The translations under genes were made by a program, and so were the position numbers. Source: Methanobrevibacter sp. (GTDB lineage Archaea; Methanobacteriota; Methanobacteria; Methanobacteriales; Methanobacteriaceae). Taken from it: a stretch of DNA of 64,000 bases. This document shows, piece by piece, positions 1-64,000 of this stretch; position 1 is the stretch's first letter, and each line of letters begins with the position of its first letter. The stretch spans positions 1 through 64,000 of the forward strand of contig NZ_JAFQXT010000044.1 in assembly GCF_017406825.1 (NCBI RefSeq), given 5' to 3'. Under the pieces are notes generated by a model. It did no database searches. It was not told the DNA's origin and saw only the letters and a program-made list of their open reading frames with translations.

Positions 1-11
1 AGTCCTACCAT
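1..11 (-). CDS. Start of a CDS cut by the window edge
   Basis: On the minus strand, an ATG at 9-11 is followed by GTA GGA and runs off the window. A good GGTGA ribosome binding site sits at 16-20, four bases upstream of the ATG, as in many genes here. Only Met-Val-Gly can be read, so no function can be given. Confidence 0.45.
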
Positions 12-157
12 TAAATCACCTTAATTAATAATCTTAAACCAAATTAAATAATTAATTTAATTATTCATATTTTATTTTTATTATTATATAAAATTAACTA
101 AAAATAAAGTATTTTTTCAACAAAATAAGAATTTTAAAAAAAGAAGTTATTAACAAA

Positions 158-231
158 TGCAGTCGCCGGGATTCGAACCCGGGTTGTAGGCTTGGAAGGC
201 CCAAGTAATAACCAGACTATACCACGACTGC
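158..231 (-). tRNA. tRNA-Gly (anticodon TCC)
   Basis: The minus strand folds as a tRNA. The acceptor stem is GCAGTCG/CGACTGC with discriminator A, the T arm contains GGTTCGAATCC, and the anticodon stem TGGGC/GCCTA closes the loop CTTCCAA, so the anticodon is TCC. No intron and no encoded CCA are seen. It lies 10 bases downstream of a second tRNA-Gly gene and is probably transcribed with it. Confidence 0.95.
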
Positions 232-241
232 ATATAAAAAA

Positions 242-315
242 TGCGGCGTCCGGGATTTGAACCCGGGTCTCTAACGTGGCAGGCTAGAGTCTTAACCAGG
301 CTGGACTAACACCGC
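242..315 (-). tRNA. tRNA-Gly (anticodon GCC)
   Basis: The minus strand gives acceptor stem GCGGTGT/ACGCCGC with one G-U pair, the T-arm motif GGTTCAAATCC, and anticodon stem CTAGC/GTTAG around the loop CTGCCAC, so the anticodon is GCC. It is intronless with no encoded CCA. It is the first gene of a two-gene glycine tRNA unit. Confidence 0.95.
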
Positions 316-350
316 ATAAAAACTAACAACAAGTAAACATATGTTTTAAT

Positions 351-363
351 TATATATAAAGGT
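351..363 (-). promoter_or_regulatory. TATA promoter of the tRNA-Gly pair
   Basis: The minus strand reads ACCTTTATATATA, a BRE-like ACC followed by a strong TATA box. It lies about 38-45 bases upstream of the first mature tRNA base, which leaves a short 5' leader. No other promoter is visible between the two tRNAs. Confidence 0.7.
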
Positions 364-392
364 TTCGCCATAATGAGAAAAATAAGGTAAAA

Positions 393-1061
393 TCAGATTT
401 TTAAAGCAGTAATACAAATCCAATCATTATCTTCATCAATGTAGGCCTTAAAATCTTTAAAGCCGGTTTTTTCAAGGGATTCCTTTAAAACATCTTCAGA
501 ATATATTTTCATATCCAGTAATTCTACCAAATCATCATATTTTTCCATTTCCCCCTCACGATAGACTGCTTCATTGCAGAAAAATACCAAACCACCTTTT
601 TTAAGAACCCTATTCACTTCCTTTAAATCATTAATGAAATCCGGCCAGAAATAGATTGTTTCAAAACCGGTCACAATATCAAATGTCTCATCATAAAATG
701 GCATGTCTGAAACAGATCCCTGCAGTACATTAACGATTCCCCTGTCAATGGATTTCTTGTTCAGTTCTATTGATTTTTCAACACTCACTTCAGAATAGTC
801 AATCCCAACGACTCTGCCGCTTTCAGAAATCTGCTGTGCAAACCTTTCGATGTTTCTTCCGCCGCCGCATCCGATATCCAATATCTTGCTGTCGGGGGCA
901 ATTTCAAAATGGGTTACGCCCCACTGCGCCATGGCCTCATGGGATTTGTTCATCCTGTCAAGAATCTGATGGCCCAACTCACCAACAGGCTTTCTTGCAT
1001 TCTTTATCAATTCCTTATCTTCAATATGATGACCGGTATTCACTTTATCGTTATCACTCAT
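393..1061 (-). CDS. Class I SAM-dependent methyltransferase
   Basis: A 222-residue Rossmann-fold methyltransferase. The SAM-binding motif I is LDIGCGGG near residue 61, followed by the acidic GIDYSE loop, a VSDMPF post-II motif, and a family-specific FETIYFWP block. The start ATG has a GTGAT ribosome site, and the gene begins four bases after the tgtA stop, so both are probably on one mRNA. The substrate cannot be told. A clear paralogue sharing the FETIYFWP block lies at 41975-42589. The link to tRNA modification is only by position. Confidence 0.85.
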   Translation of the reverse strand: MSDNDKVNTGHHIEDKELIKNARKPVGELGHQILDRMNKSHEAMAQWGVTHFEIAPDSKILDIGCGGGRNIERFAQQISESGRVVGIDYSEVSVEKSIELNKKSIDRGIVNVLQGSVSDMPFYDETFDIVTGFETIYFWPDFINDLKEVNRVLKKGGLVFFCNEAVYREGEMEKYDDLVELLDMKIYSEDVLKESLEKTGFKDFKAYIDEDNDWICITALKI

Positions 1062-1065
1062 AATA

Positions 1066-3042
1066 TCACTTTCTCATTCCTTTACGGGTTTTAATGGCTT
1101 GTCCTGTTTCGAACTGTTCTATTTCACATGCTCCGAGCAATGCCTTTCCGTAAGCCAATAGCTTGTCTTGCTCATTCACTATCAGGACTTCATCTTTTGC
1201 ACGTATATCCTCATCACATTCAACGACGAATTTGCAGAACACGCTTTTTCCATCGAGCGCGAATGGTTCTGAGTCCTTGTTTACCACAACCCGATTTTGC
1301 GGATATGGCATTGCATTGTGAAGCCTTTTGGCACCTTCTTTCGATAGAATCAAATATGAATCGGATGCCCTCATATTGACAATCAGCACCTTTCCGTCAT
1401 AGATATGTCTTATTTTACCTGTTTTTTTACTTTTTTCTATTATGATGTTGCCCTTAAACAATGCGTCACCCGCTCCGACTCCAAATTGGTAATCTGCAAT
1501 TGCCTTGACTTTTTTGACATCATCCTTCTGGTATCTGATATCCTCGAAACTGCATTTATTGTAAAGACCTATTTCCAAGTCCTTAATGATTCTTGAATGG
1601 ATGAGGACCTGTTCATAGTATTCGACGAATTCAGTGATGAAATCCTCAATGAATTCAATGCTGTCCACATCACGGGTTTTTGGAGCGTCATTCTGGCTTA
1701 ACGGATAAACCTCATCTATTTCAAGAGGTATCAAACCAAAAGGTATGTCCAAAACCATAAAATCAGTGTTTTCCAAATCCAATTCCTGTTCAGCACCATA
1801 GATATAGAATTCGCCGAGTTTTCCTGAGATAAATTTAGAGTAAGGTTTTTTTGTTGGAGGCAATATCAGCAGGTCGCGTTTTTTAGGCATTTCACGTAAT
1901 TTCTGCATATGCCTCAACACTTCCGGCCTGCATAATGATTCGGGACCGGTATAGAAGAATGCTGATTTTTTGCTTCTAGGATCATATTTCTCCAAATCAG
2001 CGGAATAATTTCCAAGCTGCCTTTGGGCTTCCAGAAGTGCAGGGTGTGCGCGGCACCTTTCCTCGACAAGTTCCATCAGATTTCCGTCATAAATCGCCTG
2101 CCTGATTAATCTTAATTCCGCAAAAGATACATGAAGGTTATGTTGGGCAATCAGGTCCCGTCTCTTCTCTTTAGGCATTGCCCTTAAATCATCAGGTGTG
2201 TATTTTGTACAGACTTCACATGAACACGGCATTTCCTGCAGGTTCTCCAGCTTGAATGTTCCTCTGGTTGATAAAAGCCTGTCATCTTCCGCATACAGAA
2301 TATAAGCTGCAGAGTCAAACAAATCGCATCCCATAGCCACGCATAATGCGAATATCATCGGATGTCCGGCACCCATCAGATGGCGTGGAACGGTGTCTGA
2401 CAGCTCCTTCATGGAGTTCATCACTACATCGACAAGGTCCCTGTAGTGATAGGATTCCATCAAAGGAACAACAGCGCCTATCGGATACAAATCGGCATCG
2501 AGAGCGGACAGTTCCTTTGCACATTCCCTTCTTAAATCAAGGAATGTTGAACCCTGGACTACGGAATTTAACAGCATTTCCATATTCTGCTCTTTTTTAT
2601 AATCTATCGCTTCGCGGGCTCTTTCAATTGTGATTTCCATATCGCTTTCTGCTTGCTGTCTGTCTACAAAAGGAGCGGTCGGAATATCCAAACTTGTTCC
2701 GATATCCGTTTTGATCATTTCCTGAAATTCGATGACTTCCTTATTTGTAATTTCCACATCTCCATATACGGATAACTGAAAAGAACCTGAATCAGTCATT
2801 ATGGGTCCGTCGAAATTAATGAGCTTGTGCAATCCTTCATCAATGGCTTTTTGTTTTAGTTCGGGATCTTTATAAATCAAATAGGCATTAGTAATTACAA
2901 TATCTGCACCATATTTGCTTACGTCCAGGGCCTGTTTTCTGGGATGGATAACTGGCATTAGTGCAGGTGTTTTTACATCACCGTGTTTTGTTTTTAGAAC
3001 TCCGACACGGCCTTTTCCGTCTTTTGCTTTTATCTCAAACAT
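1066..3042 (-). CDS. tgtA: Archaeosine tRNA-guanine transglycosylase TgtA
   Basis: A 658-residue archaeal TGT that exchanges guanine-15 of tRNA for preQ0, the first committed tRNA step of archaeosine synthesis. The N-terminal TIM barrel carries the DSGSFQ motif near residue 95 with the active-site Asp, and a CSCEVC zinc site near residue 275. The C-terminal part ends in a PUA RNA-binding domain (about residues 580-655). The length is normal for full-length archaeal TgtA. It is first in a probable two-gene unit with the downstream methyltransferase. Confidence 0.96.
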   Translation of the reverse strand: MFEIKAKDGKGRVGVLKTKHGDVKTPALMPVIHPRKQALDVSKYGADIVITNAYLIYKDPELKQKAIDEGLHKLINFDGPIMTDSGSFQLSVYGDVEITNKEVIEFQEMIKTDIGTSLDIPTAPFVDRQQAESDMEITIERAREAIDYKKEQNMEMLLNSVVQGSTFLDLRRECAKELSALDADLYPIGAVVPLMESYHYRDLVDVVMNSMKELSDTVPRHLMGAGHPMIFALCVAMGCDLFDSAAYILYAEDDRLLSTRGTFKLENLQEMPCSCEVCTKYTPDDLRAMPKEKRRDLIAQHNLHVSFAELRLIRQAIYDGNLMELVEERCRAHPALLEAQRQLGNYSADLEKYDPRSKKSAFFYTGPESLCRPEVLRHMQKLREMPKKRDLLILPPTKKPYSKFISGKLGEFYIYGAEQELDLENTDFMVLDIPFGLIPLEIDEVYPLSQNDAPKTRDVDSIEFIEDFITEFVEYYEQVLIHSRIIKDLEIGLYNKCSFEDIRYQKDDVKKVKAIADYQFGVGAGDALFKGNIIIEKSKKTGKIRHIYDGKVLIVNMRASDSYLILSKEGAKRLHNAMPYPQNRVVVNKDSEPFALDGKSVFCKFVVECDEDIRAKDEVLIVNEQDKLLAYGKALLGACEIEQFETGQAIKTRKGMRK

Positions 3043-3190
3043 TTATTTAACCTTACTATAATTCATTAAAATAACATTTAAATTAGAAATTATATAAATT
3101 TTGCTCAAAAAAGACTTTAAAATTAATGATGGGTTGTAAATAATAATCAAATATTTAAAGTTTCACAAACTAAACTATCATTTAGATAAA

Positions 3191-4399
3191 ATGAGTTATG
3201 AAGAAAACGCCCGAATAATCAGTGACGACATATTCGATTTGATTAATGAAACTTTCGCCAAAGAAAAAAGTAGTCGAAATAATGAATACAGACTTAATTT
3301 TTTTGATACTTACAGCAATTATTTTGTTTTAACAGATGACGGATCTTATTCTATTAATTCAAAAGAAATAAACCATAAAGTTGAAACGTTGCATACATCT
3401 ACCGGTGCAATAAGTGAGTCATTTGAGAAATTTATCAAGCCGATGAAATTCGATTATTCAAAAGACATCGCCATCCTGGACATATGTGCCGGGCTCGGAT
3501 ATAATTCATCAGCGGCGATAGCTGACTTCATGAAAAACTCAACAAGAAATCTGAAAATAGACATGGTTGAAATATCAAAAGCGACCTTTGCATGCGGACT
3601 TCTGGTGCCATCACCAATACCGGAACATGACATTACCAAAAAAGCCATAGAGAATGAGCTGATTGCACAGGATTACGCAACCCTGAGTCTGGAAACTGCA
3701 GAAATTCCAGAAAACATCAACATTAATGTGTTTATTGAAGATGCAAGGCAAACTGTACAGGGCCTTGAAGACAATGCCTATGATGCAATATTCCTGGACC
3801 CATTCAGCCAGAACATGGCTCCTGAATTATTCTCAGTCGAATTTTTCAAGCAATTCAGACGAATAATCAAGGATGATGGGATAGTTGCAACATACACTTC
3901 ATCGGCACCCGTCAGGGCAGGTTTTATTGAATCCGGCTTTTATATTGGATTGGGTCCGATATTCGGAAGGATGCAGGGCGGAACCCTTGCCAGTCCGAAT
4001 ACTGAAATGCTTGACTGGGCTCTTCCGAAAAACGATGAGATAAGAATAGCATTATCCGACGTGGGAATTCCATTCAGGGACCCTGGTTTAAACAATTCCA
4101 GCGAATACATTTTAGATGCGAGAGCTGAAGAAAGACACACCGCCCGCCACAATACCAAAATCTCATCAGCCGTTAAAACACCAATATTTTTAGGTCAGGA
4201 AATGGATGACGAGAAGCTCAAGAGACGTGTTGAACGCAACCTTGCAAAAATGAATATTCCCTCCACAACATCCCCCGAAGCGAATTATATCGTGGAAGTT
4301 GAAGACGACTACAGTGAAAAACAGGATTCATCAAGCAATTCTACAGATAGAATTCTTGAAATGAAAAAAAGATTAAAAAAAGTAAAGAGGGGAAATTAG
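3191..4399 (+). CDS. MnmC-like methyltransferase-domain protein
   Basis: A 402-residue protein with a SAM-binding core ([13 protein letters not shown] near residue 95) and the sequence [18 protein letters not shown] typical of the MnmC/MnmD family (Methyltransf_30), which in bacteria methylates aminomethyl-uridine at tRNA position 34. The FAD oxidase half of bacterial MnmC is absent. The last 110 residues are a hydrophilic extension ending in a Lys-rich tail. Family assignment is good, but the tRNA substrate is inferred. Its stop codon overlaps that of the convergent adhesin gene. Confidence 0.8.
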
Positions 4400-6267
4400 A
4401 TTCTCACATAATTCCCGCTTTTGAGCAAATAGGCCATATCTTTTGTAGAATCGATTGGTCCATAGATTGATTTTAACTGTTTCGGATTTGAAAGTACATG
4501 TTCTTTACCGAATATGGAATAATCGGCGTCGCAGTTTGCACAGAAAATCGCTCCTTCAACGCTTCCTCCTTCACTGTTTCCGGTTTCCGGGAAAACGCCC
4601 CAGTTAGATGTCTCATCTCCTGCCCAAAAGACACCCCAGTATAACTCATGGCTGCCGCAATGAGGACAGGTTCTTTCGAATTCTACCATATACCATGTAT
4701 AACCATATTTTGACAATTCGCCTGATGCGGATGGTCTGCCGATTGCTAAAATAGTCATTCCATCTTCAGAAACACCATATTGGTCATAAGATATTCCCAT
4801 TCTATCTTCAACTACCGTGATCTTTTTGGTTATTTGATAACCGGTTGTTAAATCTTTACAAACGACATTATATTTGCCGACACCCAATTTGAATTTTACA
4901 GATGCGACACCTTTTGAATTGGTTTTGACCTTATGCACCACGCCGTCAAGTTTGATCTGCACATAAGTATTTTTTGCAACCTGACCGTTCTGATTCAATA
5001 AGGTTATTTCATATGATGAAGCCTGATTGGCGATTGCTCCCATATCATATGCCTTTATTGAAGCCAGATAAACATAAACCTTTTTGCTTATAGTATATTT
5101 AGTATATGGATCAACGGCCTTGAATGTATATGTTCCTTTTGCCAGATTGAATTTGACGGTTGCAACACCATTGGAATTGGTTTTAACTGTCTTTTTAGAA
5201 CCTGCAACATATACAACCATCTTCTTATTCTTTGCCAATGCACCATTCTTCTGATGCAGTGTAACTTCAAATTTAGATGTGACACCGGTGAAAACCTTCA
5301 TTGACTTGGCAGACAAAGGTGATAGAACAGTGATTGTGCTGGTTTTTCTCTCACCGGTATTCTGATTAATTGACTGAATCTTATATGTGCCCGGAGTGGA
5401 GAGAATCTTTAAAGTCGCAACACCATTGGAATTTGTCTTTTTATAATAGGTATATCCTTTGATTTTGAATATGATATATTTCTTCTTGAGAACCTTGCCG
5501 TTGGATCCGTAAAATGTTGCCCTGAACTTTTTGGAACCTAAATAATACTTTTTAAGATTAGAGGCTGTGATTGAGGATTTGACGGTGATTCTATTAGAAA
5601 CCTGATAACCGTTCGGATGGATTGCATATACCACATAACTTCCGGCCTTCAAATCAAGGTCCAGGCTTGCAACACCTTTTGCGTTGGTCTTTTTGGTGTA
5701 GGTCTTTCCTTTTAATTTGAACTTGACATTGGTGTTCTTCAAAGGATTTCCTTTTGAATCCAAAAATGTGGCAGTGTATTTTGCTGAGCCGGAATATGTC
5801 TTGGTTACATCTTTAGCCTTGATAACAGGCAATACCTTAATCTTATTGGTCAAAGTGAGATTTCCAAAAATAGCTGAAATGGTATATGTATCAGGCTTTA
5901 AATCTAAAAGAACAGAAACTTTACCTGATGAATCAGTTGTTTTTAAGTAACTTACCCCATTAAGCTTTAATGTGATATTGGCTCCTTTAACAGGGCCAGT
6001 TCCGTTACGCAATACAACAGAATAACTGGATCCGCCCTTATAATACATGCTTACATCACTGCCGGTCAATGTATAGTTTCCATCACTAACCTGGCTAGTG
6101 GTACTTTCATTAGCGGATAAGACAACTTCCTCTCCCGATGGAGGTTCCTCATCCACTTCACTAGAAATCATGTCATCAGTTGAATTTGAATCAGCAGCAG
6201 CGACCACTGACAGAGACAACATAAAAACTAGAGTAATTAAAATTAAACTAATTTTTTTATTAAACAT
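4396..6267 (-). CDS. Secreted Ig-like repeat protein with zinc-ribbon-like tail
   Basis: An adhesin-like surface protein of 623 residues with an N-terminal signal peptide (MFNKK, a hydrophobic core, then AAAD). It has about five Ig-like repeats, each marked by T-NS-K/N-GVA followed by a beta strand, as in bacterial Ig-like domains of methanogen adhesins. The last 130 residues differ: they hold CPHC and FCANC pairs about 45 residues apart, resembling a zinc ribbon. I chose the ATG at 6265-6267, which follows GGGG by a normal spacing; an ATG seven codons upstream has no clear ribosome site. Attachment is probably by cell-wall interaction, since no C-terminal membrane anchor is seen. Confidence 0.8.
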
Positions 6268-6320
6268 AACGTTAACCCCATTTAACATTTTGCTCTTGTT
6301 AAAGTATAAATTGTTTAATG

Positions 6321-6328
6321 TATAAAAA
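6321..6328 (-). promoter_or_regulatory. TATA box of the adhesin-like gene
   Basis: The minus strand reads TTTTTATA, about 54-61 bases upstream of the chosen start codon. A transcription start about 25 bases downstream would leave a leader of about 30 bases. Confidence 0.5.
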
Positions 6329-6578
6329 GGTTTTGTTTTTCAAAATAAGCACAAATAAGTTTAATTTTGAATAAATAAGCAATAATAAGTTAATAATAGT
6401 TATAATAATATTAGATTGATTGAAATTTACAATAAAAGACTGAATAAATTTAAAATGAATATCTTATGAAAAAGATTAATTGAAAAAGAATGCAACTATC
6501 TGAAATAACATTATACTTAAAACAAATGACAATTACATTTTAAGATAAAAAGTCAGCCAAAATCTGATAAGTTAGAAA

Positions 6579-6619
6579 GAAAAAAATAGATTAAAATAGC
6601 TTAAATCAGATTTAAGCTA
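6579..6619 (-). terminator. Terminator of the pur-cobA-glmS operon
   Basis: A perfect 10-bp inverted repeat (TAGCTTAAAT / ATTTAAGCTA, 6597-6606 and 6610-6619) with a 3-base loop lies just after the glmS stop. On the minus strand it is followed by a T-rich run (6579-6596). Confidence 0.75.
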
Positions 6620-6629
6620 CAAAATTAAA

Positions 6630-8414
6630 TTATTCCACTGTGACGCATTTTGCCAAGTTTTTAGGCTTGTCAGGGTCATGGCCTTTCTCAAGAGTAATGT
6701 AATATGCTATCAACTGCAACGGCACAACATAAACAAGAGGAGCAATAATTTCTTTAACATCACCATTGATTGCAATCACGTCATTGGCCTTTGCCTTAAG
6801 TGATTCATCATCAACAGAACCTATAGCCAGTACATTAGCTCCACGTGACTTGACTTCCTCCAAATTGCTCATGGTTTTCCTGTAATTGTCTCCAGGCGGA
6901 ATTACAACCACGACAGGAATTCCTTCATCAATCAAAGCCAAAGGACCATGTTTCAATTCACCGGCAGCATAACCTTCACCATGGATATATGTGATTTCCT
7001 TAAGTTTCAATGCTCCTTCAAGTGCGGTAGGATATGAATATCCTCTGCCCAGATAGAAGAAGTCGCGCGCATAGTTATATCTTTTTGATAACTCCTTGAC
7101 CAGATCAACGCTTTCCAAAGCTTCATCAATGAAATCCGGCACTTTATCAAGTTCCTTTAAAAGCTCCATGTTTTTGGATATCAATGCCGCAAACAGATAG
7201 ATTGCAGTTAATTGGGCAACGTAGGTTTTTGTTGCTGCAACTCCAATTTCTGGACCTGCTTGGGTTTGAATTACATATTGGGCTCTTCTGGTAATTGATG
7301 AACCTGCAACATTAACGATTCCAAGTGTCTTTGAAGTAACATTCGCCACATCCAGCGCCTTGAGGGAATCTGCAGTTTCACCTGATTGGGATATGAAAAT
7401 AACCAATGTCTTATCATTTAAAGTATTTGCGGAATACTTGAATTCGGAAGCCAGAATGACATCAGTCGGGATGCCTGCAAGAGATTCTATCAGGTATTTG
7501 CCGGTTAATGAGGCATGATAGGAAGTTCCGCAAGCCACAAAACAAATCCTTTGCAAATCACCCACATCATCAATTATCTCTTGAATATTGTCCTTTTGAG
7601 TTAGAGTATTTCTGACGGCCACTGCCTGTTCGTTGATTTCCTTAATCATGAAATGGTCATAGCCTTCCTTTTCAGCCATTTCCGGTGTCCAGTTGATTGT
7701 CTCGATTTCCTTATTCACCACATTGTCAAATTCATCGTGAACAACAACGCCCTCCTTATCCAAAATGACAATCTCTCCCCTTTCAGGATAGATAATGTCA
7801 CGAGCATATTTTAAAATGGCCGGGGAGTCGGAAGCAAGGTAATATCCCTCTTCACCAATCCCAACAATCAATGGAGAGTCCTTACGTGTTGCAACGATTT
7901 TATCAGGTTCGTCGACACTGATTGCTGCTATCGCATAAGCCCCTTCAATCACGTCGATTGTTTTTCTCACTGCATGCTCCAAATCGAATTTTTCCGCCAT
8001 GAACTTCTGGATTAAATGCGGAATCACTTCGGTATCAGTATCTGATTTGAAAACATGCCCTTCAAGGATTAATTTCTCCTTAATTTCCAAATAATTCTCA
8101 ATAATTCCATTATGAACTACAGCTATATGATTATCCTCATCAACATGAGGGTGTGAATTTAATTTTGAGGGGTCACCATGGGTAGCCCATCTTACATGAG
8201 CAATCCCGAAGTTTCCGGGCATGTCCTTAAGGTCCAGACTTTTATCCACTTCAGCAATTTTGCCCTTATCCTTTTTAATGTAGAGTTTTTCATCACTGAA
8301 AGTGGCCAGACCTATTGAATCATATCCCCTGTATTCCAATTTGGATATGCAGTCAAACAGAATAGGTGCCACATTCTTATCCTCTTTTAGTATGCATCCT
8401 ACAATTCCACACAT
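6630..8414 (-). CDS. glmS: Glutamine-fructose-6-phosphate aminotransferase GlmS
   Basis: A 594-residue enzyme making glucosamine-6-phosphate for UDP-amino sugars, pseudomurein and N-glycans. The N-terminal Ntn glutaminase domain starts MCGIVG with Cys2 as nucleophile. It is followed by two SIS isomerase domains (CGTSYHAS near residue 300; SQSGETADS near 346), and it ends in the expected CVTVE. The length is normal. It is the last gene of the purC-purS-purQ-cobA-glmS run, four bases after cobA. No glmS ribozyme is seen, as expected for an archaeon. Confidence 0.97.
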
Positions 8415-8418
8415 CTAA

Positions 8419-9135
8419 TCACCTTTGATAATCGTAAATGTCCTTATACATGTTCACAACATCCCCAATAATCATTATTGCAGGAGTGTTGATATCCTTA
8501 TCTGAAATATCTTCCAATGTGCCGAATACAAGATTCTCTTCAGGCAATGTTCCGCTTTCAACAACGCACACCGGTGTGTCTGGTGAGCGATATTTCATTA
8601 TTTCTGAAGTATTCTCCTTAATGTTTCCGATACCCATCAATATTATTAATGTATCTGCAGTATAATCCCAATGAACCTGGCTTTCGGCCTTTGTCGGGTC
8701 TTCGTGACCGGTTACGATTGTAACTGATGTCGCTACTGCCCTGTGAGTTACCGGTAGTCCGAGAGAAGTTGGTGCTCCAATAGCTGAAGTTACACCTGGA
8801 ATTACTTCAAACTTGATATCATGTTCCATTAAAGCCAATATCTCTTCTCCACCACGGCCAAAGACAAAAGGATCTCCTCCCTTAAGTCTTACAACATTTT
8901 CATGGTTTTGAGCTTGTTCAATAATCAACTCATTGATTTCATCTTGAGTTTTATAATGCTCTCCCGCTTTTTTACCTACATATATCTTTTCTGCAGTTTC
9001 AGGAGCATGAGCCAATATTTCATCATTAGCCAGATAATCATACAAAACAACATCAGCTTTATTTAGAGCTTTTACAGCTTTAAGAGTTATTAAATCAGCA
9101 TCTCCAGGTCCTGCACCAATTAAATAAACTACCAT
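8419..9135 (-). CDS. cobA: Uroporphyrinogen-III C-methyltransferase
   Basis: A 238-residue SUMT that uses SAM to methylate uroporphyrinogen III at C2 and C7, giving precorrin-2, the branch point to corrinoids, F430 and siroheme. The N-terminal [18 protein letters not shown] motif, the [16 protein letters not shown] block and the GVTSA segment are typical. It is a stand-alone enzyme with no CysG fusion. It lies in the middle of the pur-glmS operon, away from hemD (14544) and hemB (32690). Confidence 0.95.
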
Positions 9136-9149
9136 TTTATCACTTATTA

Positions 9150-9794
9150 TTATAAAAATCCTTTGAAGAAATTTAAACCATCATCAGAACCGAATATTTC
9201 CTCACATGCCCTTTCTGGGTGAGGCATCATCGCACAGACAAGACCGGATTCATCGCAAACGCTTGTAATGGCTTCCATGGACCCGTTAGGGTTTTTGCCT
9301 TCAAACTGCAAAACAATCTGGTCCTGGTCTTTTAACAAATCAATGTCTTCAGTGTAGAATCTTCCTTCTGCATGAGCAATCGGAAGAGCAATAGTCTGGT
9401 CTTTTTTGAATGCCTTGGTAAATGGGGTTCTGTTGGTTGCGACTTTCAAGTCCACCCATTCACAGTTGAATTTAGGATTCTCGTTTGTGATGAAAATTCC
9501 CGGAACGAGTCCTATTTCTCCCAGAATTTGTGCACCATTACAGATTCCCAAAACCGGTTTTTCCTCTTTCACCAATTGCTTGATTCCATCAATGACCGGT
9601 GTGATTGAAGCCATTGCACCCGCCCTCAGGTAATCTCCATATGAAAATCCTCCCGGAATGACAATCCCGTCATAGTCCGTTAGTTTTTCTTCACTCCACC
9701 AGACATATTCCGGATTGAGGCCAGCCAGTTCACATGCCTGTGCCACATCACGGTCACAGTTAGTTCCAGGAAATCTAATTACTCCAATTTTCAT
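9150..9794 (-). CDS. purQ: FGAM synthase glutaminase subunit PurQ
   Basis: A 214-residue class I (triad) glutamine amidotransferase that supplies ammonia to PurL in step four of purine synthesis. The nucleophile Cys is in GICNGAQIL (near residue 85), and the catalytic His lies in [10 protein letters not shown] near the C terminus. The small form is used together with PurS. It starts 9 bases after purS. PurL is not in this window. Confidence 0.96.
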
Positions 9795-9803
9795 AATTAC
9801 ACC

Positions 9804-10070
9804 TTATTTGCCACAGGCCATGTTCTGTGGAATGACATTGATTTTATAATCATGGATTACAGGATTACAGAGTAATCTTTCACACATGTCAGTGACGTTT
9901 TCCCTGATAACTTCCCTGTCTTCGCCTTCCATTTGGAACTTGATTGTTTCGACAGTCTTCACATTTTCAACTTCATAACCCAACAAATCAAGAGACCTTT
10001 CGATTGTTGTCGCTTCAGGGTTTAACATACCGCTTTTTAAAGAAATCTTAACTTCAATATCGAATAACAC
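9804..10070 (-). CDS. purS: FGAM synthase subunit PurS
   Basis: An 88-residue PurS that bridges PurQ and small-type PurL. It shows the typical [22 protein letters not shown] start and a C-terminal [13 protein letters not shown]. It begins directly after the purC stop and sits just upstream of purQ, the usual order. The length is normal. Confidence 0.95.
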
Positions 10071-10799
10071 TTAAATCACCTTTTCATCATCCGGAATAAC
10101 TCTATTGTAAACTTCAATATAGGCATCCATCACTTCATCGTCTTTTCCTTTTCTGAACAGTTCCTTATCCAGCATGTCCAATGTTTCGCTATCCCATAGT
10201 CTGCAACTGTCAGGTGAGATTTCATCTCCCAAAATAATGTTTCCATCTTTATCCTTACCGAATTCGACTTTATAATCGACTAAAATAATTCCCGCATCAG
10301 CGAAGAATTTGGTTAAGATTTCATTGATTTTTAAAGCCTTTTCTGTTAGGATATCGATTTCTTCCTGGGTGGCGATTCCTAATGCTTTGATAAGGGAATC
10401 GTTTAACATAGGATCATGGTATTCATCATCCTTAAAGTCCATCTGTACGACCGGCGGTTCCAATCTGGTTCCGTCAGCAATAGGATATTTGCGGACTAAA
10501 CTTCCTGTAGCGATATTTCTCACAATCACTTCAATCGGAATCATGTCAAGCTTTTTTGCAATCATGACATTAGGTTGAGGCAAATCGATGAATTGGGTTT
10601 CAACGCCGTTTTCATCTAAAACCTTAAAGATTTTAGCAGAAATCACTGCATTGTACAATCCTTTATCGTTCATTACCTCTTTTCTTTCACCGTCACCGGC
10701 GGTCATGTCGTCTCTAAACTCGATGATTACTTTGTCGTCTTCATCTGTGGTAAATACGCTTTTTACTTTTCCACTATTAATTAACTCTTTTTTGTCCAT
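10071..10799 (-). CDS. purC: SAICAR synthetase PurC
   Basis: A 242-residue phosphoribosylaminoimidazole-succinocarboxamide synthase. It has the conserved GKVKSVF start, the DDMTAGDGERKE loop, VRNIATGSL, and DEISPDSCRLWD near residue 195. It is the first gene of the purC-purS-purQ-cobA-glmS run, which couples purine synthesis to a tetrapyrrole and an amino-sugar enzyme. The promoter must lie in the 88 AT-rich bases upstream. Confidence 0.96.
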   Translation of the reverse strand: MDKKELINSGKVKSVFTTDEDDKVIIEFRDDMTAGDGERKEVMNDKGLYNAVISAKIFKVLDENGVETQFIDLPQPNVMIAKKLDMIPIEVIVRNIATGSLVRKYPIADGTRLEPPVVQMDFKDDEYHDPMLNDSLIKALGIATQEEIDILTEKALKINEILTKFFADAGIILVDYKVEFGKDKDGNIILGDEISPDSCRLWDSETLDMLDKELFRKGKDDEVMDAYIEVYNRVIPDDEKVI

Positions 10800-10887
10800 G
10801 ATATCAACAAAATTATTAAATTATTATAATATAATTTTAGAAGTTAATATTATATAAAAATAGTTAAAAATTAAAGGAAAATAGTAG

Positions 10888-11181
10888 TTATAGTTTGTTA
10901 GTTGGAATTTCTTCGCCTTCGCTTCGTCCGAATTTCATACCGTTCAACAAGCCGTTTGGAAGTTCGGACATTATGACAAGTGGAAATTCCTCATTCGGCT
11001 TGATAAACATCATATGAGTGACGTTCTGGCGTGTCTTAACTACTATCTTATAAGTATCTCCCCTAATGGTTAAATCCCCATCGAGAAACACTTTATTGAA
11101 GTTTTGATTCAAAAGATGGACCGGCAAGTCTTCATTAATGTCGAAATGAAGCAATATATCTTTTAAAATCAATTTAATCAT
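10888..11181 (-). CDS. Hypothetical protein, 97 residues
   Basis: I do not recognise a family. It is a mostly beta-type soluble protein without membrane segments or cysteines. Its start overlaps the stop of the upstream membrane-anchored gene by four bases (ATGA), so the two are translationally coupled and probably act together. It may be limited to Methanobacteriales. Confidence 0.65.
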   Translation of the reverse strand: MIKLILKDILLHFDINEDLPVHLLNQNFNKVFLDGDLTIRGDTYKIVVKTRQNVTHMMFIKPNEEFPLVIMSELPNGLLNGMKFGRSEGEEIPTNKL

Positions 11182-11555
11182 TCCATACTTGGAAGCTTGT
11201 CTTGGTCGGATTCATATGATGAACCGATCAATTCACCAGTTTCAGTATCGAATTGTCTGAATCCACCATCTTTATAGGTTACTTCACGATAATATCCTTC
11301 ACCATTTTGAGCATTGAATTTTACTTCTTCTTTAACAATATCGTTTACAGTATCCATAATTGATCCCTCCGAATCTGAATTTGAACTTTCTGAAGATTCA
11401 ACATTACTTACTTTATCAATTAATTTGCCGACTAATCCTGAATCAGCATCATCGGCACCAATATTTACTTCATTCATTACTTGATATGCAACAGCACCAC
11501 CAACAACTAAAACAGCTGCGATGATGGCAAATACTAATAAAATAAAGCCTTTCAT
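11178..11555 (-). CDS. Hypothetical membrane-anchored protein, 125 residues
   Basis: It has one N-terminal hydrophobic segment (residues 4-25) that would act as an uncleaved anchor, a Ser/Asp-rich stretch (about 50-70), and a C-terminal beta-rich part with YYREVTYKDGGFRQFD. The ribosome site AGGTGA is well placed. No family is recognised. It is translationally coupled to the following 97-residue gene. Confidence 0.7.
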   Translation of the reverse strand: MKGFILLVFAIIAAVLVVGGAVAYQVMNEVNIGADDADSGLVGKLIDKVSNVESSESSNSDSEGSIMDTVNDIVKEEVKFNAQNGEGYYREVTYKDGGFRQFDTETGELIGSSYESDQDKLPSME

Positions 11556-11651
11556 ATTTTCACCTCATTAAGCTTTTCAATAGTTATTTAATCATAGGTA
11601 TTAAAATACTTTTCTACTAATTTTATAACCTATGAGAATTAATTAATTATT

Positions 11652-11855
11652 ATGATGAATATGAAAGACACAATTATACTGCTCATATTTCTACTTTCAG
11701 TATTGGGGCTGTTTATCGGAGTTTATTACACTGAAGATGTTGGCAGCGATAACTCCCATGAATCCGGCTTCGAAAGAGTTTATGAGGAAAACGGCAGTGT
11801 TTTAACCATTACCCTTGAAAAAGAAAACGGCAATTGGGACAAAGATTTTACTTAA
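11652..11855 (+). CDS. Small single-span membrane protein
   Basis: A 67-residue protein with one hydrophobic helix (residues 7-26) and a hydrophilic tail facing outward or inward. The ribosome site is weak, and three ATGs compete at the start (residues 1, 2 and 4). It is divergent from the gene at 11178-11555, whose product also has a single anchor. No family is recognised, and it could be a small adhesion or stress protein. Confidence 0.5.
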   Translation: MMNMKDTIILLIFLLSVLGLFIGVYYTEDVGSDNSHESGFERVYEENGSVLTITLEKENGNWDKDFT

Positions 11856-11946
11856 CCCATAAAATGCGTCAAATTATAACAATTTATGCATAAAAGCAAT
11901 GTTTTTTTAACAAATATTTAAATAATACTTTCGAGTTATTACTTTT

Positions 11947-13386
11947 ATGAACCGAAAATACGTTATTGCAATTATTGCAATTCTGATTATAATTTGTGCA
12001 GGAGCCTTTGCACTTACGAATTCAAATGATACTATCAGCAATTCAATTAATATTGATGCGAATGCTCTGGAAGACAGGGAAAACATTGTTGTTGACTCTG
12101 AAATCTTAGACGAAAGTAACGGAAATTACCACACTGACAGCGCAGATGTCAATACCGTTTTAATCAAGAATGGAGGAGCATTAAAACTTGCAAATTCCAT
12201 AATCGATAAAAGCGGCGATACTGCAACAAGTGGTGACGATGCTGATTTTTATGGAGTGAATTCCGCCATTCTGGTAAACACCAACGGAACACTGGACATT
12301 TCGGATGTTGAAATAAACACTGATTCCAAAGGATCAAATGGGATTTTTGTAACCAATGCTGAAGCTTCCTCTTCAAGCAGCGGCGATTCATCCCAGGGTT
12401 CAGGAGAAGGAGGACAACCTCCGGAATCCGGTGGAAACGGCGGAGGCGAATCCAGTCAGTCAAGCGCTGACGGCACAACAGAAGCCACCATCAAAAATGT
12501 GAAAATAACAACCCACTCCGATAAATCAAGAGGATTGGATGCGACTTATAATGGTATAATCAATGCTGAAAATGTTATCATCAATACTGATGGTCAAAGC
12601 TGCGCCGCCCTTGCAACAGACCGTGGTGAAGGCCAAGTTCATGTCAAAAACTCTGAAATCAATACAGGAGTCAGCAAAGAAAGCGGCAGAGGTTCACCTT
12701 TAATTTATTCCACCGGAAATATTACTGTTGAAAATACAAAAGGTACCGCTTACGTATCACAGATTGCCTGTATTGAAGGTAAAAACAGTATTGAAGTAAC
12801 AGACTCTCAATTAACCGGATATGCCGAAGGAAATAGGCAGGATGGAGGAGAATATGTTGATTTAGGTGGAGTATTCATCTATCAAAGTATGAGTGGAGAT
12901 GCTGATGTAGGTACCTCCTTATTCACAGCTAAAAATTCAGAATTAGCCATTGCTGAAGATTCATCTGTATACACAACTGCTCCGATGTTCCACATTACCA
13001 ATACTGCTTGCATAATCAATTTAGAAAATACCGGACTGAGTTTTGGTAGCGGAGTATTGCTAGAGGCCACCGGTCAAAATCAGTGGGGAACTGAAGGCTC
13101 AAATGGAGGAGTCTGTGAATTGAACACCGACAGTGAAGATATTGAAGGCAATATAATTGTTGACTCAATCAGTACCCTCAATTGGAATATGAAAAACACT
13201 GCATTTGACGGAGCCATTAATTCTACCGGAAACACTACTGTTAATGTTGGTGAAGGTTCAACTTGGACTTTAACTGGTGACAGTACTGTTTCTTCTCTTG
13301 AACTAAGCGGAAACATTGAATATGGTGAATTCAGTTTAACTGTTGATGGTCAAAAATATGACAAATCAAATCCTTTTGAAGGATAG
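11947..13386 (+). CDS. Secreted beta-helix adhesin-like protein
   Basis: A 479-residue protein with an N-terminal signal or anchor helix (residues 4-23), followed by many short beta-strand repeats of the form NTxG-xLxISDVEINT, typical of parallel beta-helix adhesins. A Ser/Gly-rich low-complexity insert at about residues 139-172 interrupts the helix like a flexible linker. No C-terminal anchor is seen. It probably sits on the cell surface, bound to the wall or to the N-terminal helix. A hairpin terminator follows directly. Confidence 0.75.
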   Translation: MNRKYVIAIIAILIIICAGAFALTNSNDTISNSINIDANALEDRENIVVDSEILDESNGNYHTDSADVNTVLIKNGGALKLANSIIDKSGDTATSGDDADFYGVNSAILVNTNGTLDISDVEINTDSKGSNGIFVTNAEASSSSSGDSSQGSGEGGQPPESGGNGGGESSQSSADGTTEATIKNVKITTHSDKSRGLDATYNGIINAENVIINTDGQSCAALATDRGEGQVHVKNSEINTGVSKESGRGSPLIYSTGNITVENTKGTAYVSQIACIEGKNSIEVTDSQLTGYAEGNRQDGGEYVDLGGVFIYQSMSGDADVGTSLFTAKNSELAIAEDSSVYTTAPMFHITNTACIINLENTGLSFGSGVLLEATGQNQWGTEGSNGGVCELNTDSEDIEGNIIVDSISTLNWNMKNTAFDGAINSTGNTTVNVGEGSTWTLTGDSTVSSLELSGNIEYGEFSLTVDGQKYDKSNPFEG

Positions 13387-13415
13387 GAAAGAATCAATTC
13401 TTTCCTAATTTTTTT
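13385..13415 (+). terminator. Intrinsic-type terminator
   Basis: A 10-bp inverted repeat (AGGAAAGAAT / ATTCTTTCCT, 13385-13394 and 13397-13406) is followed by a run of eight T (13409-13416 region). It begins inside the stop codon of the beta-helix gene. Confidence 0.8.
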
Positions 13416-13930
13416 TAACACTCGAAACCTGCCTCATAAACTTCTTTCAATAATTCAGGTTGAGATTTTACATCACCGAAAGCAGAGAATACTCCTTTTT
13501 CAGTGGGATTTTTGGAAAAGCTTATGAAATCTCTGATTCCAATTAAGACATTGCCATTATCTGAACCTGCTGCAGTTATAATGTAGTACTCTTTATTTTC
13601 AAGATGCCTGAATATCGGATAACATCTATCAAAGAATCTTTTTAATGTTCCGCACATGGAGTAATAATAGACAGGTGTTGCATATACTATTACATCAGCC
13701 TCCATCATTTTATCCAGGACTTCTGCAAGGCCGTCTTCCTGGAAGCATTTCATTTCAGGAGTTTTGCATCTGTAACATGCCTTACATGCATGAAACCTGA
13801 TGTCTTCCAGATTGTATTTTACAACTGCATTATCCGCATCAAGTGCTCCCCTTACAAATTCATCGCATAATGTGTCGGAATTTCCTCCAATTCTAGGAGA
13901 AGAGCTCAATACAATAACTTTTTTTGACAT
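13415..13930 (-). CDS. Flavodoxin-fold NAD(P)H-dependent oxidoreductase
   Basis: A 171-residue protein of the NADPH-dependent FMN reductase / iron-sulfur flavoprotein group. It has the FMN phosphate loop SSSPRIGGNSD at the N terminus, a CKACYRCKTPEMKC cysteine cluster (about residues 49-62), and the ATPVYYYSM flavin loop. I chose the ATG at 13928-13930; a TTG two codons upstream is also in frame. It lies 24 bases after the flavodoxin gene on the same strand. Substrate unknown. Confidence 0.8.
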   Translation of the reverse strand: MSKKVIVLSSSPRIGGNSDTLCDEFVRGALDADNAVVKYNLEDIRFHACKACYRCKTPEMKCFQEDGLAEVLDKMMEADVIVYATPVYYYSMCGTLKRFFDRCYPIFRHLENKEYYIITAAGSDNGNVLIGIRDFISFSKNPTEKGVFSAFGDVKSQPELLKEVYEAGFEC

Positions 13931-13954
13931 GAACAACCAACTCAGATTAATTAT

Positions 13955-14419
13955 CTATTCACTTTCGATCCATTCTTTGGCCCCATCAGCATTACCCATA
14001 AATCTCATTCCCTTGGAGAAATTGAGTTCCGGATAGCTGGCCTGCAGGTCACTTACACATTTGTCGATGCCTGATCCGCCGGAGGTGCAGAACGCTTTGA
14101 TTGTCTTTCCGGACAAGTCAACGCTTTCGATGAAAGTGTTAATTATTGTAGGTGCGGTATACCACCATACCGGAAAACCGATTACAATAGTGTCATATCC
14201 GCTTACATCACATGTCTCAGCGATAGGAGGTCTGAATGACTTGTCATTCATTTCTATTGTTGAACGGGAATTCTTGTCCATATAATCTAAATCTTGCGGA
14301 GTGTAGATTTCTTCAGGTACAATTTCAAATATGTCATATCCGTTTTCATCAGCTATTTTTTCCGCTACTCTTTTTGTAACACCGCTAGCGGAGAAATAGG
14401 TTACCAATACATTACTCAT
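13955..14419 (-). CDS. Flavodoxin
   Basis: A 154-residue flavodoxin with the phosphate-binding loop TYFSASGVTKRVA at residues 7-19, the FPVWWYTAPTII flavin loop and a CTSGGSGID block. It is a small electron carrier or quinone/disulfide-type reductase that binds FMN. Its neighbour on the same strand is another flavin protein, and the two may form a redox pair. The ribosome site GGTGA is clear. Confidence 0.88.
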   Translation of the reverse strand: MSNVLVTYFSASGVTKRVAEKIADENGYDIFEIVPEEIYTPQDLDYMDKNSRSTIEMNDKSFRPPIAETCDVSGYDTIVIGFPVWWYTAPTIINTFIESVDLSGKTIKAFCTSGGSGIDKCVSDLQASYPELNFSKGMRFMGNADGAKEWIESE

Positions 14420-14543
14420 TTTATCACCTACTTAAAAATAAGTTTTCATATTATATACTTGTTTACATTTGCAACAGTCAAAACTAAAAAAAAATATAAA
14501 CCAATAAAAACAAAATAATAACATTATAAATTAAGAAGGTAAT

Positions 14544-15308
14544 ATGATGTCAAAACCTGTCGTTGCAATAACAAGACCTAAAGACAGAGCCAAGAAAGCC
14601 TGTGAAATTGTTGAGGAATTTGGTGGTGAAGCATTTTTAGCTCCAACACTTGATTTAAAACCGGTGAACACACAATCCCTTAAGGATTTAGTTGCAAGAA
14701 AAGATGAACTTGACTGGATAATATTCACCTCACCAACAACAATCGTTTCACTGAACAAATTTCATCCGGACTTTCTGAAAGATTTGAATTGCAAATTAGC
14801 AGTTATAGGAAATAAAACTGGCAGATTAGCTGAAAAACAAGGCTTGACAGTTGACTTGATGCCTGAAGAGTTTACCGCTGAAGGCCTTATTGAAGAGTTC
14901 AAAAGACAAGGCATCACAGGAAAAACCATAGGAATCCCAAGAACCGCTTCTGCAAGAGCGGTGCTCCCGGAAGAATTAGAAAAGCTTGGAAATAAAGTGA
15001 TTTTAGCTGAAGCATACAAATCCCTGTTTCCGATGGATGAAAAATCAGTCGAAGAACTTATCGGAAAAATCGAAAATAAGGAGATTGATGCCATTACATT
15101 TACAAGTCCATTAACTGTTGAAAATTTCTTTGAGATAGTTGAGGACAAAGAAAAAATAGCTAAATTATTATCGCAAAATCTATTAACTGTCAGCATTGGT
15201 CCGATTACTGCAAAAGTCTTGGATAAATATGATGTTGACTACATTTACCCCGACACTTACACAGTTCCAGATATGATGGAATTATTATTCAAAGAATTAA
15301 ATAGGTGA
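14544..15308 (+). CDS. hemD: Uroporphyrinogen-III synthase
   Basis: A 254-residue HemD that closes hydroxymethylbilane to uroporphyrinogen III with inversion of ring D. It has the typical AITRPKDRAKK start, the IIFTSPTTI segment and the TFTSPLTVENFF motif in the second half. Low sequence conservation is normal for HemD. The ribosome site AAGGTAAT precedes two ATGs, and I used the first. It is first in a run with srp19 and a RecJ-like gene with gaps of only 4-5 bases. Confidence 0.93.
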   Translation: MMSKPVVAITRPKDRAKKACEIVEEFGGEAFLAPTLDLKPVNTQSLKDLVARKDELDWIIFTSPTTIVSLNKFHPDFLKDLNCKLAVIGNKTGRLAEKQGLTVDLMPEEFTAEGLIEEFKRQGITGKTIGIPRTASARAVLPEELEKLGNKVILAEAYKSLFPMDEKSVEELIGKIENKEIDAITFTSPLTVENFFEIVEDKEKIAKLLSQNLLTVSIGPITAKVLDKYDVDYIYPDTYTVPDMMELLFKELNR

Positions 15309-15312
15309 AAAA

Positions 15313-15582
15313 ATGATAACTATATGGCCGCAATATTTAAATAAAAATTTAACTCTTAAGGAAGGGCGTAAAATCGCTAAAGAGGATGCTGTAAAAGACC
15401 CGACACTTTCCGATGTTGAAAGAGCCGTTAAGAGGTTAGGACTAAAACATAGTGTTCAAAAGGAAGTTTCATATCCAGGAAAATGGTATGAAAAATCTGG
15501 AAGAATACTTGTCGAATGGGAAGGAACAAAATTAGAACTCATACGTGAAGTTAGTTCGGAAATTAAACAGATGAGAAACTGA
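15313..15582 (+). CDS. srp19: Signal recognition particle protein SRP19
   Basis: An 89-residue archaeal SRP19, which binds the tips of SRP RNA helices 6 and 8 and helps SRP54 to assemble. The IWPQYLNKNLTLKEGRKI start, the SYPGKWYEKSGRILVEW core and the Lys/Arg content are characteristic. A strong AGGTGA ribosome site lies just upstream. It is co-transcribed with hemD and the RecJ-like gene. Confidence 0.95.
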   Translation: MITIWPQYLNKNLTLKEGRKIAKEDAVKDPTLSDVERAVKRLGLKHSVQKEVSYPGKWYEKSGRILVEWEGTKLELIREVSSEIKQMRN

Positions 15583-15587
15583 TTGCC

Positions 15588-16994
15588 ATGCAAATACCAC
15601 AATTAATGTCTGAACAATATGAAGAAGCAAAGAAAATCATCGAATCATCCGACAACATTAAAGTATATTCCCACATCGATTGCGACGGAATATGTTCAGG
15701 CGCAATACTATCAACCATACTAGACAGACAGAATAAAGACCATGAAATCGAATTCGTTAACCTTGATGTTCTGGACAACATTGAACTTGACCATGAACTC
15801 ACCATATTTTCGGACTTGGGTTCAGGTCAGCTGATAGATGCAAAAGCAAAAGAAGGTCAGAAAATTATTATACTGGACCATCATCCCCCTTTAAGAGAAC
15901 TGGACTACAGGAATGATAAAGATTATACCTATCTGGAAATAAATCCCCTGCATCACGGCATCGACGGATCATATTACGTTTGCGGAGGAGGATTATGCTA
16001 CTTCCTTGCTAAGGAATTCGGATATGATGACCTGAGTTGGATTGGGGTCCTGTCCGCTATTGGAGATATGCAGAATACCCGAAGCGGTCATTTTGAAGGG
16101 CTGAACGAAATCATCCAGCAGGACGCAATTGACGGGGGATACCTTGAAGTGATTAAAAATGACATAAACATTTATGGAAGAAATACACGCCCATTATTCG
16201 TTGCGCTTTCCTATTTTAATGATGTAAGACTCCCAATTACAAATAACACAACTGAAACAATGGCTGTTTTAGAAGAGCTTGGAATCGATGAAAAGAACAA
16301 TAGGAAAACATTGAATGAACTTACCATGGAACAAAAAGCCAAGCTATACCAATGCCTTTCTGGAATGATTGCAAAGGTGGTTCCCGGAAGATATGTTCAG
16401 TACATCTCCCAATTGATCATTGGAGATTCATATACCTTCCTAAAAGAAGACCCTCACAGCTTTTTAAGGGATGCATCCGAGTTTTCAACCGCCATGAACG
16501 CATGCGGAAGAAATCATGAAGAGAAAATTGCAATGGAGGTTTTGAAAGGTGACAGGTTTGTGGCCCTTGATGAACTTGAAGTTGTAAGCCGTGACCACAG
16601 ACGCAATCTTGCACAGGCAATAGAAAAAGTTGCTGACAGTGAACATTCAAATATAATTGAACTTGAAAACTTGCAATATTTCGATGGAACCGGCATTAAA
16701 CCTGAAATTGTAGGTACCATAACCGGAATGATTTTAGGATATTGCAATTGGAAAAAACCAGTGATTGGATTTACCCAAACAGATACTGACGGAATTAAAG
16801 TTTCTCTTAGATGTTCCCGACTACTTTCCTACGATGGAATTCATTTTGGAAATATGATACGTGAGATTGCACGTAATGTTGGAGGAAGTGGTGGTGGGCA
16901 TTCAATGGCATGCGGCGCATATATACCTATTGATAAAAAATCTGATTTCATTGAACAATTCAATAATGAACTTGAAGGCAAACTAACAAATTAG
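15588..16994 (+). CDS. RecJ/GAN-like DHH exonuclease
   Basis: A 468-residue DHH-family phosphoesterase related to bacterial RecJ and to archaeal GAN, a nuclease associated with the replicative CMG helicase. The metal-binding motifs are HIDCDGICSG near residue 29, the FSDLGSG segment, LDHHPP near residue 100, and the DHHA1 motif GGSGGGHSMACGA near residue 440. The expected metal ligands are present. Family assignment is firm; the link to GINS is from known archaeal relatives. It is third in the hemD operon. Confidence 0.9.
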   Translation: MQIPQLMSEQYEEAKKIIESSDNIKVYSHIDCDGICSGAILSTILDRQNKDHEIEFVNLDVLDNIELDHELTIFSDLGSGQLIDAKAKEGQKIIILDHHPPLRELDYRNDKDYTYLEINPLHHGIDGSYYVCGGGLCYFLAKEFGYDDLSWIGVLSAIGDMQNTRSGHFEGLNEIIQQDAIDGGYLEVIKNDINIYGRNTRPLFVALSYFNDVRLPITNNTTETMAVLEELGIDEKNNRKTLNELTMEQKAKLYQCLSGMIAKVVPGRYVQYISQLIIGDSYTFLKEDPHSFLRDASEFSTAMNACGRNHEEKIAMEVLKGDRFVALDELEVVSRDHRRNLAQAIEKVADSEHSNIIELENLQYFDGTGIKPEIVGTITGMILGYCNWKKPVIGFTQTDTDGIKVSLRCSRLLSYDGIHFGNMIREIARNVGGSGGGHSMACGAYIPIDKKSDFIEQFNNELEGKLTN

Positions 16995-17054
16995 TATATA
17001 TACTAGTAAAGATAAAAATAAAAATTAATCAATTTTAATTGAGGAATGATTATT

Positions 17055-17858
17055 ATGAAAACATTTAAAAAAAGAGGTGCACTTACACATTTCCAAATAC
17101 TAAGTGAAATATCCAAACAAGACCCTCACCTCAAACAAAAAGATTTGGCTGATAAATTAGGGATAACTATTCAAGCAGTTTCGGAAAATATCAAAACATT
17201 AATTGAATTGGGATACATCACTTCAAAGGATGGAAGGTCCCCATATAAAATAACCCAAGAGGGCATAGACAAAGTAAAAAAAGATGCAATAACCTTAAGG
17301 AAATATAGCGATTCAGTTTTAGAAACAATGAATCATTATAAAACAATTTGGCCTGCCATTGCAAAAGAAAATCTTGAAAAAGACGATATCGTCGGTTTAT
17401 ACATGGACGATGGAGTATTATACGCTCATAAAAAAGAGGAAAACGCAACAGGTATCGTTCTCGATGATGCTGAAGAAGGCATGGATGTGGCATTGACCAA
17501 TCTAACCGGAATCATTGACATGACCGTTGGGGAAGTTACCGTCATTATCGTACCTACCATTAAAGAGGGAGGATCAAAAGTCTGCGATATCGATTTAATT
17601 AAAAACGTCTATGAAAAAGGAACAAACAGCGGTGAAAAAATTGATAAGATTGCCGTTGCAGGAACAGTTTCACGCGCAATAGTCAAAAAACTGGGTTTGC
17701 CAATAGACATTGAATATGCCGCTCCACAAGCCAGTGCAAATGCAGCCCGTAAAGGACTTAACGTGCTTGCGATTTGTGTTGGAGACATGGGAAAAGCATT
17801 TACACGCGAACTCGAAAAAGAAAAAATCAAATTCAATATTATAGATGGTGGAAAATAA
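17055..17858 (+). CDS. Winged-helix transcriptional regulator
   Basis: A 267-residue protein with an N-terminal MarR-like winged helix (about residues 10-75, with LKQKDLADKLGITIQAVSENIKTL as the recognition region) and a larger conserved C-terminal domain (about 100-265) that is rich in Gly and Ala and probably binds a ligand. I chose the ATG at 17055 because GAGG at 17041-17044 is 10 bases upstream, while the earlier in-frame ATG at 17046 is only one base from it. The target is unknown. It is convergent with the helicase gene, with no bases between them. Confidence 0.82.
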   Translation: MKTFKKRGALTHFQILSEISKQDPHLKQKDLADKLGITIQAVSENIKTLIELGYITSKDGRSPYKITQEGIDKVKKDAITLRKYSDSVLETMNHYKTIWPAIAKENLEKDDIVGLYMDDGVLYAHKKEENATGIVLDDAEEGMDVALTNLTGIIDMTVGEVTVIIVPTIKEGGSKVCDIDLIKNVYEKGTNSGEKIDKIAVAGTVSRAIVKKLGLPIDIEYAAPQASANAARKGLNVLAICVGDMGKAFTRELEKEKIKFNIIDGGK

Positions 17859-19133
17859 TTATTTTTCCCTCATCATCTTTAATAACGCCGCCGCCAATTC
17901 CAAACCATCATATTCAGATTCATCTTTGATTATTCTGATATAATCTTCAATATCGCTGCCGTCAATCAAAGATTTGGCATCGGACAATATTTTTTTAGTT
18001 TTAATGGAACTTATTTCCTGAAGCGTGGGCAAATCCTTTTCAACGATTTTGCCGGGATTTTCCTTTTTAATATTGTTGAATCTTGAAAGCTCGTCTTTTG
18101 AAACTAAAGTAAATGCAAAACCTGTACTTCCCGCTCTTGCCGTTCTTCCAATCCTATGAATATAATCATCAGTGTTTTGAGGAACATCATAATTGATAAT
18201 CATATCGACATTTGCAATATCCAAACCTCTGGCAGCAACATCAGTTGCAACCAGAATGTTAATGTTTCCGTTTCTAAATTTATTCATTACCTTGTCTCTG
18301 GTCTGCTGAGTCATATCCCCATGAAGACTGTCGAGCTTAAAATCGTATTTTTTCAAGTGCTTATAAACAAAATCAACGCTTTTTTTAGTGTTGCAGAATA
18401 TTAATGCCCGATTAACATCATAGGCCTCGATTAATCTTATCAATGAATTAAATTTATCTTTAATGTCGCATCTGAATGCATATTGGGCGATTTTAGGGAT
18501 ATTCTTCTTTTTGTTTGAAATTCTTATAAATTCAGGATTATTCTGATATTTTTCAGCTATCCGTCTAACATCCAATGGAATGGTTGCTGAGAAAAGCAAT
18601 GTCTGCCTTTGACGAGGCACATCCGATAAAATCCTTTCGATGTCCTCTCTAAATCCCATCTCCAACATTTCATCGGCTTCATCCAGGACGACACTTTCAA
18701 CACCTATTAAATCAAGATTGCCTCTTTCAATATGGTCAATTACACGGCCAGGCGTTCCAACAACTATATGGACACCTTTTTTAAGAACCCTTGTCTGCTT
18801 ACCGATTGGCTGACCACCATAAACCGCTAAAACCTTGAGTTTTTTGATATTGCCTCCCACTTTGGAGATTTCGGATGCGACCTGCATACACAGCTCTCTT
18901 GTCGGACATAAGACAATCGCCTGAGGGGATCTGTCGGGAATGAAAATCCTTTCAAGAATTGGAACTGCAAATGCAATTGTTTTACCCGAACCTGTCTGTG
19001 CCTGACCGGTTATGTCTTTTCCCTTTAGGGCTTGAGGAATTGCTTTTTGCTGAATTGGTGTTAATTTAGCAAATCCCATATCCCCAATGGCTTTTTTAAT
19101 CTCATCTGAAATGTTCAAATCGTCAAAATTCAT
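17859..19133 (-). CDS. DEAD-box RNA helicase
   Basis: A 424-residue ATP-dependent RNA helicase with all the usual motifs: AQTGSGKT near residue 60, PTRELC, DEAD near residue 155, SAT, and HRIGRTARAG near residue 330. The Q motif FAKLTPIQQKAIP is at the N terminus. A C-terminal extension of about 60 residues is acidic and short, without an RNA-binding domain. Likely roles are rRNA maturation or RNA decay. Confidence 0.95.
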   Translation of the reverse strand: MNFDDLNISDEIKKAIGDMGFAKLTPIQQKAIPQALKGKDITGQAQTGSGKTIAFAVPILERIFIPDRSPQAIVLCPTRELCMQVASEISKVGGNIKKLKVLAVYGGQPIGKQTRVLKKGVHIVVGTPGRVIDHIERGNLDLIGVESVVLDEADEMLEMGFREDIERILSDVPRQRQTLLFSATIPLDVRRIAEKYQNNPEFIRISNKKKNIPKIAQYAFRCDIKDKFNSLIRLIEAYDVNRALIFCNTKKSVDFVYKHLKKYDFKLDSLHGDMTQQTRDKVMNKFRNGNINILVATDVAARGLDIANVDMIINYDVPQNTDDYIHRIGRTARAGSTGFAFTLVSKDELSRFNNIKKENPGKIVEKDLPTLQEISSIKTKKILSDAKSLIDGSDIEDYIRIIKDESEYDGLELAAALLKMMREK

Positions 19134-19168
19134 TACATTAATATTTAAAAAACAAGTTATATAATCAT

Positions 19169-20029
19169 TTAGATTAGCTTGGACTGTATGGTTTTTTGAG
19201 GAAATTCTGAGAGATACTCGAATATCTTCTCATTATCATTCAGTATATGATTTTTGGAAGTCCTTTTTTTGAAGATTCCCATTAACTTCTCGCTGTTTTG
19301 GCTTGGCAGAACATAATCATTTCCAAATTCTTTAACATATTTCCCTTTCAATCCTGGGAAATTCTCATCCAATTTTTTATAGAAATGATTGCGGCTGCCC
19401 TCCCTTAGGGTGAGGCCCATTCCAAAACACAATATTCCATAGACATCACTGTCAATGCAATAATCTAAAATGGCATTGATATTTTCCTCCGTATCATTAA
19501 TGTAGGGAAGTATTGGGCATAACCATACCACAGTTGGAATTCCATTGTCGTTTAAGGTTTTCAAAACGTCAACTCGTCTTGAAGTCGGGCAGACATTCGG
19601 CTCCAGAATCCTGCACAAATCATCATCTGCCGTCGTTATGGTCATCTGGATAACAACCTTTGTTTTTTCTTTAATCTTTTTAAGCAAATCCAAATCCCTT
19701 AAAATCAAATCCGATTTGGTGATGCATGTAAACCCGAATCCATATCTGTAAATCAGTTCCAATGATTTTCTGACATGCTTCAGTCTTTTTTCAAGAGGAA
19801 TATACGGGTCGCTCATCGCTCCAGTTCCAATCATGGCTTTAGGGCGTTTTATCAATTCCCTTTTGAGCAATTCCAATGCATTCTGCTTCACTTCAATATC
19901 TTCAAATTCATGGCCCATAGCATAAACTTCACTTCTGGAATCGCAGTATATGCATCCGTGAGTGCAACCCCTGTAAAGGTTCATTCCATTTTTTGGTGAC
20001 AGTATACTTTTTGAATTCACATAATGCAT
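19169..20029 (-). CDS. SPL-like radical SAM protein
   Basis: A 286-residue radical SAM enzyme of the spore-photoproduct-lyase-like family (SplB/Rv2578c type). The cluster motif is CTHGCIYC (CX3CX2C, near residue 22), and the early block NGMNLYRGCTHG is typical. The substrate is unknown, since archaea form no spores, and DNA repair is not shown. It is divergent from the Cas4-like nuclease gene, and the starts are about 60 bases apart. No clear ribosome site precedes the ATG, so a leaderless mRNA is possible. Confidence 0.85.
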   Translation of the reverse strand: MHYVNSKSILSPKNGMNLYRGCTHGCIYCDSRSEVYAMGHEFEDIEVKQNALELLKRELIKRPKAMIGTGAMSDPYIPLEKRLKHVRKSLELIYRYGFGFTCITKSDLILRDLDLLKKIKEKTKVVIQMTITTADDDLCRILEPNVCPTSRRVDVLKTLNDNGIPTVVWLCPILPYINDTEENINAILDYCIDSDVYGILCFGMGLTLREGSRNHFYKKLDENFPGLKGKYVKEFGNDYVLPSQNSEKLMGIFKKRTSKNHILNDNEKIFEYLSEFPQKTIQSKLI

Positions 20030-20087
20030 GAGATTACTTTGGTCCTTAAAGTTAATTAATTATACTATCATTGACAAAAAGGAAAAC

Positions 20088-20774
20088 ATGGAACAGAAAA
20101 ACATTACTGGATATGAAAAGGAATATGAAACTAAAGACCATCCGTCAATAAAAGGTCTTCAAATAATTGAAGGGAAAAACAATTTCCCCATCAGCTGGTT
20201 AAATCAGCAAGGATATTGTGAATACCAGCTATATCTCGAGTACATGAAAGGCATAGAAACAAAACCTACAAGGGCAATGACCCAGGGAAGCAGGATTCAC
20301 GAAGAACTTGAAGACATATTTAAACAGGACGCGACACCATCCACATTTGAAGATGCGGTTGAAGCATCCAAACAAACCGCAACAATGTCAAGGGAATGCT
20401 TTGTAGTGGCTCCCAAATATGGAATTAGAGGATATATCGATGAAATATGGATGAAACCCGAAGAAATCGTAATCATCGATGACAAGCCTGGAAGAACCCC
20501 CTATGAATCAACAATGAATCAGGTAAGGGCATACTGTCTTGCATATAAAGACATGACCGGCGATGAAAGAAAAATAAAAGGGGCATTAAGAGAAAGGGGA
20601 ACAGACAATTTATTCTGGATTGAAGTGTTCACTCCCGAAGTTGAAAAATCAATAAAATTCACAATTGAGAGAATGCACGGTTTGTTTGAAGGTACAAAAC
20701 CATTCATAGCAACTAAAAACCCTAAAAAATGCAGATCATGCAGATTCAAAAATGATTGTGAACATTCAAAATGA
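20088..20774 (+). CDS. Cas4-like PD-(D/E)XK nuclease without CRISPR context
   Basis: A 228-residue Cas4/RecB-type exonuclease. The motifs are GSRIHEELED (His of motif I), GYIDEIW (Asp), IIDDKPG (the D-x-K pair) and NQVRAYCLAY (QxxxY). An iron-sulfur cluster is likely, with one Cys in GYCEYQLYL and three in CRSCRFKNDC at the C terminus. I chose the ATG at 20088 after AAGG; an ATG 20 codons upstream lies in the SPL leader. No cas1, cas2 or repeat array is visible nearby, so it is probably a stand-alone archaeal Cas4-family repair nuclease. Confidence 0.85.
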   Translation: MEQKNITGYEKEYETKDHPSIKGLQIIEGKNNFPISWLNQQGYCEYQLYLEYMKGIETKPTRAMTQGSRIHEELEDIFKQDATPSTFEDAVEASKQTATMSRECFVVAPKYGIRGYIDEIWMKPEEIVIIDDKPGRTPYESTMNQVRAYCLAYKDMTGDERKIKGALRERGTDNLFWIEVFTPEVEKSIKFTIERMHGLFEGTKPFIATKNPKKCRSCRFKNDCEHSK

Positions 20775-20787
20775 AAAGAATTTGGAA

Positions 20788-21426
20788 CTAAACAACCCTA
20801 TTCAAGCCCAAATGGATTTTGTTTTTCTTATAAACCTTATCCAAAATCCCATTCCATTCCTCAATAGATATGTGGCCCTTATTTGGGATTAGACTATCAA
20901 GTGATGCTTCGGTTACGTTTAAAATATCTGCAAGCACATATGACAATGTTCTGCCCGTTAAAGACAAATCATAAGGGTCATATCCTGTTACCGCCAGAAC
21001 CCACACATTATCTTTGGATGAACTGTTATACTCCTTTCTAAGCGAATCAAACCAACTGGCTATTCGAGCATCATCAGTTCCAATTCCTTCGCCAATTGAG
21101 ATATAATAATCCTCGCCGCTGAAATCAATTGAATCAATGGCCTTTTGGATTTTATTTTTAAGTTCCGGAGAATCCAACTCCAAATCAAATTCGTTATTGG
21201 TTATTGTATCTGACAAATAGTTTTCCAGTTCCTTCTTATTTTTAAAATAGCCTAACGGCTCCAATCTGTCAGGATCGCGGTCGCATAAGTCATAGATTAG
21301 GTCTTCATCAACATCGACAATCTCATAACCATCTAATTTATGTGATTTATACTCTTTAAAGTCAATGCAATAGTTTTCCAAATCTTCCTTATTCAGATAC
21401 CAGAGAACCTGGACTTTTTTTATCAT
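20788..21426 (-). CDS. Hypothetical protein, 212 residues
   Basis: No family recognised. It is a soluble acidic protein with an N-terminal VQVLWYLNKEDLENYCI part and a conserved-looking DNVWVLAVTGYDPYDLSLTGRTLSYV block near residue 140. I chose the ATG at 21424-21426, with GTGAT just upstream; a GTG three codons earlier is possible. It begins next to the stop of the RDD gene and is probably translated with it. Confidence 0.65.
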   Translation of the reverse strand: MIKKVQVLWYLNKEDLENYCIDFKEYKSHKLDGYEIVDVDEDLIYDLCDRDPDRLEPLGYFKNKKELENYLSDTITNNEFDLELDSPELKNKIQKAIDSIDFSGEDYYISIGEGIGTDDARIASWFDSLRKEYNSSSKDNVWVLAVTGYDPYDLSLTGRTLSYVLADILNVTEASLDSLIPNKGHISIEEWNGILDKVYKKNKIHLGLNRVV

Positions 21427-21427
21427 C

Positions 21428-21823
21428 CTAATCACTTACAACAACGGTACGTGTAATGCTGTTCAATATCCTATCAGTTTTCAAAAATCGGCCTATTAAC
21501 CAATCAAAAATAATTGGAACCCAATATATTTTTGTCAGATTACGTACAATTGCCTGAGGCCATGAAATATCATGACCGTTCTGTGATTTGACTTTAAGAT
21601 ACAATACGGATTTGCCAATTGTAGCGCCAAAGTTTTTTTCACAAAATATAAAATAAATCAATATCAGGAAAGGTACAAAATAAGGGAAATACTGATAAAC
21701 ACTATAAACTGTGCTTGGAGTCATTACCGCAAATATGAAGTAAGATAAAATCCACATTATCGCTGAAACTACAAAAAAATCAATGATATATGCAATTACT
21801 CTTCTTGTAAATACTGTAGCCAT
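21428..21823 (-). CDS. RDD family membrane protein
   Basis: A 131-residue integral membrane protein with three likely helices: about residues 7-32, 42-60, and a weaker one after RNLTKIYWVPIIFDWL. The family motif is R-RVIAYIIDFF at the N terminus and GATIGKSVLYLKV in the middle. The function of RDD proteins is mostly unknown, and some act in ion exchange. It lies 9 bases after hypE and overlaps the next gene, which suggests a three-gene transcript. Confidence 0.85.
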   Translation of the reverse strand: MATVFTRRVIAYIIDFFVVSAIMWILSYFIFAVMTPSTVYSVYQYFPYFVPFLILIYFIFCEKNFGATIGKSVLYLKVKSQNGHDISWPQAIVRNLTKIYWVPIIFDWLIGRFLKTDRILNSITRTVVVSD

Positions 21824-21832
21824 ATTTTCACC

Positions 21833-22852
21833 TTAACATACTCTAGGAACCGGATCGGCTATCGGGGCTTCGAGAATTCTTTCACCACCTATAGGGGTGT
21901 TGACGACAACATAATCGCCTTCAACAACCTCACCGATTATTGCTGCATTTTCACCATACTTTTCGCCTTTAATAGCTTCCAGAACCGCTTCAGCCTTATC
22001 GGCCTTAACGCCCATAACAACTTTTCCCTCATTGGCTACTTCAAACGGATCAATACCCAGCATTTCAGAAACAGCATGGACCTCCTCTCTTATAGGAATC
22101 GCATCTTGTTCAAGCACAACACCTACACCTGCTTTTGAGGCCATTTCATTGATTGCATTTGCAAAGCCTCCACGGGTAGGGTCCTTCATAGCTGTAACTC
22201 CACCAATATCTAAAGCTTTCTTAATTATATTCCACATAGGAGCGACATCTGATTTCAAATCTGTTTCAAAACCAAATCCTTCCCTAAATGACATAAGACT
22301 CATACCATGGTCTCCTAAACTGCCGGTGACAATAATCTTGTCGCCGATTTCAAGACCAGAATCACGAACCACTTCACCCTTTTTGGCTATTCCTATACCT
22401 GTTGTGACCATAACAATACCGTCAAGCTTGTCTTGAGGCATCACCTTTGTATCTCCGGTAATTACTGCAACACCAACCTCTTCACAGGCTTCGTTTAAGG
22501 ATTTCATGATTTTATCCAAATCTTCAATCGGGAAGCCTTCCTGCATGATAATCGCGTTTGAAATAGCTAATGGTTGAGCACCCATTACGGAAACGTCGTT
22601 TATTGTTCCTGCGGCTGAAATTCTGCCGATGTCCCCTCCCGGGAAAAATAATGGGTCGATTGTGTGACCATCTGTTGTAAAAACAATTTCATAATCCCCT
22701 AAAGGAATTGATGCTCCATCATCTAAGTCATCCAAGCTAATACCACCATTCACACTTTTTTTAGTGATATTGTCTAAAATTGTGCTGGAGATTAAATTAG
22801 CCATGACTTCTCCGCCGGCTCCATGATTCATATTAATTTTATCTTCTGACAT
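21833..22852 (-). CDS. hypE: Hydrogenase maturation factor HypE
   Basis: A 339-residue HypE, which dehydrates the carbamoyl group from HypF on its C-terminal cysteine to form the CN ligand of NiFe hydrogenases. It has the N-terminal NMNHGAGGEVM, the AIR-synthase-like ATP fold with DPTRGGFANAINEM, and the essential C-terminal PRVC ending in the thiocarboxamide Cys. The length is normal. Methanogen hydrogenases (Frh, Mvh, Eha/Ehb) would be the clients. Other hyp genes are not in this window. Confidence 0.97.
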   Translation of the reverse strand: MSEDKINMNHGAGGEVMANLISSTILDNITKKSVNGGISLDDLDDGASIPLGDYEIVFTTDGHTIDPLFFPGGDIGRISAAGTINDVSVMGAQPLAISNAIIMQEGFPIEDLDKIMKSLNEACEEVGVAVITGDTKVMPQDKLDGIVMVTTGIGIAKKGEVVRDSGLEIGDKIIVTGSLGDHGMSLMSFREGFGFETDLKSDVAPMWNIIKKALDIGGVTAMKDPTRGGFANAINEMASKAGVGVVLEQDAIPIREEVHAVSEMLGIDPFEVANEGKVVMGVKADKAEAVLEAIKGEKYGENAAIIGEVVEGDYVVVNTPIGGERILEAPIADPVPRVC

Positions 22853-22928
22853 TTTATCTCCTAAATCTAATAATAACTAACAAAGTAATATTTGTAAAAA
22901 CAAGTATTTAAAATTATGAAAAAAGTAT

Positions 22929-22968
22929 ATAAAAAAAAAGAGAATTTAAAGATAGAAATCTTTAAATT
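22929..22968 (-). terminator. Terminator of rps8e
   Basis: A perfect 11-bp stem (AATTTAAAGAT / ATCTTTAAATT, 22943-22953 and 22958-22968) with a 4-base loop overlaps the rps8e stop codon. On the minus strand it runs into nine T (22930-22939 region). Confidence 0.8.
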
Positions 22969-23336
22969 AAAATTCCGTTGATAACACCATCTTGACCAGG
23001 TCTGGATGTTACTTTAGCATTACCTTCAGGAGTTTCTACGATAGCACCTTTGGTAATGATGTTCCTTCTTACGTAGTTAGGGTTTGCGGTGTTTTCGACT
23101 ACTCCTAAAATGTCTACAACTTGGGTTTTGCCGTTTGCGTCGGTAACGTTGATCTTATTACCGGTAGCTAACCTGAGTTTTTCGTTTCCGCCACGGGTTC
23201 TGATTTTTCTTAATTTTTTTTCATCTAACCTAGTTTCAGCTGGGTCTCTTCCTAATTCTGATTTCCTTTTTCCACGGTGTGCAACATTTCTTGCACCTGA
23301 TGGACTTCTTGTTGATTTTCCTTGAGAAATTGCCAT
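22962..23336 (-). CDS. rps8e: 30S ribosomal protein S8e
   Basis: A 124-residue archaeal S8e. The basic N terminus AISQGKSTRSPSGARNVAHRGKRKSELGRDPAETR and the RTRGGNEKLRLA block are typical. It is transcribed alone, with its own terminator, and carries a GGTGA-type ribosome site. Confidence 0.97.
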   Translation of the reverse strand: MAISQGKSTRSPSGARNVAHRGKRKSELGRDPAETRLDEKKLRKIRTRGGNEKLRLATGNKINVTDANGKTQVVDILGVVENTANPNYVRRNIITKGAIVETPEGNAKVTSRPGQDGVINGILI

Positions 23337-23528
23337 TATTTCACCTAATAAATATAATCTGTAATATAATAATCGCTGTCAATAAGTCCCTTTTCAATTA
23401 AGCCATCGGCAAGATTATTGATAACTTAATTATTGAGAGCAAAAAAGAGCCTTAAAGAATAATGATAATAAAATATTACTTTATCATTATATATAAATGT
23501 TATATTTTTAAGGCCTAAAATAAGAATT

Positions 23529-23765
23529 TCAATTTTTATTTTTTAAAATAAATTCATCAATCAGTTTATCGAATTCCTCTTCAGACAAATTTTCATCTGA
23601 TGCAGCTTCAAGAATTTGTTGAATATCCTCATCAGAAACATCATCACCCAATAACTCAAGCAGCAATTGCTTTAGGTCTCCATCATCAATGTACGCTTCA
23701 GCCGAAGTTACAGATTGTGAGTTTCCATCTTCATCAAGGGTATAATATGGAATTTCTTTTGACAT
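23529..23765 (-). CDS. Acidic small hypothetical protein, 78 residues
   Basis: A small protein with a strongly acidic helical C-terminal half. It has no membrane segment and no cysteine, and no family is recognised. It follows the next acidic gene by four bases on the same strand, so the pair is one transcript. The C terminus (LSEEEFDKLIDEFILKNKN) looks like a short helical bundle. Confidence 0.6.
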   Translation of the reverse strand: MSKEIPYYTLDEDGNSQSVTSAEAYIDDGDLKQLLLELLGDDVSDEDIQQILEAASDENLSEEEFDKLIDEFILKNKN

Positions 23766-23769
23766 TTAA

Positions 23770-24060
23770 TTATTCCTCATCGTCTTCATCGGGAAATTCA
23801 TAGTAAACTACATTATATGGATCATCATCGAATTGCCATTCATTCGGTTCGTCAAGGTAATCTTCATCATCCAGAATATCGTCGCCAAGTTCCTCTTCGC
23901 CTTCAACCTGTATTACGATATTTACTTCATCACCTAACTCTTCAACATCAATTCCCAATTCCTCCAAGTCTATTTCCAGTTCTCCATCTTCAATGGCCTC
24001 CGGAGGCACCACTATAACGATTTCATCTACAGAATCAACATTGATATTTTCATCTTTCAT
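23770..24060 (-). CDS. Extremely acidic hypothetical protein, 96 residues
   Basis: Of 96 residues, 41 are Asp or Glu and only one is Lys. The middle shows alternating hydrophobic and acidic residues (LEIDLEELGIDVEELG), and the C terminus ends in a run of acidic residues. Such a charge could suit a DNA mimic, an RNA polymerase or ribosome partner, or a metal buffer, but nothing shows which. It is first in a two-gene unit and has a GTGAT-type ribosome site. Confidence 0.6.
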   Translation of the reverse strand: MKDENINVDSVDEIVIVVPPEAIEDGELEIDLEELGIDVEELGDEVNIVIQVEGEEELGDDILDDEDYLDEPNEWQFDDDPYNVVYYEFPDEDDEE

Positions 24061-24139
24061 ATTATCACTTCGATTAATAGTTATTTGATTAACTGATATT
24101 TAAAATTTAACGGTCAATTGAAATGTGAAAGTCCTTGTT

Positions 24140-24223
24140 CAATCCTCAGATTGGGGGATAATGGAGTATTTTTACTCCATTGAAAGCGCTATTCCCCGTT
24201 TGTAGGAATCGTCAGGTCCTACA
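24140..24223 (-). ncRNA. Possible structured RNA or mRNA leader
   Basis: About 85 bases between two same-strand genes contain three hairpins: CAATC/GATTG (24140-24153); a nested GGGGA/TCCCC (24154-24158 with 24193-24197) around AATGGAGTA/TACTCCATT (24160-24168, 24173-24181); and TGTAGGA/TCCTACA (24201-24207, 24217-24223). The GC content is higher than in nearby spacers. The strand is not certain; minus is chosen from the flanking genes. The last stem overlaps the stop of the 24219 gene, so part could be a terminator. I could not match a known RNA family. Confidence 0.35.
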
Positions 24224-24566
24224 TGTTGCAATCTATCAGATATTTCAAATCAGGAATGCCGAAAGTGTTTTTGCATTCTGTTGCAAAAATCAATGAACCT
24301 TCAACACACATCCTGAACACTAGATTGTTGCTGTCACAGTCAATGCCTATTTTAACATCAGCACTTTCGAGTGTGCTTTTTGAAGTGTTCAAGACTTCAG
24401 AGGCGTTTTGGATGAAAACTGATGTAGGCATATTGGAATCATTAATTGCCAGAAATACCCCATCGCTTATGCCATAATCTGCTATGTATCCATTTTTTCC
24501 ATCTATTTTGCCAACGAATGTATCGTTTATTTCGTCATAACTTGAAATTAATCTTTCTTTTTTCAT
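24219..24566 (-). CDS. Hypothetical protein, DUF2283-like
   Basis: A 115-residue protein. The order of features (SYDEINDTFVGKIDGKNG, a short acidic DGVFLAIND block, then VFIQNASEVL) resembles DUF2283 proteins, which carry a short beta-sheet domain ending in an IxNAS-like motif. The match is weak and made by eye. The C-terminal half has three cysteines. The ribosome site GAGTTGAT precedes the ATG, and a TATA-like TTATATATTA lies about 35 bases upstream. Confidence 0.55.
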   Translation of the reverse strand: MKKERLISSYDEINDTFVGKIDGKNGYIADYGISDGVFLAINDSNMPTSVFIQNASEVLNTSKSTLESADVKIGIDCDSNNLVFRMCVEGSLIFATECKNTFGIPDLKYLIDCNM

Positions 24567-24670
24567 AATATCAACTCCACACTAAACTATATTTAATATA
24601 ATATATAATGAATGTCCAAGAGCATTTGAAAAGTATTATTTTTATTTTTCACCTAAATTTAAGCATTCTA

Positions 24671-24687
24671 ATGCAATTAAATTGCAT
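24671..24687. promoter_or_regulatory. 17-bp perfect palindrome upstream of the split PolB gene
   Basis: ATGCAATTAAATTGCAT is a perfect palindrome with one central base, 70 bases upstream of the DNA polymerase subunit start and 100 bases from the divergent DUF2283-like gene. It may be an operator for either gene. No regulator is known. Confidence 0.35.
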
Positions 24688-24757
24688 CGTTTTGATAAAA
24701 TTGACTTCAAAAAAAGATATTAACACCATTAACTAAATTATAAAATAGGTGTAAAAA

Positions 24758-25441
24758 TTGGTTGAAGAAAGCCCAGAACAAATTGCTCTTGAAGCTGAAA
24801 TTAAACAGCAAGCCCAGAAATTCCTGACATACCTCAATTCAACACTGCCCGAAAGCATGGAATTGGAATATGAGGGATTTTACAGAAGAGGCTTCTTTGT
24901 CAGCAAAAAAAGATATGCCGTGATTGAGGATGGGGAAATCATAGCGAAAGGATTGGAATTGGTTAGGAGAGACTGGGCTCCAATAGTGAAAAATACACAG
25001 GAATCTATTTTAATGGCTATTTTAAAAGAAGGGGATTCCAATAAGGCTATTGATGAAGTGAAAAAAGTCCTGAAACGGATTAAAAAAGGCGAAGTTGATA
25101 AAAAAGAACTTATTATCCACACCCAGATAACCAAACCATTAAACCAGTATAAGCAAGTTGGCCCACATGTCGTGGCGGCCCAGAGAATCGAGGAACATGG
25201 CGTTAAGGTTTCACGAGGAACCATCATCCAATACATAATAGTTAAAGGAAAAGGCTCAATCAGCCAGAGGGCCGTGCCGTATGAATACAGCGAAGGCTAT
25301 GACTATGACAAGGACTATTACATCAACAATCAGCTGATACCTGCAGTTGAAAGGATTATGTATTCATTCGGATACAGCAAAAAAGACCTGCAGGACCTTG
25401 CAGCCGGTGAAGTCCAACAAAGTTTAGATGCATTTTTCTAA
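24758..25441 (+). CDS. Small subunit of split family-B DNA polymerase
   Basis: A 227-residue protein matching the C-terminal palm and thumb part of family-B DNA polymerases. KKRY is at residues 50-53, then ELVRRDWAP, then the thumb segment with [18 protein letters not shown] and [11 protein letters not shown]. In Methanothermobacter, family-B polymerase is encoded as two polypeptides (about 68 and 25 kDa), and this matches the small one in size and content. The large part with the exonuclease and the other catalytic motifs is not in the window. The start is TTG at 24758, preceded by GGTG at about 24748. Confidence 0.9.
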
Positions 25442-25477
25442 ATATTTAAATATTTTTAAGGTTATATTAAAAACCAT

Positions 25478-26173
25478 ATGATTAAAAATGATGATGACCG
25501 TGTTGTATTTTTCGATGTAGATGGCACATTGCTTGACACATCCGATTTTGCGGAAACCGCAAGAAAAGCGGCAATAGGATTGATGGTGGACAACGGTTTG
25601 CCCCTTGACAAGGATGAGGCATATGGTGTTTTAAAAACAATTATCCGTGAAAAAGGTTCCAATTATGGAAAACACTTTAATGTATTGACCCAAGTAGTGT
25701 TAGGCCATGAGGATCCGATGCTGGTGGCGCTCGGCATGATTACCTACCACAACGTTAAAATGGCTCTTTTAAGACCATTTCCAGAAACCATCGATACCCT
25801 AATCTATCTTAAAAGCCAAGGATATCGTCTTGCAGTCATATCAAACGGACTGACCATCAAACAATGGGAAAAATTAGTTAGGCTAAACATACACTCATTT
25901 TTCGATGAAGTTATCACATCAGAAGCAGTTGGTAAAAATAAGCCGAACAAGCTAATCTATGATGTGGCTCTTAGAAAAATGAAAGGAAACCCTGAAAAAT
26001 CCGTTATGATAGGCAATAAATTCAAAGAAGATGCGCTGGGCGCAGTCAATGCGGGCATGAGTGCAATTCTTGTCAATGCAGACATTACCGAAGAGGACAG
26101 GGAATACATTAAACAGGAAAAATTAGATATTACCATCATTGACAATATTGGTGACGTAAACACTATCTTATAA
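25478..26173 (+). CDS. HAD-superfamily hydrolase
   Basis: A 231-residue subfamily IA HAD phosphatase similar to the archaeal TIGR02253 group. Motif I is FFDVDGTLLDT near residue 9, motif II is VISNGL near residue 118, motif III is the Lys of GKNKPN, and motif IV is MIGNKFKEDALGA near residue 180. The substrate is unknown. It lies 36 bases after the polymerase gene on the same strand and may share its transcript. Confidence 0.88.
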   Translation: MIKNDDDRVVFFDVDGTLLDTSDFAETARKAAIGLMVDNGLPLDKDEAYGVLKTIIREKGSNYGKHFNVLTQVVLGHEDPMLVALGMITYHNVKMALLRPFPETIDTLIYLKSQGYRLAVISNGLTIKQWEKLVRLNIHSFFDEVITSEAVGKNKPNKLIYDVALRKMKGNPEKSVMIGNKFKEDALGAVNAGMSAILVNADITEEDREYIKQEKLDITIIDNIGDVNTIL

Positions 26174-26183
26174 TCGCCAAGCT

Positions 26184-26957
26184 TCAAAACTCCAGTTCCA
26201 AGGTTACCGGGCAGTGGTCTGAACCGTAAATGTCTGATAAAATTTCAGCTGATTTTACGTTATCTTTCATTTCTTCATTTACATAGAAATAGTCCAATCT
26301 CCAGCCGGCATTTCTTTCACGTGCACGGGTCCTATAACTCCACCAGGTAAAGTTATTTTCCCCTTCATCAAACATTCTGAATGTATCGACAAAACCCGCT
26401 TCCTCAATCTGGTCTAGCCATGCCCTTTCTTCCGGCAAATAACCTGATTTTCCCTCGCAGTTTTTAGGATTATAAACATCAATCGGATTGTGGGCAATGT
26501 TATAGTCCCCTGTGATGACTATGTTTTTGCCTTCGTTTTTAAGTTCAACAAGCTGGTCCAATAACGCATTGCAGAAATCAACTTTAAAATCCAGTCTTTT
26601 AGCTTCCATTCCACTGTTTGGGAAGTAGATATTGTATAAAATGAAGTCGGGATATTCTACCTTTAAAACTCTGCCTTCAGAATCCAGCCTCTCAACGCCA
26701 AGCCCTTTAGTGACGCTTACAGGTTCTATTTTGGAGTAGGTTCCGACTCCACTGTATCCTTTCTTTTCGGCTTCATTGAAACATTGGTGGAATCCCTCCA
26801 CATCAGCTAATCTTTTAGGAATTTTATCCTGTGTTGCTCTGACTTCCTGAAAGTTGATGATGTCCGCATCGGTGTTTTCGAACCAGTCCCAAAACTCATC
26901 TTTTTTGGATACTGCTCTGATACCGTTAACGTTCCATGAAACTAGCTTCACTGACAT
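26184..26957 (-). CDS. xth: Exonuclease III family DNA repair nuclease
   Basis: A 257-residue ExoIII/AP endonuclease. The motifs are SWNVNGIRA, FQEVRA (Glu38, metal ligand), the GDYNIAHNPID segment, WWSYRTRARERNAGWRLDYF and GSDHCPV with the catalytic His. It closely resembles Mth212 of Methanothermobacter, which cuts at AP sites and also nicks DNA directly at uridine. The uridine activity here is inferred from that relative. Its ATG overlaps the pheS stop by one base. Confidence 0.93.
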   Translation of the reverse strand: MSVKLVSWNVNGIRAVSKKDEFWDWFENTDADIINFQEVRATQDKIPKRLADVEGFHQCFNEAEKKGYSGVGTYSKIEPVSVTKGLGVERLDSEGRVLKVEYPDFILYNIYFPNSGMEAKRLDFKVDFCNALLDQLVELKNEGKNIVITGDYNIAHNPIDVYNPKNCEGKSGYLPEERAWLDQIEEAGFVDTFRMFDEGENNFTWWSYRTRARERNAGWRLDYFYVNEEMKDNVKSAEILSDIYGSDHCPVTLELEF

Positions 26958-28498
26958 TATAATTCGACTCCATTAACGGTAGGCAATTCACGAAGCCATT
27001 TGATATCGCTTTTGTAGAGCATACGAATGTCTTCAACATCATACCTAATCATGGCAAGTCTTTCAATACCCAAACCGAAAGCCAATGCAGGTTGGTCAAT
27101 GCCCAATGGCCTTAATACTTCAGGTCTGAACATTCCTGCCCCTCCAAGCTCGATCCAGCTTTCCTTTTCCTCGAGATAGATTTCGGTTTCAGTGGACAGA
27201 TATGTGTAAGGGAAGTATGCAGGTCTGAATCTCACTTCAAAACCTAATTTTTTATAGAATTCTTTTAGAGTTCCTAGAAGATTTTGATAGCTAATTCCTT
27301 TATCGCAAACCAATCCTTCCACCTGATGGAATTCCGGCAAGTGCTTATAATCAAAAGTCTCTCTTCTGAACACCCTTCCAACTGAAAACATTTTAATTGG
27401 AGGTTCATGATTGAATAAGTGTTTGGTTGATATTCCGGTTGTGTGGGTTCTTAAAACGCTTTGGCGTGCAATGTCTTCACTCCAATCATATTGCCAGCCA
27501 ATGGAACCTGTATCGGCACCGGTTTCATGAGTTTCCGCAGTGAGTTTTACAAGCGCATCATCCGGCAAATCGCATGTCAAAGGATTCTTAAGGTAGAATG
27601 TATCCTGCATTTCACGGGCTGCGTGATCCTGTGGCTGGAAAAGTGAGTCAAAGTTCCAGAATGCAGATTCGACAAATTCTCCATTGTCTTCTGAAAAGCC
27701 CATATTCAGGAATATCTCCCTGATTTCATCAATGATTACTCTTAATGGGTGTTTTTTGCCGGCAAAAATTACAGGAGCTTCCGCCTTTATATCATATGGA
27801 CGGTATTCCAAGCTTTTCCATTCACCCTCCTTCAGGTGTTCATGAGTTAATTGGGTAGCTTGTTCTTTTATTTCAAAGCCAACGTTGAGTATTTCTTCTC
27901 CTTTAGGCAGGATTTTAAATGAGTGTGAGGTTTCTTTTTTAATATTTAAGATGTTTTTCCTACCGGTTAACTTTTTAAAGCCATCCCTTAAATCATCAGC
28001 AAAGAGTTTAACACCGTCAGCATTGGCTTTAAGATGTTCCAGAACTTTTTCATCAACATCAGACTTGCCTGCGAAGTCCTTACCCACATCTGTGATGTTG
28101 ATTACGCCTTTATCGATTTGCGCCCAGTTCTTTTGACGCAACCATCCAAGAGCAATTCCAGTTTCCTTTTTGTCAATTCCTGCCTCATCGGCCAAATCCT
28201 TCATAGGAATCTGTTTTTTTTCGGCCAGAACATTCAATATCTTTCTTTCTGGAAGTCCCTGGTTAGCGTATTTAAGTCCATCTTCTGTTAATGAATATAT
28301 CATTTGCACATCTTTGCGCATTTCAATAATGTCTTTAGATGCAAGTGATCCGGCTGCGCTCATTACTGATTTGATATCCATACCAGTATTTGAAGCAATC
28401 CTGTTTGGGGTGGCATCCGGATTAGCTTCCAGTTCCTTTAAAAGTTTCTTTTCATAAATATGTAATTCACTAATGGTTTTTTTAATATCCTCACTCAT
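26957..28498 (-). CDS. pheS: Phenylalanyl-tRNA synthetase alpha subunit
   Basis: A 513-residue archaeal/eukaryotic-type PheS. The N-terminal 180 residues are winged-helix repeats that bind tRNA, and the class II core includes [15 protein letters not shown] (motif 2 region), [11 protein letters not shown] and the motif 3 segment [14 protein letters not shown]. It is longer than bacterial PheS, as expected. PheT is not in the window. xth overlaps it downstream. Confidence 0.96.
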
Positions 28499-28569
28499 TC
28501 AAACACCATAATTTATAGATTAATAATATGATAATATATGTTTAGATTAATTTATAAATTTAGTGCTGA

Positions 28570-28606
28570 ATTTAAAAAAATAGCGAAAAAAATAAAAAAA
28601 ATAATG
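28570..28606 (-). terminator. T-rich terminator of the DGC-domain gene
   Basis: Downstream of the stop at 28629, the minus strand carries three successive runs of six to eight T (for example at 28594-28601) without a strong hairpin. Poly-T tracts of this kind terminate archaeal RNA polymerase. Confidence 0.5.
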
Positions 28607-28628
28607 AAATAATATTCCTGCTGACTCA

Positions 28629-29012
28629 TCAGAACAATTTTTCTATTGTTTTAATCAGTTCTTCCTTTAAAATTTTAACGCATTCTTCAGCTTCGCCATC
28701 CAATCTGAAAGGGTCCTTTGCAGATACTTCAAAGCCACTTAAAGCTTCACCAACGCTAACCGTATCAGCAACATAGATTCCCTTGTTTTCAAGTATCTTG
28801 TTTACACACCCGTTTGAACATCCGTTAACCGCAATTATCGGATATTTTTTAAGCATCTGATTGTTTTTGCCTTCGATATCGGCTGAAGTTGAACCCATAC
28901 AGATAGATATTATATTCTCATCTTCCTTTCTACAGTCCCCCACTGCAACACGGGACACCAATCCGTTAGGACTCATTCCATTGCATGGAGCCAATGCAAT
29001 CTTTTCAACCAT
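28629..29012 (-). CDS. DGC-domain (putative zinc-binding) protein
   Basis: A 127-residue protein of the DGC family. It has the early APCNGMSPNGLVSR block, a Cys in ISICMGSTSADIEG, and AVNGCSNGCVNKILENKG where the family's DGC motif is NGC here. Four or more conserved Cys suggest metal binding. The function is unknown. It is last in the TetR-GNAT-flavoprotein cluster, 44 bases after the flavoprotein, with its own GGTGAT ribosome site. Confidence 0.75.
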   Translation of the reverse strand: MVEKIALAPCNGMSPNGLVSRVAVGDCRKEDENIISICMGSTSADIEGKNNQMLKKYPIIAVNGCSNGCVNKILENKGIYVADTVSVGEALSGFEVSAKDPFRLDGEAEECVKILKEELIKTIEKLF

Positions 29013-29056
29013 ATTATCACCAGTCCTGTAATATAATAATTCTTTTTATAAGTCTA

Positions 29057-29788
29057 CTATTTAATAACTCTTTTGAGAATAAAAAACATCAATTTCGCAA
29101 ACAATTTTTTCAAAACATTTAAGTTTACTTCAGGTGCAAAATCATGATTGACCAAACCTGTTTCAAACCAATATTGCTTATCCGCTTCAATTGGATCCTT
29201 TGATAATGCCATAGCCTTCCATACATTGAAAAACATTACATCCCCAAATTTAGGGGAATGCAACTTCCCTGATTCGACATTCTTGGAAAATTCTTGTGCA
29301 ATCTTATCTATTCCTTTTGTCTCGAGTTCCTCTTTTCCGCCGCAGGCCATTGGGAGTTTATATACTTTATTTACACCCCAATGCCTTAATGTCTCATCAA
29401 TGTATGAAGCCACTTTTTTATGGCCCGCACCGGCTGTTGTAACAACCACCAAAGCTTTCTTGGTGAAAAATTCCGGCCGGTGATATAAATAAGCGGCATG
29501 ATCCAGGAAGTTTTTCAAAATGGCCGTTACATTCATTGCATAAACCGGCGAGCCTATAATCATCCCATCGCAATCTCTTAATTTATCAAGAATCGGTTTG
29601 ATTTTCTTGTGGTGGGGACACTTTTCCTCACTAAAATTAATGCAATTGTAACATCCTTTACATAATGGAATATCCTCCTTTGCCAAATGGATTTCCTCAA
29701 ATCCGCCATTCAAATTAGTTTTAACCTGCTTTATGACCTCACATGTATTTCCCACTCTTGGAGATCCGTTGATAATCACATATTTCAT
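29057..29788 (-). CDS. Flavodoxin-family iron-sulfur flavoprotein
   Basis: A 243-residue FMN-binding oxidoreductase. The FMN phosphate loop is INGSPRVGNTCEV, a CKGCYNC-FSEEKC cysteine cluster (about residues 43-57) resembles that of iron-sulfur flavoproteins, and GSPVYAMNVTAILKNFLDH is the flavin loop. The C-terminal 70 residues extend the fold. It directly abuts the GNAT gene, and the upstream TetR regulator probably controls it. Confidence 0.85.
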   Translation of the reverse strand: MKYVIINGSPRVGNTCEVIKQVKTNLNGGFEEIHLAKEDIPLCKGCYNCINFSEEKCPHHKKIKPILDKLRDCDGMIIGSPVYAMNVTAILKNFLDHAAYLYHRPEFFTKKALVVVTTAGAGHKKVASYIDETLRHWGVNKVYKLPMACGGKEELETKGIDKIAQEFSKNVESGKLHSPKFGDVMFFNVWKAMALSKDPIEADKQYWFETGLVNHDFAPEVNLNVLKKLFAKLMFFILKRVIK

Positions 29789-30400
29789 TTAAACACCTAA
29801 CTGCCCTTCCTTGATTAACTTTTCCTTATATTCGAACTTCTTGTCAAATTCATCCACTTCCGCTTCATCTACATTGAACACATCAGGAATGCGGAATATC
29901 CCCAAATCTTTTTCAATTTTGCTTTCATCAAAAATCTTAATCATGAAAAATGGGTTTTCCTGAGAGACATCTGTTTCCTCCAAGAAAATATTATATATCG
30001 AAGCGCTCTTAAAACCGAATCTTGAGTAATAATTCTCATCGCCCACTACAAAAACAAATGGAATGTTATCATTTTGAGCTATTTCCAGTGTGTAACTTAT
30101 TAATTTTGACCCCAATCCCCGATTTTGACTGTTAATATCAATTGAAATCGGACCCAATATGACTGCAGATACTGACTCGTTTCCATAGAGAATTTCACCT
30201 TTAGAATAATTAATATGGCCTATAATTTTTCCATCATCTTCAATGACATATGCCAGTTTGTTGATGAAGCTCTTATCGCCTCTTAGGTTGTGCACGATGA
30301 AATGTTCATATGCTCCCGGCCGATATACATTCCAGAAGGAATTCCTAACAAGTTTTTCAACTTCAAGGTAATCATTTTCATTTTCCAACCTTATTTTCAT
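29789..30400 (-). CDS. GNAT-family N-acetyltransferase
   Basis: A 203-residue acetyltransferase with the acetyl-CoA loop QNRGLGSKLI near residue 93 and the FVFVVGDENYYSRFGFKSA block typical of the YhbS-like subgroup. The start overlaps the stop of the TetR gene (ATGA). The substrate is unknown. It is likely regulated with the flavoprotein downstream. Confidence 0.85.
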   Translation of the reverse strand: MKIRLENENDYLEVEKLVRNSFWNVYRPGAYEHFIVHNLRGDKSFINKLAYVIEDDGKIIGHINYSKGEILYGNESVSAVILGPISIDINSQNRGLGSKLISYTLEIAQNDNIPFVFVVGDENYYSRFGFKSASIYNIFLEETDVSQENPFFMIKIFDESKIEKDLGIFRIPDVFNVDEAEVDEFDKKFEYKEKLIKEGQLGV

Positions 30401-31017
30401 TGGATCCCCTCAATTTTAACAGAATTGAAAATTGTCTTTGCATGTTTTTCTGTTTTAGCCAAAAAGTCATCAAAAAACTTGTCGTCATCTTCTGGATAAT
30501 TTAGGAAGAAATGTTCATACAACAAAAACATTCCGTAGTAGAAGAATGATTCCGAAAGTTGGCGCACATCACAATCCTTTTCAATCAGGTTCTTTTCTTT
30601 CATTAAGTTAAACAAGACAATCCAACCTTCAATTGGAGCTTCAATGACAGATTTCTTTAAGAAATTCCTCACATCATCGTTGTGATAAGATTCTATGAAG
30701 AATAATCTTGTTATTTTCATCATTCTCTCTTCTCTAAGCTTTGTTAGAAATGCATCACAGCCCGCTTTGTAAAAAAAGTCAAATCCCTTATCCAGGTTTA
30801 GGCTTGCTTGGTCCAATGCTATTTCATCACTAATCATTTCTTCAACATAATAATCTAAAATAGAGTTCATAATGGCTTGTTTGCTTGAATAATGATTGTA
30901 AATTGAGCTTTCTTTTATTCCCACTTCACCAGCAATTTGGCGAACTGATACGCCATCAAAACCATATTTTGAAAACAAATCTATTGAAACATTGAAAATT
31001 TTTTCCTTATTGTTCAT
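30397..31017 (-). CDS. TetR-family transcriptional repressor
   Basis: A 206-residue regulator with the N-terminal helix-turn-helix VSVRQIAGEVGIKESSIYNHYSSK (residues 24-47) and a helical ligand domain of about 150 residues. Two near-identical palindromes flank the TATA box just upstream, so it very probably represses its own operon with GNAT, flavoprotein and perhaps DGC genes. The inducer is unknown. Confidence 0.9.
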   Translation of the reverse strand: MNNKEKIFNVSIDLFSKYGFDGVSVRQIAGEVGIKESSIYNHYSSKQAIMNSILDYYVEEMISDEIALDQASLNLDKGFDFFYKAGCDAFLTKLREERMMKITRLFFIESYHNDDVRNFLKKSVIEAPIEGWIVLFNLMKEKNLIEKDCDVRQLSESFFYYGMFLLYEHFFLNYPEDDDKFFDDFLAKTEKHAKTIFNSVKIEGIQ

Positions 31018-31026
31018 AATATCATG

Positions 31027-31042
31027 ACTAACAGTTGTTAGT
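31027..31042. promoter_or_regulatory. TetR operator, proximal copy
   Basis: ACTAACAGTTGTTAGT, an inverted repeat ACTAAC / GTTAGT with a 4-base spacer. It lies 10 bases before the TetR start codon, where it would cover the transcription start. Confidence 0.75.
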
Positions 31043-31059
31043 TAATGTTAATCCTTGAT

Positions 31060-31068
31060 GATATATAA
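31060..31068 (-). promoter_or_regulatory. TATA box between the two operators
   Basis: The minus strand reads TTTATATATC. It sits between the two palindromes, so bound repressor would mask both the TATA/BRE region and the start site. The expected transcription start is near 31035-31040. Confidence 0.7.
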
Positions 31069-31086
31069 AACTAACGATTGTTAGTT
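31069..31086. promoter_or_regulatory. TetR operator, distal copy
   Basis: AACTAACGATTGTTAGTT, with arms AACTAAC / GTTAGTT and the same 4-base spacer as the proximal copy. It covers the BRE side of the promoter. Centre-to-centre distance from the other copy is about 43 bases, close to four helical turns. Confidence 0.75.
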
Positions 31087-31128
31087 TAACTATTTTAGCA
31101 GACACAATGTTTTTGAAGATAATCTTTT

Positions 31129-31758
31129 TTAACCGCCTACAATGAGATTTGAAAACGGAACTGAGAAATACGCTTCGATTGGTGCAGCGATAAGCAGCAG
31201 TATTGTTGAAAAAATCATTAGTATTATGCTTTGAATCAAAACTTTCTTGGTTTTTTCAAATGAATCGGAAACCCCCTGCGTTTCACTACTTCGCATGGCC
31301 TTTAAGAATCTCCAAATAAACAGGAACAACAATATTCCGGCAACGGATTGGAGAACAGTAGCTGTGATTTCAAATATTCCATGAGGAATTAAATAAACAA
31401 TATATTTAATGCCGCCATTTGGCAATATTGTATCAAATAATTGGCCAAAAAGTCCTAGATTAACCGCATTATATGCCAACAATAGAAAAGCAGGAATTGC
31501 AAAGAATATTGAAGAGACATAGGTTAAGATTCCGCCTAACTCATTATGGATGAAAAATTCCATTGCACTACTTGCGTCCATAGCATTAGAATTGGGTGAA
31601 ACAGGAACATCACTGAAATTAGTCCTTATTATATCAGCGGAAAAAAACCAAGCAGCAATGAAAAGAACGATGAATAGGATATATAATCCGATTATTAATT
31701 TCTTATTATCGCTGAAAGTTTCGACCAATAAATCTTTAAATTTGTTTAATATATTCAT
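31129..31758 (-). CDS. SpoIIM-like (DUF95) membrane protein
   Basis: A 209-residue integral membrane protein with about five helices. It shows the family block IPHGIFEITA near residue 124 and the typical first helix plus extracellular loop. In bacteria SpoIIM helps cell-wall hydrolysis in sporulation, and in archaea its role is unknown. It is expressed alone, and its promoter is close to that of the next gene. Confidence 0.82.
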   Translation of the reverse strand: MNILNKFKDLLVETFSDNKKLIIGLYILFIVLFIAAWFFSADIIRTNFSDVPVSPNSNAMDASSAMEFFIHNELGGILTYVSSIFFAIPAFLLLAYNAVNLGLFGQLFDTILPNGGIKYIVYLIPHGIFEITATVLQSVAGILLFLFIWRFLKAMRSSETQGVSDSFEKTKKVLIQSIILMIFSTILLLIAAPIEAYFSVPFSNLIVGG

Positions 31759-31811
31759 AAATGAATATATTTATCCAACGATTAATTAAATTTTCTAAAA
31801 AAAATAATAAA

Positions 31812-32690
31812 TTATTTGAAATGGGTTTTCAAATAACTTACAAAAATTGATGCCGCGGTTAAATCGGCTGTGGTTCCAGGATTATAATCATTTTTGAAAA
31901 GATAATCATCAAATTCATTGAGCCTGTCGTTGAAATCACTTCCATCCTTCAGGTTGAGTAAATCCCTAGTCATCATTGATATTTTAAGGGCCTCATCCGA
32001 ACCGTATTTCCTTGAAATTAAAGTATCAGGAACCTGTGATAAGATAGTTAAAAATGTTAAAACGCATGCGTCACATTTAGATTTCTCATCTTTTAGCTCA
32101 TGATAAGTTGGATATCCTATTTCAAAAACAGCAGGCATGTCTGAAGTCATTTCACGAGCAAGCATATCCCAAGGAGCTGAGATTTTTAAAACATCATACA
32201 TTGTCTGATTGTTTTGCCTTAACTCGTTTTTGGCATTGTCGCTGGACACATCGTATTCATCCTGATCGCCCATTCCTCCGGCATCTGCAATGTTGATTGC
32301 ATCATACAAATCGCATGCATCATCAACGGAAGTGTTGGCCATTAACAACTTAACATTTTCTCTAATATCATCAAATGAGTCACTAATGGCTGCCGCAACA
32401 GCGATGGGAGTTGTCATCATCACAATTCCCAGATTGGTGTTGTTTTTAATCCATCTGTCAGTTTCACTAACAGCCTGCAGGATGTACTTACCCAATCTCG
32501 GGTTTTCAATGTCCACATCAGTGCATGCCTCACGAATGGCATCTCCTATAACAATGCCGCTTATTAGGAAGTCTTCGAATTCCATATCTTCAAAATCGCG
32601 GGTTCTGTGTACATTTCCAGGTTTTGGATATCCGCTTACTTCAAGCGCTGAAGCAATTTGGGCCATCTTTACAATTTCATCTACGTCCAT
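31812..32690 (-). CDS. CitG-like triphosphoribosyl-dephospho-CoA synthase family protein
   Basis: A 292-residue member of the CitG/MdcB family. It has the conserved SGYPKPGNVHRTRDF block near residue 18, a TTPIAVAAA segment, and a C-terminal NPGTTADLTAASIFV motif. In bacteria the family makes the prosthetic group of citrate or malonate lyase, but no such lyase is nearby, so a different archaeal substrate is likely. Its ATG overlaps the hemB stop by one base (TAATG), so the two are coupled. Confidence 0.8.
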   Translation of the reverse strand: MDVDEIVKMAQIASALEVSGYPKPGNVHRTRDFEDMEFEDFLISGIVIGDAIREACTDVDIENPRLGKYILQAVSETDRWIKNNTNLGIVMMTTPIAVAAAISDSFDDIRENVKLLMANTSVDDACDLYDAINIADAGGMGDQDEYDVSSDNAKNELRQNNQTMYDVLKISAPWDMLAREMTSDMPAVFEIGYPTYHELKDEKSKCDACVLTFLTILSQVPDTLISRKYGSDEALKISMMTRDLLNLKDGSDFNDRLNEFDDYLFKNDYNPGTTADLTAASIFVSYLKTHFK

Positions 32691-33691
32691 TATATCAACT
32701 CATTTAAAAGCAGGTAAGGTGCGAAATTAGTGATTATTAAGTCTGCTCCAGCCCTCTTAATAGAAAGCAATGATTCTAAAATAGCCCTTTCAGTTAAAAA
32801 TCCCTTTTCAATAGCGGCCATAAGCATAGCATATTCTCCACTTACATTATAAGCAACCAATGGCAGCATGAACTCATCCCTAACCATGCGGACAACATCC
32901 AAGTATGGAAGTGCCGGTTTGACCATTAAAAAGTCACATCCTTCAATTACGTCAAGTTCGCATTCCCTTATGGCTTCAACAGCATTGGCCGGGTCCATCT
33001 GATAGGATTTCCTGTCTCCCGCATGAGGTGATGAGCAGGCCGCAACCCTGAAGGGTTCGTAGAATGCTGAGGCATACTTTGCTGAATAGGACATTATCAT
33101 TACATTTTTATAACCATTTTCATCCAGGCATTCGCGGATTGCACCAACCCTTCCATCCATCATATCAGAAGGAGCGACAATATCTGCACCGGCTTCGGCA
33201 TGGGAGAGGGCGACTTTGGCAATGATAGGCAATGATTCATCATTCAATATTTCGATTCCGTCATCGGTATCCTCATTTTCAACTATCATGCCGCAATGGC
33301 CATGTGAAGTGTACTGGCAAAGGCATACGTCAGTGATGACAACAAGGTTTGTTTCCTTTTTAAGTCTTCTGACCGCCTTTTGAACAATCCCTGTTGCTGA
33401 GTAATCAGGTGTTGCAATTTCATCTTTAGTTTCTTCTTTAGGTATTCCAAATACAATGATTGATTTTAAACCTTTTTGCTCTAATTGTTTTGCGAATTTA
33501 ATTCCACTATCCAAAGAATATCTGTATTCGCCAGGAAGTGATGAAATTTCTTCCTTTTCATCTCCTTGGAGTTCCTCCTTAAAATAAATCGGATAGATCA
33601 AATCGTCTTTTTCAAGTTTAGTTTCACGAACAATATTTCTAATCTTAGCATTTTTTCTGAGTCTTCTCATTCTTGTAGTTGGAAATTGCAT
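32690..33691 (-). CDS. hemB: Porphobilinogen synthase
   Basis: A 333-residue HemB that joins two 5-aminolevulinate molecules. The zinc site is [14 protein letters not shown] (three Cys), and the active-site Lys residues are in the [16 protein letters not shown] and [10 protein letters not shown] motifs. It feeds F430, corrinoids and siroheme. I chose the ATG at 33691 with GTGAT upstream; a GTG three codons earlier is also in frame. Confidence 0.97.
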
Positions 33692-33789
33692 AATAATCAC
33701 TTGATTAATAATTATGATTTGAAAATATTTAAAAATTTATACTGAATATTAATATAATTAGAAAAACAAATAATAATCAGAGGTAAAAC

Positions 33790-34890
33790 ATGTCAAATTC
33801 AATTGGAGAAAAATTTCAAATAACCACTTTCGGCTCAAGCCATGGGAAAGCTGTCGGTGCGGTGGTTGACGGATGTCCTGCAAACCTTGAATTAAGCGCC
33901 GAAGACATACAAAGAGAGCTTGATAAAAGAAAACCTGGAACCAGTAGTGTGACTACTCCAAGAAAAGAAGATGATGAAGTCCAGATTTTATCCGGGATTT
34001 TTGAAGGCAGAACTGACGGAACACCAATCACAGGAATCGTTTTCAACAAGAATCAGAAATCCAAAGATTATTCCATGTTTAAGGACACACCACGTCCGTC
34101 TCATGGTGATTTCGGCTGGATGATGAAATACGGCAACTATGATTACAATGGCGGAGGCCGTGGAAGCGGCAGAGTTACAATCGGCCATGTAATCGGAGGG
34201 GCAATAGCCAAGAAACTATTAGAAACCCAGAACATTGAAATTATTTCTCACGTAACACAAATAGGAAACATTAAAGCAAAACCTCTAGACTTCAACACAA
34301 TTAAGGAAAATATCGAAAAGAATCCTATAAGATGCGGCGATTTAAAGGCAGCAAAAGAAATGGAAGAACTGATTTTAGCCAAAAAAGAGGAAGGAGACTC
34401 TGTCGGAGGAATCGTTGAAACAATAGCCGTTGGAGTTCCTCAGGGATTGGGCGAACCTGTCTTCGAAAGGCTTGACGGTGACCTTGCAAGGATTCTGATG
34501 AATATCGGTGCCGTTAAAGGTGTTGAAATTGGCCTTGGATTTGATGTTGCAGAACATGCCGGTTCTGAGATAAACGACGAATACCAAATTGAAAATGGCA
34601 TAATCACCACTAAAACAAATAATTCCGGCGGAATCATAGGCGGTATGAGCAATGGCATGCCGATAGTTTCCAGAATTGCAGTCAAACCTACTCCATCCAT
34701 CTCCAAATGTCAGGATTCAATCGATTTGGAAAAAATGGAAAATAAAAAAATAGAAATTAGAGGGCGTCATGACCCATGTATCTGTCCTAGAATAACTGCC
34801 GTTGCCGAATCAAGCACAGCAATTGTTCTTGCAGACCATATGATACGTTCAGGTTTTATACATCCTACTAATTTAGAAAAACAAATCTAA
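33790..34890 (+). CDS. aroC: Chorismate synthase
   Basis: A 366-residue enzyme that makes chorismate from EPSP with reduced FMN. Signature blocks are [17 protein letters not shown] near the N terminus, the RPSHGDFGW and [14 protein letters not shown] segments, and RHDPCICPR near residue 330. It is a stand-alone gene with an AGAGGT-type ribosome site. Its stop codon overlaps that of the convergent MBL gene. Confidence 0.97.
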
Positions 34891-35810
34891 TTTTTCTTTA
34901 TAATGGACAATTCATCGAATTCATTATGTTTGAAAGCCAATTGGTAAGAATTCTTTCTTTCGCTTTCATATAAAGTGTGACTGGTGCTGTGAACTGATGA
35001 TTGAGTGTCCTTTAGAGAAATCAGCCTGAATCGTTTCGGATTATTGTAGTTCACATTAAATGATAAACCATCATATGCCGCTATGGTCTTGACTCCTGTG
35101 GCTTTAGAAATCTTTTTGGCTTCTGTAACCGGATTGCTTGAAATCATCTTAAGTCCCAAATGCGTCATTACAGCCACTTGCGGTTGCACTTCATTAATTA
35201 AATCTATGAAATTGCGGGAACACATGTGGCCGTTGATTGTCTTATTACCCGGCCTCAAGACGCTGGCAATTAGAATATCCGCACCTTCATGTTCCTTCGC
35301 CAAACCTTCAAAATATCCAGTATCAGAAGTGTAGGATAACTTAAAACCGTTATAATCAATTTGAAACCCGCATCCTGTTGGGTCTCCATGTAATGTTTTA
35401 GTGCCCTTGATTTTTACATTGTGCATCTGATTAAATTCGCCTGATTTTAAAACTATCTTGGCAGATTTGGATTTGTGATATGATGAAATGCAGGGACCCC
35501 ATTTTTCATAGCCTTCCAGAACACTCTGACTGCCTACAATAACTCCTCGAGGCTTGGTCATGCCTTTTGTCATTGCTTCAATGAGGATTTCTGCATCATT
35601 GTAGTGGTCTGTATGTGAATGTGAAACAATAACTCCGCTTAGATTTCGCGGATCGAATCCGAACTGATAAGTCCTGATTAGGGCTCCTGGGCCCGGATCT
35701 ATATGGTAATTTTTTCCGCCGAGGTTATCAATCCTGATGCCCCCGGTCATTCTTCTTTGGCTAATTGCGGAAAATCTTCCTCCGCCACTGCCTAAAAATG
35801 TTATTCTCAT
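34887..35810 (-). CDS. MBL-fold metallohydrolase
   Basis: A 307-residue metallo-beta-lactamase-fold protein. The metal motif is [10 protein letters not shown] (HxHxDH, near residue 63), with later ligands in HGDPTGC and the Asp of YTSDTGYF. It is close in layout to archaeal RNase Z-like or arylsulfatase-like MBL proteins, but the substrate is not clear. It directly follows the connectase gene on the same strand (12 bases), so the two are probably co-transcribed. Confidence 0.8.
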
Positions 35811-35822
35811 TCAAATCCCATT

Positions 35823-36743
35823 TTATAATGAGCATAAAATTATATCGCATCTTAGAGAAGATTTATCCTTTTTAAGGCATAAGTCCTCATTTTCAATAAT
35901 AACCTTATCTCCTATCTTAACATTGTCACTTTCTGTAAACATCAATACGTTTTGGCCCGGTCCTGCAAGTTGTTTCCAATTTCCGTCAACGGCCTGTGTT
36001 TTATTGTTCAATTGGACGAACAGCATATCTCCATCAATTTGAACTACTCGACCGACTTCACCCTTGTTGAGGATTTTATTGGCCATTTCGATTTCTTTAC
36101 TTTGCTGAATTAATTGTTCTGTCAATCCTTGTCTGAATTTGGTTAAAACCTTAATATCATGGTCAATTGTGATATTTAAATGTTTTTGTGCTTCAGATTT
36201 ATTAAACTTAGGTTGTTGCATTAGAATATCAACCTTATCCCCAACGGTAGGTGTTTTAGAAGCAACCTCTTCTAAAATGCCCTGGAAAATTTCACCCATA
36301 TATCTTAAGCTTTGGGAAGATTTCCATTCTCTTTTGATTAATGTTTGAGCCAAACGTTTTGCATAATCATTTCCAAAGATAATGACCCCATTTTCTCCTG
36401 CTTGACGGGATTCTGTATCGGACCCCAATAGTTCAACAATCTGGTATCCATTTGTAGTGCCGTAAATACGTCTCCTTCTTGTTTCAAAGGTTCCCTTTGT
36501 ACTTACTTCCCCTCTGATGGTGTTTCCAATTATTTTAATCTTATTGGCATCATCAGTTATTTTAATTGAGATACCCAGTTCGGAAGCTCTTTTTAAAAAG
36601 TCATCATCATTGTCTATTTTTCCGTCATATAATTCCTTTTCTAATGTAGCTAAATTCTCTTTATCACCGAAATATCCTATTTTTCTTTTATCACTTGCCA
36701 TTACACAGCCTTTTTTTCCAACATAAGCAATAATTAAGCTCAT
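35823..36743 (-). CDS. Connectase (DUF2121), proteasome-related protein ligase
   Basis: A 306-residue homologue of methanogen connectase, a proteasome-beta-like Ntn enzyme that cuts and rejoins peptides at a KDPGA-type motif in the MtrA subunit of the methyltransferase complex. The N terminus (MSLIIAYVGKKGCVMASDKR) and the EKELYDGKI and ETRRRRIYGTTNGYQI segments match the family. In known connectases the residue after Met is the nucleophile Thr; here it is Ser. The C-terminal third has a helical stretch and a beta domain. MtrA is not in this window, so its role is inferred from the family. Confidence 0.85.
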   Translation of the reverse strand: MSLIIAYVGKKGCVMASDKRKIGYFGDKENLATLEKELYDGKIDNDDDFLKRASELGISIKITDDANKIKIIGNTIRGEVSTKGTFETRRRRIYGTTNGYQIVELLGSDTESRQAGENGVIIFGNDYAKRLAQTLIKREWKSSQSLRYMGEIFQGILEEVASKTPTVGDKVDILMQQPKFNKSEAQKHLNITIDHDIKVLTKFRQGLTEQLIQQSKEIEMANKILNKGEVGRVVQIDGDMLFVQLNNKTQAVDGNWKQLAGPGQNVLMFTESDNVKIGDKVIIENEDLCLKKDKSSLRCDIILCSL

Positions 36744-36970
36744 AATATCTCCTAATTTGATATTTTTTAAAATTATTAAAATATCAGTAATTTATTAATT
36801 ATATATATTTATAATTATCCTACATTATAAATGTTAATAACTAATCTAAAAAATTTTATTTAAAAATTTATTTAAAAGAATAAAGCAATTTTAAGTAGTT
36901 TTTTGAATATCCAACAATAAATTTAAATAATAATATTATGAAAGATATAATTATATTAATTGTTAATTAT

Positions 36971-36982
36971 TTATCATGATAA
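36971..36982. promoter_or_regulatory. 12-bp palindrome upstream of the acetyl-CoA synthetase gene
   Basis: TTATCATGATAA lies 38 bases before the start codon at 37021, near the expected transcription start, in an otherwise A/T-only 270-base spacer. It may be an operator, though short palindromes of this kind can occur by chance in AT-rich DNA. Confidence 0.25.
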
Positions 36983-37020
36983 TTTAACATGAAAATATAA
37001 AAATGACAGGAGAAAAACTT

Positions 37021-39117
37021 ATGATAGATCTCAATAAGATGTTTAAACCTGAATCCGTAGCGGTTATTGGAGCTTCCAATACCCCTGGAAAAGTAGGATA
37101 TATCATTGTTGACAATCTTATCAACGATGGATTTGAAGGCGAAATATATCCTGTAAACCCAAAAGGAGGAGAAATCCTCGGAAAAACAGCTTACGCAAAT
37201 ATTAAAGACGTGCCTGGAAAAGTAGATTTAGTAATCATTACTATTCCTTCCCCATTTGTAAACACTGCAGTTAAGGAATGTGGTGAAGTCGGCATAGAAA
37301 ACATGGTTGTTATTACTGCCGGTTTCAAAGAAGTGGGTGGCGAAGGCGTTAAATTAGAAGCAGAATTAACTGCCCTTGGTAAAGAATATGGTATAAACAT
37401 CATTGGACCAAACAGTTTAGGAATTACTGATTCACACACTCCTTTGAACGGATCATTTTCACAAATGATGCCTCCAACAGGAAATATGGCATTTATCTCC
37501 CAAAGTGGAGCCATGATGGTGGCCATTATCGATTGGAGTGTAACTTCCGGAATTGGATTCAGTAAAGTTATCAGTTTAGGTAACAAAGCAGGAGTAAGCG
37601 AAATCGAATTGCTGCAATACCTTGCTGAAGATGATGAAACCAATGTAATTATTTGTTATCTCGAATCAATTTCTGATGATGATGACTTTGTAAGAACCAT
37701 GAGGGAAACCGCACACAAAAAACCGATTATTGTACTCAAATCCGGTTCAAGTAGTGCTGGAGCCGCAGCCGCATCCTCACATACCGGAGCATTGGCAGGC
37801 AGTGACTTGGCATTTGATACTGCATTCCACCAATCCGGAATCATGCGTGTGGAAACCATGGCAGAGTTATTTGATTTAGGCCTTGCATTTTCTAAAGCAC
37901 CACTTCCAAAAGGTGACAGAGTGGCCATTATCACCAATGCCGGTGGTGGAGGAGTACTCACTGTAGACGCCATGGAAAAAGCAGGATTGGAACTCGTTCA
38001 ATTTGATGAAGAAACTACTGCAAAACTAAAAGAATGCGTAACTGATGAAGGAAGTGCCAAAAACCCTATTGACGTATTGGGTGATGCACCGGTAATCAGA
38101 TACAAAGAATCCTTAGAACTGGTATTGGGATATGAAGATGTTGACAGCTTAATCGTTATGGTTTGTCCGACAGCATCAGCTGACCCTGACGGAATTGCAG
38201 AAGCGATCATAGAAGAGAAAAAGAAATTCGACAAACCGGTTATTGTCGTTAACATGGGAGGACCAACCTTTGAAGATGCAAATGATGCATTGAGAGACAA
38301 CGGCATACCAACTTACGTATTCCCTGAAACCGCAGTAAAAGCTCTCGAAGCCATGGTCAAATTTGCAAGATTGGAAGAAAGAGAATACGACGATGTGATT
38401 GAAAACATTGATGATGTTGACAAAGACGCCGTAAAAGCAATCTTCGACAAAGTCAAAGCTGACGGCAGAGACACATTACTCGGTAGTGAAGCATACGCTG
38501 TTGCAGAAGCCTACGGAATTTCAGCAGCACCAATTAAATTATCAACATCCGCCGATGAAGCGGCAGAACTTGCTGAGGAAATGGAATTCCCTGTTGTGCT
38601 TAAAATCGCATCCGACAAAATATTGCACAAATCCGATATTGGCGGTGTGAAAGTAGGAATCAGCAGCGCCGAAGAAGCAAAAGCAACATATGAAGAAATC
38701 ATTGCAAATGCCAAAGCAGCTCATCCGGACATCGTTCCTGATGGTGTAGAAGTGCAGAAAATGATGGATTCCGGTGAAGAAGTCATTGTTGGTATGATTC
38801 GTGACAAACAATTCGGTCCTATGATTGCATTCGGTATGGGTGGAATCTATGTAAACCTTATTGAAGATGTATCATTCAACCTCGCTAAGGGTATGAGTTC
38901 CCAGGAAATTGAAGAACAAATCGCATCAACCAAAGTATCCAAATTGCTTGAAGGATACAGAGGAGAAGCGCCTTGTGATGTTGAAGAAGTCAAAGAAGCT
39001 ATAAAAAGAGTAGCTAGACTGACTTTAGACTTCCCAGAAATATCAGAACTTGACATTAACCCAATATTCGTTTACGAAGAAGGTTCAAGTGCACTCGATA
39101 TTAAAATTAAATTATAA
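37021..39117 (+). CDS. ADP-forming acetyl-CoA synthetase (fused alpha-beta)
   Basis: A 698-residue acyl-CoA synthetase that converts acetyl-CoA, ADP and phosphate to acetate, CoA and ATP, or the reverse. The N-terminal CoA-binding part has VAVIGASNTPGKVG and the phospho-His segment SSHTGALAGSD (near residue 255). The C-terminal ATP-grasp part has FPVVLKIASDKILHKSDIGGV. I chose the ATG at 37021, with AGGAG at 37008-37012; an ATG six codons earlier has no ribosome site. In gut methanogens this enzyme handles acetate. Confidence 0.92.
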   Translation: MIDLNKMFKPESVAVIGASNTPGKVGYIIVDNLINDGFEGEIYPVNPKGGEILGKTAYANIKDVPGKVDLVIITIPSPFVNTAVKECGEVGIENMVVITAGFKEVGGEGVKLEAELTALGKEYGINIIGPNSLGITDSHTPLNGSFSQMMPPTGNMAFISQSGAMMVAIIDWSVTSGIGFSKVISLGNKAGVSEIELLQYLAEDDETNVIICYLESISDDDDFVRTMRETAHKKPIIVLKSGSSSAGAAAASSHTGALAGSDLAFDTAFHQSGIMRVETMAELFDLGLAFSKAPLPKGDRVAIITNAGGGGVLTVDAMEKAGLELVQFDEETTAKLKECVTDEGSAKNPIDVLGDAPVIRYKESLELVLGYEDVDSLIVMVCPTASADPDGIAEAIIEEKKKFDKPVIVVNMGGPTFEDANDALRDNGIPTYVFPETAVKALEAMVKFARLEEREYDDVIENIDDVDKDAVKAIFDKVKADGRDTLLGSEAYAVAEAYGISAAPIKLSTSADEAAELAEEMEFPVVLKIASDKILHKSDIGGVKVGISSAEEAKATYEEIIANAKAAHPDIVPDGVEVQKMMDSGEEVIVGMIRDKQFGPMIAFGMGGIYVNLIEDVSFNLAKGMSSQEIEEQIASTKVSKLLEGYRGEAPCDVEEVKEAIKRVARLTLDFPEISELDINPIFVYEEGSSALDIKIKL

Positions 39118-39147
39118 TTTCTCACATGAGAAATTACTCTTTTTTTC
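39116..39147 (+). terminator. Terminator of the acetyl-CoA synthetase gene
   Basis: AATTTCTCA / TGAGAAATT (39116-39124, 39127-39135), a perfect 9-bp stem, is followed by a T-rich run CTCTTTTTTTC. Confidence 0.8.
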
Positions 39148-39195
39148 TTTTATTTTTCAAAATTATCTATGCAAATTTTTTTTAGGAGAATTTAA

Positions 39196-39822
39196 ATGAA
39201 CTACGATTTAAGCAGGCTTGGAATTGAAAAGGACTTGCAGTATGAATGCATTACAACAACCATCAATAATGATGGAGTTAAGAATGCAGGAGCCTTTGCA
39301 TTTATTTATTTGGGAGAAGATAAAGTTCACTGCCATATCTTTGAGGGATCAAAAACACTGCAAAACATCCGGGATACCAAGGAATATGTAGTAAACATTA
39401 CACAAGACCCCCTGGCTTTCACCTATGCAACACTAGATTGCCTGGGCGATGAATATTATACCGACGATGAAGACATCGCCATCATTAAGGACGCTCCTGC
39501 TTACATTATTGTGGATGTTGAAAACATCGACATCAAGACTCCTGAAGATTTCCAGATAAAAGGAGACAATGACATCTACTTTATCTATGGAAAAATCAGA
39601 GATGTTGTTGTAAATGATGAAAACATTCAGGCCTACAACCGTGGAATGAGCGGACTGATTGAAGGGCTTGTTAACTTTTCAAGGTATAAAATCGTTGACG
39701 GCGAAAAAAGAAAAGAGTATATGGACAGGCTAATCGAAAATCAACGCGTCATCAATAAGGTATCTGACGAAAAGACAAAAGAAGCCATGGCCAGATTAAG
39801 GGCCGAATACGAAAAAAATTAA
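39196..39822 (+). CDS. DUF447 flavoprotein-like protein
   Basis: A 208-residue archaeal DUF447 protein with an FMN-binding split-barrel fold. The typical early block YECITTTINNDGVKNAGAFAF and HIFEGSKTLQNIRDTKEYVVNIT are present. The function is unknown, possibly flavin-dependent reduction. A GGAGAA ribosome site lies upstream. It ends next to a hairpin shared with the convergent gene. Confidence 0.8.
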   Translation: MNYDLSRLGIEKDLQYECITTTINNDGVKNAGAFAFIYLGEDKVHCHIFEGSKTLQNIRDTKEYVVNITQDPLAFTYATLDCLGDEYYTDDEDIAIIKDAPAYIIVDVENIDIKTPEDFQIKGDNDIYFIYGKIRDVVVNDENIQAYNRGMSGLIEGLVNFSRYKIVDGEKRKEYMDRLIENQRVINKVSDEKTKEAMARLRAEYEKN

Positions 39823-39849
39823 AAAAAGAGCATAGTTAAATAACTATGC
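39820..39849 (-). terminator. Terminator of the first solute-binding protein gene
   Basis: GCATAGTTA / TAACTATGC (39830-39838, 39841-39849) with a 2-base loop spans the stop codon of the gene at 39844, followed on the minus strand by T runs (39812-39828). It may also act for the DUF447 gene. Confidence 0.8.
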
Positions 39850-40815
39850 TTCCCAATATAAGTCTTCCTGAGAAACTGTTTGATTTAAAATGCCTAAATC
39901 AACTTCCAATTGTTGGAATGCATCCACATTAGCTTTGTAAGAATCATCTAAACCAAAGATGAATGGGAAACTTTCTAAGGAAACGACTTCCGCTGCTGGG
40001 TCTGCAACAATATCTTCAGGCAACAATTCAACTACAGCATCGGTTTCACCAGCTGCTATTTTTTCATTGATGAATTGAGTTGCTTGTTCGTGAATTGCAA
40101 CAATCTCTTTAGCGGTATCCTCATTATTATCAAGGAAGTCCTGTGATGCTACTACAACACAGCATGGGTGTCCAGGCATGATTTCAGAAGAATCTACTAA
40201 TTCCTCGATATTGTCATCGGTTACTCCAAGACTTACATAAGGTTGGAAAGTAATTGCTGCGGGAAGATTGCCTGTTTTTAAAGCGTCATTGATGGATGGA
40301 ACTTTCATTGCAGATTCATTGATGTCATCCAAAGACATTCCATTATCGTTCAAGTATGCTGCAAGCAATACGTGCTGAATGGATGCTTCACCAGGAGTTG
40401 CAATGGTTTTACCTGCCAAATCACTTGCACCTTCAATATCGGAGTCATCGGTTACGATAATTCCACTACCTTCCACTTGAGCAGCAGAAATAACTTTTAC
40501 AGGTACGCCAGCAGAAACAGAGGATAATACCGGAGCGATTCCGACATAACCAACATCAACATCACCGCTAGCCATAGCAGTCATCAAATCTCCACCATTG
40601 TTAAATTGAACAAGTTCAGTGGAAATATTCTTTTCTTCGTATAGTCCTTGTGCGTCCGCTACAAATAATGCGGCATCATGGTCTGAAGGCAAATAGCCTA
40701 TTTTTACGGTGTCATCTCCCCCTCCCAAAAAGTCAAAGAGGCCTGCACTGGCAGAACCCATTACGAGAAATGCTGCGAGTGCCAACACTAAAATAAATGT
40801 AATCTTTTTATTCAT
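39844..40815 (-). CDS. Solute-binding protein, NitT/TauT/SsuA type (copy 1)
   Basis: A 323-residue extracellular binding protein with a signal peptide (residues 1-25, LVMGSASAG). It has the GYLPSDHDAALFVADAQGLYEEKNI start and the NNGGDLMTAMASGDVDVGYVGIAPVLSS block seen in nitrate, taurine and sulfonate binders. The GHPCCVVVASQDF motif has adjacent cysteines. It has no permease or ATPase nearby, and a close paralogue lies just upstream. Coenzyme M or other sulfonate uptake is a plausible substrate guess only. A GGTGAA ribosome site is present. Confidence 0.88.
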   Translation of the reverse strand: MNKKITFILVLALAAFLVMGSASAGLFDFLGGGDDTVKIGYLPSDHDAALFVADAQGLYEEKNISTELVQFNNGGDLMTAMASGDVDVGYVGIAPVLSSVSAGVPVKVISAAQVEGSGIIVTDDSDIEGASDLAGKTIATPGEASIQHVLLAAYLNDNGMSLDDINESAMKVPSINDALKTGNLPAAITFQPYVSLGVTDDNIEELVDSSEIMPGHPCCVVVASQDFLDNNEDTAKEIVAIHEQATQFINEKIAAGETDAVVELLPEDIVADPAAEVVSLESFPFIFGLDDSYKANVDAFQQLEVDLGILNQTVSQEDLYWEA

Positions 40816-40900
40816 TCTTTCACCAATTAAATAATTTAAATTATTTACAATTATTAATATTTACAAGTATGCTATAAATATATATCTTCATTAACTTGAT

Positions 40901-40912
40901 TAACAATTGTTA
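40901..40912. promoter_or_regulatory. Palindromic motif in front of solute-binding gene 1
   Basis: TAACAATTGTTA, a perfect 12-bp palindrome followed by TATTTTGA. The same ACAATTGTTATATT core recurs upstream of larE and of the amidohydrolase operon, so it may be a shared operator. Confidence 0.45.
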
Positions 40913-40963
40913 TATTTTGAATCCCTTGTTACTAGTTAATCATACAAACTATTTAAAGATTAT

Positions 40964-40999
40964 GTAAAAAAAAGATTATGGGCAGTTGATTAACTACCC
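40964..40999 (-). terminator. Terminator of the second solute-binding protein gene
   Basis: GGGTAGTT / AACTGCCC on the minus strand (40992-40999, 40980-40987, one G-U pair) with a 4-base loop overlaps the stop of the gene at 40990 and is followed by eight T on that strand. Confidence 0.75.
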
Positions 41000-41925
41000 T
41001 GCCAGAAAATTTGATCTTCAGAAAGCGGTTTCTTTAAAACACCCAAATCAACTTCCAAATCCATAAAGTCCATGACTTGCTGTTTATAATCATCATCCAA
41101 ACCGGATATGAATGGGAAACCTTTCATTGCAGTTTTTTCCACTTCGACATCACTGACAATGTCCTGCGGAAGTAAAGTTGCTGCCTCATCAACATTGTTA
41201 TTGATATAGTCAGTTGCGTTTTCATGGATTTCCAAAATCTTTTGGGTTTCATTAGGATGCTCGTCAATGAACTTGTCTGATGCCACAACTACACAGCATG
41301 GATGATTTGGAATAATGTCATTGGAGTCAACCAATACATTTGCCCCATTTTTCTCAGCTATTGATACGTATGGCTCAAAAGTAATCATTCCATCAATCTT
41401 ACCTGTCTTTAAAGCGTCATTCATTGAAGGAACTTTCATTGCTGAAACTTTCAAATCACTGATGGACATTCCATTCTCTTCCAGATAATATGTAAGCAGC
41501 ATGTGCTGAATTGAAGCCTCACCAGGTGTTGCGATTTTTTTACCCGCCAAATCGGATACTGAACTGATTCCTGAATCCTTTGCAACAACGATTCCTGATC
41601 CTTCAGTCTGAGCGGCGGAAATTACCTTGACAGGAACGCCGTTAGATATTGAAGACAGAACAGGTGTAATTCCGACATAACCAACATCAACATCGCCACT
41701 GGCCATGGCAGTCATCAAGTCTCCGCCATTGTTAAACTGAACCAGCTTTGTGTTGATTCCGTTTTCTGCATATTTGCCCTGTGCATCTGCAACAAACAAC
41801 GCTGCATCATGGTCTGACGGCAGATAACCTATTGTTACCTCTTCGCCTGACCCTCCAAAAAGGAAGAATGCACCGACGGCAATGACAATAATTGCTATAA
41901 TGATTGCGATAATTTTATTATCCAT
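40990..41925 (-). CDS. Solute-binding protein, NitT/TauT/SsuA type (copy 2)
   Basis: A 311-residue paralogue of the protein at 39844-40815, sharing GYLPSDHDAALFVADAQG, NNGGDLMTAMASGDVDVGYVGI and HPCCVVVAS. Its hydrophobic N-terminal segment (residues 3-25) looks like an anchor rather than a cleaved signal. I chose the ATG at 41923-41925 because GGTGATAA lies just upstream; the longer in-frame start 26 codons upstream would cover the divergent methyltransferase start. No transporter partner is visible. Confidence 0.88.
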   Translation of the reverse strand: MDNKIIAIIIAIIVIAVGAFFLFGGSGEEVTIGYLPSDHDAALFVADAQGKYAENGINTKLVQFNNGGDLMTAMASGDVDVGYVGITPVLSSISNGVPVKVISAAQTEGSGIVVAKDSGISSVSDLAGKKIATPGEASIQHMLLTYYLEENGMSISDLKVSAMKVPSMNDALKTGKIDGMITFEPYVSIAEKNGANVLVDSNDIIPNHPCCVVVASDKFIDEHPNETQKILEIHENATDYINNNVDEAATLLPQDIVSDVEVEKTAMKGFPFISGLDDDYKQQVMDFMDLEVDLGVLKKPLSEDQIFWQGS

Positions 41926-41974
41926 TTTATCACCAATATTAAATATATATGAAAAACAATTAAAGGTTTTGATT

Positions 41975-42589
41975 ATGGTAGCCGAAAAGATTGACCAATG
42001 CATGAAGCCACATGGTGAGGAAGGAATTCAAACGATTGAAAACATGAACGAAAACCACAGGGAAATATCCGAATTCGCATTCGAATGCATTGATGTTGGA
42101 GAAAATGACAAAATACTTGACATTGGCTGCGGTGGAGGAGTCAATATTGAAAAATTCCTTAAATTGACAGAAAATAATGTTGACGGTCTTGACTACTCTG
42201 AATTATCCGTCTCAGAGTCAGTTAAAAGAAACAAGGACTCCGTTGACAGCGGCAGATGTAAGGTCATTCATGCCGATGTGAGCGATATGCCCCTTGGCGA
42301 TGAAAGCTATGATTTGGTTAGCGCTTTTGAAACAATATATTTCTGGCCCGAAATACAGGAAACATTCAAGGAAGTTTCAAGAATCATCAAAAAATCAGGC
42401 AGATTCATGATTGCGCAGGGAACCGACGGAAATCATCCCGATGATGAGAAATGGTTAGCCACCGTTGAAGGAATGAGCGTCTATACTGCTCCTCAACTGG
42501 AGAAATATTTGCTGAATGCCGGCTTCAGCAGGGTTAATAGCTTTAAAAAAGAAAATGATTATATTTTAGTTATTATCGCAGAAAAATGA
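41975..42589 (+). CDS. Class I SAM-dependent methyltransferase, paralogue of 393-1061
   Basis: A 205-residue methyltransferase with motif I LDIGCGGGVNIEKF, the VDGLDYSE loop, VSDMPLGDE and the FETIYFWPE block shared with the 222-residue gene at the left end. The start at 41975 is preceded by AAAGGTTTTGAT; an ATG 31 codons upstream lies inside the neighbouring solute-binding gene. It is divergent from that gene with only 49 bases between starts, so the two promoters overlap. Substrate unknown. Confidence 0.85.
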   Translation: MVAEKIDQCMKPHGEEGIQTIENMNENHREISEFAFECIDVGENDKILDIGCGGGVNIEKFLKLTENNVDGLDYSELSVSESVKRNKDSVDSGRCKVIHADVSDMPLGDESYDLVSAFETIYFWPEIQETFKEVSRIIKKSGRFMIAQGTDGNHPDDEKWLATVEGMSVYTAPQLEKYLLNAGFSRVNSFKKENDYILVIIAEK

Positions 42590-42683
42590 AATTATTCATC
42601 ACATGAAACAAAACATGAAAAAAAATCATATGGTTGCCTAATTTCAAAGAAAAATTTATATAGAAATTAAGACTATGATTACT

Positions 42684-42721
42684 TATGGAAAAAATAACTA
42701 TTGTTATATTATTTTTCCATA
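42684..42721. repeat. Inverted repeat carrying the shared palindromic motif
   Basis: 10-bp arms TATGGAAAAA / TTTTTCCATA (42684-42693, 42712-42721) enclose TAACTATTGTTATATTA. The core matches the motif before solute-binding gene 1 with one change. It sits about 120 bases upstream of larE and could act as an operator or a hairpin. Confidence 0.45.
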
Positions 42722-42777
42722 TCTGCAAAAATTGTATTGAAACTCCAAACTCTAAAATATAATTAAAACATAAATAC

Positions 42778-42818
42778 TAATGAGTTAAGGATTACCGCCT
42801 AGATTATATTACTCATTA
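42778..42818 (+). promoter_or_regulatory. Possible leader hairpin before larE
   Basis: TAATGAGT / ACTCATTA (42778-42785, 42811-42818) can pair around a 25-base loop that ends about 20 bases before the larE start codon. It could shape translation of larE, but the loop is long and this may be chance. Confidence 0.25.
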
Positions 42819-42838
42819 AAAGATATTCAAGGGATAAG

Positions 42839-43846
42839 ATGAACTTAGAAGATAAAATTAATATTGTAAAAGACATTTTGAAAGACAAAAATATTGCTAT
42901 TGGTTTTTCCGGTGGCGCTGATTCAACATTAATCACCTATTTATCTTCTAAAGTTGCAAAAGACACATTGGCCATCACAATCGATAATCATATATTCCCT
43001 ACAGGATTTGTTGAGAATGCAAAAAGAACCTGTGAAACATTCCAAGTAAAACATGAAATAATAGACATTGACTTCTATGAGGAGGAGAATCTCTTATCCA
43101 ATAGTCAGAAAAGATGTTTCACATGCCGTGACATGATGTATTCGACAATTGAAAAGATAGCCCGTGAAAAAGGTTTCGACTTCATTTGTGACGGCAACAA
43201 TATTAGCGATCTGGTAGCCGACAGGCCAGGTATCCTAATAACCTATGAAAAAGGTTTTGAAACACCGTTCATCAAAGCTAAATTAACCTCCAAGGAGATT
43301 CATGAATACCTTGATGAACATAACATACCCTATTCAAGGTCAACCACATGTCTTGCAACCAGAATCCCCACAAATACCAGAATAACTGATGAAAAAATAA
43401 AAAAAATCAGATATTGTGAAGATTATATTTTAGACAAGACTAACTGCGAAATCGTGAAAGTTAGGGATTTGGAAGAGAATGGTATTGTTGAAGTTGATGA
43501 TGTTAATGAAATACTGAAAGACAATGCATTTAAACAGATTGACGATGAATTAAAATGTCAAGGTTTTGATAAAGTCGTTTTAAATTTATCGCAAATCGAT
43601 GATAATGAATACATCAGTATCGACTATTCGGACGGATTATTTTCATATCAACTTCCGTTTACCATAAACCTTGAAAATACAAAAATGCAACTGAGTGAAA
43701 TTGACTTTGAGTCCGGTGAAAAAATCCGGTCAGATAAAATCACAATCCATGCAAGCGGATTGATTGAAGGCGATGACCTGGAAACATATGATGCAGCACT
43801 GGACACATTTATGGAAATACTGCCGAAACTTAGAAGGAACATTTAG
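42839..43846 (+). CDS. larE: LarE-like sulfur transferase with three conserved cysteines
   Basis: A 335-residue PP-loop enzyme of the LarE family, which puts sulfur into the nickel-pincer precursor in lactate-racemase cofactor synthesis. The ATP loop is SGGADS at residues 24-29. Cys93 and Cys96 (CFTC) plus Cys171 (STTCLATR) give the three-Cys pattern of LarE forms with a [4Fe-4S] cluster, while the L. plantarum type gives up its own Cys sulfur. The C-terminal 70-80 residues go beyond the usual length. LarB and LarC are not in this window. It is co-transcribed with the ThiF-like gene (9 bases apart). Confidence 0.88.
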   Translation: MNLEDKINIVKDILKDKNIAIGFSGGADSTLITYLSSKVAKDTLAITIDNHIFPTGFVENAKRTCETFQVKHEIIDIDFYEEENLLSNSQKRCFTCRDMMYSTIEKIAREKGFDFICDGNNISDLVADRPGILITYEKGFETPFIKAKLTSKEIHEYLDEHNIPYSRSTTCLATRIPTNTRITDEKIKKIRYCEDYILDKTNCEIVKVRDLEENGIVEVDDVNEILKDNAFKQIDDELKCQGFDKVVLNLSQIDDNEYISIDYSDGLFSYQLPFTINLENTKMQLSEIDFESGEKIRSDKITIHASGLIEGDDLETYDAALDTFMEILPKLRRNI

Positions 43847-43855
43847 GTGAAAATA

Positions 43856-44611
43856 ATGCCGACAAGATACATTGGAGACGGATACTGGGAAATAGCTTCC
43901 CGCCAGATGAGCATAGTAACAAGAAGCGAACAGCAGAGATTTAAAGATGCAAAAATCACAGTCATAGGATGCGGGGGAATCGGTGGAGAAACCATTGAAA
44001 TGCTTGCAAGAATGGGCATCGGAGAGCTTGTCTTAGTTGACAAGGACGCATTCGACTTATCTAATTTAAATCGACAGACATTAGCTACAATAGCTGACCT
44101 TGGTCTTGAAAAAAGTTCAGTTGCCGCTGAAAAAGTAAGGCTGATCAATCCATATGTCAAAACAACAATATTCAATGAACATATTGACCAAAGCAATATT
44201 GATGAAGTCATTGGAACATCCGATATTGTGGTAGATGCCTTGGATAACGTTTTAACAAGAGTTATAGTGTCCAGAAAAGCCCGTGAGAAAAAAATTCCAT
44301 ATATTCATGGAGCAATTCATGGGACTATGGGTCAAATTACAGTATTTTTGCCTAATAGTGAAAAGACTTATGAAGAAATGTTCAATCTGCCTTCCCTTGG
44401 AAAAGAATTGGATGAAGAAACAATTGAAGCATTGAAGAATGTAACCTCCGGAGTACCTCCAGTTATTGGCCCTACACCCAATCTGATTGGATGTCTTGAA
44501 GCCTTTGAAGCCTACAAGATAATAACCGGAGTGGGAAAAGTTACAGTTGCTCCCGAAATTTTAACTTTCGATTTGCTCAACCTAGGTTCATTTTCACTGG
44601 ATGAACTCTAA
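43856..44611 (+). CDS. ThiF/HesA/MoeB-family E1-like adenylyltransferase
   Basis: A 251-residue E1-like enzyme that adenylates the C terminus of a ubiquitin-like sulfur carrier (ThiS/MoaD/SAMP type). The nucleotide loop is GCGGIGGE near residue 45, the DLSNLNRQ block follows, and the late GCLEAFEAYKIITG motif holds a Cys. No CxxC zinc pair is seen, as in HesA-type members. I chose the ATG at 43856 with GGTGA upstream; a GTG directly after the larE stop is also possible. Its pairing with larE suggests a sulfur-transfer relay. Confidence 0.85.
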   Translation: MPTRYIGDGYWEIASRQMSIVTRSEQQRFKDAKITVIGCGGIGGETIEMLARMGIGELVLVDKDAFDLSNLNRQTLATIADLGLEKSSVAAEKVRLINPYVKTTIFNEHIDQSNIDEVIGTSDIVVDALDNVLTRVIVSRKAREKKIPYIHGAIHGTMGQITVFLPNSEKTYEEMFNLPSLGKELDEETIEALKNVTSGVPPVIGPTPNLIGCLEAFEAYKIITGVGKVTVAPEILTFDLLNLGSFSLDEL

Positions 44612-44717
44612 TATTTTCATTAGAATAATATATTTATATAATTGAAAAATATAAAATTAATAGGTTGTTGGAAGTTTCATTCCAGCAAAAAATTCATACT
44701 TCTTAGGAGCAAAAAAA

Positions 44718-45902
44718 ATGAGATGTGTTGGTACTGTAGTACGTGGAATAAGAACACCTATTATTAAAGAAAACGACGATTTGGCCACAATAGTTGTAGA
44801 TTCACTGATGGCAGCAAAAGAAAGCGAAGGATTTGAATTCAGAGACAAGGACATCGTTGCAATAACCGAAGCGGTTGTGGGTATTTCAGAAGGAAACTAT
44901 GTGACTGTTGACGATGTTGCACAGGATTTGCAAAACAAATTCCCATCCAAAAACATTGGAGTAGTAAATCCTATTTTAAGCAGAAACAGATTCTCCATAA
45001 TCTTAAAGGGTATCGCAAGAGGAATGGATAAGATTACTCTATTGACCTCTTTTCCGGCAGATGAAGTTGGAAACGGTATTCTTGATGAACAAATTCTAGA
45101 TGAAAGCGAATTTAATTTGGCAAGCGTCATCTCTGAAGAGCAATACAAAGAAACTTTCGGATCATGGATTCACCCATTTACCGGAATTAACATGATTGAC
45201 TTCTACAGGGAATTGATTGAAAGCGAAGACTGTGAAGTTGAATTTGTCTTTTCCAATGACATCAAAACAATTCTTGACTACAACAATGATGTTTTGACAT
45301 GTGATATCCACACCAGAGAAAAAACAACAAAAACACTTAAAGGATTAGGTGCCAACGTATACGGCCTGCATCAAATTTTAAATGAACCTATTGGAGATTC
45401 AGGTCATAATCCTGATTTTGGATTGCTCGGTTCAAACAAAGCTACCGAAGAAAGATTAAAACTGTTCCCAATAACCGGCGACAAATTAGTAAACGAAGTT
45501 CAAAAAAGATTGATTGAGCTTACAGGCAAACAGATTGAAGTGATGGTTTACGGTGACGGGGCATTTAAGGACCCTGTTGGAAAAATTTGGGAACTGGCAG
45601 ATCCTGTAGTCTCACCAGCACATACAAGCGGACTAATAGGATATCCAAATGAAATTAAATTGAAATACGTTTCCGATAATAAATTCGCTGATTTGAAAGG
45701 CGATGAATTAAAAGAAGCTATCAAAGAAGAAATCAAACAAAAAGATGAAAACTTAACTGGACAAATGATCACCGAAGGAACCACACCAAGAGTATTGACC
45801 GATTTAATCGGTTCATTATGTGATTTGACCAGCGGTTCCGGAGACAAAGGAACACCAGTTATATTTATCCAAGGATACTTCGATAATTTAGCAAATGACT
45901 AA
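44718..45902 (+). CDS. CofE-like gamma-glutamyl ligase, enlarged form
   Basis: A 394-residue protein of the F420-0:gamma-glutamyl ligase (CofE) family: GTVVRGIRTPIIKENDDL at the N terminus, DIVAITEAVVGISEGNYV near residue 46 and a C-terminal block GSGDKGTPVIFIQGYFDN. Classic archaeal CofE has about 250 residues, so this is a distinct, longer subtype like those in Firmicutes. It could ligate glutamate to another acceptor than F420-0. It has its own AT-rich promoter region, 106 bases after the ThiF-like gene. Confidence 0.78.
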   Translation: MRCVGTVVRGIRTPIIKENDDLATIVVDSLMAAKESEGFEFRDKDIVAITEAVVGISEGNYVTVDDVAQDLQNKFPSKNIGVVNPILSRNRFSIILKGIARGMDKITLLTSFPADEVGNGILDEQILDESEFNLASVISEEQYKETFGSWIHPFTGINMIDFYRELIESEDCEVEFVFSNDIKTILDYNNDVLTCDIHTREKTTKTLKGLGANVYGLHQILNEPIGDSGHNPDFGLLGSNKATEERLKLFPITGDKLVNEVQKRLIELTGKQIEVMVYGDGAFKDPVGKIWELADPVVSPAHTSGLIGYPNEIKLKYVSDNKFADLKGDELKEAIKEEIKQKDENLTGQMITEGTTPRVLTDLIGSLCDLTSGSGDKGTPVIFIQGYFDNLAND

Positions 45903-45947
45903 ATTTCGAAACCTTCTCTTTTTTATTTTTAATGAACAGACACATCA

Positions 45948-46778
45948 CTATTTTTCGAGATTGATCCGTTCTGGAGCGGTATAAACTGTAAATCTGTTGC
46001 CCCTTACAAAACCAACCATCGTAATATTTCCTGCACGGGCCACATCAATACCTGATGATGCAGGTGCCGCATTAGAGATGATTATTGGAATTCCAACTCT
46101 TATCACCTTAATTAACATGTCCGCAGGCATTCTTCCACTATAAGAAATATAGCATCTTGAAAAATCATACCCCTCTTTTGCAGCAGCCCCAATTACCTTA
46201 TCGACAGCAACATGGCGACTTACATCTTCACGGATGATAATATCATCTTCATATTTTAATTGAGCAACGTGAACTCCTGCTGTTTTCTGCCAGATTTTTG
46301 CCTCGTCAGTCAAATGCTGAATATCCTTAATGATTTGAGTTGCATCAATACTTAAGTCTGATGTGTTGGGCTCGATTGTCTTCAACTCTGACCGGATTCC
46401 TCCGGCATTATCGGAATTCACTCCCTGATATTCCAAAAGTCTGCAGACACAGGCATGCTCACAGTTTCCCTTCCTTTCCTGAACAATACCTTCCTGTTCC
46501 AAATCCTCTTCAGGGTCATGATTGAGATATGTGGATATCAAAACATTAGTTCCATCCAATTCTATTGATTTAATGTCTTGATAATCCTTAATCAAACCTT
46601 CACCCAAACAGTATCCGATTGCAAAATCTTCCAGATTCTTTGGATATGTTGAAAACTTGCGGGGAGGCAGATAATCAATGAATAGATATGTATATTCATC
46701 ATCAACACTGTTTTCATAAATTGTTTTGTATTTTCCATCCTTCCATTGTATAACTTCTGTTTGTCTTAAGAAGTCCGT
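45948..46778 (-). CDS. fdhD: Formate dehydrogenase accessory sulfurtransferase FdhD, non-ATG start
   Basis: FdhD passes sulfur to the molybdopterin cofactor of formate dehydrogenase. The frame opens after the preceding gene's stop with GGTGATATT directly followed by ACG (46776-46778), exactly where ATG stands in neighbouring genes. From there 276 residues match full-length FdhD, including LEDFAIGYCLGEG. The first standard start in frame is TTG at 46607, which would remove the conserved N-terminal 57 residues. Later motifs are a cysteine cluster (about residues 106-112), REDVSRHVAVDKVIG and SGRMPADMLIK. ACG use is an inference; a point mutation or a sequencing error is also possible. Confidence 0.8.
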   Translation of the reverse strand, partial: TDFLRQTEVIQWKDGKYKTIYENSVDDEYTYLFIDYLPPRKFSTYPKNLEDFAIGYCLGEGLIKDYQDIKSIELDGTNVLISTYLNHDPEEDLEQEGIVQERKGNCEHACVCRLLEYQGVNSDNAGGIRSELKTIEPNTSDLSIDATQIIKDIQHLTDEAKIWQKTAGVHVAQLKYEDDIIIREDVSRHVAVDKVIGAAAKEGYDFSRCYISYSGRMPADMLIKVIRVGIPIIISNAAPASSGIDVARAGNITMVGFVRGNRFTVYTAPERINLEK

Positions 46779-46786
46779 AATATCAC

Positions 46787-48175
46787 CTATTTTCCTGCCA
46801 AAGCAATGTTTAAATATTTCTTCAATTCATCACATTCATCAGGATCAACATTTTTTAGACTGCTGATGCTTGTCTGCTTATTGTTTTTTGACAATTCAAC
46901 ATGAGCATTGATGTATCCCTTTTCCTTAATCAATTTTAAAAGTCGTTTCCCGTATGTCAAATCGGAATTTGAAATACGGTTGAGCATTAGGCTTAATGTA
47001 TGCTCTTCTTCAATTCCCAATACTTCACACATGCCATACATTTCATTTATAATTTCTGCAGCCCAGCTTTGAAGTGTTACCTCTTGGCCATCCCTAAGCA
47101 GTCTCATTGATTCGACGTAAGCCGTTTCAGCTGTTGCCTCCTCATTGAATTTGGCCTCTTTCTGCCAATCATTATAATCGGACTCCTCTTTAATGAACAT
47201 GTATATCAAGAACAGATGCAGGAATTTCATATCCTGCCTTACAAGTCCGCATTGGTAAAATGGATTGATATCTAAAGTCCTTATCTCGATATATTCAACA
47301 CCTTCTTTTTCAAGGGAGTTCAACATGTCCTGAGGATTTTTCGGCTTCAGTCTAATCTGGGTGTACAGCTCTTTAGCTTCTGACAAGTCACCATCCTCAA
47401 TGAATCTGTTTACATCACTGACAAATTCATTTACAGAATTATAAGATGGATACAAATCCTTTAAGTTCTTATATCCGCATGAAGCATTTCTAAATGAAGG
47501 TCCTCTTGTTGAGTAGAAACTTCCATAATCGTCCTTTTCATCCATCAGGTGAATGCAATCATTAGAGAAGGTCTTATGTGAACCTATGGAACATCCTGTC
47601 AGATAAATGATTAACCAGCAATATCTTATGTAATTTCTGGCAATCTTTAGATAAACATTATTTTTAAACTCCTTGAAAGTCAAATCGGAGTTTTCAATAT
47701 CATATAACCTGTTCAGGAAATCGTCTGAAAATGAAAAATTAAAATGAACCCCTGAAATCATTTGTTTTTTGACACCGTATTTTTTTGCCAGGTCTTCGCG
47801 ATACCTTTGAGAAGCATGCCCCTCTTCAGAATATCTGGCAATCGGAATCTGATCCCAATATGGTAAAATACATGGAATGGACTGGAACCACAGATATTCG
47901 TCTTCAGGAAGTGATGCATTTACAATATCGGACAATAGTGAAAAATTATCAAATGCCTTGTCTATTGAGTCGAAAGTCGGAGTTATGATTTCAATTTGAC
48001 TTTCTGAAAAATCAGTGGTTACAACAGGATTTGCCAGTTTATCTCCGAATACTTCGGGATGTGGAGTTAATGATAATTTTCCATCGCCTTTTGCTCTTAA
48101 GCTCTCCCATTCTATTCCAAATGAACCGGCCAATATTTCATCTGCAGATAATTTTGATAAGTTTAATAGATTCAT
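46787..48175 (-). CDS. GshA/GshF-like glutamate-cysteine ligase
   Basis: A 462-residue member of the type 1 glutamate-cysteine ligase family. The N-terminal FGIEWESLR is at residues 19-27, followed by LTPHPEVFGDKL, TTDFSESQIEIITPTFDS, the QSIPCILP block and QMISGVHFNFSF, close to the N-terminal half of Firmicutes GshF. The ATP-grasp half that makes glutathione is missing. It would make gamma-glutamylcysteine or a related amide. Transfer from bacteria is likely. It lies between the GCS2-like gene (24 bases) and fdhD. Confidence 0.88.
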   Translation of the reverse strand: MNLLNLSKLSADEILAGSFGIEWESLRAKGDGKLSLTPHPEVFGDKLANPVVTTDFSESQIEIITPTFDSIDKAFDNFSLLSDIVNASLPEDEYLWFQSIPCILPYWDQIPIARYSEEGHASQRYREDLAKKYGVKKQMISGVHFNFSFSDDFLNRLYDIENSDLTFKEFKNNVYLKIARNYIRYCWLIIYLTGCSIGSHKTFSNDCIHLMDEKDDYGSFYSTRGPSFRNASCGYKNLKDLYPSYNSVNEFVSDVNRFIEDGDLSEAKELYTQIRLKPKNPQDMLNSLEKEGVEYIEIRTLDINPFYQCGLVRQDMKFLHLFLIYMFIKEESDYNDWQKEAKFNEEATAETAYVESMRLLRDGQEVTLQSWAAEIINEMYGMCEVLGIEEEHTLSLMLNRISNSDLTYGKRLLKLIKEKGYINAHVELSKNNKQTSISSLKNVDPDECDELKKYLNIALAGK

Positions 48176-48199
48176 TTCTCCCCTCCAAAGCCAATGCTT

Positions 48200-49591
48200 T
48201 TATTCTAATTCACCATAATCTTTAATTATATTTTCCAATTTCATCCCATTATGCATTGACGTAATTATGTCTTTTCCCGGATTGCTGTGCTGTTTAATTC
48301 TGTCATATAACGGATTTAAGAAAACTTCCTCGCCAATTCCCCTTTCATTCAGTCCATCATTTGCCAAATCAACGACATCCTTGGTTAATTTACATAACTC
48401 ATTTTTATCAATGAAAACTGGAATTTCATCCTGTATCAACAATTTTCTAAGTTCTCCTGCCGTATATCCGTTGTGATAAATAATATTATCATCATTAATT
48501 AATTCTTCAATTTCATCTAATTTTTCTTTAAGGCCTAAATGAAATGCTGCAACAGACATGGAGTCCCTTATCGGCTGAGTGCATACGCTTCTAAATTCCA
48601 CTGTACCTCTGAATGTTAAATTGATGAATTTGAATGGTCTTAAATATTTAATATCTTTAATGCAGGGTTTTATTTCAATTTCCCTGTATTCACCATTACA
48701 GTATATCTCCCCACAAACAAAATCCTTTTTAAAGTATTCCAAAAGATTCATTGACGGGAAATTTATATATGCTCCATCACGCATTACACAGTAAATATTT
48801 AAGGATTCCAAATATGCCTGCAGGTCTTCAAGGTTTTTAAAGTCCACATCATACATTCCGATATTGTGGGGATTAATGCCGTGAGTCGAATATTCCCATA
48901 AAGCGTCTCTAAAGCAGGTCACATGCTTATTTTCATCAACCAGAACCGAATTTGAAAACAACAATGCTTTGATAGGTTCGATTTTTGAAAATATGTTTAT
49001 GGTTTTGACCAGCTCCTCCCTATAAACATCCAACTGAACCTGTGATGCGGATGAAAACATCCCATATTCAGGATACCCATGAAAATACATCGGAATATCC
49101 CTATAGTTTTTGAAAGATTTTAAATGATGATAAAGCATCAGATATCTTTCAGATGGAATCGGGTGATTTTTATTATACTTCCTGTATGGATTGATGCCCA
49201 TTCCAGTTAATGTGTGATTAAACTGCTCAAAACATTCTTTTGTAAATGCATAATAATCACAAAAACGATCATGTATGGAAAATAGGTCCTTTTCTCTTCC
49301 CATTGCAAATTCTATGTTATTATAGGAGCAGTCATAACAGAAAATGTCATCATTATTGTTGTTTTTAAGAGAAAAAACATTTCCGTCATAATCAATGCCA
49401 TCTTCCTTAAAATCAGGAAATTGCTTTTGAAACCTATCGGTCACCTTATGAACAACATCAAAATCGACCGCCGTTTTATCGAGATTGATAATGGGAATTT
49501 CGATTTCTATACCTATGAAGTTCTTTTTCTGCTCTGTTGGCTTTATGAATTCATCATATAATTTATTTCTCACAGTTTCCTCATCAATCAT
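48200..49591 (-). CDS. GCS2/EgtA-like carboxylate-amine ligase
   Basis: A 463-residue protein of the second glutamate-cysteine ligase family (GCS2, as in EgtA and plant enzymes): IGIEIEIPIINLDK near residue 23, FCYDCSYNNIEFAMG near 83, and FSSASQVQLDVYREE near 183. It is not related closely to the neighbouring GshA-like gene, so the operon holds two different ligase families. I chose the ATG at 49589-49591 after AGGTTGAT; a TTG three codons earlier is in frame. The start overlaps the amidohydrolase stop by 8 bases. Confidence 0.85.
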   Translation of the reverse strand: MIDEETVRNKLYDEFIKPTEQKKNFIGIEIEIPIINLDKTAVDFDVVHKVTDRFQKQFPDFKEDGIDYDGNVFSLKNNNNDDIFCYDCSYNNIEFAMGREKDLFSIHDRFCDYYAFTKECFEQFNHTLTGMGINPYRKYNKNHPIPSERYLMLYHHLKSFKNYRDIPMYFHGYPEYGMFSSASQVQLDVYREELVKTINIFSKIEPIKALLFSNSVLVDENKHVTCFRDALWEYSTHGINPHNIGMYDVDFKNLEDLQAYLESLNIYCVMRDGAYINFPSMNLLEYFKKDFVCGEIYCNGEYREIEIKPCIKDIKYLRPFKFINLTFRGTVEFRSVCTQPIRDSMSVAAFHLGLKEKLDEIEELINDDNIIYHNGYTAGELRKLLIQDEIPVFIDKNELCKLTKDVVDLANDGLNERGIGEEVFLNPLYDRIKQHSNPGKDIITSMHNGMKLENIIKDYGELE

Positions 49592-50381
49592 TATTATCAA
49601 CCTGATTAATTGATTTTAAAAAGTCTTCAATAGCTTTTTCATGTTCTTCAGTCAATATGAACTCGTTTTGATGTTTTTCGCTTTCAAAAATTATATTTCC
49701 ATCAATCAAAGCGAATAGCTTATTCAACTCCACCGGTTTCCATTCTTCATCATCGGTCAATGGAGTTGAAGCGACAAGAAAACCTTCATCATTTTTCAGA
49801 TAATATAGCGAATCCCTCATATTTGAATGGATATAAGTTAAATCACCATCATAAATCATTAGATTGACCTTGTTATTTTTAGATAAGTCAACGATGAGTT
49901 GGTTCAATAGATTAAATCTCTCCTTTATTGTGGATAATCCTCCTTTGTTTTTTTCAAACTCGTTAACTTTATCTATGATGTATAAGAGTATCCTCTCTGA
50001 ATCAGTGTCGCCGTTTTCCTTATCTTTGTATTCATTGAGCTTCGGATAATCGAATATTGTCCCGTTATGTATCAGCATCCATGATCTGTTATTGTCATCG
50101 GCTTCAATGAAAGGGTGGCAATTTGGAGATATGATTTCCCCTACGGTGGCCAGCCTGATATGGGCAAACACGTTTTTTCCTATAATAGGATGAGATAATA
50201 TATCTTTTAAGTGTTGGCTACATGTTGCTTTTATTGGTTCCTTATTTATAACAAATTCATTGGATTGCATAGTGGCTAATCCCCATCCGTGCGGATGTTC
50301 TTCAGAGTGATTATAAAAACATTCCAGACACTTATTTATTTGTTTTGGCGTATTTGAATTAAAACAAAAAATTTCACACAT
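49584..50381 (-). CDS. EgtC/Dug3-like class II glutamine amidotransferase
   Basis: A 265-residue stand-alone Ntn glutaminase-fold protein. The N-terminal Cys2 after Met is the expected nucleophile (MCEIF), followed by HPHGWGLA, FAHIRLATVGE, a HPF segment, IHNGTIFDY and GDTDSERIL. EgtC hydrolyses the gamma-glutamyl group of an ergothioneine intermediate, and Dug3 takes part in glutathione breakdown, so a gamma-glutamyl-bond role fits the two ligases behind it. It is first in the operon, with a strong GGAGGG ribosome site unlike the usual GGTGA. Confidence 0.85.
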   Translation of the reverse strand: MCEIFCFNSNTPKQINKCLECFYNHSEEHPHGWGLATMQSNEFVINKEPIKATCSQHLKDILSHPIIGKNVFAHIRLATVGEIISPNCHPFIEADDNNRSWMLIHNGTIFDYPKLNEYKDKENGDTDSERILLYIIDKVNEFEKNKGGLSTIKERFNLLNQLIVDLSKNNKVNLMIYDGDLTYIHSNMRDSLYYLKNDEGFLVASTPLTDDEEWKPVELNKLFALIDGNIIFESEKHQNEFILTEEHEKAIEDFLKSINQVDNND

Positions 50382-50403
50382 ATATTTCCCTCCTATTAAT
50401 TAA

Positions 50404-50427
50404 TATCACAATTGTTATATTGTGATA
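50404..50427. promoter_or_regulatory. Operator-like inverted repeat of the amidohydrolase-ligase operon
   Basis: 8-bp arms TATCACAA / TTGTGATA with an 8-base spacer, overlapping a copy of ACAATTGTTATATT. It lies just upstream of the ribosome site and near the expected transcription start, where a repressor would block initiation. Confidence 0.55.
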
Positions 50428-50450
50428 GGTATTGTTTTATAATTAATGTT

Positions 50451-50458
50451 ATATAAAC
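50451..50458 (-). promoter_or_regulatory. TATA box of the amidohydrolase-ligase operon
   Basis: The minus strand reads GTTTATAT, about 25-30 bases upstream of the operator centre and about 70 bases upstream of the start codon. Confidence 0.5.
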
Positions 50459-50496
50459 ATTTTCAAAAAAAAAGAAGTATTAGAATTGAAAAAAGA

Positions 50497-51516
50497 CTAC
50501 AACAATTCTTTTCTCAAATCAATAGTGTCTTTTAAATCAGGCCCTGTGGAAATAATTGTTACCGGCACTCCGGTTTCTGTCTGGATATCTTCAATGAAAG
50601 CCTTGGTTTCAGCAGACAGTTCATCATAGTTTTGAACACGTGCACAGTCAAACAGCCTGTCAACGCATGTTAATGCGATCTGGGTTGCTCCGTTAATTCT
50701 ACAGGATTCCTTAGCAAGTTCCATGTCAAAGTAACCTATTCTTCTACGTCTTCCAGTTACAACACCATATTCTTCCAAACCTTTGCTTTCCGCTTCTTCC
50801 TGGGTCATTTCAGTTGGGAACGGTCCTTCTCCAACACGGGAAATATATGCTTTGAATACATCAATGACTTCATCTACTTTAGTTGGTCCGACTCCAACAT
50901 CCGCCGCAAATGTTGATGCTGTAGTGTCTTTACTTGTTACGAAAGGATATGTCCCATAGTAAAGGGATAGGGCAAAACCCTGTGAGCCTTCAATAAATAC
51001 ATCTTCACCATTGTCTATAGCTTCATTGCATGCCAATGACACATCGGTGATGTATTCCTCAAGTTCAGGAACATCTTTGGCAAGGTCTATAGTCCTCAAT
51101 ACACGGTCAGAATTTGCAGGTCCGCAACCTGAACCTGTACTGCCGATTTTTTTAGATAAATATTCTGAGGATTTGTCCCTGTTCATATGGTCTTCATTAA
51201 TGATTGCGCATCTAGGGTCGACGCACATTCTTTCTTTAACATTATACTTTTTTAAGTTTTCAAATTCATTAAATAATACTTCAGGATTTACTAAAACCCC
51301 CGCTCCGATCATCAGTTTAGCGTCTGTGTGTACAAAACCTGAAGGGGTTAATCTTAAACCATACTTTTCTCCATTGAATTCAACGGAGTGTCCTGCATTC
51401 GGCCCAACGCCTGCACGAGCAATAATGTCTGGTTTATCAGCATCACATAGGTAAGTGATACATTTTCCTTTACCTTCATCACCCCATGCTCCGCCAACTA
51501 AAATACTACAAGTCAT
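50497..51516 (-). CDS. purA: Adenylosuccinate synthetase
   Basis: A 339-residue PurA that joins IMP and aspartate with GTP. The N-terminal [16 protein letters not shown] loop, the NAGHSVEF block and the [13 protein letters not shown] segment are typical. The length is that of the short archaeal form, not the roughly 430 residues of bacteria. A GGAG ribosome site lies upstream. It is transcribed alone, away from the pur operon at 9-11 kb. Confidence 0.96.
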
Positions 51517-51655
51517 ATAATAACTCCTTAAAAATCAATTCTGAAAATTGAATAATTTTCATACCAATAATATTTTATGATTAATCTATTAAAAAGTTTT
51601 TGCAGAAATGTCTAAAAATTAAATGCATTACACATCAATGAACATTGCTCCTAAC

Positions 51656-52249
51656 TTATTTTTTAGAAAACAACAACGGATGATTTTCACACATCGGATC
51701 TTTGATAATGTTACGTTTTTGATGGTATTCCAAGAGATACATCATCCACTCGTTTGAAAGTTCCCTTAAAGAAGAATCATCAAGTTTTTCGAAAGGTGTG
51801 AAGAAATCCATCTGATTTGCGCCGACTGCAAAAGCTATCTCTTTTGTTTTAACCAGCATGAAAAAATCATTGCGGATATTGTGGATGCTGAAATCGTCAA
51901 CATTGGAAATTGACTTTTCGCTTTTGAAATCATGGAAAAATGTATTTAAGTATTCAAAATCGATGAATTGCATATCTTCAACTTCAAAAAATACCTCTTC
52001 ACTAAGCAGCTGGTTTTTATAATCATATTTTGATAAAAAATCGATGTCCCAGATGTTATTGTAGAAAACTGTGAAAAATGAATCCTTGGCAAAACGAACT
52101 GTTAAAGACATCCCTTCATCTGATTTGGGTTTTCCAAGCTCAATATCTTTAAATTCTAAATAAATTGAATCCTGGGCAATTTCGATTAGAGTCCATTTAC
52201 CTGAATTAATAATAACATCTCGAATTAACTTTAAAGATCTTGTATTCAT
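51656..52249 (-). CDS. Hypothetical protein, 197 residues
   Basis: No family recognised. It is a soluble, Phe- and Asp-rich protein with alternating beta and alpha segments and a hydrophilic tail. It starts one base after the stop of the DUF6891-like gene, so it is part of that unit. It could be a partner of the two DUF proteins upstream. Confidence 0.65.
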   Translation of the reverse strand: MNTRSLKLIRDVIINSGKWTLIEIAQDSIYLEFKDIELGKPKSDEGMSLTVRFAKDSFFTVFYNNIWDIDFLSKYDYKNQLLSEEVFFEVEDMQFIDFEYLNTFFHDFKSEKSISNVDDFSIHNIRNDFFMLVKTKEIAFAVGANQMDFFTPFEKLDDSSLRELSNEWMMYLLEYHQKRNIIKDPMCENHPLLFSKK

Positions 52250-52250
52250 T

Positions 52251-52841
52251 TTAACACCTGTTAGCTATAAAAGCCTCATATGCTCCTTCAACTTCATATT
52301 CCTTTTCATCATCATAGGACTTATCCCATTGGAATGGATTAATCTCGATTTGGTTGTTAATTGTTTCATCCCAAATGATTGAGAAACCTTCATCTTTAAG
52401 ATATTTGGAAACAGTCTTTCCTATTTCCAGAGCCTTATTCTCATCATTTTCAAAATCGCCGAAAGTGATTTTTAATTTACTGTCAAAGATTCCTTCCTCC
52501 ACATCTTCAAAAGTGTAAAAGCAGAAACCACTGGCTTCGAATTTGTTATTTAAAAGATGCACTTGCAACTCGAATGCATCATTAACGCCTTCCTCGATGT
52601 CATAGCCGCAATTATGGATGGCTACAATATCCTCATTGGAGAGTGCCAGGAATGCCTTTTCCAGTTTGGAGAAGTTTTCGTTAGATGAATTATTTAAGGA
52701 AATATCGAAGCTGGAAAAATCAATTTCCTCTTCAATGAATTGGTCCTCCAATATTTCTATAATTTCATCTACACCAAAAAATCCTGATTTAGTAAGCAAA
52801 TCTATCATGAATTCAATTTCTTCGGCTAAATCAGAATCCAT
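52251..52841 (-). CDS. DUF6891-like protein
   Basis: A 196-residue protein that resembles DUF6891: VAIHNCGYDIEEGVNDA, SGFCFYTFEDVEEG and a late INPFQWDKSYDD block. I chose the ATG at 52839-52841, where AAAGGTGAGGAT is well placed; ATGs upstream overlap the previous gene. The function is unknown. It is co-transcribed between a DUF6882-like gene and a hypothetical gene. Confidence 0.65.
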   Translation of the reverse strand: MDSDLAEEIEFMIDLLTKSGFFGVDEIIEILEDQFIEEEIDFSSFDISLNNSSNENFSKLEKAFLALSNEDIVAIHNCGYDIEEGVNDAFELQVHLLNNKFEASGFCFYTFEDVEEGIFDSKLKITFGDFENDENKALEIGKTVSKYLKDEGFSIIWDETINNQIEINPFQWDKSYDDEKEYEVEGAYEAFIANRC

Positions 52842-52845
52842 ATCC

Positions 52846-53538
52846 TCACCTTTCATCATCACCAAATATTAAGAGACGAGTGATGTTTCCTCTTTCTGTA
52901 TATCCTGCCATTACACGGGCTTCGCCAATTTTTGCAAGTGCAAAATCATCATGCGGCTTGAAACCGTATCCTTTAAGTTTGGTATATGATTCGAACGCGA
53001 TTTTTGGATAAATATTGAAATTCTTCTGGAAAGTGTAAAAAGTGTCCCTGAATTTTTTAGCGGAATCAGTTTCCTCAATCAAATCTGATTTAATGCATAC
53101 GAAAATATCCAATCCTTCTTCTGATACAGCATAATATGCATCCATACCTAAAATGGAGCTTGATGTCATCGCCAGAGTATGGCAATCATCATAAGTGGCA
53201 TTCAAGAGAGGAGAAGTGAATTCCGCAATTTCAAACTCTTCTCCAATTGTTTTCATTTGCAATGCAGATTTGATTAATTTGTCTCCGAATATTTCCTCAT
53301 TGTCCCATGCCCAAGACCATTGTCTGGATTCCTGCATGAAAAATCCTAAAATCTGAACCGGGAAGATAATGTCGTCAAAGGTCAGTTGCCCTTTTTCAAT
53401 ATCCAAATCTCCAAGTTTTTCACCAATTAATTCGGATAAATTTTCTTGCTTGTCCAAAGCTAAAGCACCATATTTAGATAATAATATTTTAAATGAATCT
53501 CCCTCTTCGATTGTGACTGGTTTTTCTATAGTTTTCAA
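52846..53538 (-). CDS. DUF6882-like protein
   Basis: A 230-residue protein with the QWSWAWDNEEIFGDKLIKSALQMKTIGEE block typical of DUF6882 proteins, a Cys-His segment (NATYDDCHTLAMTSSSILG) and a C-terminal LLIFGDDER. The function is unknown. It is followed at once by the DUF6891-like gene and lies 9 bases after dapL on the same strand, so all may be on one mRNA. Confidence 0.65.
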   Translation of the reverse strand: MKTIEKPVTIEEGDSFKILLSKYGALALDKQENLSELIGEKLGDLDIEKGQLTFDDIIFPVQILGFFMQESRQWSWAWDNEEIFGDKLIKSALQMKTIGEEFEIAEFTSPLLNATYDDCHTLAMTSSSILGMDAYYAVSEEGLDIFVCIKSDLIEETDSAKKFRDTFYTFQKNFNIYPKIAFESYTKLKGYGFKPHDDFALAKIGEARVMAGYTERGNITRLLIFGDDER

Positions 53539-53547
53539 TTATAACAC

Positions 53548-54783
53548 CTAAAATTCTAATTTTGAAATTCTATCCATGGCTTCAATGGTATTTTCCAGAG
53601 TATTGAATGCTGTGAGCCTTAGATAACCTTCACCACTAGGTCCGAATCCGGAACCTGGAGTACCTACAACATTTGCTTCATTTAATAATATGTCGAAGAA
53701 ATCCCATGAATCCATATTATTTGGAGTTTTTACCCAAATATATGGTGAGCTGACACCTCCATATACTTCAAGGCCGATATCGGTTAAGCTTTCACGGATT
53801 ACTTTGGCATTTTCCATATAATAATCGATTACTTCCCTGATTTGTTTTTGGCCTTCTTCAGAATAAGTTGCCTCAGCGGCTCTTTGAACCGGATAGGATG
53901 CCCCGTTGAATTTGGTTGTTTGTCTTCTGTTCCATAACGGATTGATTTCAACCTCATTGCCTTCGCCATCATAACCCACCAATTCTTTAGGAACGACTGT
54001 GTATGCGCAACGGGTTCCGGTAAAACCGGCGGTTTTTGAATAGCTTCTAAATTCAATTGCCACTTCTTTAGCACCTTCAACTTCATAAATACTGTGAGGA
54101 ACATTGTCTTCAGTGATGAATGCCTCATAAGCAGAATCAAATAAGATTATTGCTTTGTTTTCTTTTGCATAATCAATGAATACTTTAAGCTGATCTTTAG
54201 TTAATGTGGTGCCTGTAGGATTATTAGGATAACATAAATAAATCAAATCCACAGGTTCGGATGGCAGTTCCGGAATGAAGTCGTTTTCGGCATTGCATTT
54301 GAGGTAGGTTAATCCCTCATACATTCCATCGCCACCCATTTCGCCGGTTCTGCCTGCCATTACATTAGTGTCTACATAAACAGTGTATACAGGGTCTGTT
54401 ACTGCAATCTTATTATCAATTCCAAAGATTTCCTGGATATTTCCAGTGTCGCATTTTGCCCCGTCACTGATGAATACTTCTGAAGTATCTAATGAAATGC
54501 CATATTTTTCATAGTCATTTTTAATGATGGCTTTGGCTAAAAATTCATAACCTTGTTCAGGGCCATAACCCATGAATGTTTCGCCGTCAGCCATTTCATC
54601 GACCGCTTTTCTAAATGCGTCTATAACTGCAGGGACTAATGGCTTAGTTACATCACCAATACCCATTTTAATAATATTAGCATCAGGATTATTCTTTATA
54701 AATTCCTGTTCCCTTCTAGCCACCTCTACAAAAAGGTAACTGCTTTTTAATTTTAGATAGTTTTCATTAATTTTAACAACCAT
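53548..54783 (-). CDS. dapL: LL-diaminopimelate aminotransferase
   Basis: A 411-residue PLP enzyme that makes LL-diaminopimelate directly from tetrahydrodipicolinate, the lysine route known from Methanobacteriales and plants. The start [18 protein letters not shown], the [10 protein letters not shown] segment, [11 protein letters not shown] and the PLP Lys in [16 protein letters not shown] are characteristic. It is first in a unit with the three DUF or hypothetical genes downstream. Confidence 0.95.
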
Positions 54784-54933
54784 GATTAATCCTCATAAAT
54801 ATTAATCTAATTTATATATTATTTTTAGAATATATAAAATGAATGATTAATTGAAAATACATTGAAATTCACGGTTCATTTCTAAACAAAAAAAATGATG
54901 GGGAGAACTGAATATTGAGAATGAATAATAATT

Positions 54934-54983
54934 CAATCATGAAAATTAATACTTGTGAATTAAGATATTCCAATCATGAAAAT
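54934..54983. repeat. 13-bp direct repeat upstream of the 55039 gene
   Basis: CAATCATGAAAAT occurs at 54934-54946 and 54971-54983, 37 bases apart, in the 255-base spacer between divergent dapL and the gene at 55039. It may be a regulator site, though the AT-rich context makes chance possible. Confidence 0.3.
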
Positions 54984-55038
54984 ATTTAAATTAATGAATA
55001 TCACATAAATATAAACATACTAAATAAGGGTTGGAAAT

Positions 55039-56466
55039 ATGAATTTAATAACAATTTTAATTTGGATAACTATTGCAATTATTGCTGCAATAGCCATAAT
55101 AGGTGTCAGACTACACTACAGAGGCAACGAATTAGCGCATGAGGAAGGATCAATCCTGCCAAGCACAGAAAATATCGATAAAGTATTAGCAATCGGCAAG
55201 GAAAAAATTAACATGAAAAATAATGCTCCTCAAAGGAATGTGCCTCGTAGTTTATCTCCAAATATTCCTAAAAAAGAACACAACCTTAACTTATTTAGAA
55301 CTAGTACTCAAACAACAAATCGGAATGATGATTTCATTGTTCCTGAAGTTGCAAATAGTGATATTGCAAAATATGAATACCAATCCCAAAATCAAGTACT
55401 TGTTAATTATGATAACACAGTTGAAAAATTTCAAGAACCAATTAAACAAAACCAGATGGATATTATGACTCAAAGTAACAAAGATACAAGCGAACTAAAG
55501 GATTTATTTACAATCGATGAATTGATTAAAGAATCTAAAAGGAAAGACAGCAAAAGGGAAAAAGAATCTCAAACCATTAAAAAAGAAGAAGATGATACTG
55601 AATTAAATGAACTGAAAGAAAGCATCAAAAACAAAACTCAAGAACCGCTTATTGAAGAGGTTATTGCTGAAGATAAAACCGAAACCATAAGCGACTTAAT
55701 CAAAGACACATCCGAATCACAAGAAGATGAAACCCCATCAGTTGTTTCACAAAAACCTGTCGAAGAAGTGGAAATTGAAGAAAAAGAAGAGATTTCTGAA
55801 GTAATACTAACCCCTGAAAAAACCGAAGAGATTTCCGAACCTGCCCTTAAAACACCAAGTAAGGTTGATGAAGAAAAAGACTACAAAATGGGAGCGTCAA
55901 TTGATGACGCCAATATATTCGGCGAGGAAAAAGAGCCTGACAATATGGATTTGGATTACAGGAAAGATATCGACAGAGTTAAAAACAGAATTGCAAGTTC
56001 CAGATTATTCAAGGATGTTAAAGGAAAATTCGTTGCTGAAAGTGAAGAAGACTCCGAAGATAAAATTCAGGAAGAATTCATTAGAAACGTCAATGAATAT
56101 GATGAATACGAACCTATAATCAATGAAACCCATGCCGATTATGAAGCAAGCTATGAAGAATATCATGATCAACAATTAAGGCAAGCCAATACAAGACGCG
56201 TATTCAATCTGGCTAAAAACTCACCTGAACCTGAACTGGCACGACCTAAATTATCTGAAATCAAGGATAAGCCTGCAAGGGACAATATTAAAATTGACAT
56301 CAATAACGAAGAAGTTGTTCTTAAAAAAGGAGATGAAATTATCTTCAATCATGACGGCGAAACCTATTCAAGTCAAGTCTATGCAATAAACGGTGATGAC
56401 ATCTCTGTCAGGTACAGACGTAAAGATATTAAAATTAAAGCAAGTGATGTTAAAAAGATATATTAA
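55039..56466 (+). CDS. Membrane-anchored acidic protein with C-terminal beta domain
   Basis: A 475-residue protein with one N-terminal membrane helix (residues 3-23), a long, charged, low-complexity middle (about 50-390, rich in Glu, Lys and Asp), and a compact C-terminal part of about 60 residues (DINNEEVVLKKGDEIIFNHDGETYSSQVY) that looks SH3-like. No family is recognised. The layout suggests a cytoplasmic spacer between the membrane and a small binding domain, perhaps for cell division or envelope proteins. Confidence 0.7.
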   Translation: MNLITILIWITIAIIAAIAIIGVRLHYRGNELAHEEGSILPSTENIDKVLAIGKEKINMKNNAPQRNVPRSLSPNIPKKEHNLNLFRTSTQTTNRNDDFIVPEVANSDIAKYEYQSQNQVLVNYDNTVEKFQEPIKQNQMDIMTQSNKDTSELKDLFTIDELIKESKRKDSKREKESQTIKKEEDDTELNELKESIKNKTQEPLIEEVIAEDKTETISDLIKDTSESQEDETPSVVSQKPVEEVEIEEKEEISEVILTPEKTEEISEPALKTPSKVDEEKDYKMGASIDDANIFGEEKEPDNMDLDYRKDIDRVKNRIASSRLFKDVKGKFVAESEEDSEDKIQEEFIRNVNEYDEYEPIINETHADYEASYEEYHDQQLRQANTRRVFNLAKNSPEPELARPKLSEIKDKPARDNIKIDINNEEVVLKKGDEIIFNHDGETYSSQVYAINGDDISVRYRRKDIKIKASDVKKIY

Positions 56467-56483
56467 TTATATCTTTTTTTACA

Positions 56484-56954
56484 CTATTTTTCTTCATGAT
56501 TAATCCTATATTCACCATTCTCAACAATATATTTTGGCACACTAATTTTTAAAGAACGGATGATGTTTAAATAAAAGTCGTCCAAATCTCTATCAGCATA
56601 AGGATAAGTAAATTCGAAAATGTAGAGATTGTTGTCTTCAACATATAAAAATTCGTTTCTTCTGATTTGATTTTCCCCATCTGAAAAAGAGGAAATGATA
56701 AAATAATAGATATTATCATTTATCACCATAAAGTCGGAATTGATCACATTTATTTTTTCATTTGCCGTTACGTTCCGTTCAATGTCTGCCTTAATATCCG
56801 GAAGCCCTACAAGTGTAGGGGTTGTTGAGAACTTTATGGACATTGGAATTTTAGTATTTACCAGATATAATTCTGTAAATTCATCTTTAGCTTCAATAGC
56901 TTCAAAGTCTTCAGGCATTTGAAGTGTTGAAAATCCATTTGTAAACATGGTCAT
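56484..56954 (-). CDS. Hypothetical protein, 156 residues
   Basis: No family is certain. The layout (MPEDFEAIEAKDEFTELYLVNTK, a NIYYFIISSFSDGEN core and FTYPYADRDLDDFYLNIIRSLKI) resembles small DcrB/PsbP-like fold proteins. There is no signal peptide. It starts 8 bases after gltX with GGTGATAAA before the ATG, so it is translated from the same mRNA. Confidence 0.65.
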   Translation of the reverse strand: MTMFTNGFSTLQMPEDFEAIEAKDEFTELYLVNTKIPMSIKFSTTPTLVGLPDIKADIERNVTANEKINVINSDFMVINDNIYYFIISSFSDGENQIRRNEFLYVEDNNLYIFEFTYPYADRDLDDFYLNIIRSLKISVPKYIVENGEYRINHEEK

Positions 56955-56962
56955 TTTATCAC

Positions 56963-58633
56963 CTATTTATGGGCAAAGTAGAAAATTAACTCCCCTTGGG
57001 ATATTTCATCAAGACGTGCAAAACCGACTCTTTCGAATTGGACAATGTCACCGACTTTCAAATCTTTAAGTGCGCTTTCGCCAAGACCTGTTTTAATTGA
57101 AGCATCATCCATCACTATTTTAACATTGATGTTGTCCTCTACAGGAACCCATTGGATTATTTTGGCTTTAGCTGCCCTTGCATCCTCAAATGAAGTGGAA
57201 TGATAAGTGATTTTTTCACCATCGATATTGACATTGACCGCATCCATCAGTCTGAAAATACCGTCATTTATATCTGCCTCGGCAAGATAGGCACTTCCAT
57301 CAAATGCAAGATGCCTGTTGCCTCTGTCCATATGGTCGGCGTGAAGCGGTCTTTCAATATCTGCTTTTCCGCCTTCATAACCCTCAACTTCAATTTTAAC
57401 AGGGTTTTCACAGAAGAAGTATCTGTTTGCTATCGGTTCTAAAAGATTACGGTTTAATCCATAGATTTTCTTCCAGCTGATTGCAGAATCCGCCATTTTG
57501 ACACCAATTTCAATGATTAAATCATAGATTGTTTTGGCTTGGATCCCTCTTCTTGCAATTGCCCTTAAGGTTCCTAATCTTGGGTCATCCCATCCGCTAT
57601 AGGTGCCGTTTTCGATACCCTCTTTAGCTTTTGATGTGCTCAGGGCAATGTCTTCCATCTTTAATCTTCCATAATGGATGTATTCAGGCACGTCCCATCC
57701 CATATGGTCATATAGATATTTCTGTTTTTCAGTGTTCGCCAAATGGTCCTTTCCCCTTAATACATGAGTCAAGCCCATCAAGTGGTCATCCACTGATACT
57801 GAAAAGTTCATCATAGGATAAATCCTGTATTTTGTACCCAATCTTGGATGCTCCTCATCGGCCAATCTCATTGCAACCCAGTCACGAATGGCCGGATTTT
57901 TGTGATTAATATCAGTTTTGACTCTGAGTACCGCTTCACCAACTTCCATAGTGTCGAATTTATCCCATAATTCCAGATTCTCTTCAACGGAGTTGTCCCT
58001 GCATGGACATGGATTGCAATTATCCTTCAGCTCTTTAAAAGCTGCACCGTCACATGTGCACATGTAAGCAGCACCCCTTTCAATCAACTGACGAGCAATA
58101 TCATAATAGATTTCGAATCTGTCAGACTGATAAACTATCTCATCCGCCTTGACTCCCAGCCATTCCAAATCCTCCGGAATCATCTCATATGCAGGTTCAA
58201 ACACCCTTTTTGGGTCAGTGTCCTCGATTCTCAAAATCAGTTTGCCGTTATGCCTTTTAACATACTCAGCATTCGGCACTGCCGCACGGGAATGTCCGAT
58301 GTGCAACGGTCCGCTCGGGTTTGGAGCAAATCTCAACACTATGTTTTCGTGAGTTCCCGGCAGTTCCTGAAGGCCTGTTTCTTTAGCTTTAGGTTTTTTG
58401 TCTTGAACTTCAACACCTAACTTTTCCATTTCTGAAGCCTGCTCTTCAGGAGACAGGGCATTTACCTTTGCTACAATTTTACCTGACATCGGACCAATTT
58501 CTTTTGCCTTGCTTCTGAGTTCAGGTTCGTTTGACATGATGGAACCCATTACAGCCCCCGGATTTGCAGATCCTTTATGTTTGGCTGCGTTGAGCAAAGC
58601 ATGCTTATAGATAATCTTTTCTAAATCGTTCAT
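56963..58633 (-). CDS. gltX: Glutamyl-tRNA synthetase (archaeal type)
   Basis: A 556-residue GluRS. The class I HIGH motif is PSGPLHIGHSRAA near residue 115, and the KMSKS-like signal is ALSTSKAK near residue 330. The N-terminal helical extension and the C-terminal beta-barrel anticodon part are of the archaeal/GlnRS-like form. It charges tRNA-Glu and probably tRNA-Gln for amidation by GatDE. It is first in a pair with the 156-residue gene. Confidence 0.96.
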   Translation of the reverse strand: MNDLEKIIYKHALLNAAKHKGSANPGAVMGSIMSNEPELRSKAKEIGPMSGKIVAKVNALSPEEQASEMEKLGVEVQDKKPKAKETGLQELPGTHENIVLRFAPNPSGPLHIGHSRAAVPNAEYVKRHNGKLILRIEDTDPKRVFEPAYEMIPEDLEWLGVKADEIVYQSDRFEIYYDIARQLIERGAAYMCTCDGAAFKELKDNCNPCPCRDNSVEENLELWDKFDTMEVGEAVLRVKTDINHKNPAIRDWVAMRLADEEHPRLGTKYRIYPMMNFSVSVDDHLMGLTHVLRGKDHLANTEKQKYLYDHMGWDVPEYIHYGRLKMEDIALSTSKAKEGIENGTYSGWDDPRLGTLRAIARRGIQAKTIYDLIIEIGVKMADSAISWKKIYGLNRNLLEPIANRYFFCENPVKIEVEGYEGGKADIERPLHADHMDRGNRHLAFDGSAYLAEADINDGIFRLMDAVNVNIDGEKITYHSTSFEDARAAKAKIIQWVPVEDNINVKIVMDDASIKTGLGESALKDLKVGDIVQFERVGFARLDEISQGELIFYFAHK

Positions 58634-58732
58634 TTAATCATCACAATAATCAATTCAATTATAAAAATAAGTAATATTATTTATCTTATTGAAGATATAT
58701 AAACATTAAGAATTATAGGGAATTGAGATAGA

Positions 58733-59743
58733 ATGCGGCTTGGAAAAACTAATCTTGAAGTGAATAAAAATGGATTTGGAGCACTTCCAATCCAAAGATG
58801 CAATATGGAAGAAGCGGTTGAAATACTTAAAAAGGCATATGAAAACGGCATAGACTTTTATGACACCGCCCATTTTTACACCGACAGTGAAGAGAAAATG
58901 GGCAATGCATTTGAAGACATTCCTCGCGAAAACATTTACCTGGCAAGCAAAACCGCTGCAGAAACTCCCGAAGTGTTTTGGAGCGATTTGGAAACATCAC
59001 TTAAAAGTTTAAAGACGGACTATTTGGACCTATACCAGTTTCACAACATTTCATTTACTCCCAAAGAGGATGACGAATTATTCCAGGCAATGCTTGAAGC
59101 AAAGGAAAAGGGAATGATTAGGCATATCGGAATCACAACCCATAAGATCACCTTTGCCCATGAGGCCATTGAAAGCGGACTTTATGAAACTTTACAGTAC
59201 CCATTTTCATATTTGAGCGGGGATGAGGAAATAGAGCTTGTGAAAAAATGTAATGAATATGATGTGGGTTTCATTGCAATGAAAGCCATGGGCGGAGGAC
59301 TGATAACAAATTCCAAAGCCAGCTTTGCATTTTTAAACCAGTTCGACAATGTCCTGCCTATCTGGGGAATTCAAAAGATTTCTGAACTTGACGAATTCCT
59401 ATCATATGACGAAAACACCGTTTTAGATGATGATTTAAGAGCGGATATTAAAAAAGATAAAAAAGAGCTTGGGGAAAACTTCTGCAGAGGCTGCGGATAC
59501 TGCATGCCATGTCCTGAAGAAATCAACATCAGCCTATGCGCTAGAATGTCATTATGGATCAGACGTTTCCCAACAGAACCGAATATGGATGAAAAAACAC
59601 AGGAAACAATGAAAAAAACTCTAGATTGCGTGGAATGTTATGAATGCGTTGACAAATGCCCATATGAACTTAATATTCCTGAATTATTGAAGGAAAACTA
59701 TGAAGATTATATGAATGTACTGGAAGGAAGGACAATAATATGA
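58733..59743 (+). CDS. Aldo-keto reductase with C-terminal ferredoxin domain
   Basis: A 336-residue protein. Residues 1-240 form an aldo-keto reductase barrel: DFYDTAHFYTDSE with the Asp and Tyr, the Lys of LASKTA, and the His of DLYQFHNIS. Residues 255-325 carry two cysteine clusters, CRGCGYCMPCPEE and CVECYECVDKCPYE, for 4Fe-4S clusters. Such fusions occur in anaerobes with unknown substrates. Its stop overlaps the next start (59740-59743). Confidence 0.88.
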   Translation: MRLGKTNLEVNKNGFGALPIQRCNMEEAVEILKKAYENGIDFYDTAHFYTDSEEKMGNAFEDIPRENIYLASKTAAETPEVFWSDLETSLKSLKTDYLDLYQFHNISFTPKEDDELFQAMLEAKEKGMIRHIGITTHKITFAHEAIESGLYETLQYPFSYLSGDEEIELVKKCNEYDVGFIAMKAMGGGLITNSKASFAFLNQFDNVLPIWGIQKISELDEFLSYDENTVLDDDLRADIKKDKKELGENFCRGCGYCMPCPEEINISLCARMSLWIRRFPTEPNMDEKTQETMKKTLDCVECYECVDKCPYELNIPELLKENYEDYMNVLEGRTII

Positions 59744-60546
59744 AACAATGTATTGAAAATCCGAATGAAGTTGATTGGACCGGCTTTTGGGCTGAAAAAC
59801 TGGCGAACAAAAATGATAAAGACTGGGATAAGGCCGCTCCAGGATTTTATAAAAGAACACGTAAAGACGACTATCAGGATGCATTATTTGATAAACTGAT
59901 TTTGGATGAAAATGACACCCTTCTGGATGTCGGCTGCGGTGAAGGTTCAGTTACAATACCAATAGCCAAGAGAGTTAAAAAAGTAATAGGGCTCGACTCA
60001 TCACCAAAAATGCTGGAATATCTGGAAAAAAGAGCCGATGACCAGGGTATTGACAATATTGAAACCATATTAAAGCCAATTGAAGAAATCAGTTACGATG
60101 AAATCGGAGATGTGGATGTTGTGGTCTGCTCCAGGTCACTTAATGGAATCGTCCCAATTGAGGAAGTGTTAACCGAATTGAATAAAATTGCAAACAAATA
60201 TGTCTTCATAACCATTTTCGGCCCTGAAAACAAAAAGATTGAAAAGGACTTCGATAAGGAACTTGGAATCAGAACAGAAGATTTCCCGGACTACAATTAC
60301 TTCTTCAACATACTTTTTAATATGGGAATCTATGCGAATGTTGAGAGATTTGACCTGAATAATTATCGTGAATATGACAGCATTGATGAAGCTATGGACA
60401 ACGGCAAATTCCGACTTGATTTATACTCTGATGAGGAAAAGAGATTGTTGAGAAGCTATCTGGAAAGAATACTTACATATGAGAATAGCAAATATTATAA
60501 CGTTAAGGATAAGGCCGATTGGATAATGGTCTGGTGGAAAAAATAG
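59740..60546 (+). CDS. SAM-dependent methyltransferase
   Basis: A 268-residue class I methyltransferase with motif I LLDVGCGEGSVTIPIAK, the acidic LDSSPKML loop and VVVCSRSLNGIV. The start overlaps the stop of the aldo-keto reductase (ATGA), so the two are coupled and may act on the same substrate. The N-terminal 60 residues (WTGFWAEKLANKNDKDWDKAAPGFY) resemble methyltransferases of methanogen corrinoid or small-molecule pathways, but the substrate is unknown. Confidence 0.82.
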   Translation: MKQCIENPNEVDWTGFWAEKLANKNDKDWDKAAPGFYKRTRKDDYQDALFDKLILDENDTLLDVGCGEGSVTIPIAKRVKKVIGLDSSPKMLEYLEKRADDQGIDNIETILKPIEEISYDEIGDVDVVVCSRSLNGIVPIEEVLTELNKIANKYVFITIFGPENKKIEKDFDKELGIRTEDFPDYNYFFNILFNMGIYANVERFDLNNYREYDSIDEAMDNGKFRLDLYSDEEKRLLRSYLERILTYENSKYYNVKDKADWIMVWWKK

Positions 60547-60549
60547 GTA

Positions 60550-60576
60550 ATTATTGGGAGAATCACTCCCAATAAT
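60550..60576. terminator. Hairpin between convergent genes
   Basis: A perfect 11-bp stem, ATTATTGGGAG / CTCCCAATAAT (60550-60560, 60566-60576), with a 5-base loop lies directly after the methyltransferase stop and before the convergent cupin stop. No strong T run follows on either strand, so it may act as a 3' stabiliser rather than an intrinsic terminator. Confidence 0.55.
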
Positions 60577-60604
60577 CAAAAATGCAAATAAATTAACAAT
60601 CAAA

Positions 60605-60919
60605 TTAATCAGATTTAATCATGGTTAAAATCATTTTGTAAGGACTGTTTACGGCCTGAAGCGCATGAGGTTCATTGGCTGGCATTATAATTATTTCACC
60701 TTTTTTGACAGTATTTTTAACACCGGAAATTGTGATTTCGGCTTCACCATCAATTACTTGAACCATCGCATCGAATGGAGCGGAGTGCTCAGACAAACCT
60801 TGGCCTTGATCAAAGGCAAAGAATGTCACTGTTCCAAGCTCCTTTTTGATAACTTCACGGCTGACAACAGTATCATCCTGATACTCGACTAATTTTTGGA
60901 TATCAAGAGCTTTTGCCAT
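60605..60919 (-). CDS. Cupin-domain protein
   Basis: A 104-residue single-domain cupin: SEHSAPFDAMVQVIDGEAEITISG (motif 1) and GEIIIMPANEPHALQAV (motif 2) with the His metal ligands. It is probably a small metal-binding sensor or detoxification protein. I chose the ATG at 60917-60919 after GAGGATATT; an ATG five codons upstream overlaps the hcp end. It follows hcp on the same strand and is probably part of its operon. Confidence 0.85.
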   Translation of the reverse strand: MAKALDIQKLVEYQDDTVVSREVIKKELGTVTFFAFDQGQGLSEHSAPFDAMVQVIDGEAEITISGVKNTVKKGEIIIMPANEPHALQAVNSPYKMILTMIKSD

Positions 60920-60937
60920 AATATCCTCACTCATGAG

Positions 60938-62248
60938 TTATTCCCCCATAATTGTTTTTATATCTGCAATTGCATCTCCAGTAGTAGGAGTCAAATTATA
61001 GTTTTCAACTAAAACATTAATAATGTCTTCATTGCACCATGCAGGAAGTACAGGTCCAAGCCACATGTCGGTTTTTCCAAGATATAGTAAAGCCCAGAGC
61101 ACTGCTGCCGCTTTTTGTTCCATCCAACTGAGAACAATTGTCAATGGCAATTCATTTAACTCCATGTCAAATAATTCGCATAATGCCACTGCCACATCAA
61201 CCGCTACAATTGTGTCGTTGCATTGACCTACATCGAGCAGTCTTGGAATTCCTTCAATGTCGCCTAAGTCCAAATCATTGAATTTGTATTTGCCGCATGC
61301 CAATGTTAAGATAACTGTGTCTGAAGGTAAGTTTTGTACGAACTCCCTGTAGTAGTCGTTGTGTTTTGCCGCTTTGTCACATCCTCCGACAACGAAGAAC
61401 CTTCTTATTTTACCGTCTAAAACCAATTCCTTGATTTTATCAGCATGTTCTACAATAGCCCCTGCACTCCAACCGGTAGTGATTGTGGTTAATTCTTCAG
61501 CTTCCAATCCTCCTAATGATTTTGCACATTCAATCACTTCGGAGAAGTCATAATCCTCTACGGTTTTGACTCCTTCAAGTTTTGCTACATCCATTGTGAA
61601 CATTCTTTCTTTATAAGCGTCCAATGCTGGGAGTACACAGTTACTGGTTCCGACAATTGCTGCATTGTATTTTTTGAATATTGTTCTTTGATCATGCCAT
61701 GCTCCACCAAGTTGACCTGCCAGATTTTCGTATTTGTTTAATCCTGGGTATCCGTGAGCAGGCAACATTTCAGAGTGAGTGTATACTTTAATGTCTGTTC
61801 CTTCAACCTGTTTTAATAATTCTTCCAATGCTTTCAAGTCGTGACCTGTTACAATGATTGCAGGTCCTTCCTGTGCTCCGACTTTCACTTCAACAGGTTG
61901 TGGTTCTCCGTATGCTTCAATGTGTGCGTCCTTGAGCAGTCTCATTACGTCAACACTGACTTTACCTGCCTCTAAAGCAAGAGCCACCAGATCTTCGGTG
62001 TCGAAGTTGACATTGGTTAATGTAGTGTATAATCCTTTGGTTAAGAATGCATCAATTTCAGGGTCTTTCTTTCCTAAAACATTTGCATTGTAGTTGTATG
62101 CACTTATTCCTTTCATAGTAAAGATTAAATTATCCTGTAATCTTGCTACGGTTGGTTTTTTTCCGCAAACTCCGCTGACGGTACATCCGGTACCTTTAGC
62201 TGTTTGGGAACATTGATAACAAAACATATCTAAAGATTCTTCTGCCAT
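60938..62248 (-). CDS. hcp: Hydroxylamine reductase (hybrid cluster protein), short form
   Basis: A 436-residue Hcp with hybrid Fe-S-O cluster. The N-terminal cysteines are C10, C13, C22 and C28 (CYQC, then C at the G-T-G-C and G-V-C segments). The [26 protein letters not shown] and LDVGQCNDT segments hold the hybrid-cluster ligands. The length of 430-440 residues suits the short class known from methanogens. The protein takes part in the response to nitric oxide or hydroxylamine. A GGAG ribosome site precedes the ATG at 62246-62248; an earlier ATG overlaps that site. Confidence 0.94.
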
Positions 62249-62306
62249 AATAAACATCTCCTTTTTAGATTTATAATAATAAATTTATTTGAAGTACATA
62301 TAAAGA

Positions 62307-62332
62307 TTTTGTCACTTTTTAAGGGTGAAAAA
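62307..62332. promoter_or_regulatory. Imperfect palindrome between hcp and the TrmB gene
   Basis: TTTTGTCAC and GGTGAAAAA face each other across 8 bases in the 110-base divergent spacer, next to the TATA boxes of both genes (hcp: CTTTATATG at about 62298-62306; TrmB: TTTATATA at 62338-62345). It is a candidate TrmB operator for both genes. Confidence 0.45.
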
Positions 62333-62360
62333 TAACTTTTATATATTCTAAAAACATATT

Positions 62361-63140
62361 ATGACTATGGACGAAAATATGAAAACACTTAAGGGAATGG
62401 GGCTTACCATGTATGAAGCTGAAGCCTACGTAACAATCAATTCATTGATATCATCAAATGCAACGGAAATAGCTGAAAAATCAGGCATTCCAAGAAGCAA
62501 AATATATGACGTGCTGAAAAATCTAGTAAAAAAAGATTTTATCGAAGTGGAGGACGGAAGGCCTCTGACATATAATGTCAAATCTCCCGTTGAGGTCCTG
62601 AGTCGTGAGAAAGAGAAAATAGATTCACAAATCGACGATACGATAACAAGACTGACATATGTATATGAAAATGGAATGAGCCAAGTTCAGGCACCGATCT
62701 GGAGAATATACGGCGTTGAAAAGATCATTTCACAGGAAATTGAAATCATCAAAAGGGCTAAAAATTCAATCAACATGAGAATAGGATTCTTATTCGAAGG
62801 CGAAGGGGATGCATTGGTGAAAGCACTGAAGAACAGATCCGATTTAAGGATAAACATCCTGGCTTCCCCGTCATGCTACATCAACAATGAAGAAATTGAC
62901 ATAATTGCTTTATTCAAAGAGGCGGACATCCCAATTCAAAAGGCAGACATCCCTTTTGTTAAAGTCATAATTTCAGATTCAAAAGAGATGATGCACACAT
63001 ATACCAAATTCAGTGAAGACAAACGAAATGTAATCCCTGAAACCGCAATTGGGATATGGAATAAATACGAAGACATAGCCAAAAACTATGACGACAGGTT
63101 TATGAATCAGCTAAAGAAAATGAAAAACAAGAAAAAGTAG
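62361..63140 (+). CDS. TrmB-family transcriptional regulator
   Basis: A 259-residue TrmB-type regulator with a winged helix at residues 5-75 (GLTMYEAEAYVTIN and SGIPRSKIYDVLKNLVKKDFIE), a short coiled linker and a C-terminal effector-like domain. TrmB members usually sense sugars, but the neighbour here is the nitrosative-stress gene hcp. No ribosome site is seen. The TATA box places the transcript start at about the second ATG (62367), so a leaderless mRNA starting there is plausible; I give the first ATG. Confidence 0.85.
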   Translation: MTMDENMKTLKGMGLTMYEAEAYVTINSLISSNATEIAEKSGIPRSKIYDVLKNLVKKDFIEVEDGRPLTYNVKSPVEVLSREKEKIDSQIDDTITRLTYVYENGMSQVQAPIWRIYGVEKIISQEIEIIKRAKNSINMRIGFLFEGEGDALVKALKNRSDLRINILASPSCYINNEEIDIIALFKEADIPIQKADIPFVKVIISDSKEMMHTYTKFSEDKRNVIPETAIGIWNKYEDIAKNYDDRFMNQLKKMKNKKK

Positions 63141-63144
63141 ATTA

Positions 63145-64000
63145 TTATCTGCGAACTCTTGCTGATTTTGTAACCGCATCCTTAATGTAAATTGCTTGGT
63201 AAGAAACCTTCTTACCGAGCTTCAAGTTTTTAAAGGCAGATTTTTTTATAACGACCTTGGCAATTCCCATTTTAGATGTCTTTGCATTGTAGGCCTTGCC
63301 ATTGAACTTGAAGATTATTTTTGCTGACCTGATTGGAGTCTTGTTTCTTTTCAGAACCGCTGTTAAAACCAGTTTTTTGGCGGATTTTTTAACCTTTATT
63401 GTTTTTAGTGTTAAAACCTGCTTGATTACGACCTTTTTGCAAACGAATGCATTCTTATATTCAACCCAGATTTTATAGGACTGTGGAGTTGAATGAATGG
63501 CCAATGAGGCAATGCCTTTGCTGTTGGTTTTTACAAAATAGCTTTTTGATGAAGAATAATCCTTTCCAATCCTAAATCTTATTGTGACTCCCTTTCCAGC
63601 CAGTTTTCCGTAACTTGTGTAAACCTTTACGCTGAATTTGGCCTTATCCCCATAATATATTGCCAGGTTTTTTGCGCCAACCAGCTTCTCATGACCGTTT
63701 ACTGTGAAGATTATATCCAAAAGCACCATCTTATTTGTGCCTTTTATAACCACCATTCCATCAATGTCTTCACATATCGGCACCTTGCTCAATGAAACCT
63801 TGCCTGTTCCGTTCACAAGATGGATGTCATAGCTTAACTGATGAGCTCCCTTGGAATTCCAATAGGTTAAAATGAGCGTATATTCATTGGTATCATTTTT
63901 ATCGCTTGTTAGTGTGAAATATTCATCTTCACCGTATTTCATTTCATAAGGGTAATCGCAATCCATTTCATAAGGCGGCTCAATTTCCTCATAATGGTCA
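63145..64000 (-). CDS. Adhesin-like Ig-repeat protein, C-terminal part (cut by the window)
   Basis: The frame stays open to the window edge. The first 55 or so readable residues are acidic, then come Ig-like repeats with LVGAKNLAIYYGDKAKFSVKVY, KTNSKGIASLAIHST and AKTSKMGIAKVVIKK, and the protein ends in basic AVTKSARVRR. This resembles the adhesin at 4396-6267 without the zinc-ribbon-like tail. The N terminus, including any signal peptide, lies outside the window. A short in-frame ATG at 63966 is unlikely to be the real start. Confidence 0.8.
   Translation of the reverse strand, partial: DHYEEIEPPYEMDCDYPYEMKYGEDEYFTLTSDKNDTNEYTLILTYWNSKGAHQLSYDIHLVNGTGKVSLSKVPICEDIDGMVVIKGTNKMVLLDIIFTVNGHEKLVGAKNLAIYYGDKAKFSVKVYTSYGKLAGKGVTIRFRIGKDYSSSKSYFVKTNSKGIASLAIHSTPQSYKIWVEYKNAFVCKKVVIKQVLTLKTIKVKKSAKKLVLTAVLKRNKTPIRSAKIIFKFNGKAYNAKTSKMGIAKVVIKKSAFKNLKLGKKVSYQAIYIKDAVTKSARVRR

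Follow-up and report, generated by a model that had tools for sequence, protein, structure and literature searches.

Systems that make or cleave gamma-glutamyl bonds to cysteine are known from archaea, bacteria and yeast. In the haloarchaeal gamma-glutamylcysteine system, Haloferax has a GshA and a bis-gamma-glutamylcystine reductase (PMC7278568), an archaeal gamma-glutamylcysteine system without glutathione synthetase, as we infer for the locus described below. In GshF (GshAB) of Lactobacillales, Fusobacteria and Pasteurellaceae, a ligase half is joined to an ATP-grasp synthetase half. Ergothioneine biosynthesis combines the GCS2-family ligase EgtA with EgtC, an Ntn amidohydrolase that removes the gamma-glutamyl group, while yeast Dug2-Dug3 glutathione degradation relies on an enzyme with the class II glutamine amidotransferase fold to split the gamma-glutamyl-cysteinyl bond. 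Two mobile loci are also similar in that a GATase_4 hydrolase adjoins a ligase-fold enzyme (Amidoligase_2; phage contig L086) or a gamma-glutamyl enzyme (GGACT; Thermococcus plasmid L087). For methanogens, a 2020 review assigned a GshA homologue to Methanosphaera and Methanobrevibacter, with gamma-glutamylcysteine proposed as its likely product; as cited in that review, an early survey found neither gamma-glutamylcysteine nor glutathione in five unidentified methanogens (PMC7278568).

The locus studied here lies in the window, i.e. the whole 64,000-nucleotide stretch of Methanobrevibacter DNA that was analysed, and consists of genes for an amidohydrolase (AmH), a GCS2-like ligase and a GshA. 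It differs from the haloarchaeal system in that its GshA is a GshF-derived PF04262 enzyme, a GCS2-fold ligase and a predicted gamma-glutamyl hydrolase are added, an operator-like motif is common with the cysteine synthase gene cysK, and no reductase was identified. In contrast to GshF, its GshA has no ATP-grasp synthetase half, and in contrast to EgtA/EgtC, its ligase-hydrolase pair has no EgtD partner, an EgtC score far under the cut-off and a promoter motif common with cysteine synthase. Unlike in Dug2-Dug3, the hydrolase is paired with ligases, and no peptidase, Dug2-like ones included, recurs in the neighbourhoods on the gene maps. Finally, on the phage contig and the plasmid the ligase family is another one, whereas the methanogen module is chromosomal and belongs to a putative cysteine regulon. 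The trio, its patchy presence and its operator bear on the question which small thiol, in addition to coenzymes M and B, acts as a buffer for redox state and cysteine in methanogens. As these are rumen and gut organisms, such a buffer could matter for the niche they occupy and for how well they tolerate oxygen.

Gene order and enzyme families

The trio forms three tightly packed ORFs, all on the minus strand, at 46787-50381, and thus agrees with the preliminary description, which had proposed an operon of three adjacent same-strand genes with overlapping or closely spaced ends. AmH (49584-50381, minus strand) is a class II (Ntn) amidohydrolase, predicted to act as a gamma-glutamyl hydrolase. 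It is followed by the GCS2-like ligase (48200-49600, minus strand), which has a plant-type glutamate-cysteine ligase (GCL) fold, and by a stand-alone GshA (46787-48175, minus strand). The GCS2-like ligase has 466 aa when read from TTG 49600 and 463 aa from ATG 49591; the latter is probably the start, and from there the gene overlaps the AmH end by 8 nt. Between its end and the start of GshA, the gap is 24 nt. Among the first 22 relatives with a full-length GCS2-like gene, the AmH-then-GCS2 order is kept in all 22 and GshA comes next in 20, so the operon is conserved. Behind gshA lies the gene of FdhD, a formate dehydrogenase accessory sulfurtransferase (45948-46784, minus strand; TIGR00129, 9.9e-51). 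On the gene maps, fdhD follows gshA at about 50 bp or less in 11 related loci and is found elsewhere in other genomes. Because it stands away from gshA there, FdhD was set aside as a pathway step and treated as co-located or co-regulated; substrate-binding protein genes, considered as pathway members alongside it, were likewise set aside.

AmH (265 aa) begins with Met-Cys2 and matches Pfam GATase_4 (E 2.4e-32). Its AF2 model is closest to 1te5 and EgtC (4zfj/4zfk), with TM values of 0.62-0.77, confirming the family proposed from the Cys2 nucleophile. Cys2, Arg76, Asn106, Gly107 and Asp127 are invariant in 16 of 16 diverse sequences, and AmH thus has both the Cys nucleophile and the glutamate-binding Arg/Asn/Gly/Asp of class II Ntn gamma-glutamyl hydrolases.

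The GCS2-like ligase is more divergent. TIGR01436 (plant-type glutamate-cysteine ligase) matches it with an E-value of 2.2e-10, at 39.6 bits against a cut-off of 463, and Pfam GCS2 gives no match to the window protein and a sub-threshold score for a relative (15.9, cut-off 21). Profile comparison matches it to the plant GCL structures 6gmo/2gwc (E 3e-15), and the best PDB match of its AF2 model (pLDDT 79.5) is plant GCL 2gwc (TM 0.72/0.77, E 6e-14). Judged by this model, it is a divergent member with the plant-type GCL fold, which bears out the earlier assignment to a GCS2/EgtA-like family. Gln187, Asp191, Arg231, Arg331, Glu335 and Arg337 are invariant in the full-length relatives, and Glu32, Glu34 and Glu97 are present in all or all but one of them. 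At 18-19% identity, cysteine is a putative acceptor. When bacterial homologues of this gene were sought on plasmids, one alphaproteobacterial GCL (24%) was retrieved.

GshA (462 aa) is recognised by PF04262 (E 2.2e-91; 306.7 bits, cut-off 27) and reaches 404.8 bits with the GshF model PRK02471, slightly under the cut-off of 425. It is 46% identical to Ilyobacter GshF and ends after the ligase, the C-terminal ATP-grasp synthetase domain being absent. Glu22, Glu24, Asp55, Glu58, Glu62, His144, Asn146, Arg229, Arg275, Glu297 and Arg299 are common to the window GshA and bacterial GshA/GshF, and all of these except Glu58 are invariant in 49 sequences including bacterial GshA/GshF; in this family, residues of the set bind metal or substrate. 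Loss of such residues had been named as a point against the proposal, and the catalytic residues of both ligases are intact in the alignments. GshA is thus a predicted producer of gamma-glutamylcysteine. In a tree in which the bacterial sample consists of plasmid-borne GshA/GshF only, the window protein is nested inside the ligase half of bacterial GshF, the nearest relative of this GshA, and the methanogen copies form one clade adjoining GshF of gut Lactobacillaceae and Fusobacteria. This agrees with the GshF-like origin suggested in the preliminary description. Its further suggestion, a gain in the gut, fits the position of the clade and stays tentative, because the bacterial sample is limited to plasmids.

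Distribution and partner exchange

A GltX tree covers 110 Methanobacteriaceae, of which 59 carry the complete trio and 35 none of its genes. The trio is widespread in the family and not restricted to this strain; the nearest GltX relative of the window genome lacks it. On the same tree, changes in AmH and GCS2 agree in direction in 13-14 of 18 independent pairs, and in no pair do they run in opposite directions (p 1e-4); for AmH and GshA, about 11 of 15 pairs agree (p 1e-3). An assembly that misses a contig removes adjacent genes jointly, which inflates co-absence. The explanation that the co-occurrence reflects mere missing contigs was examined with genomes at least 90% complete, in which the trend persists (p 0.004-0.03).

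None of the 68 AmH-bearing genomes has AmH without any ligase. The partners are GCS2 and GshA together, GCS2 alone or GshA alone. AmH with GshA but without GCS2 is found in six loci; on the AmH tree, this pairing requires five or more separate label changes, and so do the GCS2-only pairs. In two genomes (G104 and G089), one AmH copy adjoins each ligase. Such repeated partner exchange would follow if a single hydrolase received the products of both ligases. The gene set is one of gut methanogens that was repeatedly lost or moved. A second AmH-GCS2 pair in genome G078 was set aside, since its coordinates and those of the GPx copies of G078 coincide with those on a contig of G150 and it looks like contamination.

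Operator-like motif

A 14-bp palindrome, ATAACAATTGTTAT, is present in the AmH promoter of 44 of the 47 loci outside genus g26. It also occurs upstream of cysK in 29 of 30 genomes, compared to 11 of 689 control genes (Fisher p 1.5e-41), although the 29 are not independent observations because cysK promoters are orthologous. In the window, the copy in the AmH promoter (ATAACAATTGTGAT; 50405-50418, minus strand) lies inside a 9-bp inverted repeat at 50404-50427, and a putative TATA box of the operon, read by eye, is probably TTTATATA at 50450-50457 (minus strand). A second copy (42694-42707) is located upstream of larE (42839-43846, plus strand; TIGR00268), and a third (40900-40913) upstream of the gene of an SsuA/TauA-like substrate-binding protein (39844-40815, minus strand), which matches the TIGR01728 SsuA family under the cut-off (4.8e-43). 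Across the genomes, the motif also precedes metY, larE, moaE, thiI and SsuA-like substrate-binding protein genes. It accompanies AmH despite the location of the module at several chromosomal sites, and the solo gshA of genome G014 bears its own copy. In the Methanosphaera-like genus g26, the motif is missing and GshA is mostly unlinked.

This common motif ties the trio to cysK, presumably through a regulator that binds both promoters, and upholds the proposed link to thiol metabolism. The palindrome common to the AmH and cysK promoters is new here, and a literature search gave no match for an archaeal cysteine regulon with such an operator. The preliminary description had also suggested a thiol system new for this group. 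This stands for the module of three genes, for its mobility and for its regulon, which the searchable literature does not contain, but not for gamma-glutamylcysteine itself: since the 2020 review (PMC7278568) proposed both the GshA homologue and its product, a gamma-glutamyl thiol is not a wholly new idea in these archaea.

Proposed function and alternatives

The trio is probably a portable, co-regulated module that forms gamma-glutamylcysteine, or a compound closely derived from it, and hydrolyses it again, serving as a cysteine buffer or thiol system. We infer substrates, product, regulator binding and buffering from computed evidence: the enzyme families and folds, the preserved catalytic residues, the conserved gene order, gains and losses that correlate, the exchange of partners, the common motif and the lack of a GshF-type synthetase half. 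GshA would join the gamma-carboxyl group of glutamate to cysteine using ATP, and the GCS2-like ligase would perform the same coupling, redundantly or under other conditions. AmH would cut the gamma-glutamyl bond to yield glutamate and cysteine or, alternatively, strip the gamma-glutamyl group from a cysteinyl derivative. The cell could thereby store, protect and release cysteine as gamma-glutamylcysteine, with an operator that would also control cysteine synthase tuning the module. Since the gene set looks able to tie up and free cysteine and has a switch sequence in common with the cysteine synthase gene, these archaea may use a glutathione-like thiol as a cysteine buffer. The early survey of five methanogens (PMC7278568) and the lack of the motif in genus g26 speak against this reading. 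Having two ligases for a single product also appears uneconomical, and the GCS2-like enzyme may therefore have a different acceptor. In a bolder version, which we regard as possible but rather unlikely, the ligases work one after the other or each on its own acceptor. Their product, a gamma-glutamyl-cysteinyl compound known from no organism, would then be a low-molecular-weight thiol of Methanobacteriaceae and their store of cysteine, filled and emptied under the control of a regulator that responds to cysteine.

Alternatively, only GshA might concern cysteine, while the GCS2-like ligase and AmH work as a pair of their own on another amine, one attaching a gamma-glutamyl group and the other removing it, in a cycle of protection or scavenging such as that of gamma-glutamyl-putrescine use. 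The closest association is that of AmH with GCS2, 6 of 78 GCS2-bearing genomes lack GshA, the ligase is divergent to the point of escaping Pfam GCS2, and the phage contig hints at a general make-and-cleave theme. However, the promoter of this pair has its operator in common with cysK, AmH is kept with GshA alone in the six loci above, and the gene maps show no conserved amine-metabolism gene near the module, making this an unlikely reading.

Class II amidotransferases usually provide a synthetase with ammonia, and the GCS fold has a distant relationship with the ammonia-using glutamine synthetase (GS), entries of which are among the weaker fold matches of the GCS2-like model. AmH could then be a glutaminase subunit passing ammonia to the GCS2-fold enzyme, the pair being a glutamine-dependent amide synthetase. 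We consider this improbable: the hydrolase EgtC and stand-alone 1te5 rank before GlmS and PurF among the AmH fold matches, and where GCS2 is missing, the partner of AmH is the cysteine ligase GshA.

A pathway to full glutathione in which an unrecognised synthetase performs the last step is given an equally small chance. A GSHPx gene is present in 81 of 152 genomes and tends to co-occur with the module (GSHPx-AmH co-change, p about 0.03 in all genomes and 0.06-0.13 in the complete subset); in genus g26, it lies directly upstream of AmH. This association also counts in favour of the gamma-glutamylcysteine module. GPx-family proteins often use thioredoxin, so their presence does not imply glutathione. 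GshB-like proteins are reported to adjoin GshA-like genes in some Methanobacterium (PMC7278568). Against this, PF18419, the synthetase part of GshF, was found in none of the 152 genomes, whereas a control genome gave a hit; for this domain, the result bears out the absence of glutathione synthetase noted at the locus. No gene of the ATP-grasp type was seen next to the trio on the gene maps.

It is very improbable that the pair is left over from the ergothioneine pathway (EgtA plus EgtC) or is a variant of it, despite the EgtA family and the close EgtC fold match, as AmH scores 68.2 bits with the EgtC equivalog TIGR03442 (cut-off 218.65) and EgtD (PF10017), already noted as absent from the locus, was above cut-off in none of the 152 genomes, the window genome included, with E. 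coli and Methanosarcina acetivorans as positive controls; with these EgtD and PF18419 results, the ergothioneine and glutathione readings were set aside.

Scans of viral contigs gave no relative of the GCS2-like ligase and one distant relative of AmH, and a one-protein scan of the genome contigs returned two Methanobrevibacter loci only.

Gene organization and predicted activity

The interval 46787-50381 holds three tightly packed minus-strand genes in an operon-like arrangement, as the preliminary description had claimed. They encode an EgtC-fold amidohydrolase (AmH), a ligase with the fold of plant glutamate-cysteine ligase (GCL), here called GCS2-like, and a stand-alone ligase, GshA. Given ATG 49591 as the GCS2-like start, the first two genes overlap by 8 nt, and a gap of 24 nt precedes GshA. 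By its Pfam GATase_4 match (E 2.4e-32), AmH belongs to the class II Ntn amidohydrolases, and the structures nearest to its AlphaFold2 model (pLDDT 89.6) are 1te5 and EgtC (4zfj, 4zfk and 4zfl). The GCS2-like protein has no Pfam match; profile searches match it to the plant glutamate-cysteine-ligase model TIGR01436, at a score far below the curated cut-off, and to plant GCL chains, and its predicted fold is nearest to plant GCL 2gwc. The third gene encodes a PF04262 ligase, whose match to GshF is confined to the ligase half.

In AmH, Cys2, Arg76, Asn106, Gly107 and Asp127 are unchanged across 16 diverse sequences; from alignment with GlmS-type enzymes, we take these to be the nucleophile and the glutamate-binding set. 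The GCS2-like ligase keeps Gln187, Asp191, Arg231, Arg331, Glu335 and Arg337 in all sequences aligned, Glu32 in all full-length sequences, and Glu34 and Glu97 in all but one. GshA has Glu22, Glu24, Asp55, Glu58, Glu62, His144, Asn146, Arg229, Arg275, Glu297 and Arg299 in common with bacterial GshA/GshF. With these catalytic residue sets in place, the three enzymes are predicted to be functional.

Most likely, GshA makes gamma-glutamylcysteine, the GCS2-like ligase probably does so too, and AmH sets cysteine free from it. Rival readings are a separate gamma-glutamyl-amine cycle and a glutamine-dependent amide synthetase. Full glutathione synthesis is disfavoured by the lack of the GshF synthetase domain PF18419 in all 152 genomes of the phylum searched (control genome positive), and a remnant of the ergothioneine pathway by the EgtD family (PF10017) scoring above cut-off in 0 of the 152.

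GshA homologues in Methanosphaera and Methanobrevibacter had been listed before, in a review of 2020, 'Redox and Thiols in Archaea' (PMC7278568). It favours gamma-glutamylcysteine in the absence of glutathione, and it also notes a 1985 test in which five unidentified methanogens had neither compound. The M. ruminantium genome paper leaves the matter undiscussed. Of the thiol system proposed as new for this group, the gamma-glutamylcysteine idea is therefore not wholly new. The three-gene module may be: no paper on it, on the GCS2-like/AmH pair or on the operator was found in the library searched, a weak negative, as that library covers little of the subscription literature.

Distribution, co-occurrence and origin

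Profile searches with each of the three proteins covered the 152 genomes, including draft assemblies in which an absence may reflect a missing contig, and the trio proved widespread in the family rather than confined to one strain. The GCS2-like gene is present in 78 genomes, GshA in 85 and a strong AmH match in 81. Within this set, both ligase genes are restricted to the window's own family, while AmH is also matched weakly beyond it. No further close GCS2-like relative turned up among 396 archaeal genomes drawn more widely.

Of the 110 genomes placed on a GltX tree, 59 have the complete trio and 35 none of the three. Gains and losses are coupled: GCS2-like and AmH change together in 13.5 of 18 independent pairs with none opposite (p 1e-4), AmH and GshA in 10.7 of 15 (p 1e-3), and GshA and GCS2-like in 10 of 14 (p 0.002). 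Directions are unchanged in genomes at least 90% complete (p 0.004-0.03). Since gene maps of about 75 loci place the module at several distinct chromosomal sites, this cohesion is more than a frozen neighbourhood. AmH never occurs without any ligase. Six AmH genes accompany GshA alone and 12 GCS2-like alone; two of these 12 genomes have GshA elsewhere or none. In the AmH tree, the starred branches require five or more label changes for GshA-only pairing and likewise five or more for GCS2-only, and two genomes (G104 and G089) carry one AmH copy next to each ligase. Our reading is that one hydrolase type serves two interchangeable ligases.

The window's closest genome by GltX (G015, 94% identity) has neither the trio nor a GSHPx gene, so the module was gained or lost between near relatives. 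In G079, the GCS2-like gene is broken into two overlapping ORFs (L072, 6589-8030), probably by a frameshift. In G097, AmH survives as a degraded, stop-rich pseudogene (C55, 23254-23930) beside an intact GshA, and no GCS2-like gene was found. AmH, GCS2-like and GSHPx genes lie at identical coordinates in G078:C61 and G150:C3, genomes of different genera; given this, the G078 assembly is likely contaminated.

The proposed comparison of GshA with GshF placed the 36 methanogen GshA sequences sampled in one clade (100/100) inside the GshF ligase halves, adjoining Ligilactobacillus salivarius and then Ilyobacter, in a tree with long branches and a bacterial sample from plasmids only. Within the limits of such a tree, the sequences fit a history in which a GshF-like gene was acquired once, early on, and shed its second half, with loss and transfer within the family afterwards.

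A shared operator-like motif

The AmH upstream region carries the palindrome ATAACAATTGTTAT, often in two copies about 20 bp apart; the window copy, ATAACAATTGTGAT at 50405-50418, sits inside a 9-bp inverted repeat. When at most one mismatch is allowed, 44 of the 47 AmH loci outside g26, a Methanosphaera-like genus, carry the motif, versus 11 of 689 control promoters, which belong to unrelated genes at the same loci. In cysK promoters of the genus, the motif was found in 29 of 30 loci read, mostly with a second imperfect copy (Fisher p 1.5e-41 versus control genes, orthologous promoters not being independent). Because the motif is common to the trio and cysK, and GshA of G014, which lies apart from AmH, has its own copy, the trio is, as judged from promoter sequence, wired into cysteine/sulfur metabolism.

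Scanning five whole genomes revealed copies before cysK, metY, moaE, larE, thiI, rubrerythrin, molybdate permease and SsuA-like binding-protein genes. Real sites numbered 6-19 per genome versus 6-13 with a reversed-pattern control, so some single sites are chance. The palindrome looks like the mark of an undescribed cysteine/sulfur regulon of cysK, metY, larE, moaE, thiI, SsuA-like binding proteins and the trio. In G034, where all three trio genes are missing, the motif shows no overall enrichment (6 versus 13 control) yet precedes metY, cysK and fdhD, so the regulon may predate the module. By eye, the motif stands between a TATA-like box and the start in AmH promoters but precedes such a box in those of cysK; we speculate that a putative regulator might act on the two with opposite sign. 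The tandem 14-bp palindrome occurs genome-wide in G000, G029, G014, G079 and G034, with window copies at 40900, 42694 and 50405.

Neighbouring genes and analogous pairs

GSHPx genes, present in 81 of the 152 genomes, tend to co-occur with the module; this linkage is looser than that among the trio genes themselves and falls short of significance in the complete-genome subset. At six g26 loci (L073, L074, L080, L133, L136 and L137), GSHPx and a flavodoxin-like gene (flavodoxin by eye) lie directly upstream of AmH. A Sir2-like gene (by eye) is nearby at the same loci, and a cation-efflux-like gene at some. In the window, the FdhD frame (45948-46784, minus strand) is open as far as the GshA stop, with no ATG, GTG or TTG upstream of codon TTG 46607, leaving about 55-60 conserved N-terminal residues without a canonical start; an unusual start, a point mutation or a sequencing error would each account for this.

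Ligase-hydrolase pairs analogous to the trio are seen on a phage contig (L086, IMGVR_UViG_3300031463_000450, 3290-5810), where an Amidoligase_2 gene is followed by a GATase_4 gene, and on a Lactiplantibacillus plantarum plasmid (L262, 1438-3656), where a stand-alone glutamate-cysteine ligase adjoins a gene of the gamma-glutamyl-GABA hydrolase family. On Thermococcus barophilus plasmid pTBMP1 (L087, 5001-7257), a GATase_4 gene is directly followed by gamma-glutamylcyclotransferase (GGACT) and ADP-ribosylglycohydrolase genes.
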